Positions 1 through 64,000 of a stretch of DNA of 64,000 nucleotides are shown piece by piece. The stretch is from assembly GCF_018446385.1 (NCBI RefSeq), contig NW_024589868.1, positions 1-64,000 on the forward strand. Direction: 5' to 3'. Under the pieces are notes generated by a model. It did not search any database and was not told the origin of the DNA. It saw only the letters and a list, made by a program, of their open reading frames with translations. The translations under genes and the position numbers were made by a program. Origin of the DNA: Zingiber officinale. Taxonomy: Eukaryota > Streptophyta > Magnoliopsida > Zingiberales > Zingiberaceae. How positions within the stretch are numbered: the first letter of the stretch is position 1; each line of letters opens with the position of its first letter.

Positions 1-1560
1 ATTGGTTCAATTTGATTTGACAGATCATTGGTTTTAACCGAGGGTAATATGAAAATATTAAACTAGGGTATTCATTAAACCTTCAAACAAGTTTTTGTTG
101 CATTACTTTAGTTGAACAAACAACATTTGGTTATGTTTTATTCCCCATAACGTTGGTTATGTGATTACCTGGTAATCACGTAACTAAGGTTATACATGAT
201 TACTTGAACCAAACGCACCCTAATGGTAATTGGGACGGTAAATAAATATGTGTAACGGATTCTTTGCAACTAACCGAAAAGAAAAAAAAAATGTAGTCAT
301 TTATTTTAAGACTCTTGTGGAAACTATTTTTTAGGGTATATTTGATAGTTATATAAATTAAGCGGATAGATTATGACATGTTTATTTTATTTGAGGTAAT
401 GAATATTAAAATTAATTATCTATATAATTTGTTTTTAAAATAAATATTATGTAGATAAAATTAAACTACTGCTAAACTAAGAAAATATATAATTAATTTT
501 GATTATCTCCATTTGATTTGAGATTTTAAATCTGATAAAACATTAAACATTGTTTTAAAAAATTATTTTTATTTAGTTGTAGTAATAAAATGATATCATT
601 AATGAAATTATTTATTTGATTTATCTAATTTTTCTATTAATTTAAATTATTTAGTTTATTTAAATTATTCAACTTAAATCAATAATCCAAGTCATTTGCT
701 TGAAGAATTTATTAGCGCAGTTTATTTTAAAATTTGGTTCAATTTCTTTACTAATCATTTGTCAAGTTTATTTAACTCAAATGACTTAATAGATTCGACT
801 ACCATTACCTAATTAATTTATTCATCTTGAGTTAATGAATGTAGAAAAATAAAAATCTATTTTTATTTCAAACTATCTAACAGTATTCAATGACTAATTA
901 ATAATATGGAATAATATTTTAAAATATTTGATTATTATTGCGCCTACACTAAGACTATGTTTGGTAGAAGGTAATCCGCCTAATAATATAATCAAATATT
1001 ATAAAATACGAATTACATTCCTTATAAAATTTAATGAACGCTAAATAAAATAATTTAATTATCCTTATAATCAAATATTACAAGCTTGATTCCTTTACTT
1101 CTAATCTTAGCTTAAAAGTCACGTTAGAGGTCTTGCGTGATACATAACAATTACTATTTATAGATCGTTATCATAAAAATAAGATCCAACGTACCATAAT
1201 AATTTTTTAGGACATTATTTGTTATGGGTCTCGTATATTACAAGGTATATCAGAGATCTTGCGTGATGCATAGCAATTAATATCTATAAATCTTTATAAT
1301 AAAAATAAAATCTACCGTAGCAATGAAAGAGAGTAAATTTTCTTTTGAAAGGGTCCCCTTAAAATATAATTGTTATAATGTGTTTCTATCCTGACATTGA
1401 ACCTATTAAATAAAAATTATTATATTATATTATTTTTTTATATTTATATCATTAAAAATTAAAAATATATTTATTATATTTAAAAATTACTGATTATATA
1501 TAAATTAATTTTATAAAAACTTTTTTTTTAATTAGTCTCATATATCCATAAATAATATTG
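1..1560. other. AT-rich intergenic DNA, no gene seen
   Basis: No coding potential is visible. The stretch is strongly AT-rich. It contains a perfect 9-bp hairpin (GTGATTACC / GGTAATCAC at 161-179) of the kind found in small plant MITEs, and a diverged direct repeat of about 70 bp with a period of about 124 bp (copies near 1128-1200 and 1252-1325, both with a core like TCTTGCGTGAT). Confidence 0.6.
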
Positions 1561-1691
1561 CGAGTGAAATTGACCTCAGATCAAGGTTGACCAAATTGAT
1601 CGAGCTTGGATTGGCTTGAGCTTAGATTTCGATATTTTATAATATACGAGAGAGAAATAAAGTTGGTCAAAGAAGACCATATACTTACTTG

Positions 1692-1972
1692 AGAAGTCCA
1701 AGGGGATGTTGACAAGAGAAAAGTCTAAGTGGGTCAAGGAGGATCATACACTTGGTGATCAGAAGTTCAACGAAAAGTTGGTAAAAGAAAAGGTTCAACT
1801 GGGTCAAGGAGAACCGGACATTTGGTGATCGGAAGCTCAACGAGAAGTTAGCAAGAGAAAATTTCCATGTGGATCAAGAAGAACCGGACATTTGATGATC
1901 GGAAGTCCAATAGGAAATTGGCAAAGAGAAAGCCCAAATGGGTCAAGAAGAATCGAACACTTTCCTTGAGTG
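1692..1972. repeat. Tandem repeat, four copies of ~70 bp
   Basis: Four head-to-tail units begin near 1693, 1762, 1832 and 1902. Each starts with GAAG(T/C)(C/T)CAA, holds a GTCAAG(G/A)AG core and ends with TTTG(G/A)TGATC. Units differ by roughly 10-25%. The array lies in LTR-like debris of the minus-strand copia relic. Confidence 0.75.
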
Positions 1973-2963
1973 CGGAAGCCCTAGCATGTTAGGTTTATTG
2001 GATGCTAACAATGTGGAAATCTCAGTAGGTCAAGGCTGATTAGATATTGAGTAACGGAAAGTTGATTGGATCCTAGTTGAAGGACTTTATATAAGCTCAT
2101 TCCGGGCGCTTGGAACCCTTTCGAGTGTCTAGACTGTTACGGGCGTGACGATCTCCAGTTGAAGCTTCATTTGTCAAGTTTATCCACTTCCGAGCGCTTG
2201 GACCCCCTCCGGGCGCCTAGACCTTTGAAGTAGATTTGGCCAGTCGTCGCACTTCAACTCAGCTTCGAGATGATTTTTACGGTCCTGGCGCTTGGACTGA
2301 CTTCGGGTGCCTAGATTGCCCGGGTGCCCCAGGCACCCGCCTAGGCAAGATGGTTCGAGCGCCTGGACCCTCCTTTTTGGCAACCTCTTCTCTATAAGAA
2401 AAATGTTAGTCAAAGTACCAGAAAACAATTTTTTTTTTTTTTGCAAAACAAAGTGAGCCTGATACAGTAAAATATGAGTAGTAATTAGATCATGTGTTCT
2501 TGAGATCAGGATCTAGTCAAGGTCTCAACTTAGGTTTCCCAAATGGACCTAAGTTGGACCGACGCCTATAGTTCCCTCAATCGGAAACGCGTCCTCACTT
2601 GATCTCTCCTCCAGTTGCTTATCTTCACTTACCACTTGCAGTTGTTTGACTTACCTTTAACCCACCAGGTCTTCCCATCAGTTGGCAGGTCCCGCGAACC
2701 TAACCGACTTTGGTCGATTGTCAAGTCCCGCGAACCTATCTGGACTTCCCACCAGCTATCGGGTCTCATGGACCTAGCTGGATTTGAGTCTGGTGTCAAA
2801 TCCTTCAGACCCGTCATAAAACAGCCTGGTCTCACGAACCTACCTACACACTTAGTAAAGCAATTAGATCACAAAACACTCTAACTTTAATCCTCTTATC
2901 ATTCATCAAAACATGAGTTAGATCATTAGTACAAATTGCACCAACAATCTCCCCATTTTTGAT
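1973..2963 (-). mobile_element. Ty1/copia 3' LTR relic with polypurine tract
   Basis: Read on the minus strand, a purine-rich tract (2947-2963) is followed directly by TGTTGGTGCAATTTG, the usual junction of a copia polypurine tract with a 3' LTR starting TG. The LTR interior carries repeated GGGCGCCTAGAC-like and CCCGCGAACCTA-like motifs. The far end is not recognisable, so the LTR looks eroded or truncated. It belongs with the gag fragment at 4776-5264 and the second LTR at 5543-6550. Confidence 0.5.
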
Positions 2964-3059
2964 GCAATTACTATCTGCGTTCAAGTTAGAAAAAATAACA
3001 ATATTAAAAGACAATATGTAAAAGTAAACAAATGATCTTAATTAGTTTGGTATATATTT

Positions 3060-4240
3060 TTTTATACGCCTCGAAAGGGCACATACTTTAGCTACTATCG
3101 TGAATGGAAGGAGCAGGTACAAGCAAAGCGACATCGAACAAGAGTATAGTGGAGACTAGACTATACTGGCAGTAGTAGTAGTAATAAACTCTACCCCTCA
3201 ACAAAGTGGTGAATGAAGAGTATACATGACCCCTTCAGCCATGTTAGACTAGACTATAATTCAAGGCATTGTTAGACCGCATTTATGCTATTGACGTTGC
3301 TTTGATGCATTTATAAAGAGTGGCATGCATATAAGATAAGACTAATTAAGGGATCGCTTTAAGTTAGTATAGCAGGGAAATTGTATCCAAGGATAAGATC
3401 GACCCCCACGGAGCGGGAGAGAGAGGAACGAGTGAAACTATATTCGACAAGGGAGGGCTCCACCAATAGGGAGAGAGAAATATGACTTCAGGATAGGATC
3501 GACATTCCCATAAGGGATAGAGAGGGTTTCGATAGATAGGCTCGAGCGTAAGCGAGAGGAATGATTTTATGGGATACTGAATTAATAATCAGTTCTCGCT
3601 TGACTTTCATTTAGGGTTAGATCTTTCTACATTTTTAAGAGAGATGAAAGATGAATAAATGTGACTCACTTGCCTCCTCATCTGACTACGCAAGAGGAAA
3701 ATGATTGAAAGAGGGAGATTGCAAAAGTCGATTCAATCGATAGTGAAAAGAGTGATTTTCATTTTCATTAATCAAATGGTGTCATAATTTGAATCCAGTT
3801 TTGTCGAAATAGGTAAACGAGACATACCTTTTTATTGACGATTTGTCGGATTCCTCATTCCATAAGGAGTGAGAATGACAGGGCAAAGAATGCAAGGAAC
3901 GAGCAAAGCAACGCCGATGTGAGAGATCACTTTATCGTAATGAAGGGAGAAAGGAGTCTACCCCAAAGGAAATTGTATACCTAATCGAAAGTGACGTTAC
4001 AATTAGACTACATTATATTAAGTTGAGCGATAGAGATGTCTCCACTCCTGACTCTCAGGAACTTTGAACCGATGTGAGCAACGAGCTAATCTAATTAAGT
4101 CTGAAATAGTACCTGCTACTGACCCACAGAGTGAATGGCCCGTTTGATAGTCATAAATGGTCCCGTCGGATAATCGTAAATTTCCCCAAAGGCACATTTA
4201 AACTCCTGTAATTTATATTCCCAGCTAGTTGGCACCAAAT
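3060..4240. other. Unidentified stretch between copia parts; possibly organellar DNA
   Basis: No protein of length is encoded. The composition differs from the surroundings: moderate GC, GA-rich runs such as GCGGGAGAGAGAGGAACGAG and GGAACGAGCAAAGCAACG, and few long A/T runs. In style it resembles plant mitochondrial spacer DNA. No mitochondrial gene was recognised, so this is only a suggestion. It occupies the space between the copia polypurine tract and gag, where pol would be expected. Confidence 0.25.
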
Positions 4241-4775
4241 CATGAATGGCTATGGGAATTTCCATGAACTCTTTCCAAGTCGTTCTACAAAATATATAAA
4301 GATCTTTCCAGTCATGAATGACTATGAAAAACGTAGAAATATCTACTCATGCATGCAAGTTTTAACTTTACGAAATTCTTCTAGTGGAGTTGCTTTAACT
4401 AAAATTATTTCAAATTCATATTTTCCTTTTTCAAATTTATATTCTTAGTTTTAAGCTTATATAAAGATTTGGACATAGACTTTATTCTTAAATATTGTTG
4501 ATCAGGAGTTAAGAGACATACCTAACTTACTATGTTAGATTTGAAAGTAGATTCTCCCCCTGCATCGCTGCATTCATATGATGTGACTCCCCCTTCATCG
4601 ATGCTAGCTTCCGAGTTGCTTGGTTCTTCGTGACAATCCATCAATGCTAGTCCAGCATAGGCTTCTATATCAGATTCGGATAAAAACTTTCATTCCAAGT
4701 AGTCTTGAGATTCTTGTGCTTGGTTCGCCTTAGCCCTTTATCTTTCTCCTTCTTGAGCTCTGGGTAGTCATTGTT

Positions 4776-5264
4776 TTATGTGTTCTTCTTTTTGACAATT
4801 ATAGTATCGAACCTTTCTTTTACTTCTTGGATTTTTCCTAGTTTGCATCTTGACTCGTTTCTTGCACCTGCCCATCTAGATTCATGTAGTTCTAATGTCG
4901 AAAAAAGACCTTCTAGTATACTTATCTCTAGGTCCTTTGATATATAATAGGCATCTATGATCGAGGACCACTCTGGAGTTCTAGGAAAGATATTGAGCAC
5001 GTAGCAGATTGAGTCGCGGTTGGTTACAGTTTCGTCGAGATTGATCAATGTGGTGATCAGCTCCTTGATCTTCACGTATAGTTGAGCTAGCGTCTCACCT
5101 TTTTCCAGACGGAGGTTTCTTAGTTGATTCCGAAGATTGTTCCATAGTGCAAGCTTCACTTCGGATGTGACTTTATAGATCTCTAGGAAATTTCCCCATG
5201 GTTCTATAGCTGAGGAGTAGCTTCCAATGCGGTTGACTTCTTGAGACGGTAATACGCTTAGCAA
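4776..5264 (-). pseudogene. Ty1/copia gag fragment (SIRE/Maximus-like)
   Basis: The 162-residue minus-strand translation resembles the copia gag polyprotein (UBN2/Retrotran_gag type). It has a block around LRNQLRNLRLEKGETLAQL, then IKELITTLINL, then RTPEWSSIIDAYYISKDLE, which I know from gag of SIRE/Maximus-type plant elements. It lies just inside the LTR at 5543, as gag should. The relic is incomplete: no protease, integrase or reverse transcriptase is visible. Confidence 0.75.
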
Positions 5265-5542
5265 GTGGTATTCCGCTCAGCTGTTGGCTACTAAGTTATT
5301 TTGCTACGTTTTAGTCCACATGTATTTTTTTTCTCCTCTCCTTATTGATCCTTAGGAACTACAAAACCGTATGTGATTATTACAAGTATTTTGAAATCAA
5401 TTTTTAGGAATACCTCCATTCGACATTTTCAGTGTGTGAACTCCACCTTAAACTTTAGTGGATTGATGTTTGGTCCGACCATCGATTTTTTTGCTTTTAT
5501 CAGCAGTTAGTCCTTCTAAAGCATCCTCGTTCTTGTACCACT

Positions 5543-6550
5543 TGTTGGTCCCGGTGCGACCATCAAGAGAGGGTGAATTGTCTGAAATGATAAAAATACC
5601 CTTTTTGAAACTTTCAACTATGATTAAAACAAACTCTTTAATAAATGAAACTAAATTGCATAAAATAAGTATGAGACAAAAAAAAAGGATTCATTTAGTT
5701 TGCAACCAGGGAGGTTACTAATCCAAGGCAAGTGAAACTCAACTAGTCAACTTCTTGTTCAACACAAGTCGGAGGTGAAGAAGCTTCGTATAAAATGCTG
5801 AACACACTTTGAAGAACATAATGGAAAACTCTAATACAAAAAGTGTTGTGTACAAATGAAGAAGACTAGGGCTCTGTTTATACTCTACTAGTCGTTTGTT
5901 AATGTGGCATCTCCAGGAACCTAGACCCTCTCTGGGCACCCCTAGCTGTGCAAACTTTATCTCCACCTAATGGCTTTACAACAACATGTAGATTGAATTT
6001 TTTCATGTTCGGACGCTTGGACTATGTCTGGGTGCTCAGACCATTGCTGCATGCACTCAAAAGTGATCCACAACAACGGCTCTACGACGAGGTGCTCGTT
6101 GGGCGGCCTAGTGGTCTTGGTGCTTGGACTAGGTGGTCCGGGCACCCGGACCAGTCGGCCTTTTGCTGACTCGTCTGGCGCCTTCTCCGGTCCTAGCTTC
6201 ATCTCCGGTCGCTTGGATGATCTTCCGGCCTTCCAGAGTTGAGCTCACCCAAATACAACTTCAGCCTTCTCCTTGAGTAGTCTTTTGTTTAGGCTTCTCG
6301 TCTCTCAGAAATGTCGTACACTTCCTTCGTCTGCCAACGTACTCTTCCACAGCACTTTGTCCCTTGAATACATTGAGCCCGTCGACTCCCTTCCCATGTC
6401 ATCTTTCTAGCTAGCTACGTCTTCCGCTCGACTTCCTGTGTTCCTAAGCTATTCCACACTTAGACATAAGGATTAAACACAACATGACCCAACTTAACCT
6501 AGTTGACCACATTAAAACTAACCCGAGGTACTTATACCATAGTTCTTGTG
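5543..6550 (-). mobile_element. Ty1/copia 5' LTR relic, minus orientation
   Basis: On the minus strand the LTR ends in CCGGGACCAACA. It is followed by AAGTGGTACAAGAAC (about 5528-5542), which resembles a tRNA-Met primer-binding site, then by the gag fragment. The interior has GGGCACCC and GCGCTTGGAC-like repeats shared with the LTR debris at 1973-2963. The outer boundary is approximate. Confidence 0.55.
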
Positions 6551-6619
6551 AGTTTAATTTAAAGTTATACTTTGTAACAAATTTTATATTTATTACCAAA
6601 CTTGTGTAATTTTATCCCA

Positions 6620-7036
6620 AATTATTTGTGTATGCAGAAGCATGATCTTGCCTGACAGCCCATATGTATAGAGGTCTTTTTTAAGACCCACAAGACAAAA
6701 GATGGGGCATTTGTCGATTCTCGATTCCGAGTCTCACACGTAAGATTATTAACTTTGTTATATTTGTTCATTTCTATCTTGATTAACTTTAGTAATTGTG
6801 ACAAATTGGATATTAATCAATATTATATTTTTCCACACAGGAGCAAATGACAGAGAAAGTGGCTCAAACATCTTAGCCATCATCAGAGGGGGAGTCACTG
6901 TTTCTTCCACCGACACACTAAATGAGATATACTATGATGTTGTCAGTGGAATGACAAAAAACTCCACCCTCTACGGCCTTGGCTCGCAGGCCAAAGTGAC
7001 ATTTGATCGTTTGAAGACTCCTAAGGCTCATGCTAG
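6620..7036 (+). pseudogene. CACTA (En/Spm) transposase fragment, Transposase_24 type
   Basis: Two short conserved blocks sit either side of what looks like an intron. Near 6655-6735 the translation reads like FFKTHKTKDGAFVDSR, matching the THxxKDGxFVD signature of plant Transposase_24 proteins. Near 6840-7020 it includes EQMTEKVAQTS and, in another frame, NEIYYDVVSGMTKN followed by TLYGLGSQAKVTFDRL, the usual C-terminal signature. Frame changes and internal stops make it a dead fragment of a plain DNA transposon. It is cut off at 7037 by an LTR end. Confidence 0.7.
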
Positions 7037-7610
7037 TGTTGGCCCCGGTGTAGCCGGCAAGAGGGGACTGAATTGCCTACAGAAATAAAACAACTCCTTT
7101 CTCATTCTTTCGACTTTGATTAGTAGGCACAATTAATTTAAACTAAATAAAGTGAATAATTAAAATAAAAAACAAACAAGGAATTACTTAGTTACAACCT
7201 ATGTGGTTGATAATCCAAGGCTTTGAAAATGCTCCACTAGAAAACTCCTTTGTTGAAGATGGAGTAGCCTCTTACAGACGTTGGCAGCTCACAAGAAAGA
7301 TTAGGAAGTGATTACAAGACTTATAGTTCAGTTGTTATTGAATTTCTAGTTTCAGAGGTCTTTTTATAGCCCCTGGAAAACTATCTGTTTCTTAGAGGTG
7401 CCTTTAAGAGGATCCAAGGTGCCTACAAGAGGATAAACTTTTATCCACAACTCAACATCGCTGCTAACAAATGTGCTCGGTTGAAGATATCTTCAGTGAG
7501 CTCAAAGATGCCTTCGCATTGTTTATGTGTGGTGCCTCCCAAGCCATTAGAAATATCTTACATGAACCAGATAATTACGAAGGCACAAGGGTGACGTGGG
7601 CATATTTTTT
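7037..7610 (-). mobile_element. LTR fragment of the same copia family
   Basis: The left end TGTTGGCCCCGGTG..GGGACTGAATTG closely matches the LTR end at 5543 (TGTTGGTCCCGGTG..GGGTGAATTG). A phrase TAATCCAAGGC occurs in both (7210 and 5720 regions). It is a partial LTR that abuts the CACTA fragment on its left. The right end fades out about 100 bp before the LARP6 start codon, so it may supply part of that gene's promoter or 5' UTR. Confidence 0.6.
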
Positions 7611-7713
7611 ACATGTACGGAGGTTATGTGACAGGCAGAAAATCCAGATGGTAAGCCCTCAACGAGGACGGGTGTCAGTCACTCTGAGACGGTTCAAAGC
7701 AGCGCTATAAATA

Positions 7714-10700
7714 ATGGACTCATTGGAGCCCAAGTTGACTCCGAGATCGATGGCCGAAGAAATCCTGGAGCAAACCCTAGGAACCCACGAGGCCCGCGCC
7801 ATGTCCTCCGTCCCCGGCGGCGGCGACGATCGATCTCCGATGGAGGCCGGAGATTCATCCCTCTGGCGGTCCCTCTCTGCCAGCCGCCTCAACGCACAGG
7901 CAGCAGAGTTCGTCCCTCGCTCCACGCAGCTCCCTGCTCCCTCCTCAGTGCCGATTCGCCATGGGCATGCTACTGCGGCGCACCCTGTGAAGCACGTATT
8001 CCACCAGGCGCCTCCGAACCCGACTTATTTTATTCCCAGCTCGAGTTCGTTAGAGTACTATGGGCCTGCGCAGCCAGGCGGATTTAAGGATCATGAGGGC
8101 GGACATACCAGCGCTGATCCTGAACGAACCCCTCAGGAGAGGGACGGAATTCCAGAGGAAGTTATCCAAAAGATCACGAAGCAGGTACGGTTGACTCTGC
8201 CTCAAGCATTAATGAGTTCCTAAGTTTGATTTCCTTATCGATATTGGGTTCATGTATGATATACTAGAATTGACATTCCTCGAAACATACACGGTGTTTC
8301 ATTGGTTTTGTGAGTAAATTTAGGAGACAAACCTTTTGAACTGCTTGAGTGTTACTAATACTACAACACGTGTTGTTTGATAACATAACATCTAGTAGAA
8401 TTATCAAATATTACTTGTTTGATAACACCACTGTATTAGACATATTCCAATTATTTAGCTCTCATATGAAGTTTTGTCATTTACATAGGACTGGTTTACT
8501 TGGAGAAAAGGGAGCAGAGAAACTCTAGTTGATAGAAAGATAATTCATTTTTTTAGCAGTAAATAACCAAGTTTTTGATCGTCCATATTTTCTTTCATCA
8601 CCAGTTGTCATAGGGAATAGATCCTTAGTGGTCATTTACTTGGATGGAAACATTGTTTGTCGGAGGGTGTTAGAACATCATTTATGTACATTTTTTGTCC
8701 TCCCCTTCATCTTCCATCCAAAGTGGACCATAATGTATGATGTTTAGAAACAATCAAGGGTAATATAGGTGAGAAAAATAGGAAAGGAAGGAAACTGATG
8801 CAGAGAAAACAGAAGTAAGAAATATTAATAGAACAATTGAACCCTTTATTTCTTGTTTCTATCAAATACAAGTGGAGCAAAGAGATAGGATCTAGAAATA
8901 TGTACCTTGCATTGCCATTATATCCACTACTGGTAGAATGAAGGAGAAAAGGTTGTTTGTTCATTGCAGCCACTTATCCAGTTTTGGATGAAATGGAAGA
9001 AACTATGTTCTTCGTATATCATGAGTTTGATCAAACAATAAATAACAAACTTTCTCTCATCTTCTTGTTCAGCTGTTACAGTCTAAAATACCAGGTTGTC
9101 ACAGTTTCAATTTCAGTGTTTCTATTTCCTTTGTTTTAGAATCTTAATATAAACAAATATTTCTAACTTTTTAACTGTTAAACATATCCCTCCTGGGGTT
9201 TGTAATACCACACAATATTTTTGTTTCTTAGTCATTTATTTGATTTATGATCATTATCATCTTATTTGCTTCGTTCCTTTTTCAGACTGGCAACATTTTT
9301 TTTCTGTCTGTGTTTGTCTTATTTGCTCTCCTCAGTTCTCAGCTCTTTATACAAGCAGATTGCTAAAACTGGAAAGAAGACATATGTAGCTACGTATTTT
9401 TCTTTGTCCAGCAACTTTTCTCCAATTTTTGGTGAAACGGGTGAAAATATACCTTCTTTTAATCCTTATGGGTGAAGGAGATAAGATTAGTTCTATCCAT
9501 TCTAGCAACTTGTCTACAGTTTTGCATGAAGTGGAAGAAACTATACACCTATCCTTCCATGTCATGATTCTAAGCCAAACAATGAAAGACAAACTTTCTT
9601 GTCTGCTTGCTCAACTCTAACCACCAGGTTGTGACACTTACATTTTCAATGTTTTTATGCCCTTTGATTTGCAATCTTAATATGGACGTGCATTTCCATC
9701 TTTTGAACTGTAAACTTATTCCTCCTAGTGTTCCTATGATCATGTACAGAGTATTCTATGTTTTATCCAGTCATTTTATTTCAGATCACTACTGTGTTAT
9801 TTTCTTCTTTTCCTTTTCAAACTAGCTACTATTTCTTTTCTTTCTGTGTTTGTGTCTTATTTTGCTCTCCTTAGTACGACAGCTTTTTTGTTTAAATAAG
9901 AATGGGATATGGGAAAAGTGGCTTTCAGTAGGGTTTAATAAATGCTCAAAATGGTTAATTGCAGAACATATAAATATACAATACTATGCTTCTTTACATA
10001 TTAGTACTTTATCATTACCATTTAATATGAAGTTGATTTTAGCTAAGATGGCCTTCTTATTTGTTAAGTTTCCAATTTGGATCTAACATTCTGCTACTAT
10101 GCATAAATCTCTTTATGATGGAAGAAGTTGAAGTTCCCTTGTTGATGTATTGTGGTCGTCATCCTTCTTGATCATTCTGCACCATAATCCAGCCTTTTTC
10201 ATCCTTCCAAATTACTAATCTGTTCGGCTTCCACTAAGTTTATCATCATTTATGCCCTAAATCTTTGTTGAACTAAGAATATCCATGTACTCTACATCAA
10301 GTTTTTTGAACCTCCATTTTATTGTGTCAAAAATGCTCACTTTTTATCAGTTGTATGCATTTCATTGTATAATTATTTGTGACGTAATCTGTCTCTTCTT
10401 GAAACAAATATTTTTGTCATGGACAGGTTGAGTATTATTTCAGTGATGCAAACCTTGCTACAACTGAACATTTGATGAGGTTTATCAGTAAAGATCCTGA
10501 TGGATTTGGTAAAAAAAATCTTTGAACATTTATTTTGTTCTTTTTCTTGTTGGCTTTTATTGTGATGTAATAAACTTTGTGGCTTCTTTTTGCAAGGAAT
10601 GCCTTGATTGTAGATTTTTTGTTTTTAAGGATGACCTAAAGCTACTGGCCACAACCCAACTCAATTGTTGTGTTGGTCAACTGAGCTTGGTACCTTAGTT

Positions 10701-13700
10701 GCAGTAACATATTTTTGTTCCTTGATTAATTATCATAAATAAAATAATCACTATGCTGCACTTGAATTATACACTATCGGAAAAGGTTCAAAATTTCATT
10801 TAACTGTCTGATCAAGATGGTATGATATTGGTATCAAATTTTCAATATGTATGATTCACAATAAAAGTCTAGGTTAGATGCCTCAATCTAGTTTGTTCCA
10901 ACTTCATCCCTCTAATCTCCTTATGCTTAACCAATTTTTCTTCAAAAATAGAAAATATATTAATTTCATAGTCAATTGAGTTAATACTGGTAAAAGTTTT
11001 ATATTTCCCTATGCTGTTCTTATTTAGATTATTAGATTCATATAGTTTATAATCATTGTTATGTTTAAAGTCGTGAATCAAGCCAAAATATCTTTGGTTG
11101 AGTACTTTTTTTTAAAAAAGGATCTGAATTAGATTAATGACTTGAACTCAGTTCTACAGGGTTTAAGACAATCTCCGTGAGTTAATTTCATTGCAAGGAA
11201 CACATCCTTTACATAGGAGCAATAATGATTTTTTCTCGGTAGAGATCAGTAATGCTGCCAGATATTTTATGTTTTTTTTATATTTAAAAACTGAGTGAAA
11301 TATTTTGATAGTATAGTGTAGACTATGGTTGGAAGTGTCGAGCCATGCCGATCAAGATGGGCGGAATATGCCACTTAGCCTACTGATTGGCACAAGACCA
11401 AATTCAATATAGGAGTGGGCAGAGATAGAGAGGGAGAGGAGAGACCGAGGGAGAAGAGGAGATGGGAGAAGGAGAGTAGTACTATCAAAGAGAGGGGCAG
11501 CGGTAGGTAGGCGGCCAATGTTGTGGACTTGTGGGTCGCGGGAGAGGAATCAAGGAAAAGCCCATGGAGAGTGAAAGGTGAATGGAATTAAATAATTTTA
11601 ACCTTTTAAAAATACCAGCAAACTAATTGAATATCATTAATCATACTATCTTATGTTTAAACTTGGTTCATTTTAAGCATACAATCTATATATCAACATG
11701 ACATTGACGCACTTAATTCTGCTGAGCTATTTAGCTGAAAAAATAAAACTTGTGTTCTTATCCACTTGACTGGTTATGCAAACAACATGGATATTCTGAA
11801 TATTATAGTTTCCAAACATCTATGTTTGAGGAATTAAGAAGTAAGTTCTGAAGAGAGATTACTTAATCATGTGATTGCTTACTCTCTGCAGTGCCAATAT
11901 CAGTTGTAGCAGCATTTAAGAAGATCAAATCCTTGGTTAGCAACAACTCACAGCTTGCTATGGCACTCCGAACATCATCAAAACTGGTAAGTTTATCTAA
12001 TAAGCTACTTAATGCTCCTTGATTTTTTTGAAAACATTTCAAGTCTCTCTTTATTGGCTTTAGTCATTATATTTGAGTCAAATTACAGGTTGTAAGTGAT
12101 GATGGGAAAAGAGTTAGGCGTCAACAGCTATTTACAGAGTCAGACTTGGAAATGTTGCAGGTGAGCATTTAATCTGGTCTATGGGCATTTTTCTGCTTGA
12201 TCCTTGGTCTTATTCTTTTCACTTTTATCTTTTTTATTCCCCTAGTCTCGCATTGTTGTGGCTGAAAACTTGCCTGAGGACCATTGTTACCAGAATCTTA
12301 TGAAGATTTTCTCATCTGTTGGCTGGTAAATCATCTTGTTATTTTTTTAATACTGTATGGATATGCTATTTAAACAACTTGATCTATGCTATCTAGTGTG
12401 AAGACAATACGTACATGTTATCCACCATCTGCCAATGGAACAGCTCCTGCAAATAATAAATCTACACGACTGGAAATGCTCTTTGGCAACAGAGTATGCA
12501 TTTTCATCTTTTTGTCTTACAATTGCTAGGTTGCATTGTTAAATAAACATGAAGATTTATGTTATACATGACCACCCTGAAAAGTCTTTTCATTTTATCT
12601 GCCAACTACTAATACCATTGATTTAACGGATTGAAGATATGATAATTTACTACCCCATGGAAACGGGCTACATATTTGCCAGGATTATTTTGACTATGGG
12701 GAGCATTTTGACTATGAGGCCCCCAAGGAATGATGATACGATAGGATTGTTAATGGCTTAGGAGCAAAAAGATTTGAGTTTTGAAACTATGGGGAACATT
12801 TTGACTATCTTAAAACCCTGGGGACGTGTACAGCAAACCTATTCAAGGAAACTTCATTATGTTTGTCATGAAGTATATTGTTCTTGACTTGTAGTCCCAT
12901 GCAAAATTCTCTCATTCAGCTAATGTATGCTGTCTGTAATCTTCTGATGACGTTCTCATTTCTTCTTTTTTTTTTGTCAGTTGCATGCATTTGTGGAGTA
13001 CGAGTCTATTGAAGATGCTGAAAAAGCAGTATGCTTGATAATCCAACTGCCTTTTAAACATTTTGCATTTTTTAAGACTTAACCAGGTGACCATTGTTTT
13101 TTGTCATGCAGGTTGCTGAACTCAATGATGAGAAGAATTGGAGAAATGGACTCAGAGTTAAATTGTTTCATAAATTCTTGGTAATCATTGCCATTGATCA
13201 TGTTGCTTTCACTTATTGTAATTCAAAATGTTCTCTTGATCTACAATCGCCATTCTCCACTTCCATATCAAGGGCTAGTTTTAGGTGACATGGAGATTCC
13301 AAGCTGTCTTGCAAATTGTTATTGCAACTCTTATGATAATTTAGGTTATCTATGAAAATATAGTTAGGACTTGTTATGATCATTTAGGCTTATCTTGCAC
13401 TACTATCCCGCACGCTTCCGCTGAAAACTATCTCAGCATTTCTTTTCCTGAGCTGTATTGCATCCATTCACACGATCCAAACTCATGGCCACAACAGGTC
13501 CTCATACTAGGTCCTCTACTAAGTTAAAAAAAAAGTTTTTTTTTTCTGATAAAGTTTCTTATTTATTGATTCAGCAAGTCCCGGTTTTTTTATTATTTCT
13601 TTCTTTTGTTTTACTGGAGTTTATGCTTAGTCAATGCATGGCTTGATTTTCTTGTACAAATGTTTCTAACTGTTATTTATTCGAACTAGATGAAACATGG

Positions 13701-14321
13701 GGCAACTCGAGGAAGAAGGGGACAGGAAGGTGATTTTAACGGAGAGGAGGATGTTTCAACATCAAACCAATCAAATGAAAAGCTGGTTGGTGATGCCTAT
13801 CACTCATCTGATGTGTCACATGATCATGAGGTAAGCATGCTCGATTCATTTGCACAATCAACTTCTACGATCCTATAAATTTTCTGAGCTTTCTTTTGGT
13901 TTTGGTCAATATTGTCTGCAAAGTCCAGTTGACCTTTGAATATATCTTCTTTAATAAACGTGAAGCAATTTTACTAGATATCAGTCATTTTGTAGCTGTT
14001 CAAATATGATATTCTAGGTCTATTTTCCAAACTCTGGTTAAATATGTTGGACAGAATGATGAAAATTTCAATGAAAAAGATGGTGCACTAAGACGAGGGA
14101 GAGGCCGGGGCCGTGGAGGGAGACGAGGGCGCGGCCAACATCAGAACAATAATCGCGGAGGAGGCCATCTGGTTGGCACCCCACCATCTAGTCATTCTAT
14201 CCATTCTGATCGCGAACAACTTGTTGCTAACAAGCAACCTCCTGGTCCTCGGATGCCAGATGGTACCAGGGGATTCACACTGGGCCGAGGGAAACCAGTA
14301 ATCTCAACTAGTACAGTCTAG
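7714..14321 (+). CDS. LARP6: La-related protein 6 (LARP6), PAM2-containing plant type
   Basis: Ten exons with clean GT-AG joins: 7714-8184, 10427-10508, 11892-11986, 12089-12160, about 12248-12325, 12397-12493, 12981-13028, 13112-13180, 13690-13830 and 14055-14321, giving about 473 residues. Residues 55-70 (SASRLNAQAAEFVPRS) form a PAM2 motif, the ligand of the poly(A)-binding protein MLLE domain and a mark of plant LARP6b/c. A La motif follows (about 144-240, with VEYYFSDANL at 158), then an RRM-like domain (about 241-330, SRIVVAENLP). Then come an RG-rich stretch (about 397-412) and a C-terminal LSA motif (GPRMPDGTRGFTLGRGKP). The family binds RNA and acts on mRNA translation, storage or localisation. 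The start is the first ATG of the long first exon; transposon debris lies immediately upstream. Exon phases agree throughout and no defect is seen. Confidence 0.93.
8965..9885. repeat. Diverged tandem duplication within LARP6 intron 1
   Basis: Two direct copies of about 380 bp lie about 535 bp apart (8965-9345 and 9501-9885). They share anchors in the same order: GGAAGAAACTAT, ACAAACTTTCT, ACCAGGTTGT.ACA, CTTAATAT, and a closing TCTGTGTTTG..TTTGCTCTCCT. A third partial match starts near 9402. Intron 1 is about 2.2 kb, and this duplication accounts for much of its length. Confidence 0.65.
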
Positions 14322-15073
14322 AGGCATTTTACGAGTGTTCCTGTTTACTCTTTTTTCTTTTCTTTTTTTTTTTTTTTTTTGCATGGTAAAAGATTCGTAT
14401 CAGCCAATCCACGACTCACAGTGCCACTGTTGGTTTTGGTGCCAACACATCCATCAGTGCGTGTTAGACTTTTATTTTTTGGGGTTTAGCCTGAGTTGTT
14501 GGAGTATCTGTTATGGGTCTTTCCTTTTGATGGTCGCATCTCCAAAGGTTAAAAAAAGAAGTCAATAGTATGTTGGTCCTGTGCTCGAATCAAATCACTA
14601 TATTAGAACTGCTGTTGAACATAATATATATGGTCAATAAGGCAAAAACATTGTCATATTATTTTGAGTTCAAGTTTATATATTGTTTACTTCGCAGCTT
14701 GTGGAATATTATTTTAGGGTTATATGCTTATATCTAGTATTCACAGTTTCACCGATTTGTGCTTCAGAGTTGGAATCTCTCATTTCAGTCGATCTTCATC
14801 TGAGTCTGTTGATTTGTCAACATCAATTTGATTGAAATTTTTATTTATTATAAATGGCTGAGCGCATGGCACACGTACGTGGCTGGCTGTTAATTTTAAA
14901 GATCACCAGTGTCTTTCCCAGCAGTCAAGGTAGTGACGCTTGAGCATACGAATTCATATGCTAACTGCGCTTCCTATTTATATATCACCACCCGCATCAC
15001 CATGAACCTATCACCTACAGTTGTGAATTCAGCGAGAACAATATTAAGCTCGAACGGGAGAGAAGCAAGTGCA
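14322..15073. other. LARP6 3' region and reductase upstream region
   Basis: The interval holds the LARP6 3' UTR (T-rich from 14350) and about 500 bp of AT-rich DNA before the reductase start. An in-frame ATG at 14909 would add 55 residues to the reductase, but they resemble nothing in that family. No other gene is seen. Confidence 0.5.
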
Positions 15074-16438
<1,365 letters not shown>

Positions 16439-16817
16439 TCTTAATTACTGCGTGCGTTTGTTACGAGTGATGTTCGGAACATTCGCTGATCGGATGGTTG
16501 TAGTCTTATACCTGTGGCTTGCTTACAACGAAATCTCAGGGCAACTGTAATGAAAGTTTATGGGAGGTTTTTAAAATAAAAAAAGTTGAATACAATTTTT
16601 TGAAATATTATAGATGTGAAGTTTGAGGTTAATAATTTAAGAGTAGTAGTGTAAATTTAATTTAATTTTTTTTATTGAAATTGATGTAATATGTATGGAG
16701 TCATATAACTATATGTTATGAATTAGATTGATTTTATCCAAAAGCATGAAGCTGGAAAGCTGGGAGATAATGACTTCATTGATTGAACGTGGACTTCACT
16801 CTAATCTGTAAAGCAAA
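16439..16817. other. Reductase 3' flank, AT-rich
   Basis: No gene is seen. A probable 3' UTR is followed by AT-rich DNA up to the start of an LTR relic. Confidence 0.5.
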
Positions 16818-17617
16818 TGATGTCAATGCCAGGCTAGGGAAGGTATCCTCAATGTTGATCCTCCGATGCTTAAGTCAGTTTCTGGAATATGGAGAAAAAC
16901 GGAGCAACAGTAGTAACAGTAGAACTCAAGAATAACGCCTACCTTAGTCGATGAAGAACTCCCTTTATATAGAGCCCTGGAGGACAATGTGCGCGCTTCT
17001 CGAGACATGGGCATGCCCTCCCACATGTCTTATGAAAAGGCCTTCTCAGGAAAGTACGTCTGACACATACCTTAACAAGACGTACATATATTTGATGTGA
17101 TAGTAAAAGCTTCCGTCGTACGATCTACTTGTCGACCATATCTTGTGTCAGTGACACTATCTCACAATTGATATCGAGAGATATTACAGTGGTCTTGTTG
17201 CTTGGGCGAGCGAGGTAGCCGCTCGACTGAGACTCTGTTCTATCCATGGCTGGGTCCCGCTACTTGGCCAAGCGGGGTAGCCGCTTGGCCGGGACTCCTC
17301 CGCTCTGTCGGCCATCATAGTTCTTCTATGCAGTGGCCGTATGGTAAAATATTTTCCCTCGTGTAGATCAGCTATGCGGTCTCTCTCGGCGTCCTGCTGC
17401 TCCGTATTGAGCGTCGGCTGTCCTACGTATCATCCCGAGCCAGAATGGGGTTCGGCTCAGACCCATCTCCTGTCGATCGGGGCCTGACTGGCCGACCGGC
17501 CACTACAATCAATCATCCTCCATTCAGCCCTTTGTCACCCTAGCGTTGGTCACCTTGACTTTGACCTCCACCCTAATAGTTGATCTCGTACCAAGTAAAC
17601 CTTCCTATATGGTCACA
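16818..17617 (-). mobile_element. Gypsy-like LTR relic (minus orientation)
   Basis: On the minus strand it starts TGTGACC (17617), has a TATA-like CTATATAAAGGGAG near 16965-16980, then the U5 phrase GACTTAAGCATCGGAGG and a terminal ..CCTTCCC..TTGACATCA. The body is GC-rich with CCGAGCGGC-type repeats. No internal retroelement sequence adjoins it, so it behaves as a solo LTR. I found no convincing target duplication, and the ends are approximate. Confidence 0.6.
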
Positions 17618-18299
17618 TCATATATCACAAAAAATTTCACCTAGTGCATCTCTAATGCCATTAGAGAGCTAAATGAGATTTTTTTTATCCTAATATATCA
17701 CATCAATAATAATATAAAATATTATTGAAACATAACTATTAGTTGGAGCTCTAACTAAATTTATTTTATTCAATTCATAACATAAGTTACATGATTTTAT
17801 ACCTATTATATTAATTTAGATACAAGAATTTTTACTCAAAATATGAATCTCAAATCTCATCTTTTTAATGATTTAAGACTTTTTATTTAATTTTTAAATG
17901 TGATGTGATATATTAGAATCATTAAAAAAACAAATCATTTAGAGAACTGCAACTATTGAGATGTCCTAAGCTATGGACCTTGTGATAGGCGTTGAATAAA
18001 AGTTCCAAGTTATTTGCAAATGACAAAGTGTATTTATTACATGCAAAGTTTTTGTTCCGGAGCGCGCAGTTTCTAACCAAACAGAGTCCTCATCTAGATC
18101 AATTCTGTTATTTTGTTTCAAGCACTCAAATTTCACATTTTCTTTTCTAAAATAATTAAGCACGATATGAAGTATGAGGAGGAGGAACAAATTAAAGATC
18201 CATCCTCAAGAACATGACCATAGAGACCACCAAATTAATCGCAGGCCAAGAAGAATTAATTAGCACTTAATTCAGCAAAAAAAAAAAAACTTAAAATAA
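17618..18299. other. AT-rich intergenic DNA
   Basis: No coding potential or recognisable repeat was found. The last part (about 18200-18299) is probably the 3' UTR of the minus-strand gene at 18300-18707. Confidence 0.5.
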
Positions 18300-18707
18300 T
18301 CAATCTTCTCCCGCCATTGCCATTCTACAGAGAGGACTAGGCCCGAGCTTCTTCCTCTTCATGGCGTTCCTCTTCCTCATAAATTCCATCTGGTTCCTCC
18401 TCTTCAGCTGCATCATTGCTTCCTCCTCCACCACAAACCTCCTCATCAACGTATCATCTGTCAGCGACTTGCCCCTGAAAACTCTCCTCATTTCCACTGA
18501 ATTCGCCGTGCCGACGACCCGAGGCAACGGCGGCGCAAAGGCTTTCGAGCTCGGATAGCTGAAGCTCCTTCTCGGGGGGACATCGGTGCGAAACACCTCA
18601 TTGTAGGATGAGATCGGAGCGCAAAAACACACTCGAGTGAAGGAAGACGCGACCTTCAAAGAGGAGCATTTCCTCAACTTTGACTTGCCGGTGTTTGCTG
18701 AATCCAT
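18300..18707 (-). CDS. Small conserved plant protein of unknown function (135 aa)
   Basis: The chosen start gives [10 protein letters not shown] and 135 residues. The frame stays open for 48 codons further upstream, with another ATG at 18764. A block at residues 14-55 ([19 protein letters not shown], then [20 protein letters not shown]) and a basic C-terminal block at 75-130 ([19 protein letters not shown], then [15 protein letters not shown], then [13 protein letters not shown]) recall an uncharacterised plant-specific family, which I know only from memory. The C-terminal block looks helical and very basic, possibly nuclear. No catalytic motif or signal peptide is seen. A second minus-strand ORF upstream (18869-19117) might be 5' UTR. 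The visible GT-AG join between the two leads into a different frame, so I do not include it. Confidence 0.7.
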
Positions 18708-19550
18708 TCTGCTTTCTACTGCCGGAGACTTTCTCACACTCTTCCATAGAATCACAACCTCCATCAACCTTTGGTACCATGGCTTTCTGGAAAGATTGAT
18801 CGAGTAAAACGTAAAATTATTACTAAGAAAGTATATTACATTGATTGACAAAGAAAAAGAATTACAAGTTACTTGGGATCGACCTTTCTTGAACTGTCTG
18901 TGGATTCTTTTGATCTTGCATTAAGAGGGAAGGAATGCTCGACAGAAATGGAGGGGAGGGTGATGGAGCTCATCTGTGGATTCAAGTCGCAAGGATTGAG
19001 CTGTTCATTGTTAAGAGATTCTGAGCACAGAGTGCTCCTTTTCCTCTGCTTTCTTTTGTTTATTGTGCGACACTTTTGCTTTGGCATGATTTCGCAGAAT
19101 GAGAGGTTAACAAACAATTGGAAATATGAAATCGAGGAGGAAAAGTTCTTGTCTCGCTTTTGCTAGAAACCATGAGGACCTTCGAAGATTGAAGAAGTAA
19201 TTTATCCACTTGGTGTTATGCGGCAATGCTGATGTGGGTCTTGCATGCTTAGGTGTTGTTGCTGTAACTACAAACACTAATTATAAGTTAATCCTATTCT
19301 AATTCCTTTTTGTAGGATACACTTAGGATGATGATCTGTAGGTTACGTTGTAACTAATACAGATCAACAAGGGAAGACATGATACAAAGAAATTTTTTGC
19401 CATTCATAAAGAAGAATGAAAGAATAATAGGTAGAAATATTTTGTTTTAATAATGATCCGGTCCGAAAACGGAGAAGACATAAAATTGAGGATGTGGTTT
19501 GAAAGGTGATGAAGTGAAGACTCCACGTAAGCCTGCAACACATAGTCGTT
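18708..19550. other. Upstream region of the small gene, no other gene seen
   Basis: It contains the minus-strand ORF 18869-19117 (82 codons, basic, no recognised family) that may be transcribed as leader sequence of the gene at 18300-18707. The rest is unremarkable AT-rich DNA. Confidence 0.4.
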
Positions 19551-19552
19551 AG

Positions 19553-20349
19553 TGTTGGACCGGGAAGGAGTTTTCGACGTTGGCCTTCCGACACTCAAGT
19601 TAGTCTCCGGCGAGTAGAAAAATGGATAACTATAGATAAAGCGTGTAGAAAACGAAGTTGGCATACCTCCGCTTGTAGATGAAAACCTCCTTTTATAGTA
19701 TCACCGTAGTGTTCGTGCACACATCTCAAAGTGTAGACACGTTTTCCTAGGCGTCATAGGAAAAGATAAGTCAAAAATTGTCTTTTATACCATTCATTAA
19801 GTAGCCATGCAACTTCTTGATGTGACAACTTAGAAGCTTCTAAAATATGATTTACTTGCTGGACATACTCTACTGTCAGCGGCACAAACTTCCAAAAGGA
19901 TATGATGAGATAGTTAGTAGGTCTACAAGCGAGGTCGATCGGCCGCTGCTCGACCGATCGGTCTTTGCTCAACCGATTGGTTGTTGCTCGGCCGGGTAGT
20001 CCCCATCCAGACGTAATGCACAATACTATTGTCCTTCTTTTCAGTTCGGTTGTACTGTTATCGAAGGGTTGTCCTTTGCCCGATCGGACATGCCTCCCGC
20101 TTGAGGGTAACGGTCCGAGGGAGTTGTTGCTTGACTATCAGCCTTAATAGTGGGTTTTCCCAGAGCGACCGTTTTGGCACGACTAGAGCCGACTAAGTTG
20201 TCACACCCGGCTGAACAGACGAGACCACCACTTTACTTAATTGGTTTGCTTTATGAGTCTGGACCTTTGACTGTTTTGACTTTGATCTCCATGTCTGTTA
20301 TTTTTCTTCTACTTATATCTACTGGTAGGTCGCCTTCAGCGCCGCATCA
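19553..20349 (-). mobile_element. Gypsy-like LTR relic (minus orientation)
   Basis: On the minus strand it begins TGATGCGGCG (20349) and runs through GC-rich CCGATCGGTCGAGC-type motifs and a TATA-like ACTATAAAAGGAGG (about 19690-19703). It then has the U5 phrase TAACTTGAGTGTCGGAAGG and CCTTCCCGGTCCAACA at the end. Layout and U5 phrase match the other LTR relics here, although the sequence is well diverged. No internal sequence adjoins it. Confidence 0.6.
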
Positions 20350-20478
20350 AATAATAATAAAAAAAAATCAAAGATAGCATGGTCTTAATCTTAGATAAAA
20401 AAAATTGATTCTCTCACTATACATAATGACAAGCATAGATGAGTAAAGCATTGACAATTTGATAAAGAATTGGATCAT

Positions 20479-20685
20479 ATAGCAAAAGGCAATTCGCTCG
20501 CCCCCAGCGCCTCTGTCAACCCATCCTTAGGCCAACACGGAGGAGGTAAATCACAGGTGGCTACTAGCGATTAGTGCAAATGGCCAAGACATGGGAGAGG
20601 TTATGCTCGGTCACGCCGAGTTTCGATCCCAAGACCTCATGTGACAACACCCCATGTCTTAACTATCGCACCGCCTCAAGGGGAC
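20479..20685 (-). mobile_element. tRNA-derived SINE with perfect 17-bp target duplication
   Basis: The 207-bp insert is flanked by exact copies of ATAAAGAATTGGATCAT at 20462-20478 and 20686-20702. On the minus strand the 5' part has an A-box-like GGTGCGATAGTTAAGA and a B-box-like GGATCGAAACTC, the internal RNA polymerase III promoter of tRNA-derived SINEs. The exact long duplication points to a fairly recent LINE-mobilised insertion. Confidence 0.85.
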
Positions 20686-20702
20686 ATAAAGAATTGGATC
20701 AT

Positions 20703-23367
20703 GAGTCATAATTTGGATCATGAGTCATAATTATGTGGTGAAGCCTAAGAAGGGCTAAAAGCAATTAGAGTCAGTAGGGATGGAGAAGGCATGATCATTA
20801 AGGGGGTTGTTTTCTTCATGGTGCAAGTGATTGTGCTCATTGCATATATGGATTCCAGTAGCATGATTGAAATGAAAGCAACTATTAGATCTCTGATTTA
20901 GATTAGGTGGCAAAAGAATATGACAGGGAGGATGCAGCTTGTACTCAGCAATTATTGATGAAGGAAAATCTAGTTTTTGAAATCTGATGTTTCATGATTA
21001 TTCTCAGATTGATGATGAACAAAACCTTTACAGAGAGGTGAATGCATCAGGTTGGATTAGTGGCTTAAAGATGTGAGATCTGATCTCAACAGATGACCAA
21101 CTCTCAAATGCTTGCTTGAGCTCAATCATTTTTTATTTTTTAAAGAAATCGAAAGAATCATGATATCATTCATTTGTCTGGGTGTTTTTATTGATTAAAA
21201 TGTTGTTTAATGTCATCCTTTTCACATGATTTGAGTAGAAATAAAATGAAGGAATTGAATGGAATAAAATACTTCATCTCTCTGCATTCCTCCAAGTAAG
21301 CAACAGAATTTTTTTCCTTTCCTTTATTTTCTCTCCTATTTCCATCTACCAAAACACAATATTAGTTTCGAGAGTGGTTAGACGGCCTGATCTATAGTGG
21401 GACGGGCCAGGCCGACCATTATTTTGACGGATTAAGAAATCTTCAATCCAATCCAAGGTCGATTGTGGATTAGACGGGTCATGAGCCCGCTAAAAATTAA
21501 AAAAATATAGAAAAAATTATAAATTTTAAATTTGGATTACGGATTAAATGGGTCAAGTCTAAGTGCCCATTGAATTTTCCATTTGAATTTTAAATTTTGA
21601 AAAAAAAAATATTTCTCAATTGGACAAAGCCAAACTTGTCATGGGCCAACCAACGTAGGTCACGAGCCCAGACGGATTGGTCTACTTAGATCTATCTTTA
21701 AATAAATTTATAAAATTTAATTTAATTTAATTTACTTAATTATTCAGTAGGACGGATTAATCCAACGGATCTCAGTTATCTCAAATTCGATTTTTGCATA
21801 ACATTTTTTAATTAAATAACACTAAGTTAATGGTACTCACTAGTTTTTTTTTAATATATTATCTTCTGTCATTATTGCAGCTACTTTCTTTCTCTTCTTA
21901 AACGACGTTTTTAGACTTGAGATGGGGGTTATAGGTTATATTCGGTAATAAATTATAGATCTTTGTATCAAAAGTTATGATTTTTTAAAGTTCTAGACTC
22001 ATTTGGGCTGCAACCATGTATAAGATGGAAGATGATCGTGCCAAGAAAAATCGACTGACCGTGTTCTTGTTGGTAGGCTTGGTCGCTCCTTGTCAAGGCA
22101 CGCAATGGAGCACGAGCGTGTCAAGCTAGCTGTATTCCTGGATCCCCTTGCATCATTAATTGTTCATATTTTATTGTGCCCAAAAGGTTATTCATATATC
22201 TTCATAATGACATGATATTATCCACTTTAGGATTAAATTCTCGTGACTTTACTCTTACGCTCTATCCAAAATGTATCATACCAATAGAAATATTATGTAT
22301 TCTTTTAAACCTATCTTTTTTAAATGCCTCCCATATGAGACTTTTGATTGAATTCTAACATATTTTATACCTTTGGATGGCAAACTTTTGCAACTCTACT
22401 AATGACTTTGGTGCATTGGTCCCTCAGTGAAATGATATCCAAGGCATAGGTTAAGAGGATGAAAAAGTGTGATGATAATGGATATAATAAAATCAGGAAC
22501 CAACTTTGTTGCTCATAATGGCTGTTCTCATTATCCATCAAGAAGGGAAGCCCTGACGAAGAACATGCTCTGGTGCACTTTAAGACATATGAGTGAAGGT
22601 CTTTCATAGTATATTTCTACCATAGCAACCTCTGCCTCTTTTTCTTTCATAGTATATTTTACTTGCATGAGTCAAGTTCTTCATCGATTCATCTCCCTTT
22701 GCATTTGGTAGGAAATGATAACCTACGTTCAATCATTCAATAAAGCGAGTCTGCAACAAAATCATCTTTGCTTTTGCAGAGATTGCATTACTTTTGATCG
22801 CTACCAGTCATCATATGTACTACAGGTTTATCATCACCAGTGTTCTAAAAAACTCACCGAGCTTTTCCCCTTTCTTTGAGCAGAACTGAAACAGCTAGCG
22901 CCTAGCTTTTGCCCACAGTACTTTGAAGGCAATTTCTCCAGCACGATCTTTATTTTTTCCTCGACAAACTTCTAATGATTAGAAAATTAGTGTTGGCCTT
23001 GTCATTTTGTGAAACCTCATCGGTGGAATAACTAAGGAGCGAGATACTTGTTTGGGCGTTTGCCTGTTTAGTCTTTTAGTTATTGCCCCTGATGCCTCGC
23101 TTGTTGCTTTCTGTTCATCTTTTTCTCAGCTTCATTTAATATTCCAAATTGTTTAAATTAAAACTCCGTTTCTCTGAAGATAATTAATTAATGTGGAGAT
23201 TCTTTAATTTGGGGTTTGACTCCGTTATGATCTTCTAATTCTTCCTCTAATGGCTGGTCTGTTCCTATACATTTGTCTGTGGTTCACCAACTTTAGGACA
23301 AAATGAAGTTTTCTCTTAGATAGATTGATGCAGTGATAAGAAGAGGTCCTACCTCGTAGAGGGTAGT
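20703..23367. other. Long intergenic stretch with degenerate repeats
   Basis: No gene is recognised. About 21370-21800 has repeated GACGG(A/G)TTA and GACGGGCC motifs and reads as an old repeat. About 22175-22350 resembles a plant repeat with a CCCAAAAGG..CTCCCATATGAGACTTTTG layout. The 22600-23200 section has short open frames on both strands, none of which matches a family I know. Confidence 0.4.
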
Positions 23368-24108
23368 TGTCATGGTAAAAGTTAAAGTTAAGACTGTCAA
23401 TGCTCAATTATTATCTGCCGATCGAACGGTAATGCCCCGACCGAGAAGAAAGATACCCGATCCAACCCCACCTCTGACTCAGGCATGCGCCGAACAGTCG
23501 ACGATGAATAAGGGAGTAGACGCTAGAGACGATGTGTATAAGCTGGGCTGAGCGGTTACCCTGTTCGGTCAGGCGGTAGGACTCGACATTGGTACATTGG
23601 ATCTTCGACCGAGCGGACGTGACACAGGCACAGTGAAGCCTCAGTCGAGTGGACGTGACGCAAGTACAGTGATGTTCCGGCCAACCGGACATGACACAAG
23701 CACAGTGGAGTTTTGGCAGCAGCATACTCTGTTATCTACCGACATCCTTTTAGGAGTTAGTGATGCTGACACCGGGTATGGACAACCTGAAGATCGTATG
23801 ACAGAAACTTTCACTATTACCTCAGAGATATGCTCGGCTTGTTAAAGTACTGTGTCAGAGACACTTTACTAACAAGTCTTTTCAAGGAAAACTTGGAGAA
23901 ACGTGCTCGCCTTCGAGAATGTGCACGTTCGTTATATGAGCTCTATATAAAGGGTGGTTCAAATATCGATGAAGATAGGTAATACGTGATATACACTGTT
24001 CTCGTTACTGTTCATTCTTATTGCTCCGCCTTCTACTTCATCATCGGTGACTGACTTGAATGTCAGAAGGTTAAAGCTGGAGATCCCTTTCCTGGATCGA
24101 CACTGACA
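23368..24108 (+). mobile_element. Gypsy-like LTR relic (plus orientation)
   Basis: It starts TGTCATGGTAAAAGTTAAAG and ends CACTGACA. It shares an ordered set of phrases with the LTR at 62303-63393: ATGCCCCGACC, GAGATATGCTCGGC(T/C)TGTTAA, ACACTTTAC..ATAAGTCTTTTCA-like, GAGCTCTATATAAAGGG, and a U5 GACTTGAATGTCAGAAGG. A minisatellite with a period of about 42 bp (CGTGACACAAGCACAGTG-like) lies at 23600-23715. No internal part adjoins it. Confidence 0.7.
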
Positions 24109-24201
24109 TAATTAATCTATATTACAGATCAGAATAAAATCTACATGCGATCAACAGGAATATCATATCCCTAATTTTCTATCTCATAGGCTTAAGACAG
24201 G

Positions 24202-24292
<91 letters not shown>

Positions 24293-24956
24293 CACAGCAT
24301 TTTAATTATACGGAGACAAATGGCAAAGATTTGATAGTGCGATGCAGCACTTAATTATTTCTAAGGATGTTTTTTAGTAGCCAGCCGATTGAAGTTGACA
24401 TTGGATTGGCATCACGCTCGACTCTGACCTTCATCAGAGTTCGAATTACCAACTACACTACGCTATAGTGTAGTGTATTAAATTACCTTACGTATACGAA
24501 ATAATAATGTAATTAAATATTAAGCAAAGAAATATAGTTTTAAACGATGAGACTTGAACTCGATCGATTTGCCTCTTAATTATCCGAAGGCAACAATTTG
24601 ACTGTAAATGCGCTCAGCGAGGCGGCGCACTCCTAGGCGTTGGATTCCTTGAAATTGTTGGATGCTGTGCCGGTCGGTCGTCGGAGACGGCAGCCGGCAG
24701 CCGGCGCTCGGAGAAGGCTGCGCTGATTCGGCACGCGGCAAAGGAAAAGGAAATCGACAACACATCACCTGGAGAGATCAGCTCGGATTCTGTAGTATTT
24801 ATTACATATATTCCTTCTCAAAGTTTAACGAAACAGATTAAGATGACAGAAGACGCCTTTACGTCTATTTATTACTCACCTTCTCCGGCCCCGATGGCAT
24901 AAACATAAATGGCATGACGCCGAGAGACCAGATCGACTGAAACTTAATTAATTAAC
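24109..24956. other. GRAS gene upstream region with long TA microsatellite
   Basis: A pure TA dinucleotide run of about 80 bp covers 24209-24291. The rest (24300-24956) is the presumed promoter and 5' UTR of the SHR-type gene. It includes a GC-rich island at 24600-24740 and a GATCAGCTCGG stretch at 24776. No other gene is seen. Confidence 0.55.
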
Positions 24957-26186
24957 ATGCAGAACCCACCACCTCCGATCACGTCCGCTCGCCAACTCGA
25001 CCTCGACCTCGATCCTTTATTATCCGTCGAGCCTGCCAAGCCGTGGGCCGCCGACCTCCTCCGCGACTGCGCCCGCGCCTTCGCGGACAAGGACTCTGCT
25101 AACCTGCACCGCCTCCTCTGGATGCTCAACGAGCTCGCCTCCCCCTACGGCGACTGCGAGCAGCGCCTCGCCTATGCCTTCCTGCAGGCCCTCTTCTGCC
25201 GAGCCACAGCCTCCGGCGACCACTGCTACAGCACCTCCCTCGCCGTCGCCGAACGCGCCGTCTCCTTCGCCTCAGCCCGCCGCCTCGCCCTCAAGTTCCA
25301 GGAGGCTGCCCCGTGGTCCACTTTCGGCCACGTCGCCGCCAACGGCGCCCTCCTCCAGGCCCTCGACGGCGAGCCTGCTCTCCACATCGTCGACGTCAGC
25401 GACACCTTCTGCACCCAGTGGCCCACGCTCCTCGAGGCCCTCGCCTCGCGCGCCGACGCAGACGCCCCCCGCGTCCGGCTCACCGTCGTCTCCTCCACGG
25501 CCGCTGGCGTCGTGGCCGAGATCGGAGCGCGCATCGAGAAGTTCGCGCGGCTTATGGGCGTGCCGCTCGAGTTCCGCGCTATCGCCGCCCCCGCGCTGCC
25601 GCGCCTCGCCGACGCGCTGCGCCCCGAGAAGCTCGAGCTCCGCGAAGGGGAGGCCGTCGCGGTGAACTGCGTCGGCGCTCTTCGGCGAGCCGGGTGCGGG
25701 GATTCGCGGGACTCGTTCCTACGGGCCGCGGCGGCGCTGCGGCCGAGGGTCTTGACCGTAGTGGAGGACGAGGCGGACTTCGGCGCCGCCGGCGAGTTCA
25801 TGGAGTCCTTCGAGGAGTGCCTGCGGTTCTACGGCTCCTATTTCGAGATGCTGGAGGAGAGCTTCCCGGCGACGTGCAACGAGCGGCTTGCTCTGGAGAG
25901 GGAGTGCTTCCGGAGCCTCGTCGGACTGCTGGCATGCGAGGGCGGCGCCGACGCAGTGGTGGACGGTGAGCGAAGGGAGAGAGGGAGGCAGTGGTGCCGA
26001 CGGTTGGAGCGGTGCGGCTTCGAGACGTTCGGCATCAGCGACGACGTCATCGATGACTTGAAGGCGTTGCTGAAGCGGTACCGGCCGGGATGGTCGCTGC
26101 TGCCGGCGGAGGGGGAGACGTCGGGCATGTACCTAACGTGGAAGGAGAATCCAGTCGTGTGGGCTTGCGCGTGGAAACCCAAATAA
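24957..26186 (+). CDS. SHR: SHORT-ROOT-type GRAS transcription factor
   Basis: A single exon of 409 residues. The GRAS domain fills almost the whole protein: an LHR I-like start ([20 protein letters not shown], about 30-49), then [20 protein letters not shown] (59-78). The VHIID-type core is [20 protein letters not shown] (142-161), with [13 protein letters not shown] (194-206), a PFYRE-like [15 protein letters not shown] (290-304) and a SAW motif ending [15 protein letters not shown] (395-409). The [12 protein letters not shown] phrase and the SPYGD block are typical of the SHR clade, which moves between root cells, partners SCARECROW and patterns ground tissue. The N-terminal extension before the domain is only about 29 residues, much shorter than in canonical SHR, so this may be a divergent SHR-like paralogue. 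GC content is very high, as is usual in monocot intronless genes. Confidence 0.93.
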
Positions 26187-26564
26187 TCTGGATTAACTGT
26201 CACTAATTATAATTAATATTCTTGGGCTCTAAAATATAGACTGTGATTGATGTTTGCATTTATTTTCAAGTTAATTTGCGAGTTCAATTTGTACTTAAAA
26301 CTGGATATATACACATGCTATATATGCTTCCTAAGATATTGCTAATGCCTTGGAGTATCACGGCACATTAAATTATTCCTCGTAAATATAATTAATCATG
26401 AGATGAACAGATTAATTCATTGGTGCAAATGTGGCAGCTATAAGTGTGACTGTGTGAGCAAATTACTCTTCCCAATTCTAGGAACAGAAGTGGCTGACCT
26501 GACTTTGGATCAGACATGGATGCACTGCATCCCCTACAATGAGTGGGAAAAAAACTAATTATTG
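26187..26564. other. GRAS gene 3' flank
   Basis: Presumed 3' UTR and AT-rich spacer. No other gene or clear repeat is seen. Confidence 0.5.
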
Positions 26565-27605
26565 GTGATACGGTACATAATAATGGGATCCGATAAGATT
26601 AGGTAGTCAGAAGTCAAGAGAACATGATAGTCAGAAGTGGGCGTGATAGTCCGAAGCCAAAGGGACAGGGCAATCAACAGGTATGAAAAGAGAAAGTAAG
26701 ACCGAGTGACGACGTCAACAACCTGATTTTCGGACGAGTTCTCACAGACCAGAACTTCAGATCTGAGACACTTGGGTAGATAGTCAGGGTGATACTTGAC
26801 TTGGATTTGATGGGTTGGGCTCTCACGGCCTGGTTGTACTTAGGTCTAGTGTTCTCAGTAAGCTAAACTTCCGGTCAGCTAAATCCCGATCAACTCTTGG
26901 ACGATCTCTCCACGACTCTCAACCCTCTAAGGTTTAGGCCAGGTGTTATGCCCAATTGATCATCCCGAACTACCCTATTCATGCTCGATCGGGACAGAAT
27001 GCGCTACATGACAACAAGATTAGAGAATCGTAACCGTCTGTCAGAGAATAACTGCTAAGTGTACAGGGAATATTCCAACAGTCTACAGTCATCTACGAAT
27101 GGAACTTTCCTTCAGTTTACAAGAGGATGTCACGTGTCCTCCATCACCCGACAAGTCCTGATACCCGACATTCTCTGACATCAGTCAAGCTCTAGAAGGT
27201 ACGCACTGTCATATAAAAAGGGAGATCTTCTCCCTCACACAGATACGCTCTCTTACACATTCGCACTTGTCTTCTACTTTTTTTTCTCTTTCATACATTG
27301 TTTTTCTAGGGGGAAAGTACTTGACTTGAGCGTCGGAGGTCTTGCTCTGGGGACTTTTTCCTTGATTTCTTGCCTCTAATGTCCGTATGCTTGTTTGAGT
27401 GTGCGTAGAACTCAGGTACTTTCGGCTCAGTCATCGTTGTCCATCAGCACCACGTAGGAGCCCATTTTCGAAAGTGCATATGAGAAAAGTGTTTCAGTCG
27501 CTCCTCCATCAACGCCAACAACAATTCATCCGATCTTCATCTGACTCAAATTTCAGACAAGATGAATTGGATTTAATTTGGAGGAGCTTTTTACTGCAGT
27601 GACGG
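26565..27605 (+). mobile_element. Gypsy-like LTR relic (plus orientation)
   Basis: Starts near TGATACGGTAC. It has repeated GGTAGTCAGAAG-like units at 26605-26660, a TATA-like CATATAAAAAGGGAG (about 27211-27225), the U5 phrase GACTTGAGCGTCGGAGG at 27323, and GGGGACTTTTTCC. This is the LTR layout seen elsewhere in the window. No gag or pol adjoins it. Ends are approximate and no target duplication was found. Confidence 0.55.
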
Positions 27606-28366
27606 TGGTATGCCAAAATCATGCACGTTCTCTTCAGCTAGCTGCATGGATATTGGATCGGCAAATGAGCAAGTCTGAGATTAATTAAGCTGGCCGTGTG
27701 CTTGCGTGCATGTGCTCTGTCCAAATTTGTATACATAGAGGTGGAAGTTTGCGGTGTCCCATGGGGAAAGGAAGATAAAGGTTAGTTGCAAACATACAGA
27801 TAGATGAGTGAGGAAAAAAAAAAAAACAGAGGTTGCTGATGGTGTCATTTCAAAATTATGTCTTAGTTTCGAGCAAAAGGTTTGCATATAGCTCCAGGCA
27901 CCAGATCCTACTCTACATTGATTGAGGAAATTGTTTTACCTTGTCAAGTGTCGTTGCTAATGCAAATGCATTTGCCCTCAGATTTAGCCCCCCCTTCCAA
28001 CAGTCATGCAAGCATCTTTAAAGGCCATCTATCTATCTATATAGTGTCTCGAACATATTAAAACGAATAGCACTAGACCCAAACAAACAAATTAAACAAA
28101 CAAACAAACACCAAGAACTAGCAAAGATGCATGAGGACAACTCGAGCCTTCTAACGACGTGAGCTGCTTCGTTACAGTCATCATGTAAACTAGTCAATTC
28201 ACCGATAAAGTAATTAACCACGGAATTCATCTTTATTTTTTATTTTTTTGGGTGAATTACATAGCTAGCATGATTTAAATCGAAGGAATGGGAGAAGTCT
28301 TGGTTTGTTGTTCGTGCTTATCTCTTTGGAAAGTAAGTGAACAGGTTGAAAACGTTTCTGTTCTTG
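27606..28366. other. Intergenic DNA before the large gypsy element
   Basis: No gene seen. It has short AAAC and CTAT microsatellite-like runs near 28030-28110 and ends at the 5-bp target duplication of the gypsy insertion. Confidence 0.5.
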
Positions 28367-28371
28367 TTTAT

Positions 28372-29072
28372 TGATCCGGTGGTAAGAATCCGGAACCCTA
28401 TAACGAGGGGTCAACACCACGGGGAGGTCAAAGGGCCCAGTGGCCCACCGGAAAAGGACGAGCCGACCGGATTTAGAAGAAAGGGACATCTGGTAGTAAA
28501 AGGCACCCTGGTAGGGACCAGGGTTCCGACGCTCAATGAAACAGTACATAATGACCGAGCGGAGGGACGGGCCGCCCGGCCGACGCAGGGAATTAAGGCC
28601 GTCCGGACGACGTTCTTCGCCCGGTCGGCCGGACGGACGTCCCGGCCGGGTGGTGGGTAAAGGAAGGGAACACCCTCTGACAGCCGTCAAGTCGTATGGC
28701 TACGCCATACCCCGGAGACGTGATTGAACTGTAGCAGTATGGTGTCAGGTAAGCTCTCTGACAAGTACATACCGAGGTATGGGTTGCTGACACGTCTGTG
28801 CCTCGGTGAACGTGCATTAGTTCTCTCCTCGCTCTATATATATAAAACCTCTTACTTCGCCGCAGATACGCGAAAAATCATCTCTGGAGCCACCTTTTGC
28901 ATTATTTGCTTACCTGACTTGAGCGTCGGAGGGTCGACGCCGGGAACCCTTCCCGGCCCGACTTCTGTGCAGGTTCGCCGGAGATTCGTGCGACCAGACG
29001 GAGGCCTACGTCCTCGACTAGGAGCGTGCCACGTGCCCAGCGTCCTTTGGTTCGGTGATTCGGACAGGATCA
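28372..29072 (+). repeat. 5' LTR of the Tat-type element
   Basis: It runs TGATCCGGTGG to GGACAGGATCA (701 bp) and pairs with 38424-39111. A TATA-like CTATATATATAAAA lies near 28833-28846 and the U5 phrase GACTTGAGCGTCGGAGGG at 28916. The primer-binding site follows directly. Confidence 0.95.
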
Positions 29073-29369
29073 ATTTGGCGCCGTCTGTGGGAACGCTCCT
29101 GCATCCGATCGGGAACAATGGACGAAGCTGGACGACAACACATGGTAACGCTTTTGAACGAGGAACTCGACGCTCTGATCGAGACAAGGGCCGCTAAGCT
29201 CGTGGAGCAAAAATAGAAGGCCGCATCCGAGCGGCCGGAGCAGCAAGCAACATCAGCATCTGGTGGCCGAACGGAAGCACCACCTGCCACCGTCGCATTT
29301 CATCGGGCTCTGTTCCGAACCCCTGAAGCCTTACCAACTCACAGAGATAAGGGGTCTTCTTCGGAGGAA

Positions 29370-30600
29370 ATGCCTCGACGAGATGACAGGAAGGGGAAAA
29401 CCCCCCGAGCGGACGCGTCGCCCGAGCGGATCAATCGCCAATTTTCAGAGGCCATTCTACGAGACCCTCTGCCCAAGCACTACACGCCCCCGACGATCGG
29501 CGAGTATAATGGGACAACCGACCCGGATGATCACCTGGGTAAGTTTGATAACACGGCAACCCTCCATCAATACACAGATAGTGTAAAGTGCCGAGTTTTT
29601 CTCACCACTCTCTCGGGATCGGCTCAACGGTGGTTCCGGAGGCTGCCGGACGGATCCATCACAAGCTTCAAGGACTTCCGAACGGTCTTCCTCCACCACT
29701 TCGCCAGCAATCGGCGTTATCAAAAAACAAGCGTAAGTCTGTTCGCCATCAAGCAAGAGGCCCGGGAATCGCTTCGAGCTTACATCCAGCGATTCAACCA
29801 AGTGGCGATGGATATTCCAACGGCCACTTCGGAAACCATGATGAATGCCTTCACAAAAGGCCTAGTGGATGGAGATTTCTTCCGATCGCTCATCCGAAAG
29901 CCGCCCCGGGATTACGATCACATGCTACATCGGGCTAACGAGTACATTAAAGTGGAAGAAGCACAGGCGGCCAGGAAAAAAGAAACTCCCGTCGAGCGGC
30001 CTCCTCCAGCCGAGCGGAAACAGCACGCCGCTCATCAGCCGCCTAGAGGACCAAGGGCTGAAGCAATCCGATCTTCCCATGTCCGGTCCCATGTGCAGGA
30101 GGTAGCCGCCGCCCGCCCCAAACCGAAGAAGAGGTGGACCTCGATGTTCTGCTCCTTCCACCGGACGGATACGCACAACACAAGGGATTGTCGAAGTCTT
30201 CCCTTCGTGGCTCATCCTGTGCCACGGAGTGCTGGACGGCGATCTCCCTCAGTCGATCGGCGACAGAGAATTCAGGAAGCCGATCGGACGCGAGTTGATA
30301 GGCCACGGCAACAGACTCCCGATCGGCATCACTCTCCCAGGCGTGAGAATCGCCGAGCGTCCAGAGAACGGTCCCGACCATCCACTCGGGAAGAGGAAAA
30401 TAAAAGCAACACTTCCCGAGGCGAGATCAATGTCATCGCTGGCGGGCCGACCGGAGGAGACTCCAATCGAGCTAGAAAGGCGAGCGTTCGGCAGCTCCAA
30501 ATCCATGCCGTCGGTTGCAGCAGAGAGCGAGCAAGTGGACCTGAAATCAGTTTCGGGCCCGGGGACTTGGAAGGAGTTGAAGTGCCTCACGACGACGCTC
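29370..30600 (+). other. gag region of the Tat-type element
   Basis: The translation shows a plant gypsy gag (Retrotrans_gag) core: DHLGKFDNTATLHQYTDSVK, then SAQRWFRRLPDGSITSFKDF, then a downstream basic, arginine-rich section. A Cys/His cluster (CSFHRTDTHNTRDC) resembles the nucleic-acid-binding knuckle. Gag would form the virus-like particle in the cytoplasm. Treated as a fossil. Confidence 0.85.
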
Positions 30601-33600
30601 TCCTCATCAATGCGATAATAGCCAACTACACTATTCACCGCGTATTTGTTGACACAAGGAGCTCAGTCAACATCATATTCAAGAGGACGTTCGATCAGCT
30701 GCAAATTGATCGAGCCGAGCTGCTACCTATGACGACCCCGCTCTACGGGTTCACGGGTAACGAAGTTCAGCCGGTCGGCCAGATCCGGCTGGCTACTTCG
30801 CTGGGAGAAGAGCCTGCTCAGGAGGACGAGAACAACAAACTTCGTAGTGGTTGACTCTCCCTCGTCCTACAACGTCATTTTGGGACGACCGGCACTCAGC
30901 GAATTCCGGACGGTCGTCTCAACTTTTCATCAGAAGATCAAATTTCCCGTGGAGGACCATGTGGGAGAAGTACGAGGAGACCAGCTAGCAGCTCGGCGAT
31001 GTTACATCGAGATGGTCCGAGCAGAGGCCAATTCTGCTCAAAAAACGCCCCAGATCGAGGTAAACGCCATCACCGAAAGGCCACCCACTTTAATTTATGA
31101 GGAGAAAGAAGAAGTGTAGATTCATCCAACCCGATCAGAGGCCACAACCTTTATTGCGTCCGATCTGGAGGAGAAGCAGAAAGAGGAGCTGATCCAATGC
31201 CTCAGGAGAAATCATGATGTCTTCGTCTGATCGACACATGAGTTGCCCGGAATTTCGCCAAACATAGCGCAGCATGAGTTGCATGTCCGACCGGATGCTC
31301 GGCCGGTAAAACAAAGAAAAAGAGATTTCAGCGCCGAGCAGAACGCCATCATCCGGACGGAGGTGGAGAAACTTCTGGAAGCCGGCAATATACGTGAGGT
31401 GTAGTTCCCGAGCTGGCTTGCAAATGTAGTATTAGTCTCCAAGCCGGGCAACAAATGGAGGGTGTGCATAGATTTCCGGGATCTTAACAAAGCTTGCCCG
31501 AAGGATTTTTATCCTCTGCCCCGGATAGATCAGCTGGTGAACTCCACGGCCGGTTGTGAATTAATCTGTATGCTAGACGCCTACCAGGGCTATCACCAAG
31601 TGTCGCTCGCCCGTGAAGATCAAGAAAAAGTCAGCTTCGTGACGGCCGACGACACTTATTGCTATAATGTGATGCCGTTCGGATTGAAGAATGCTGGAGC
31701 CACATATCAGCGCTTGATGAATAAGGTATTCAGAGAGCAGATCGGGCGGAACCTAGAAGTTTATGTGGACGACATTCTAATTAAGTCTGTCCGAGCGGTC
31801 GACCTCTTCAAGGACATGGAAGAAACCTTCCGAACGCTGCGTAAGTATGGAGTCAAGCTGAATCCTCAGAAGTGCCTGTTCGGAGCGAAAGGAGGACGCT
31901 TCTTGGGATACATAGTGACCGAGCGGGGCATCGAAGCTAATCCCAGCAAGGTGAAAGCTCTGCAAGATATGCCGCCTCCCAGAAATACAAGGGAAGTTCA
32001 GCGATTGACCGGTCGGATAATTGATCTGTCTAGATTCATCTCTAAAACCGTCGACCGGAGCCTTCCTTTCTTCAAAATCTTGCGCAAAGCCACAAAGTTT
32101 CACTGGGATGAAGAATGCGATTGGGCGTTCGAAGACTTGAAGGCATATCTCAACTCTCTTCCGGTGTTGGCCAAACCAACGGCGGGTGAGCCGCTTTATA
32201 TGTATTTGTCTTCAACCGAGCATGCGGTCGGCTCGGCATTAGTAAGGTCGAGCGGAGAAGAGCCTGTGTATTTCCTCAGTCACATTCTAAAAGATGCTGA
32301 ATCTCGTTACACTGGGCTCGAGAAACTAGCATTCGCTCTGGTCCTCGTCGCTCGGCGCCTTCGTCCATACTTCTTAGCGCACACGATCGTTGTCAAAACC
32401 AATAGCCCGCTCGGGCGAGTGCTACTAAATCCAGAGGCATCCGGACGGCTCATCAAATGGACGACGGAGCTTAGTGAATTTGACATCCAGTATCAGCCCA
32501 GATTGGCGATCAAAGCTCAATCCTTGGCCGATTTCGTGACTGAGGTGCAAAGGCAGGAGTCGGAAGCTATGTGGAGAATATATGTGGATGGATCATCTAC
32601 TCGGCTCGGAAGCGGAGTCGGAATATTGCTGCTCTCTCCCCAAGAAGAAAAGATGCACTTATCCGTCCGGCTGGATTACAAAGCTACCAACAATGAGGCA
32701 GAGTATGAGGCCCTCATAGCTGGCTTGCAGGCTGCCAGGCATGTGGGAGCCGGTCGGGTAACTATTCACTCGGATTCGCAGTTGGCCGCTCAGCAGCTCT
32801 CTGGCACCTTCGAAATCAATAGCGCTCGGCTTAAACTCTACGCTGAAGCCTTCGAGAAGCTCAAAGCTGAGTTTAGAGAAGTTATTGTCCAGAAGATACC
32901 CAGAGCGGAAAATCAAGCAGCCGATGAGTTAGCCAAACTTGTGAGCTCAATAACGCCGGTCGACATACAACAACCCATCGAAAAAGTACTGTTGGTAGCG
33001 CACGTCGACCGGATGAAAGGTCTCACATTTCCCAGCGATTGGCGGACACCCATCCTAGAATTCCTCCGTTCGGGCGCCACACCATCCGATGAATATGCAG
33101 CCCGGCTCCTCAGAAGGAGAGCCGGTCGGTTTACACTCATCGGAGATCAGCTTTACAAGAAAGCTTTCTCGCGCCCGTTGCTGAAATGCGTAAGCTCGGA
33201 GGACTCAGCTTACATCCTCCAGGAAGTACATCAAGGATCATGCGGGGGGCATCCGGGCGGGCGCTCGTTGGCCAAGAAGATCCTCTTGGCCGGATACTTT
33301 TGGCCAACTTTACAAACAGACGCCGCTCGGACAGTATCTACCTGCCTTTCATGCCAGAAGTATCACAACTTCTCCCACCGACCGGCCGAAGAAATGAAGG
33401 CGTCAAGCGTTTCATGCCCGTTCGACCAATGGGGAATGGATATTGTCGGTCCATTTCCGATGGCGGCCGGACAGAGGAAATTTTTACTAGTGGCGGTCGA
33501 CTATTTCTCCAAGTGGGTGGAGGCCGAGCCGCTGGCAAAGATCACTGAACAAATGGTTAAAAAATTCATCTGGCAACACATCATTTGTCGGTTCGGCATC

Positions 33601-34262
33601 CCTCGCCGACTAGTGTCCGACAACGGGCGGCAGTTCACAGGGAAGATGTTAGAGGATTGGTGCAAAAGCTACGACATTGAGCAACATTTCACGTCCGTGG
33701 CCTATCCTCAGAGCAACGGTCAAGCTGAAGTGGCCAACCGGGAAATTCTTCGTATTCTGCGCGCTCGGCTCGACCATTTGGAAGTTGGCCGAATGAAGTG
33801 CCGAGCGTCTTGTGGGCCATCCGAACGACGCCAAAAGAAGGGACAGGAGTCACACCGTTCCATTTGGTATATGGCGGCGAGGCAGTCATTCCGGTTGAAG
33901 TCGGCGTTGAGTCCGCCCGGATCCAGAGCTACGATGATGACAACGCCGAACGGAGGAACATGGAGCTGGATTTGGTAGAAGAGGAGAGGGCAAAGGCGTC
34001 CGTTCGGCTGATGGCATACCGGCAACGGATGAAGCAGAACTACAACCGACGAGTAATCCCCAGATCGTTTCAGGTCGGCGATCTCGTTTGGAAGAAAGTC
34101 AAACCAGTCGGCGACGTTGGCAAGCTTGAAGCCCCTTGGGCAGGTCCCTTCAAGGTTATTGAGAAGCTCCGTTCGGGAGCCTATTATTTGGAGGATGAAG
34201 ACGGACGGCAGCTGGAGCGACCGTGGAGTGCAAATCACCTCCAGCCTTATCGGGCTGGATGA
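30600..34262 (+). pseudogene. pol region: protease, RT, RNase H (two), integrase
   Basis: Domains in order: aspartic protease (about 30600-30990) and reverse transcriptase with the YVDDILIKS catalytic box (about 31240-32000). Then an eroded first RNase H, a second archaeal-type RNase H starting IYVDGSSTRLGSGVGI (about 32570-32950), the integrase zinc region (HPGGRSLAKKI..CLSCQ, about 33220-33360) and the integrase core (DQWGMDIVGPFP, DNGRQFTG, about 33420-33900). A C-terminal region ends near 34262. The paired RNase H domains are known for the Tat lineage. The region is broken in several places and is a fossil. Confidence 0.9.
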
Positions 34263-34569
34263 AAGGTGCACGAATGTAATTTATTCTGGTGTATATGCTA
34301 GCTGCCTATGTACTTGTGATGCAGGAAGCAAAGAGATGGAAACACATTGAGCATTCTCCGCCGAAAGGATTACTGCGTAAGACCCCTTGCCGTTCGGCAG
34401 GGGCATATAAATTATCCGGGCCAAGCGCTCAGAGAGCGAAGGCCCCCGAGCCGATCGGCCGGGAGGGGTATATATTTAAACTCGTAAGCGAATGACCCGT
34501 GCTGTTCGGCCGGGCATAAATATTGTTCGAGCGCGGGATATGATACAAAGCCGCTCGGCCTGGTAAGGA

Positions 34570-35280
34570 GTTAGCCTCGGAAGGCCGACGAGCCCCGTCG
34601 TTAAAAATCGAGAGCCGCGCCGACCGGCTATAAATAACCGCGCCGTCGAGCACAGACGTTAAATATCGAGAGACGAGTCGGCGTCTATAAACGTCCGAAG
34701 GGAAGCAGACGAGCCCCGTCGTTAAAATCGAGAGCGCGCCGATCGGCTATAAATAACCGCGCCGAGCACCGACGTTAAATATCGAGACGAGCCGGCGTCT
34801 ATAAACGCGCCGAGAGGAAAGCCGACGAGCCCCGTCGTTAAAATCGAGAGCCGCGCCGACCGCTATAAATAACGGCGTCGAGCACCGACGTTAAATATCG
34901 AGACGAGCCGGCGTCTATAAACGCGCCAGCGGAAAGCCGACGAGCCTCGTCGAAAATCGAGAGCCGCTATAAATAACCGCGCCGTCGAGCACCGACGTTA
35001 AATATCGAGAGACGAGCCGGCGTCTATAAACGTCCGAGCGGAAAGCCGACGAGCCCCGTCGTTAAAAATCGAGAGCCGCGCCGACCGGCTATAAATAACC
35101 GCGCCGTCAAGCATCGACGTTAAATATCGAGAGACGAGCCGGCGTCTATAAACGTCCGAGCGGAAAGCCGACGAGCCCCGTCGTTAAAAATCGAGAGCCG
35201 CGCCGACCGGCTATAAATAACCGCGCCGTCGAGCACCGACGATAAATATCAAGAGACAAGCCGGCGGCCGAGCGGCTCTC
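34570..35280. repeat. Six-copy tandem array (108-122 bp unit) inside the Tat-type element
   Basis: Units start near 34582, 34704, 34818, 34934, 35042 and 35164 at GCCGACGAGCCCCGTCG. Every unit also contains CTATAAATAACCGCG, GACGTTAAATATCGAGA and GGCGTCTATAAACG. Spacing varies by about 14 bp. Arrays of this kind in the untranslated region downstream of pol are known in Tat/Ogre elements and have been proposed as seeds of satellite DNA. Confidence 0.92.
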
Positions 35281-35579
35281 ATCCAGCGAAAACCCCTTTG
35301 AGGTAAGGCGCGAAGCAAAGGATGGTTAATCGGAATTAAAGAGGCAAACAAGTTTGCGCTGAGCGGCTGATCAGGCGCGTAATGAGACATTAAAGATAAT
35401 TCGCTTGTCTGGCATGGAGAGGTGCCGAGCGGAATGGTTATAAAGAATACTTAGTAAGTTCTTGCCACAATAAAAGGTGAAAGGAACAGAAGATCATCTA
35501 TTACGCAAGCCAAAAAAGTCATTACAGAGATAGTCTGGGCCGAACGGCGGGAATACAATAAAGTTTATAAAAACGCTCC

Positions 35580-37779
35580 TCACACATCAAAATCAAAAAA
35601 AGCGTCGGGGATGGTGTCCATCACGCTCGCTAGATCCTCGGGGGGGATGGTCAGCTCGGCAGGCAGGTGACCTTTGGTCTTTAGATATCCCACCGCCGCC
35701 TTGATCGCCTCCTCGAACGTGAGGGATATCTTGTCGGTAAACTTCTCTCCGAAGCCCTCCGAGCAAAGGAACGCTTTCCTCACTTCGTCAAAGCGGACCG
35801 ACTCCCCCTCTTGGTATTCCTTGAGCGCGGCGTGGGCGGCATCGCTGGCGGCTTGGAGCTCTGCCAAATCTCCGTCGAATCTTTGGAGATCCGCCGAGCG
35901 GCCCTCCTTCTCGGTGGCCAGCAGGGCGTCCAAGTCTTTGATGCGTTGTTCCAACCCCCTGATCTCCACCTTCATACGGTCCATATCATTGATGGCCTGT
36001 TGCTTCCGAGTGGTCGCCGTTTTGATCTCCTTCTCTCGTTGCTTGATCATCGTTTCAAGCCGAACGACTTTGCTCGCCAAATCGTTAGCTCTTTTCCGTT
36101 CGGCATCCAGCGATTTTTTGGCCTTCTCCAGAGCGGCAGTCGACTGCCCGTTACCCCCCGCGGTTTTTTGTTTTTTCAACTCGTCCTCCAGCTCGGCCAA
36201 TCGATCGCTAATAGCGATCTGCTCCACCCAGTTCTACCAACAAATGTCCACAGGTTAAAAACATAATTCGAATATGCAAATAAAGAAAAGGAGAGCATAC
36301 CCCGGTGGCCTGTTGAAGGTTGCTGTCGCCAAGCTGCCCGGGAGTCATCTTGGCTATGCGACGCCGAGCATCTATCCAAGCTTGGGCAAGAGGGCCCGTC
36401 AGAGTAATCTGCTGCTCGGGGACCATTGGCCGATCAGCAGCAGCCATGTACGCCTCTGAGGGGAGGCGCAGAACGGTCTTTATCAAATTCTGGCCGCTCG
36501 GCTCGCTCTGAGAAGCAGCGGCCTTATCGGACGGCCCACCGGCAGAAGAGGAGGGAAGCTCACCCATACGCCTGATACGGCGCAGAGTTCTGGAAGGGCT
36601 GGACGGCGGCACCTCAGAACTGGCCCTCGGAGAACCCTGAGGGGTTGGGGTACTCTCGAGGGAAACCGTCCCGGACAGCACCGGTGCGCCCGCGCTCCGC
36701 TCGAGCTGTGGCTCATCAAGTTTAGAAGCAGGGGCAGATTCTGGTCGTCGGCGCTTCCGAGTGCGTAGCGGCACATCATCGGCCGAACGACCCTCTACCT
36801 CAGCCTCGGTAGGAGGTTCCAGGTCGCCCGCGGCCTCATTGTGAAAGGCAGGGACATCTGAGGCTTCGGGGACAATTGGTGCCCCCTCACCTTCTCCGCC
36901 GGCCGGATCAGATGGAGCAAGGCCCCGCTCGGCGGCCTCCTTGTTCGTCACCTCCTCAATCTGAGCGGCCTTCAGTTTGAGCTTCTCGGTAGCTCTGGCA
37001 CGCCACATGACTTCAGCTGCAGAAACAAAAAATAAATCAGTTAGAACAAAACAAATGGGAAGATAAGGAAACTTACTCATGCTGTAGGGCAGATCGGCTG
37101 GGATAGAAGACAAGCCGAATATATGCATTACTCCCGGAAGGAGCATCTCGTCAATATGATAGCGCTGACCGACTAGCCGTTCGGCTGCATGGAGATAGTC
37201 CGCGTCGCCTCTAAACTTGCCGAGCTCCGGTTGCGCGGGCATAGCCGTCTGCCACTTGGTGCGGAAAGTCAGCCGCTCGGGAAAACGTATATAGAAAAAA
37301 TGCTCCTTCCAATGTTTGTTGGAGCTCGGCATATGATCAAAAAGCACGAAGCCTATCCTAGACTGAAAAACAAAGGTACCCCACTCGGCTTGCTTGGGAT
37401 AGTAGAAGTAGTGGAATATTTTTGGGTCCAAGGGGATGTTGTTCAGCTTGAACAAAACTATCACTCCGCCCAGCAGCCTAATAGAATTGGGAACTACCTG
37501 GCCGAGCGGAATGCGGAAATAGTTGCAGACTTCTAAGAAAAATTTGTGGGGTGGAAAACGCAGTCCGGCCAGAAATTGGTCTCGAAAGAAAAGCACTGTG
37601 CCGGACGGCGGTTCATGAGGCCGATCGGCCGGTGTGACTAACACTATTTGGTGGTCGGTCGGCAGGTCATAAGTCCGGACGAGACGCAATGCGTCTTCCT
37701 CATCAAAACGGCTCTCCATGGTCGTGTACCATAGACCTGGAGCGCCGCCGGTCGACTGTGAAGTGCTAGTCATGGTCAA
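35580..37779 (-). other. Antisense additional ORF (aORF) of the Tat-type element
   Basis: Open coding sequence runs on the strand opposite gag-pol, starting MTMTSTSQSTGGAPG. Its N-terminal half (about 37080-37779) has FFRDQFLAGLRFPPHKFFLEV, in segments, and YHIDEMLLPGVMHIFGL, matching the plant putative gypsy-type transposon domain (Transposase_28, PF04195). A charged linker rich in Pro, Ser and Glu follows, then a coiled-coil C-terminus (about 35620-36220, with LEDELKKQKT and long Glu/Lys/Arg heptads). Two short introns appear likely (near 37020-37080 and 36240-36305), since GT-AG borders flank the open segments. Antisense ORFs of this type are known in Grande and Retand relatives. Their function is unknown. 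Confidence 0.8.
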
Positions 37780-38423
37780 GGGACGAGAATATAGGATTCC
37801 GAGGGAAGGGGCGAGCTAAGAGTGGAGAAAAGCCGATTGAAGGAAACGGGTAACAAAAAGAAGAAAACGCTGGGAACAAGAAAAAAGGCCTTACAAACAA
37901 AGAAGATGATCGACGAAGGGCTGAGGTTTGCCGAAGAGTTGAGGGGCGAGGTCGACGGAAGAGAAAACGAGCAGAGAAGTGCCGGAGGAGAATGAAGCAG
38001 CGAGGCGGCGGCGGAAGCGGAGCCGCAAGCTTTATATTGCCGCCAGGAAGCAACCTCCACCGTCCGATCCAGGTCGTTGATAACGAGGTCATCATCCAGC
38101 CGTTCATTTCAAACGGCGGCTGTCCCATCGGAAGTGACGCGACCGCCATGCGCTGACAAGCGCACGATCGCCAGGCGTCAGCGAGATACTGGCTGCATTT
38201 AATGAGCTCCCCTTACCGTGCGCAGTGCACGTGATAAACAGTGGGGGGGGAGCATTGGACATGGATTCCGAGAGAAGCACAAGGCACGGACAAGATACTG
38301 TCGAACGGATGAGCATCCTTATGCCTGGCCGAGCGGACTAATGCAAGGATCATTGCTCAGTCAGATCGGCAGTCCAGTCAGTCGGACTTCGCCTCCTTCG
38401 ACTAGACTCGAGGGGGAGGCAAG

Positions 38424-39111
38424 TGATCCGGTGGTAAGAATCCGGAACCCCATAACGAGCGGTCAACACCACGGGGAGGTCAAAGGGCCCAGTGGCCCGC
38501 CGGAGAAGGATGAGCCGACCGGATTTAGAAGAAAGGGACATCTGGTAGTAAAAGGCACCCTGGTAGGGACCAGGGTTCCGACGCTCAATGAAACAGTACA
38601 TAATGACCGAGCGGAGGGACGGGCCGCCCGGCCGACGCAGGGAATTAAGGCCGTCCGGACGACGTTCTTCGCCCGGTCGGCCGGACGGATGTCCCGGCCG
38701 GGCGGTGACGCCATACCCCTAGTCTGGCAACGGGGTGTCCTGTTGTCCCATCGAAGACATGCTCGGACTGTAGCAGTATGGTGTCAGGTAAGCTCTCTGA
38801 CAAGTACATACCGAGGTATGGGTTGCTGACACGTCTGCGCCTCGGTGAACGTGCATTAGTTCTCTCCTCGCTCTATATATATAGAGCCTCTTACTTCGCC
38901 GCAGGTATGCGAAAAATCATCTCTGGAGCCACCTTTTGCATTATTTGCTTGCCTGACTTGAGCGTCGGAGGGTCGACGCCGGGAACCCTTCCCAGCCCGA
39001 CTTCTGTGCAGGTTCGCCGGAGATTCGTGCGACCAGATGGAGGCCTACGTCCTCGACTAGGAGCGCGCCACGTGCCCAGCGTCCTTTGGTTCGGTGATTC
39101 GGACAAGATCA
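38424..39111 (+). repeat. 3' LTR of the Tat-type element
   Basis: It runs TGATCCGGTGG to GGACAAGATCA (688 bp), preceded by a purine tract (GAGGGGGAGGCAAG). It is nearly identical to the 5' LTR except for one block near 38705-38765, where the two LTRs carry unrelated sequence of similar length. Confidence 0.95.
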
Positions 39112-39289
39112 TTTATGTTTTACATTTATAAGATATAATTAAAAATATATTATTTTCTACCTCTTGCTCATAAATATTGAATATTTTAGAATAATATGTT
39201 ATCGTTCATTATTTGAGGCCGGAATGCCGGCGTCATCGTTAATATATGAAACGTAGGTTTAATGAGAATTGAAAATAATTATTATGATG

Positions 39290-40365
39290 CTTTAAAAAAG
39301 TAAATTGCTTTTCCCCCCTCCCCTGACACGCGCACCTCCCCTCCCCCTCTCTCTCCCCCCTTTAAATGTCCGTTCTGCCCCTCTATCTTTTTTGATTTTT
39401 TTTTTTGATTTTTTTAGTTTTATTTTTAAATTTAATTTAATTTATTAATTTTTTCATTCATACTTATAGATTTTTAAATTTTTATTTAATTTTATTTTTT
39501 TAATCAATTTTATTTATTATTTTTCATTAATACTTATATATATTTTTAATTTATTTATTTTTATTTTTTAATTAATTTTGTTTATTATTTTTCATTAATA
39601 CTTATATTTTTTAAATTTTATTTAAGTTTTATTTTTAATTAATTTTATTTATTATTTTTTAAATACTTATTTTGTTTTATTTTTAATTAATTTTATTTAT
39701 TATTTTTTAAATATTTATTTAGTTTTATTTCTTTAATCAAATGCGTCGGGAGAAGAATTTGGAGGTAATTTTGATTAAGATTTTTATTTTTATGTATTTT
39801 CATGTTTTTTTTATTATTACATGTACTCTTCATTTGAAAAAATTATTTTTGTTCCTAAATTATGAATGTGTTCACTATTAATTATTAGCATTTTTGTTAG
39901 TTTTAAATATAAACTAAAAATAAACACAAATTATAAACATATAAAAAATTATTAAAAAAATAAAACTGATAAAAAATGATAAAAAAATTGATTAACAAAA
40001 AAAAATCAATAAAAAATAAAATTTAAAAAAATCAATTAAAAAAATAACAGTATTATGAAAAATAATAATAAATTAAATTAATTAAAAAATAAAAACTAAA
40101 AACTAAATAAAATTTATATAAAACTGAAAAAATAAGTATTGATAAAAATAATAAATTAAATTAATTAAAAAATAAAATTTAAAATATACTGAGAGTTATT
40201 TTTAAACAAAATTAATTAAAAAATTAAACTAAATAAAAATTAAATAAAATAAAAAAATGGAAGTGGAGGACACATGCGTCTTTTGACAAGAAGAGAGGGG
40301 AGAAAAAAAAGAGGTGTGTGTCAGATGCAGGGTGGGAAAAGCAGCTCTCTTTGAAAAAGCTTGGA
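39290..40365. repeat. AT-rich inverted-repeat (MITE-like) element, ~1.1 kb
   Basis: The left end (GCTTT..GCTTTTCCCCCCTCCCCTGACACGCGCACC) is mirrored at the right end (on the minus strand GCTTTTTC..GCTTTTCCCACC..TGACACACACC). The arms, about 400 bp each, are mostly AATTAATTTTATTTATTATT-like on the left and its complement on the right. No transposase is encoded. A target duplication is not clear. The ends are approximate. Confidence 0.6.
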
Positions 40366-40866
40366 TATTATAATGAAGCAATGATTGAGCATTGTAGCGA
40401 TGAGAGATGAGGAATGTGTGAGCACCCAGCAATAAATGCGAGGAATTCTCACCTGTAATTATTGTTGTACTTTACTTTTGCAGTTTGTAGTCCATTAGGG
40501 GAACTTTGACAAGAAAGGGTCAAAATAATAGGAAGGAATTTTCTGAAAAATCAAATCTGCGTGACTCAACTTGTGCGATAAGATTGCAACATGGCCAGTC
40601 CTTTTGCTGACATGGAAATGGTAGGCCTGTTTGAGTTTAGCGAGACAGCAACTAGGGGAAAGTACAAAGATCGAGCGTCTGCTCCCCTCACCTCTCCACT
40701 CCTATGCAAGCACCAACGTGGCCATGAAAGAAGCACTGTGCATGTGTGTTTTATTGTTGCAAAGATAAGGATATTATTGATTTGAGATCAGTCCGCAGTA
40801 GTCTTCGATGAACATTGTGAACTCGATCGTCGAAACCAGAAGCCCGAGTCGACTTGTGCATATTTA
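40366..40866. other. Short intergenic stretch
   Basis: One plus-strand frame of 64 codons (40591-40785) has no recognised family. Nothing else is seen. Confidence 0.4.
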
Positions 40867-41350
40867 GAGGTGTAATTGAATCGAATCGAATCGAACTCTT
40901 GAATGTTTAAATTTGATTCATTTATAATCGAGTTGAACTTGAATTTTATTTAACGTATATATTTATAACTCATGAGCTTATTTGAATTTTTATCGAACTT
41001 AAATTAATATAAATTATAAATTTAAATATTTATTAAAAATTAAATTATATATTTAAAGAATATTATAATATTCTTATTAAAATTTATAATTTTATTCTAA
41101 TAAATAAATTTAATATATTTGTCTATATGTTTCATAAGTAGAGTGTAAAATCTATAAATTTAATATCAAAATTATTATTATTTTTATTTAAAAGTTGATT
41201 CATGAGCTTAATAAACATGTTCACGAGTTGAATATTATGAAATTTGAGTTTGATTTGTTTATCTTAACAAACCTCATTAAACAAGTTCAAACGAGCTTTT
41301 ACCAAATCAACTTTGAATAGTTCACGAGCCACTTGATTCATTTACACCCC
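40867..41350 (+). repeat. MITE-like repeat, copy 1
   Basis: It begins GAGGTGTAATTGAATCGAATCG and ends ATTTACACCCC, giving short inverted ends (GGTGTAA / TTACACC). The AT-rich middle matches copy 2 at 41634-42110 nearly base for base, for example TATTCTAATAAATAAATTTA and the AGTGTAAAATCTATAAATT run. No coding capacity. Confidence 0.75.
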
Positions 41351-41431
41351 ATGCACGTTTGAAAATTAAAGCTTCAAAATTTCGACTTTAATTAAACCAA
41401 CTGATACAAGTTTTTTATGTGACACGAATAT

Positions 41432-41597
41432 GCCCCCGGGACTATGGTGTAGCTGCAGGACATTCAGATTGTCACCCAGACATCCGTGGGTTGAACCCAG
41501 CTATGACCGATGAAAATTTTTTATGATGTCGAATCCGTCACTCCAGGTTAAACGTAGTACCTTCCCTATACTTGCCACTGGATCAAGGCGAGCGTAC
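41432..41597 (+). mobile_element. tRNA-derived SINE with 13-bp target duplication
   Basis: A 166-bp insert is flanked by GTGACACGAATAT (41419-41431) and GTGGCACGAATCT (41598-41610), 11 of 13 identical. It has an A-box-like TGGTGTAGCTGCAGGA (about 41445-41460) and a B-box-like GGGTTGAACCC (41488-41498) at typical tRNA spacing. It lies between the two MITE copies and is of a different family from the SINE at 20479-20685. Confidence 0.8.
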
Positions 41598-41633
41598 GTG
41601 GCACGAATCTCGGCGTGATTTTGGATAGCTATA

Positions 41634-42110
41634 GGGGTGTAATCAAGTCGAGCCGAGTCGAATTCTTGAATATTGGAGCTTGACTCGTTTATAATCGAGT
41701 CGAACTTTATTTAACGAATATATTCATGGCTCACGAGCTTATTCGAACTTTTATCGAGCTTAAACGAGCTTAATAAATATAAATTATAAATTTAAATATT
41801 TATTAAAAACTAAATTATATATTTAGAAAAAATTATAATATTATTATTAAAATTTATAATTTTATTCTAATAAATAAATTTAATATATTTATCTATATTT
41901 TTCATAAGTAAAGTGTAAAATCTATAAATTAAATATCAAAACTATTATTATTTTTTATTTAAAAGTTGATTCATGAACTTAACAAATTTGTTCACGAATT
42001 AACAAGTCGAGTATTATAAAACTTGAGCTTGACTTATTTATTTTAATGAGCCTAATTAAATGAGTTCAAACGAATCGAGTTTGCTCACGAGTGGCTTTCA
42101 TTTACCTCTC
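41634..42110 (+). repeat. MITE-like repeat, copy 2
   Basis: Begins GGGGTGTAATCAAGTCGAGCCG and ends ATTTACCTCTC. It is in the same orientation as copy 1, about 280 bp downstream of it, and ends about 230 bp before the VIPP1 start codon, so it probably lies in that gene's promoter region. Confidence 0.75.
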
Positions 42111-42342
42111 TAGATAACTAGCTACTAGCTTCCGTCCGATGCGTGGGCAGGTGATCGGAGCCGCTGAGGTAGTAGATCAAGTGCATATGGTTGACATTGA
42201 CCAGAGTGATCAGTCGCCGCTCGCGGTGCCTCTTCTCGCTCGCTCTTCCGGTAAGAAATTGGGAAGCAATCGCTGCAGGTCGATACGTATAGCTAGGGCT
42301 TCTTTTCTGAGGCTCGGTGCTTTTTTTTTTCCCTCCCCGAGG

Positions 42343-45300
42343 ATGGCGTTGAAGGCGTCTGTGAGCTTTGTGCCACTACCGTCGTCGTCGTCCTCTCCGT
42401 ATAGAGCTGCCCCCTCGCGGCGGGTTCTTTTGGTTACCAGAATGCTGAGGAACTCGTTCTTAAACGGAGGAGGTGCGATAGTTAATCAAAATCTTCTACC
42501 TTCTTTTTATTTGGAGTATTTTTTTTTTTTTTTTGGTTTTTGTTTGTGGAATTTCTTATATATTATTTTCTCTATTGGTTTGTCTCCGGGTGATTCATGA
42601 CTACGTACAATGAATTTAGGTTTGTTGGTCCTTGAATTGGGTTATAATTGGGATATACGGTGTTTAAATTTTCAAAATGCCATTTAGGTATGTAATCAGG
42701 TAATTCGCTAGGGATTGAGTAGAAGCGAGGATTGAATCGAGTTGTTGTTCTTTGATATACACGAAACAGCAATATGCATCAGTTTTGAGATATTTAACTG
42801 TTCGACATAAAGGTTGGTTTAAATGCTTATGGATGTGATATATAACCGTGTTATAGACGCTTATCGATATGATGACATGGTGGCAGGATGCAATTTCAAT
42901 AATTCAATTTTGATTTTGAAGATTTAGTAAAACGTTAGACCTTTTTTTTAACGAATGATAAAAAATGATAATGAGATAGGCAAGTATTGATTGATTACCT
43001 AGGTGAAGGAGAATTTAGCCGTAGATTTGGTTTTGTTATCATCATCTATTGTATTTAAGAATAGTCTATATTCAAAAGTATGTTTGCTAAGGAGGAATGC
43101 TGTTGATTATTTAACCAATAGGTGGTTGCTCTAGAATTTTTTTTTCCCTATCATTAAAATTTATTATAAATGCACATTTTTTTTAATACAAGCAGTTAAA
43201 TCTTCAAGACTCATTGTTTTTTCCTATTTTTTATAATAGTGGGATCCCTAAAAGCTAGAGAAATAAATTCGTCCAGAATTAAGCAGCTGAAATGTCATCC
43301 ATATGGTGGAGGTTCTCTCGTTGTTCAGATGAATCTTTTTGATCGGTTAGCAAGGGTAGTCAAGGTCAGATTTTGCCTTACAATTTACTTCTATTCTTTT
43401 TAACTCCATAAAGCAGTCATTGACTAACTTTGTCCTTGTCAAAACCTTTCAGTCATATGCAAATGCTATTTTGAGTTCAATGGAAGATCCAGAAAAGATT
43501 TTGGACCAAGCTGTTCTGGAAATGAATGATGATTTGACAAAGATGCGCCAAGCTACAGCACAGGTACCCCAGTTTACTTTTTATTTGACGTATCTGTTCT
43601 CTTCTACATATGATGCACTAAAATCTAGAGTGGACGGTATCTGTTCTCTTCTGCATATGATGCACTAAAATCTACATACTGGTCTGCAAGCCATTTTTTA
43701 CATTCATGGATAATGTTGCACAAATTCCATATCATCTAATGGAAAAATTAGGGAAAATGAGCAAATCTCTATTTTAGGAGAGCTCAGATTATGTGAAAAT
43801 TATTGCTATCAATATTATGTAGGAGTATATGTTTATTAAGAATGACAATGTCAAAACAAATAGCACTTGCATCTTTTAGGTCTTCCATTGCAGATGCTTC
43901 AGCAACTAAAATTATTCTCTTTCTACATGCACCAAGTCATATTTCATGAGTCTTGTGAGCTGTGGCACTCGCATGTGCCTCCTCCTGGGTATGTGCACAT
44001 TGGAGAGCCTTGGCTGTAAATAATGGCAAGTAGTCCACTAAGCATTTTTACCTTCTCTCGTTATGGTTCTTGCACCATATCTACATCTGGCTGCAAGAAC
44101 ATTCATATGTGGCCCATGAGTTAGAATCACTATTCTTCCATTTAAGTATTTTTCACATTTTTGATGTTCAAGGTATTAGCATCACAGAAACGACTAGAGA
44201 ACAAGTATAAAGCTACTCAACAGGCATCTGATGAATGGTAGTATTGGTGTTCCAAATTAAGATGTAACAGTTGCTATAGCAAAGATACCCCATTGATTAT
44301 TTTTTTTCTCTTTAAATGCAGGTATAGAAAGGCTCAGCTTGCTCTTGGAAAAGGAGATGAGGACCTTGCACGTGAGGCTCTCAAGAGGAGGAAATCTTAT
44401 GCTGTAGGTATCCTCAGGAAGTTTATCATATTTTGCATTGTATTTATTCTTCAATATTCATATGCTATTTAGTAATTTTGTTTCTGTTATTGGTTTGGAG
44501 GTTCTTTATTTTTATTCTTCATTTTTTTTTGCTTGTCCTAAGATGGAATGAATATTCAGTATGATACAATTTGGTTGATGTTTTTTAATGTAGAGTTTTG
44601 GTGTTTGAGAATCATTATTCTTAATCTGAGCTTCTGCTAATGATCTGTTGTCCATGCCAAGAATCATGTTCTTCTAAGTTATTACTAGGGTAAGCATGTT
44701 GCCTAAAAAGGATTGTTGTCCTTAGAGCAATTTTCTTTTCTTAATTCTAAAAAGAAACAAACTGAGTAAGTTATCGACAACTCTCCTCATGTTTATTAAC
44801 TAGTTTTTGGTTCTATATATTTAAAGGTTGAGAAGTCACCTTACATACATAAATGTCATACATTGGAATTGAACCATCAAATCTATGCACAAACAGTGCA
44901 AGCTAAGGGATATTACTTTAGTACTCATGTTGATGCAAATATCTGGGATTTTAAGTTGAAGTTTGTATTATTTCTTTTGATCAGAAATTTGATCTTATTT
45001 TGAATGGTCTTATATTTTCAAATAAGCAAGATGTCCATTACAACTGTTCCTCATGATAAGTGATGGCCAAATCTGAACTGCATCCCAAACTTATGGATGT
45101 CCTGATATACAGACTGTACAAAACTGTTGAAATTGTCATGCATCTCCTTGTTGTCTCCTTTTTGGCCCATGTAGTATAAGCCATTTGATCCAATGTCCTA
45201 CAGTATAACATATGAGTACTATAGAAATTGTAATACATCTCCTTGTCGTGTTATGTTCCTGATTCTCTTTATTTTAATTCATTTCAGGACAATGCTAGCT

Positions 45301-48300
45301 CTTTAAAAGCTCAGCTGGATCAACAGAGAGCTGTGGTAGATAATCTTGTCTCCAATACTAAGGTCAGTTCTTGCTAGACTGAATCTTGCTGATTTGCTGT
45401 TTCCTGTCACGTAATTTGCTCTATGAGGTTGGTTTTCTTTTCAGGTTAATTTTTCTGAGAATTTTTTCTCTCTTACCTGTATTTCTGATTATCTGGCTAT
45501 ATACACTTTGTTGACATACTTTTAGTGGTATAACAGAGAGCATACGTGATCCATTTCCTAAGATCTTGATTTCCTCTGCATCCTTTTCTTGTTAACTAGA
45601 CATTATTGATGGTACTTTTGAATGGAAAGCAACTCTCAATCTTGCATGATCTTATATATATATATATATGATCTTTGTCTACTGGAAAAATTAGAAAAAT
45701 CATGTCCTTACTCATGCTCAAGAAGCTCCTCTACTAGGTTAGTTAGTTTTCATGATCTATCCAAAAAATCTGGTAAGAAGGTCCTAACTGTGTTTATTTT
45801 ATTCTTTCCTTTTCTTTCTTTTGTTGTTGTAGCCTTTAGTAATGTTTAGTAATGTTCATTTGTTTCAAACTGAATTGAACCACTAAGCTAACCAAAGATA
45901 CAAGATTAGTAAATTTACAAATGTTGAAATTTTGGTTGTTCAGGTTAGTTTTCTACGAACTTATAAAAAACAGAACCAAAGCAAAATTTTGTTTCGATTT
46001 GAAATTGAAACTAGGCTAAACCCAATTTTATTTGCAAAAAAAAAACATTAAAAAATGTTAACATTTTAGTATGTTTCATTTTTTTTTTTTTGGGGGGTGG
46101 GGGGGTGTTTGAAATAAATAATGAACACTTATTCTGGTATTTCATACTTTGCCAGCACTGTTGGATGCTGTCAAACTAATGTGATTTTCAGGTAATGGGT
46201 TAGTCTACTAACCCATGTCTTTTTTCCCTTTCTTAATCATGGTTAATGATTTTATCCATCATACATCTCCATCTAAAAATCTCCAGATAGATTTAGGAAA
46301 AATATAATGACGTTTTTTTTAAAAAAAAAAATTTATGCCCTATGTTGTGTTTCCTTTCTCTTTCTGCATTTCCTATACATACAATTCTTCCAATTCAATA
46401 TGATAGAAAAACAACACTTGCATGTCAGAATATGTACACATCCTAATTTATATTTAATAAAATCACCATAGCACCAAGTAACAAAAGCCAACACTAACCA
46501 TGACACAAAAATCTCACAAAGAAAACTTTAAATAATTATTTTGCTTTAAAAAAAAATCACATCTAGAGCAACCAGCATATAATATTACCTAGAAATCAAT
46601 CTGAAAATGCAAGACACAAGTTACAGAATGATAGCACAACTAAATGAGTAAAAGTTTTAGTCACCTCCAAATGCTGGAATTGCAGTTATATAACTTAATT
46701 TAAAATGCATGCAACATTCGCAACAGATAGGAACATATAAACGATTAAGACCACCAAGGATATCTTCTGAGCCGGATCTCTAATGGCCATTAAGGAACCA
46801 CCTTTGGCTTGTGCACCTGGAGGCCAAAGGAAAAAAGGGCATGAGTACAAAATAACTCTGAACAGAGAGAACGATGAATGAAACATAAAGAGAACAAATG
46901 AAAGAATAATCATCAAGTTAATTCCCATTTAATCTAGTTAAGAATTTCAATTCCTCCCATTAGGGATATAATCAGGCCTTAATTATAATCAAATAGATTC
47001 AGATTTGATCCTAAATTCATTGACTTGGATGCACAACTGTTATCACGGTCTAACTCATGAAGAACCGAGCCAAGTTCAGTATGGTTCCACTGTATCATTC
47101 TGAGTGGATATCAAAACCCATACTGAAACGGAAATTGTAAACCTTGTGTTCAACACTTTAGTAATTTAGGTCAAGCTTGTTTGTAATGATGTTGAAAGTT
47201 CAAGTTATGGTATGCCAAGATGCATCTTGCATGTGCTTCACAATTTTTTTTTTCTCAGTTTGATAAGTGCAATATTAAGATAGTTAAATGTGTTTTCTGA
47301 ATTCCTTTTTCTGTAGCTTTTAGAGAGCAAGATACAGGAGGCCAGGTCAAAGAAAGACACTCTGAAAGCTCGTGCACAATCTGCAAAGTCTGCGCTCTAT
47401 TTATTCTAACAAGAGACATTCTAACACTTGCATGATCAGTCATGCTAAGTCTTGTGGTTTTATTTTTCTAGAACTGCAACAAAAGTTAGTGAGATGCTGG
47501 GAAATGTCGATACAAGCAGTGCACTTTCAGCATTTGAAAAGATGGAGGAAAAAGGTAAGTTGATTTAACTCCTGTCGTAAAGTGTAATATGGCATCTATT
47601 TTTGCTGTGTAAGATCATTTCCTAGCAATCAGCTTTGCATGAGCTGTTTGCTGTAAACTCGTGTGCACATTCACTGGGATTTTTCTGTAACATTCGAGAT
47701 GCTGCTTACGCTCTCCAACTTAATACTGAAGTAGTGGTAAATCATGAACTTTAGTCAATTTTCCTTTTGTGAAATCTCATATTTTGTTTTCTTTTGAAAA
47801 TTAGAAGTCTTCTTTTTTCATGTAAGTATTTCTATTGTGAATTTTTTCTTATGGTGATAATTTACATATAGTAGGTTCAATTTAAGAGTAGGCAAACGAG
47901 CACACATCTGAAGTTTATTAATCAGATCTTTACTTCTCTTTTTAGTATTGGCTATGGAATCCCAAGCAGAAGCACTTAATCAGTTGACAACTGATGATCT
48001 AGAAGGAAAGGTAGAAAACAGTTAGTCCTTGCAAGCAAGATTGTTTTGATGCTTTAATGAACACCATGTTTTCCTTCTGCAGTTTGCACTGCTTGAGAGC
48101 TCATCAGTAGAGGATGATCTTGCAACGCTGAAGAAGGAATTGTCAGGGAGGTCCCCGGTAAAAAATTTAACTATTGTGTCTTGCAATCATAGCAACCTCT
48201 GAATAAAGTTTTCAGATTTAAGGTTTTTCTTTCAAAAAATATTTTACTTTTTTTATGAGTTGTGACAATGCCCTTTAAATCAGCTTGTTACACATCTGAA

Positions 48301-48576
48301 AAACCAATTGTTCCTGTTTGTTTAGCGTGACATTTGCTAGGAATTATTTGCTGCAGCATTTTACTTTCTGACATTATCAGAATCAATTACCGTGATATTT
48401 GAATAGGTGATTGAGGAATAGTTTATTTGTCCATTTATGTGCATTTTCATCTACAGAAAGGGGAGCTCCCTGCTGGTAGAACTGCTGTTAGCAGCTCAAA
48501 TATCTCTTCCCCTTTCCGTGATATGGACATTGAGAGGGAGCTCAATGAACTAAGGAAAAAAGCCAATGAATACTAG
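42343..48576 (+). CDS. VIPP1: VIPP1, chloroplast membrane-remodelling ESCRT-III/PspA family protein
   Basis: Eleven exons with matching phases: 42343-42472, 43240-43364, 43453-43563, 44173-44237, 44322-44403, 45288-45362, 47317-47387, 47472-47554, 47946-48010, 48083-48157 and 48457-48576. The product is about 333 residues, near the usual size. The first ~70 residues are Ser/Arg-rich and lack acidic residues, as in a plastid transit peptide. The amphipathic helix 0 follows ([20 protein letters not shown], from about residue 74), then [20 protein letters not shown] and long coiled-coil helices ([20 protein letters not shown]). The plant-specific tail after the PspA-like core ends [20 protein letters not shown]1 oligomerises on thylakoid and inner-envelope membranes and is needed for thylakoid biogenesis and repair. 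No defect is seen. Confidence 0.95.
43588..43678. repeat. Tandem duplication in VIPP1 intron 3
   Basis: Two adjacent copies of about 40 bp share GTATCTGTTCTCTTCT(A/G)CATATGATGCACTAAAATCTA in shorter blocks. Only a few bases differ, so the duplication looks recent. It is intronic. Confidence 0.8.
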
Positions 48577-48840
48577 TCAGTACATTACTAATCCTGAAGT
48601 TTACTTGAGTGAATCGAAATGAGACTGCAACTAGAGGAATCTTTATAATGATTCATTTGTTTCAAATGAATTTAGTTGCTAAGCTCTCTTTTCTGCTCTG
48701 TGTATGCTTAATTTGGATGTACGAGGAGCAACATACCAGGGCATGTTCTCTAGCAACCTTCTTCTTTTATCGCCATTGTATATGACTTATGTAGTATACA
48801 TATTATTATAATGGACCAAATCAGTGGTGCATTTCAGGCA
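48577..48840. other. VIPP1 3' flank
   Basis: Probable 3' UTR of VIPP1. Nothing else is seen. Confidence 0.5.
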
Positions 48841-48844
48841 GATG

Positions 48845-49045
48845 GTGAATTTGATTAGGTCGCTAATATAGCGACCGATTTTAAATTCGGTCCCCATTTT
48901 AGCGATCGAATTTATGGTCCCTAAAATAGGGACTGAATTTAAAATCGGTCTCTATATTAGGAGCCAAATTTAAAATCGGTCACTAATATAGGGATTGAAA
49001 TAAATCCGGTCTCTATAGCGGCCGAATTAAATTCGATCGTTATTT
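48845..49045. repeat. Cluster of short direct and inverted repeats (DNA-transposon relic?)
   Basis: A motif like AGCGACCGATTTTAAATTCGGTC recurs about seven times in both orientations (GACCGAATTTAAA, AAATCGGTC). This pattern is typical of subterminal repeats of plant class II elements. No transposase adjoins it, and the family is not assigned. Confidence 0.55.
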
Positions 49046-49479
49046 TCATCAATGTTTTGAGAGTGTTTTTTAGTGACCGGTCTGTTTCCATAATAAAAGC
49101 TTTGGCTCATTGAGTAGAATTGACAAGTAATACAATATTAATTGAGGAGACTTGTTTGATCTACTATTATGATAGATTTGGGTGAAATTTTTTTTACCAA
49201 TATTTAACTGTCGCTCTCACTTAATTTGAATAAAAAGTAATCTTATATGCAATATCGTGTAGCCTTGAAGGAACAAAATAATATAATATTAATCCGAAAT
49301 ACAGTAGAAAATAAGATATTTTATTTAATAATTGGTCAGAATAAGTTTTTTTAGATGATAAAAAGTTAAGATGGATTCGGAGAATATTTATGGGAGGATT
49401 GTTATTTCAACTTTATTTTGCAATTATGAGCAGAAGTAATGGCTTTTTTTAGGTAAAAGTGTTAAACAGGCTTTTTAGA

Positions 49480-51435
49480 AATCGCTGATAACTAATCACT
49501 TTACCTCTTTTTATTTTTTCACTCATATACATACAACATTTAATTAATCTCTTCTTTTTCATTTCTCATAATTCTCTTCTGCTCTTCTCTTCTCCCCTAC
49601 AACATTTGTTTATTTTTAATTTTAAAACTTTTAAAAAATTTAATATATATATATATATATAAGAAAATTAATAAAACATCATTTTTTTAATATCTTATAT
49701 TTTTAATATATAATTATAAAAGAATAATAAAATAAATTAATAAGTTTGATTTTATTAATAAAAATAACAAAATAAAATAAAAATTACTTTGATAATGATT
49801 TTTAAAAATCAACACCACAACTTAAATCCCAACATAGTTATGGTGTTGGTTTTCGAAGATCAACACCTCAATGTCATGAAAATTTTAAATCATTTTGAGC
49901 ATTATTGGGAGTCTTAAGATAATAAACGATGACTTATTTGGACTCAGGATCACTTAATAAACATATAAGAGTTGGAATGAGTCTAATCAGAATTTTCTAG
50001 GTACATCAATGAATTTTGACCAAACTTCATTGATACACGTAGAGGACTCGGATTTCTAAATACTTAAAATGAGATGAAAGAGGTGAGTATGTAGAAGGGA
50101 GATATGATGAGAAATCATGGTCCTGAGGCTCCTACACGAAGTTATAGATCTATGCTAATTGGCATAAAGTCTAAAACTTTCTAAATCGTTTGAGCAATGG
50201 AAAATCTTTTACGATGATAACGGAGGGCACTTTTTGACTCTAGGAAACTGCAAAAACCTGTAGGAGTACAAAATGAGTCCGATCAAAGCTCTCTAAATTC
50301 ATTAATGAGTTTTGACCGAAATACATTGATGGAGCTAAATGACTTGGATTTTTGAAAATTTACAATGAGATTGAAGTGTGGAGTGTGTAGAAGGTATATA
50401 TGGTGTCTAATCCTAGTCCTAATACATGTAGGTGAAGTTATGATCACGTGCTAATTAGTACAGACTTTGGTGGCGATTTCTAAAGACCAACACCATAGTA
50501 TTGGTCAAAACCAACACTATGGTGTTGGTTTTTGAAAATCAATATCACTATAGTGTTAGTCTTCATAAACCAACACTACTATGGTGCTGGTCATCGGAAA
50601 TCAACATCATAGTCTGTGATAGTTGACACGTAATCATAACTTTGCCTAAGTGTATTAGGATCAAGATTAGATATCATATGTACCTTTTACACACTCCACA
50701 CTTCCATCTCATTATAAAATTTCAGAAATATAAGTCATCTAGATCCATCAACGGGTTCAATCAAAATCCAATAATGAACTTAGAGAGCTCTGATCGGATT
50801 CATTACAACTCCTATAGGTTTCTATAGTTCCTTAGAGTTCAAGGGTATCTTTAGTTATCATCGTAAAAGATTTTCAATATTACTTAGAAGATTTAGAAAG
50901 TTTCAGCTTTGTATCAATTGACACAAACCTATAACTTAGAAGACTCATAACCAAGATTTTTTACCATATCTATCTTTTACACACTCAATATTTCCTCAAA
51001 ATGATTTGAAACTGTCATAACACTATGGTGCTAGTCTTAAAAAATCAGTACCACAGTAATGTTGATATTTAACCTATGGTACTGGTTTATGAAGACTAAT
51101 ACCAAAGTAATTTTTATTTTATTATTTTATTATTTTTATTAATAAAATTAGCTTTATTAATTTTATTTTATTATTCTTTTATAATTAGATATTAAAAAAT
51201 AGAAAAACATTTTAATGTTTTATTATTTTTATTCTTTATTTTTATTAACGTTTTAAAATTAAAATTAAAAATAAATAAAATTATAGTGTTTAAATTAATT
51301 TTAGTGGAAAGAAGTGAGGAAAATTAGGAGAGAGAAAATAGAAGAGATTAAGTTAAATGTTGTATAAAAATGAGAGAGGAAAGAGATTAGCTGAAGAGTT
51401 AAAAAATGGATTAGTTGAAGAGTAAAAGGATAACT
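49480..51435. repeat. ~1.9-kb foldback (inverted-repeat) element
   Basis: The right half mirrors the left. Examples: TTTTACGATGATAACGG (about 50208) with GTTATCATCGTAAAAG (about 50857); GAAGTGTGGAGTGTGTAGAAGG with CCTTTTACACACTCCACACTTCC (in two parts); AACACTATGGTGTTGGT motifs near the centre. The outer parts pair as CTCTTCTTTTTC-like against GAGAGAGAAAATAGAAGAG. The left arm also holds two tandem units of 270-300 bp. No protein is encoded. Such structures can be sources of hairpin-derived small RNAs. Confidence 0.7.
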
Positions 51436-51476
51436 ATTATAATTGTATAATAGTTATAATGATACGGCTACTTTTA

Positions 51477-51520
<44 letters not shown>

Positions 51521-52941
51521 GATGAGTGTACTTTTAATAATAAATCAAAATAGAACGATCTTTCATGATTCGTTAAAAAAAGTATCTTTTTAATTTTTAT
51601 CCTACTTATATTCATTTGTTCAGCTATTTAAGTTGGTGGCAAAAAAAAGTTATACACAGACCTCGAATGCCCAACCGATTCACCTGTCTAAGTTGAAAAG
51701 ATAGATAGATATGACTCCAATTTAATTTTTATTTTTCGCTCCTATGGACATTTATAAAAATAATTAATTCATTATTAAAAATCATCATCTAAATCATCAA
51801 CACAGCTACACGCAACCATTTCTACAAACGGTCATGATCCGCAATCTCTTCTCTCGAAATGATTTATTGATTAATATATAAAATATTATCATAAGATCTA
51901 AAGTTCGAATTTTGATAAAGTTGAAGTAAGTATCTTCTTTATGTACTAATCATTATTTTAAAGACTAGTAGCTACCGTGATTTACCTCCTGGATGTTGAC
52001 TCTGAACAGATTGATGGAAGTACTGGGGGTGAACGTATTCTCCTTTTATCATTATGATTCAGAGTATCCCATATGATTGACACCATGGTCATCAGGAGAG
52101 GTAAATTCGAGGAGGTCATTAGGATATCTCTGATCTAAAATTTTTTGAGAGGTTTATAAAATTTAATAAAAAATTTTGAACCATCTGGTGAAATTTGAGA
52201 CTTATTGAATAATATTATATAACACTATTTTATCACTATTGTAATTTATAATTAATGATAAAATATGTTATATTGTAATTTATAATCTAGGAAGATAAAT
52301 GATTTGTAATGTAGGATTTATATACAAATTGTAAAAGGATTTTTTTTTTATCGTAGATAGAATAATAGATTTTTTATTTTTATGTGACATTAATATGACA
52401 CATTGGGATAAAAAAATCTGGTTTAACCTTAGAAATTCATTAATTACAATTAACTAATATATTAAAAAGTCCATATAAATTACAAAGTTCCTATTTTATT
52501 GCTGCTTTTTCTTAATTTTAGCAAACTCTTTCATTAAATACGATTGGATTATCATTTCAGTGAGTAACACTTTGATTACATTATTTTCACGTTTTTGCCA
52601 AACTAAGACAGCATACCACTCTATACTGGAGCCCTTGCTGGCGAAAGAATTTGAATGAACAAAAAACAGAAATGAATTAAAATCCACAAAACTTGCTGGC
52701 GAAATTTTACAACAATAAGATTTAACTACAGAAATTGAACTTGAATAAACAAACAAATTACAGAATACTTATCTACAAAATGGTAGCATTGTAGCTTTTC
52801 CACCAAAGTTCATATAGGTCTAGTATTGCTGAGACTTATTTTGAAATTAAGATGAAAAAAAAAAAAAACCTTAGACATCATATACATCGTGGCTCTGTGC
52901 CTGAACTGGTGGTATAAACTAAACTAATCTTCCAACCATGC
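51436..52941. other. AT-rich intergenic DNA with a TA microsatellite
   Basis: A TA dinucleotide run lies at about 51481-51516. The rest has no recognised gene. The last few hundred bases are likely the 3' UTR of the minus-strand methyltransferase gene. Confidence 0.5.
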
Positions 52942-55900
52942 TCACTTGAAAAAGAATTTCCAGATATCCCTATCAGTGACCTCGGTAACGATATGGATGC
53001 CGAAAATGCCTTCCTCATCCACCAAGGCTCTTAACTGCCGCACAACACCACTGGAACCTATGAAGTTTTTCTTCACAGCCAAATACAAGACTCCATACGG
53101 TGGCCGTAAGCACTGTAGAAAACCAAGCAGAATTTGGTTCATCAGTTATGGAGCATGAATTAATGAAACACAAATAATTCAAATCGCTCATTTCATGTTA
53201 GACACAATAAAACATCAAGTCATAAAAGGCTATGATAAGGAGGAAATTTTGCTGAATCCTTGTAGGAGCAGAAATCAGTGATTCATATTGTTATCGTAAC
53301 TAAGAAAGATGCAAGCCCCTGTTAGTACGAAGTAAACAAACTAAAATTCTGGCCTATCAACTAATAAAAAGTTGTGATGAATCATGGTTCTTCATATTCA
53401 CTATGCCTCATTTTATATTATAGTATAAGCAAAGCAGCCCACAATTCAGATCATCGGATATCAAGTCGATCATCACCAGAGAGGACTTGTTTTCTCAATA
53501 ACATCCTCGATGTTCTTAACTCTACTAGATCAAGATGTGATAGAAGGAAGCTTCAGAAAATGCTCTTAGATTCACCAGAGAGGACTTGTTTACCAGTTTT
53601 TTCTATCACATTGGGCAGTTTGTGGGTCTGATGATCTAAAGACATTTCCATAACTAATTATAATGATAGAGAATTATCCTACACACCTTTGTTATAAGTG
53701 TATATAGTTTCCTCAAGGAATTTACTGATTGAGGAATCTCAGTGATTAAAATGACATCATAGCCAGCGTCTCCTGGGTGTGTCTCACTTCCTCTTTCCCA
53801 GGCCCGGCTTCCAGAAAGCTTTCTTGATCGTCTTGAATCAGCTTCATGAGCAAGCACACTGTCATCTTGACTGCTACATGCCTCCATAAAGTCATCCTCA
53901 GAGAAGCTAAGGCTAGCCCCCTGTGACAAGTCAAGACCTTCCACTCTCACCACTGATAAGACTGTATGGAGCTCCTCCCAATCCCCAGCATAGAAATGAA
54001 CATCAGAAGTTAACTGCTGTCGTGATGGAGTGAGAGGGCTCTCTGGTTGGCGACTCTGCTTGTCCCTAGCCTGCTCAATATTTGCAAGGACATTTGGTAT
54101 GGTTGCACATCTTATAGTTTCTGCACTCAGATCATGAAAATGAACTGTAGAAGCACCCTGCAACATGTTTGAATGAAAAATTAGGCTTCTAGAATGTTTT
54201 GGAAGGCTTGATTTACATTGGACCATTATAATTTACAGTCAAACACAAAACATGTATTACATAAGCCATAGTTCAGCATCTAAACCATTAAACGAGAGCT
54301 CTAACTCATGAAAGATAAATGAATACCTTAAGGCAGGCGAAAGTCCCAGCTAAACCATAACCGCAACCAAGCTGCAGCAATATCAACAATAATCAGGAAA
54401 GCAGAAGAGAGAAAAATTTAGGAAAAAATGCTGCATCTGCAAGAAAAAATAACATGGCAAATACTAAAGCCTTCTATTCAGGAGACAAATCAATAAATCA
54501 CAACTTCTGATAGCAAGTGACTTTGTAGCAAATATTGACTAATAAATCACAGCTTCTGATACCACCAATTTGAATTTTTTGTTAGATCTCTGTCAATGTT
54601 AATTAACAAAAGCATTGATTATATGATCAGAGAATTAGAGGCTTCAAAATATGCTCCTTGACGACCAGGAGTGTGAAGCCCCAAATGGAACAAGGCTACT
54701 GTATCAAAGTAATTCATACAATAAATTGAATGCACTACATATAAGTTTTGCTACTACATGAAAGCGATCCTCTGCAAAACCAATGTAAAGAAGTGGTATT
54801 ATCTTGCCTAGAAACTAACTGGAGCAGCTTAGGAGAACAATTAAGGTTTATGCTAAAATTAAGGAGAACAAATGAAGCAGCATGCAACTGTTATTAGCAT
54901 TAGCATGACAACAGGATGAGATGAAAAGCGATGGCATAAATACTTAGCATTTGTATAATAAGAGAATTGTGAATTGTGATCAAACATATAACTGCCAATT
55001 CACACAAGAAGAAAAAACTAAGAATTTTGCAAGTTCAGAGAAGGCAAAACATTCCAAAAGGGTAATCCATTCAAAAAATAATCATGCAAAAACTCATGGT
55101 TGTTCATAGGAAAAGAATGAGTAAATTTACCAACGTCTAGATGGTTACACCAAATTCTCTCACCCAGATTATGAAACTAGTTCACTATGATCACAAGAAA
55201 AGAGGAAAATTATTGCAAAGCTTCATCAATATAAATGTCAGTAATTGGTCCTAAGAGAAAAAAACCACAGAAGACAGTACTTGAAAATTCAAAATTGGAT
55301 CATAGGCGTAATATCACATTCATGCATAAGGAATATAACAACAATGAAATCCACAAAATGGGAATCATAAATGGATGAAGTTCTTTCAAATAAAGTGATG
55401 AAGGCAAATTGAAGAATTCTATAAAGAACTTTGGTACATCTTGAAGCAAAATTTCCAAATTAATCAACTTCCTTTACAATAGGAGACACCACAAAATAGT
55501 GTGCAACCAAGCATCTAAGTATACTATAGAAAAGAGAATGAATAAAAATAATAATAGCTTATCAATTGAAACAAACAGGAAAGGACTTGTAAATGTAGGC
55601 ACCTCTAGAATCCTTTTGCCTCTGAAACTTAGGAGCCCATCACGAATCTCTAGTTTAAGAATACTTAAGAGATCTGTTGAACTCTCCCAGCATTTAAGAG
55701 ATCCTGCAATTCAAAAACGGTGAACATATATATAAATATTTTCTTTTCTGTGAGACAAATTATGCAAAACACCACCTAACTATTACACTCACCATCAGAT
55801 TTGGATGATGACGTCTCCAAACTTGAAAATCCAATCATATCTGTTACACTGATTCTTCCCTGGTTAAAAAGTTAAAATAACAAATAAGTTGGATAAAGAA

Positions 55901-56424
55901 GAATATAGCATGTAGTGTGTGAAGCATGATGGTAGAATATGTTTATCAGACTTCCCTACAGCTGGAGTGCATACCTTGAAAAGTTTGAGCCCTTGCAGAT
56001 CAACATTTTCCCCAGCATATTTGTATGGATGTGCATTCTGTCACATATCCATAGGAGAAATGAGAACTTGTCTATAAATTCTAAACATGAATGTGTTGAT
56101 CGGAAAGACTTAAATATAGCAGATTAAATCAAAATGTCAAATACAGAAGCCCTTCATGCACAGCAGCAACACAATGGCAAATTACATGCCTCAAAAACAT
56201 GGTAAATCACTCTAAATTTTACGAGTTAAAACAATCACTGAACACTAAAATAGATATACAAAGGCCAACAAGTTGGAAATAAGTACCTTAGAAGGAATAA
56301 CTTCAACAGCAGGAGAAGGAAGGTGTAAATCCCTCTCAGAGACAGCAGGAACACCAGTCTGGCTAACCTTGTCATGCGGCATCAACGCCGGCAAGCATTG
56401 CGCAAGGAGAGACGGTGCCCTCAT
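52942..56424 (-). CDS. HPM1: Histidine protein methyltransferase 1 homologue (METTL18/HPM1 type)
   Basis: Seven exons on the minus strand: 56287-56424, 55975-56037, 55793-55859, 55603-55703, 54327-54371, 53687-54157 and 52942-53112, all phase-consistent, giving about 351 residues. The sequence holds KYAGENVDLQGLKLFKGRIS, in two exons, and then CWESSTDLLSILKLEIRDG. The SAM-binding motif I is ILELGCGYGLAGTFACLKGA across three exons, followed by TVHFHDLSAETIRC. A later block is YDVILITEIPQSVNSLRKLY and the C-terminus ends VTDRDIWKFFFK. Members are SAM-dependent enzymes that methylate histidine in ribosomal protein uL3 (yeast and human). In plants the substrate is inferred. A serine-rich, acidic insertion (roughly residues 165-245) precedes the later core strands. 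Confidence 0.9.
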
Positions 56425-57171
56425 CGTATTATATTTTGAAATTTAGAAAGCGAACTGCCATTGCCAAAAAGAGACGCCAAAATTAGATCAAAGTACAACC
56501 AGAAAGCCCTATTCATGGACCTTCAATCAAGAAGAAAAGCTCAAGAAACCTTCCAAGTTTTCCCACATAAACGAAAGCAACCAAATCTTTAACACAAAAT
56601 ATCTCGTTTTTCCAGCACAAAGATGAGATCTTTGAAACAATCAGCAAACCTAAACGGAACGAAACCAAAGAGGAACAAAAACGCTACCTAGATCAGAAGA
56701 ATACGGCAGATAGGGAATCGGGGCGGAGATCCGATCTCCTCGTGGCAGTCAATTAAAGCCGCGAACGCCAAGGTCAGCGGCAACTTCAACGAAGAATCCG
56801 AAACCCTACTCGATTCGCTCCACCAAATCGCTCTGTAACTGTTGAAAGTCAAAATAACACATCTTATAATATCGATCGATGATATTGATTGATTGGTACA
56901 CACTGGTCGGTGAGAAAATGAGAAAGAGGGTATCATGTGGTAGGGATTCTCTGGTCCCGAATCCCTAGATCAGTCCTCATCTTTTGCTCATTCATTAGTT
57001 GGATGGGTTAGATCCCACTTGTTTAACAGTGAAGTCCAGTCCACCCACCCCTCGTATCATGATGGCAAAAGTTGAATAACATGGAGGAAGTAAATCATGA
57101 ATGACTATAGTTTTTGGAATAATGACTAGTCATCATGGACGGCTACTAATCTTTTGAATAGTGACTAGCCC
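56425..57171. other. Upstream region of the methyltransferase gene
   Basis: It probably contains the 5' UTR and promoter of the minus-strand gene, possibly with a leader intron (56460-56690). No other gene is seen. It ends at the 9-bp target duplication of the Mutator-like element. Confidence 0.45.
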
Positions 57172-57180
57172 ATAAGGGAG

Positions 57181-58410
57181 GAGCGCAGATCCTCTGGACC
57201 CATTCTTCCCTGGTCCCTCCCTGGACCACGAAATCCATATAAATGGATGAATCATGTGTAGCTCATGTGCAGATCCCACGCAAAAACGCAAAAACGCTGA
57301 AATGCAGAAAGCGCAAAAACACAGACGTGACGGAGCCCTAACCTCACCTCTCGCGATCCGACACCTCCGCCGGCGGTGTGTTGCCATCCTCTCGCGCTCA
57401 GAAACGCTCCTCCTGTGATCTCCCTGAGCAAAACCTAGCCGGTGACACCTCTGCCAGCTACGACCCAATGCTCGCACCACGCAGACTTGCTCCTCCGAGC
57501 CAGTTCTCCTACTCCTCCTCCGCAGAAAACGCATCAGGCGACGACCCAATTCTCCTACTCCTCCACAGATCTGCCTCCTCCGAGCCCGAGCCCTGTCTCA
57601 AGATCCTCAACCTCTGCCGCCGTTAGGGCTAAATTGCGGTACTATTTCACCCTAATCTCATCCTCAGATTTGGTTGCCTATAGTTTCAGATTGCCATTCT
57701 AGCTTATTGTCTTCTTCTTCAAGGTTAATTAAAATGCAAATTTTGGTACTTCTGTCCCGTTAGCTACACGTTTAAATCTGCGTTTAAATCTGTTGAACTA
57801 TCAAGTATCGGTTGAATTGCTTGATGAATGTTGTCCATTTATGCTTGTTTGTAAACTCAAGTCACATGCAATTAGGTTATCAATTTTTGGGATTCTTCCA
57901 ATCTTTCTTTGGTTTGTACAACCTATAGTTTCAGAGTGAAGTTCTAGCTGCTTGTCTTTGATGTCATCTTATAGAAAAGAAATGCAAGGTTCTCTACCAC
58001 ATTTGATGTCTATTTCAGCTAAGAAGTTTTGGTCGTAAAACCTCACTGTAAAAGTTTACCTGATGCTCTTTTTTAGCTGAAATAGATTGATACCTCATAT
58101 CATCCAGCCTTATCTTAGTGGATGGAATCTCACTGTATCCACCGTCAAATATTAACTCCTTCCACTGTTTGGTCTTTATGCTTTTTTGATTAATTTCCTT
58201 TATAGGGAAAATTAATCATGTTAGATGCTGAAACATGTTAGATGTTTGTTTTGTCGCTGTTTTTTAGAAAAAAATTTAGTTAAAAATTGGTGTTTTTAGA
58301 TCCTTCTTTTGTCACTGTTTTTTAGTCCTAAAAAATAATTTTAAAAAAATTACTTTTTTTTTTACAGGATCAAAGTAATTATCATGGATGGTGAATCTAC
58401 GAGTTGTCCT
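57181..58410 (+). repeat. Left terminal inverted repeat of the Pack-MULE
   Basis: Runs from GAGCGCAGATCC to the GGATGGTGAATCTACGAG block. Most of its length aligns with the reverse complement of 59725-60969, including CTCACCTCTCGCGATCCGAC, GTGATCTCCCTGAGCAAAAC and TTAATTTCCTTTATAGGGAA. Open frames here (57133-57549 and 57378-57626) are also found mirrored in the right arm and are not convincing genes. Confidence 0.9.
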
Positions 58411-59410
58411 CGTTTGAGCATCCCCCTTTTGGCAGTTGAACTCTTACATAACTTTCTAAATTGTTGCATCCCTCTTTTGGCAATGGAGATGCGTTTACTT
58501 TTTGTTGGAAAAATATTGTTAGCTATATTTGATGATTCCTGATGTATCATGGTTTGATGATTTCTGATGTATCCTGGTTTGATGTATATATATATTGTTT
58601 GAAGAATGTAATGGACTATTCGGAGTAAGAAATATTGCACAAGAATTGGTAGTATAAGTTTTGTGTTTTCAGTATGTGCATAAATCTTCTATAGAAATTG
58701 GATATAATAGTTGTTCTTGTAGATTAAATGTTCTATGAGTGTAACGTAAAGATAGAAAAAAAATTCTTTATTTGACGAATGTTTCCTATTTTATTAATTC
58801 CATTGTTAGTTTTTTAAATACACTAACATAAATTTGCAAGAAATGACATGAAAGTGCAAGATACAAGTGAGAAAGTTTATCTTAATTGTGGCAAAACACT
58901 TACGTTTAAAAATTCCTTTATGGTTAGAGCACGTTAGGATGTATTCTATCAAATAATCTCTCTCAAGTGACAGCTCTAGAGGGTAAGGACAGGTTCAAAT
59001 GGAATAGCTTGGCTTGTAGCTCCTCTTGTTTAGTGTAGTTGTATGTGGGAAGGGTCGTTTCTGGAATGTTAAGATGATCCAATCTGAACACGAAATATCT
59101 CATCTTTATGGATTGTTGCAAATTAGACCCAGCATAGATTTTTAAGATGATCCAATCTGAACTGTAAAGGATTACAAATCTTGCGTCATGATAATTCTCT
59201 ATGCTCTATCTTGTCACCATTCAATCCTTTCCATCTTTATACAATGATGTTTTGTTTGATATTTTTTTTTACCGTGCATAGATTTTTAAGATGATATAGT
59301 TCAACATATTGCTCTACAATTGTCCAATAAAAGCTATTGAGAACCTTTGCTGAAAACAACTAAAATATATTATGTCAAGAAACAAACAAACAAACAACTC
59401 AAAAACATAC

Positions 59411-59530
59411 CTCAGTCATCTCAGGCATAATAGGCTTCCTACCCAACAATTCTGTTAAAATAGAACCGGCACTCCACAGGTAAATTCCCACACTGTAGTC
59501 TGTGGCTCCCAAGAGCAACTCTGGGACTCC
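59411..59530 (-). pseudogene. Captured exon of a CDK-like (CDKC/At1g54610-type) kinase
   Basis: Read on the minus strand, the 40 codons encode GVPELLLGATDYSVGIYLWS and then AGSILTELLGRKPIMPEMTE. This matches kinase subdomains VIII-IX of the plant CDKC-like family (typically PPELLLG.TDYGVG.DLWSAGCILAELL.GKPIMPGRTE). The fragment stops exactly at a GTATGT donor-like site where the parental exon is expected to end, so it was copied with its exon border. The conserved Asp of DLWSAG is Tyr here and the Cys of AGCI is Ser. With no catalytic loop or ATP site, it cannot be a working kinase. Confidence 0.88.
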
Positions 59531-59724
59531 AAGTTAACAAATGCATAACAAACCACTATAAAAAGTATAACAGAACTAGTTCACTTTGTATAACAAAACA
59601 AGTTACATCACTTAGAATTACATCAAAATGTCAAGTTACATTACAAAATAAGTTACATCAACCACATCCTCATCATCATAATCAGGTACATACAACTATC
59701 TTCATTTCCTTCAAAATTTAAACG

Positions 59725-60969
59725 ACGACAACTCGTAGATTCACCATCCATGATAATTACTTTGATCTTGAAAAAAACAATTTTTTTTAAAATTATTTTT
59801 TAGGACTAAAAAAACATTGACAAAAGAAGGATCTAAAAACACCAATTTTTAACTAAAATTTTCTCTAAAAAACAGCGACAAAACAAACATCTAACATTTT
59901 TCAGCATCTAACATGATTAATTTTCCCTATAAAGGAAATTAATCAAAAAAAGCATAAAGACCAAACAGTGGAAGGAGTTAATATTTGACGGTGGATACAG
60001 TGAGATTCCATCCACTAAGATAAGGTTGGATGATATGAGGTATCAATCTATTTCAGCTAAAAAAGAGCATCAGATAAACTTTTACAGTGAGGTTTTACGA
60101 CCAAAGCTTCTTAGCTGAAATAGACATCAAATGTGGTAGAGAAACTTGCATTTCTTTTCTATAAGATGACATCAAAGATGCTTAGACTTTCATCAAGCAA
60201 AGACAAGTAGCTAGAACTTCACTCTGAAACTATAGGTTGTACAAACCAAAGAAAGATGGGAAGAATCCCAAAAATTGATAACCCAATTGCATGTGACTTG
60301 AGTTTACAAACAAGCGTAAATGAACAACATTCATCAAGCAATTCAACCAATAGTTGATAGTTCAACAGATTTAAACGTATAGCTAATGGGGCAGAAGTAC
60401 CAAAATTTGCATTTTAGTTAACCTTGAAGAAGAAGACAATAAGCTAGAATGGCAATCTGAAACTATATGCAACCAAATCTGAGGATGAGATTAGGGTGAA
60501 ATAGTACCGTAATTTAGCCCTAACGGCGGCAGAGGTTGAGGATCTTGAGATAGGGCGAGGGCTCGGAGGAGGCAGATCTGCGGAGGAGGAGTAGGAGAAC
60601 TGGGTCGTTGCCTGATGCGTTTTCTGCGGAGGAGGAGTAGGAGAACTGGCTCGGAGGAGGCAGGTCTGCATGGTGCGAGCACTGGGTCGTAGCTGGCAGA
60701 GGTGTCGCCGACTAGGTTTTGCTCAGGGAGATCACAGGAGGAGCATTTCTGAGCGCGAGAGGATGACAACGCACCGCCGGCGGAGGTGTCGGATCGCGAG
60801 AGGTGAGGTTAGGGCTCCGTCACATCTGTGTTTCTACGCTTTTTGTATTTCAACGTTTTTGCGTTTCTACGTGGGATCTGCACGTGAGCTACACGTGATT
60901 CATCCATTTATATGGATTTCGTGGTCCAGGGAGGGACCAGGGAAGAACGGGTCCAGAGGATCTGCGCTC
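59725..60969 (-). repeat. Right terminal inverted repeat of the Pack-MULE
   Basis: Reverse-complement partner of 57181-58410. It ends GATCTGCGCTC directly against the 9-bp duplication. The outermost ~350 bp (60620-60969) are GC-rich and almost identical to the left arm. Confidence 0.9.
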
Positions 60970-60978
60970 ATAAGGGAG

Positions 60979-62302
60979 ACATTTACCTCAGCTTTGTCGA
61001 AATTCAAACCTCAAACTTCATGATAGCAACACCTCATGTGCTAGTCACTAGACTATCCCGAGAGGACAAGAAAGAGGGCATCATGATAAGAGAGGATGAG
61101 GAGATCAGAATAAGTAAGTATAATAGAAAAGAATAGAGATTGAAAAGAGAGAAAGTATGATAAAAGAGAAAATGTGATATAGAATAAGGAGAGAGAAAGT
61201 ACGATGAAAAAGAACAATCATAGAAAAAATGTGACGATAAAATGAGAAAATAAAAATATGATGAAAAGGAAGGAGAGAAAAAATGATATGTAAGAAAAAT
61301 TGAATAAATATATTAATATTATTATTATTATTTAGAACATAATTTTTATTCTCATTTCTATCCAAATCAAAAGTGAATGTTGATTTCAACCATCCAAAAT
61401 TTTTCAATTTTATTTTAAAATTTAAATATAAGATTTAGAAATGAATCATCCCAAACACTTAAATTAAACGCCTCTATCTGGACGCACGTGGGAATGGCAA
61501 GCGTGGGAAGCAAGCCAAACCAGAAATCTTTTGCGGGGTGCCACGTTTACTTAGGCCGACAGGAACCGTTTACGTGAACTTGAACGACTCCCACGCGTTG
61601 TCGCCCTCCTTCCTCGAAGGCGATTCATCTCCTGCACGTAATTTAGAAGGAAAAACAAAAGGAATGAGTTTCTTGGAGGGAAAGAAAGGTAAATTCAATT
61701 TGCTTATGCATTTGAATAAAAATTTTCCAGCGAATAGGAAAACGTCAAGTAATAGATAGACTTTTGAACGACACCAAATGCAATTTGCTTTTGTCTTTTC
61801 TTCGAGTAAATTTCCAAGGAGTTAGAAAATTTGTTTGACTATGAGGGGAAAATTCATGCGCAAACTAACAAAATGACTTTTAAATAAATTGTATTGAGTC
61901 TAATCTAGACACGATTAATCATTAATAAAGGTGCTTATTGGCGCCCAAAATTTAACCAGAGAAGTTGAAGCACCAAATTGTCTGAGAGGTGGAGGTAAAC
62001 AAAAGGGAGAGAAGACCTTGCTTCATCGCCCGTAAAGGTTTTCTCTATCACTTGGATATATCAAACACTTGATCTACAATTGAATGCACGGAGCAAAGCA
62101 ACAAAAATAAAATTTTAGACTTAGACTACCAATGAAATGATGAAGAATAGGAAGTGTTGGATTCACTCGAGACTGGATCTAGTGAACTCAAATGCCAAGA
62201 AACAAGCTGCATTGGCTGGGACAGTGCGAGCCATGGCGGGCCCAAAGCCCTCTGCAGAGGCCTTTAATACTAATGCGGTGATGATGAGGAGCTCTATCCT
62301 AT
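60979..62302. other. Intergenic stretch, no gene recognised
   Basis: About 61060-61300 is a purine-rich low-complexity run (GAGAAAGTATGATAAAAGAG-like). A 73-codon plus-strand frame (61538-61759) has no recognised family. The rest is AT-rich. Confidence 0.45.
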
Positions 62303-63393
62303 TGTCACGATGAAAATCAAAGGAAGTCAAAGTCAAGACGATCAACGTGTATATGGCATCGATCGGTCGGGCGAAACATGCCCCGACCAAGGAGAAGGAT
62401 CTGATCCATCGTTGCCCTCGACACAGGGAGCATTCAAACACCTGACGCTCAAGGGAGAATGATGTGTAGAAATCAAGCTGAGCGGCTACCCCGCTCGGCC
62501 AGTCAGCGAGGTACGACATTGATAAAGTTCAACTTCGACCGAGCGACTTTCCCGCTCGGCCTAGCAGCAGACCCGACATCAGTCGAGCATGCGGACAGTG
62601 GATTTTCGGCCGAGCGGCTATCCCGCTCAGCCCAGCAACAAAGAATGCGAAGTGGACTTCAGGCCGAGTGACTTTCCCTCTCGGTCCGGCAACAACAACA
62701 CTTGGACAATGGACTTTCGGCCGAGCGGCTATCCCGCTCGGCCCAGCAACAGAGAATGCGACAGTGGACTTCCGGCCGAGCGGCTTTCCCTCTCGGTCCG
62801 ACAACAAACAACACTTGGACAATGGACTTCCGGCTCGCTCAGCCCGACAGCGGACAATATGCGTACGGCGGAACTTTGGCCGATCGCCTATTCCACTCGG
62901 CCAAGCAACAGACACAGCAAACTATCTTTTGATATCCTTTTGGGAGCTAGTGCCACTGACAAGCGACATGGTCTGACAGAGGATCGTACGGCAGAAGCTT
63001 CCACTGCCATTTCAGAGATATGCTCGGCCTGTTAAGGTATTATGTTAGGGACACTTTACCGATAAGTCTTTTCAGAAAAATTTTGAGATGCGTGTCCGCT
63101 TTGGGAAGCGTGCACACGCGCTTCAGGAGCTCTATATAAAGGGAGGTCCAAGAATCGGTGGAGGTATGCGTTACATGTGATAGCTTACTGTTGCACTATA
63201 GTTCTTGTTGCTCCGTTTATTGCTTCTTCTTCTTCGTCGGAGATTAACTTAGCGTCGGAGGGATATCGCCGGGGACCTCTTCCCTAATTCGGTACTGACG
63301 CTGCTTGTGTTGTAGGCGAGAGCGAAGTTCACAAGAAATTAGCAGGAGCGCCGCATCCCCAGTATCCATCTCATCGACTTTCAGACAGGATCA
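62303..63393 (+). mobile_element. Gypsy-like LTR relic (plus orientation), ~1.1 kb
   Basis: Starts TGTCACGATG and ends near CAGGATCA. It shares an ordered set of phrases with 23368-24108 (GAGATATGCTCGGCCTGTTAA, GAGCTCTATATAAAGGGAGG). A minisatellite at about 62540-62880 has about six units of roughly 57-60 bp with GGCCGAGCGGCTATCCCGCT-type cores. The U5 phrase TTAGCGTCGGAGGG is at about 63250. No internal retroelement sequence adjoins it, so it looks like a solo LTR. Only a 4-bp CTAT partial match exists between the flanks. Confidence 0.7.
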
Positions 63394-64000
63394 CTATAAA
63401 TTAATTATCTCAAAAGATTTTCAAACCGTTAGTAAAGAGGTCAGTTTAAGTATTCATATTCTTAATACTTCTCGGAAATACTTGACTACTATCCAAGTCC
63501 AAGACATCAATTGATGAGATAATATTATTATTATGAGTAGCATTTGATGATTGAACTTACTCTACTGCCATCAAACCATGCTCGAGTTGTTAAAAAGTAT
63601 TATAAACTATATATCTACATTCTTAATAAACATGATATCCAGAAGTGATCAAGCTTCTCATGTTTAATAGTCCAGCAATCATTTCAGTAGTAATATGCTT
63701 ACTTAGGTCCTAATTAAAAACCTTACCAAGCTTTAGATTGATAGCACTAAACCAGGTTAAATGAATTTAGCAAGGGATTTTTCAATGGTTAAATGAATAT
63801 CCATCTCATGTAATCCAACATGGCAAATCTCTACATGCCAAGAAAAAGATCCCTTTTCAACAAAGACGGGACTCATTGTTGAAAATAAGAATATATCGTC
63901 CTTTCCCAGCATAACATCAATATCTGAGACCAGAAGGAAAACTTTGGATCCCTTTTTTCCCGAGACGCTATAGAAAGGATACCATCGTCTTCAGTGATCG
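63394..64000. other. Right edge, unidentified
   Basis: No gene is recognised with confidence. A minus-strand open frame near 63770-63970 reads KKGSKVFLLVSDIDVMLGK and then FVEKGSFSWHVEICHVG. It has a coding look but matches no family I know. It may be a terminal exon of something beyond the window. Confidence 0.3.

Follow-up and report, generated by a model that had tools for sequence, protein, structure and literature searches.

A non-autonomous Mutator-like element in ginger whose long arms probably arose as an inverted duplication of the transposase-side end

Introduction

Among natural triggers of heritable silencing in transposons, the classic case is Mu killer (Muk) of maize. Deletion derivatives of MuDR arise by gap repair, and Tm1, a Mutator-related element, has reportedly been described as foldback. 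Muk carries both TIRs from the mudrA side together with an inverted partial mudrA, and the same account describes silencing by Muk as accompanied by short antisense transcripts, not by a hairpin (PMC3440606); in another account, the Muk hairpin is processed to 21-22-nt RNAs, which trigger silencing (PMC8224964). Microhomology-guided template switching has been described for Pack-TIRs in animals (PMC8277862), and in barley the TIRs of MULEs can exceed 300 bp with target-site duplications of 7-12 bp (PMC9168764). Searches of free-licence papers aimed at Muk or at inverted and foldback MULEs listed no second Muk-type inverted duplication outside maize.

Here we describe an element from ginger that probably derives, as a non-autonomous form, from a Mutator-like family in which the larger members have a transposase of the FAR1 type, a reading that covers its structural history and its mobility jointly and is drawn from sequence comparison. 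The window, which is the whole stretch of DNA that was analysed, comprises the initial 64 kb of the 146,086-bp contig C87, and the genome searched consists of 3,090,333,446 bases in 211 contigs. As both haplotypes are included in the assembly, alleles show up as separate places. For the haplotype-resolved assembly of cultivated ginger, 219 scaffolds are counted in its description (PMC8342452).

Results

The 3,789-bp element at 57181-60969 of the window has a 9-bp duplication, inverted arms and a fragment of a CDK-like kinase gene, arranged as follows (with the basis of each assignment in brackets).

57172-57180, no strand: left target-site duplication, ATAAGGGAG (compared with the right copy)
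57181-58417, plus strand: left arm, with TIR, 253-bp repeat, intron end and transposase exon start (arm alignment)
57181-57960, plus strand: left-arm TIR, positions 1-780 of the arm (comparison with relatives)
57961-58213, plus strand: 253-bp dispersed repeat at left-arm positions 781-1033 (also solitary on C11 and C12)
58384-58417, plus strand: transposase start codon and first ~11 codons, left copy (sequence reading)
58436-59069, plus strand: segment A, which in larger elements is located downstream of the transposase (comparison with larger elements)
59150-59525, minus strand: captured kinase stretch (93.4% identity to the C4 parent)
59409-59410, minus strand: kinase splice donor GT (same border in the C4 parent)
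59411-59525, minus strand: kinase exon part, ~115 bp, without the acceptor side; the remainder of the stretch is intron
59526-59698, plus strand: segment C, which in larger elements precedes the right end (comparison with larger elements)
59693-59698, no strand: CAACTA microhomology, from segment C to the inverted transposase-side end (join comparison)
59693-60969, minus strand: right arm, the transposase-side end copied in inverted orientation, start codon at 59751-59749 (arm alignment, traced to the join)
60970-60978, no strand: right target-site duplication, ATAAGGGAG (compared with the left copy)

The two copies of the target-site duplication agree at 9/9 bases, which bears out the exact duplication claimed in an earlier note on this DNA and is the ~9-bp length expected of a MULE. 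The inverted arms of ~1.2 kb that the note had also claimed are real, but they are more than TIRs, as they have transposase-end sequence inside. They are ~1.24-1.28 kb long. When they were aligned for identity and inner ends, 57181-58417 and 60969-59718 were identical at 1,173 of 1,221 ungapped positions (96.1%; 92.3% by BLAST over arm positions 1-1235, where gaps are counted), and the right arm, followed over 59693-60969, ends at the CAACTA join.

Other copies of the arms were sought in the genome, and the left arm gave at least 88 rows, a lower bound with 40 of 263 candidates scored. These include three places with the short, long-armed form: C4:17117157-17121064, C11:61848161-61852095 and C12:65419820-65423109. 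The outer part of one end of the C12 copy is lost; at the end kept by both, the C11 and C12 copies have the same duplication, ctgggggag, and we therefore read them as alleles. With the window, the short form is present at three insertion loci (window, C4 and C11/C12), each with a different target duplication.

Ends and interior are common to the window element and seven larger, transposase-bearing elements of 6.6-8.1 kb (L012, L015 and L018-L022). Open reading frames from 6/7 of these match FAR1 (PF03101), MULE (PF10551) or SWIM (PF04434), and a protein match at 97% identity links part of the seventh, L021, to the transposase of L020. Read unspliced, none of the seven has one open frame over the whole transposase, the longest stop-free runs being 194-440 residues. 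Related transposase frames of at least 700 residues, stop-free in the match and whatever their ends, number at least 25 among the 102 rows listed (96 of 3,913 candidates scored). Target duplications were compared among ten two-ended elements and are exact in six (window, L010, L013, L018, L019 and L020) and imperfect in L009 and L015 (8/9) and in L012 (7/9); none was found in L021. No clear left end was found for L022. L016 and L017 are the two ends of a single 22.6-kb span on C9, and L023-L026 share parts of the ends with the family.

The other allele of the site lies on C14, with a left flank that is 98% identical, and it too keeps the ATAAGGGAG duplication, here around a 657-bp remnant in which positions 1-552 of the left arm are joined to the final 95 bp of the right one. 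Since both alleles have the same duplication, the insertion is older than their split, and one allele has later lost its interior. When an empty allele was sought with the left flank, the sole near-identical place was C14, which carries the remnant; paralogues of the flank are found on C17/C18 (87%) and C1/C2 (71%).

Several further observations concern the site and its flanks. At the C14 deletion join (L014:2127-2139), sequence of the arms is repeated in a short filler, which resembles template-switch repair. The C14 allele also has, at L014:2861-3472 (opposite window 56992-57012), ~610 bp that are missing from the window: a palindromic MULE-like MITE of 173 bp (L014:2864-3036), for which the 9-bp duplication is TGGGATTCA, and another insert of ~430 bp. 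Beside the element, window 56911-57050 is a dispersed repeat of ~110-140 bp (33 other rows, 75-88% identity), and in the right flank 62273-63404 is a high-copy repeat found in dozens of places. The tested pieces of the putative HPM1-type neighbour had no Pfam or PDB match.

In the predicted fold of a whole-element RNA (-2,430 kcal/mol), 1,185 of the 1,602 pairs join one arm to the other; the prediction for one control stretch of the same length (44001 on) is -858 kcal/mol. Each of the seven larger elements contains 61-166 of the 1,217 left-arm 21-mers as exact matches and 38-125 from the right arm, the count for one 1,237-bp control stretch being 0, and exact 21-mers cover the start-codon region in 7/7. 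Read-through transcripts from either TIR would, if made, form a hairpin of more than 1 kb that spans the end of the family together with its 5' leader and start codon. Such a hairpin could yield silencing small RNAs in the manner of Mu killer. We think it unlikely that the ginger element silences its family in this way; the structural account does not depend on it. It is similarly doubtful that the derivative acts as a mobile Mu killer, encoding a hairpin against its own family and spreading the silencer by transposition; were this true, the element would be a self-limiting parasite of its family and might also affect the host CDK-like kinase, a piece of which is in the loop.

We lean instead towards a reading in which the structure arose as proposed below but the element is inert, either because there is no read-through or because it was methylated from the start, so that family and host kinase are unaffected. 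The collapse of the C14 allele to 657 bp and the small share of exact 21-mers per larger element for both arms point this way, although the coverage of the start-codon region in all seven larger elements and the predicted arm-to-arm pairing do not, and Muk shows that such a structure can act.

To understand why the arms are long, they can be set beside the outer inverted block of the relatives. Across the seven transposase-bearing elements this block measures 438-809 bp, and across the three two-ended short copies 1,235-1,286 bp. The window arms are composite. Positions 1 to ~800 are TIR, which in the larger elements on C10, C12 and C9 reaches ~810 in the right ends (81-85%, right arm) and ~660 in the left ends (78-82%); in the C6 and C11 larger elements the inner TIR segment is at both ends. 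This outer 0.8 kb is thus common to both family ends and in three larger elements reaches further into the right end than the left, and from its presence at both ends with unequal reach we infer that TIR conversion belongs to the history of the element; conversion between the TIRs of the family is likely. The 253-bp repeat is present in both arms of the short copies. It also occurs in solitary form on C11 and C12 (94%; window 57961-58213, L027:1749-2001 and L028:1863-2115), and no target duplication flanking it was recognised.

The innermost part of the arms is the most informative about their source. Left-arm positions 1128-1237, including the intron end and the start codon, match the left inner end of the larger elements only (85.6-92.8%), and the start-codon sequence, which is found at one end only in 7/7 transposase-bearing elements, is at both ends of the short copies. 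By these two landmarks both ends of the short form come from the transposase-side end, in inverted orientation as in Mu killer; the outer 0.8 kb fits either side. Segment C in 4/4 short copies reads CATACAACTA and then TCTTCATTT, which is the reverse complement of the transposase exon, and in 7/7 larger elements it continues as CATACAACTACAC. As the transposase exon's own reverse complement is CCCAACTATCTTC, CAACTA is shared at the join; the chance of at least six matching bases at a random join is ~0.0017. The join is identical in 4/4 short copies, two of them being alleles. Coding bases number ~59 in the right arm and ~34-40 in the left, and the additional ~19-25 bp of transposase exon kept on the right suggest either that the source of the copied end was an element in which the left join had yet to be cut, or that the left was cut later. 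The arms are long, then, because they hold more than TIRs, namely an inverted duplication of the transposase-side end.

A plausible series of events begins with gap repair, in which a broken right end would have paired via its TIR with the opposite end. Copying would then have run inward beyond the start codon, until microhomology at CAACTA switched it back. In one descendant the transposase body is now missing, and the right end is the transposase-side end in inverted copy. It is also conceivable that the short copies are a long-TIR subfamily whose arms grew by gene conversion between the ends and not by one template switch, as TIR length varies over 438-809 bp in the larger elements and those on C6 and C11 have the inner TIR segment at both ends. 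However, the extension stops inside transposase coding sequence, at a microhomology join that is the same in all four short copies, and the start-codon sequence is never at the right end (0/7 larger elements), so we regard growth by conversion as improbable.

The template switch would have been followed by movement: as the CAACTA join is found at two other loci with different target duplications, the rearranged element appears to have moved, and the family transposase would have moved it in trans. Arm pairs among the short copies are 92.9-97.1% identical over positions 1-1235, irrespective of side or locus; identity is highest for the C11/C12 alleles, and there is no consistent tendency for the two arms of an element to resemble each other more than they do the arms of other elements. 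These values fit an inverted duplication with transposition soon after, or conversion among copies.

On the minus strand, 59400-59530 reads 43 kinase residues, GVPELLLGATDYSVGIYLWSAGSILTELLGRKPIMPEMTEVCF. The 60 best of 210 PDB matches to this frame are CDK11B, GSK3, MAPK and CDK7 chains (E 3.4e-7 to 9.5e-6); a Pfam search with the short window piece gave no match. When a parental kinase was sought in the genome, a gene with the same exon border and a GT donor was found on C4 (L036). The stretch alike to the parent is 376 bp, about two-thirds of it intron, and corresponds to C4:124316777-124317152. Within the 3.4 kb that were read, the parent has an N-terminal kinase exon and a later exon running from HRD through APE to GRTE, with GTAGGG directly after; both exons are open and both match PF00069. 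Of the 40-codon kinase exon with its native splice donor that the earlier note described, the donor border thus stands, being shared with the C4 parent, while the exon itself is partial and lacks its acceptor side.

A search with a 661-bp parental query (C4:124316516-124317176), for which all 28 candidates were scored, returned one parent, 15 rows that represent 14 MULE loci and a further 12 rows in which other kinases align inside the exon. A near-identical allele of the parental kinase stretch was absent among these 28 candidates from a two-haplotype assembly. Seven of the 14 loci with the fragment are the 6.6-8.1-kb elements with FAR1/MULE-type transposase sequence; in these larger members it is placed after the transposase gene and before the right end. 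The fragment starts at the border L036:1458 in 10/10 non-short MULE copies, with other borders varying, and at L036:1501 in 4/4 short copies, which lack the first 43 bp. At seven sites the parent differs from every MULE copy or from every one except a single copy; one of these sites is the D-to-Y change in GIYLWS (13/14 copies). The window kinase sequence is 93.1% identical to the parent vs 89.4-92.6% to the non-short copies, so that the larger elements are best seen as cousins. An unrooted kinase tree places the parent beside the C12:1196 copy. Both observations count against a simple line of descent. At C12:119603202-119608417 (L049, L057) there is a copy whose longer captured kinase stretch is interrupted by ~1 kb and keeps the parental D codon (GIDLWS).

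These comparisons are best fitted by a single kinase capture before the short form arose, a second capture being less probable. A fragment with a common border in transposase-bearing relatives makes the capture look older than the window element, which was probably not the captor. As the earlier note had it, this is a Mutator-like element with a host-gene fragment, one whose source exists elsewhere (376 bp at 93.4%), and it has no transposase coding capacity, with ~11 and ~20 N-terminal codons at the ends; its proposal of a Pack-MULE capturing a kinase exon falls short in that the fragment is also in transposase-bearing relatives, whose common border sets the element apart from Pack-MULEs in the stricter sense, where the non-autonomous element itself acquired the fragment. 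A Pack-MULE with ordinary TIRs that captured the exon itself would explain an element without transposase but with a gene fragment, and the window copy is indeed nearer to the parent than to the non-short copies. We nevertheless consider self-capture very improbable: the fragment is at 14 loci, with the L036:1458 border in ten, the short copies are without its first 43 bp, transposase-bearing elements have the same interior on either side of it, and the shared border and shared changes speak against it.

Separately, a hairpin that targets the kinase is a weak proposition, since it is the loop that holds the kinase piece, of whose 21-mers 76/356 match the parental stretch read (4/99 in the exon part). 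An assembly inversion is very unlikely to account for the structure, which is the same at three insertion loci with different target duplications.

Discussion

The ginger element resembles several known kinds of Mutator derivative. Like Pack-MULEs, it has a 9-bp target-site duplication, long TIRs and a host gene fragment and lacks a transposase; it differs in that the fragment appears to be inherited from transposase-bearing elements and in that the arms hold transposase-gene sequence. A transposon carrying a gene fragment, therefore, need not be the captor. As in the deletion derivatives of MuDR, the transposase body is lost and the ends are intact, but here, in addition, an inverted copy of one end has taken the place of the other. 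Rearranged ends of repeated TIR sequence are likewise found in MULEs with multiple TIRs, although there the TIRs are mostly tandem (PMC3310237), whereas in ginger one whole end is repeated in inverted orientation.

The closest parallel is with Muk. As described (PMC3440606, PMC8224964), Muk is, like the ginger element, an internally deleted Mutator with both TIRs from the transposase-side end and an inverted duplication that has the transposase start in each arm. The two differ in extent: the arms of Muk go 1.3 kb into mudrA (PMC3440606), whereas those in ginger include ~11-20 transposase codons (~34-59 coding bases per arm), and little of the transposase gene lies within the inverted duplication. 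For Muk, a dominant locus that lies between amy4 and acm1, a silencing effect has been measured, whereas the ginger form is present at three insertion loci and its hairpin is a predicted one; unlike Muk, it belongs to a family with a FAR1-type transposase and has a kinase piece in the loop. If the same architecture has arisen independently, and is mobile, in ginger, this would suggest that Mutator repair repeatedly yields inverted duplications of an end as a by-product, and the ginger case makes it testable whether such derivatives, as Muk does in maize, shut down their own families.
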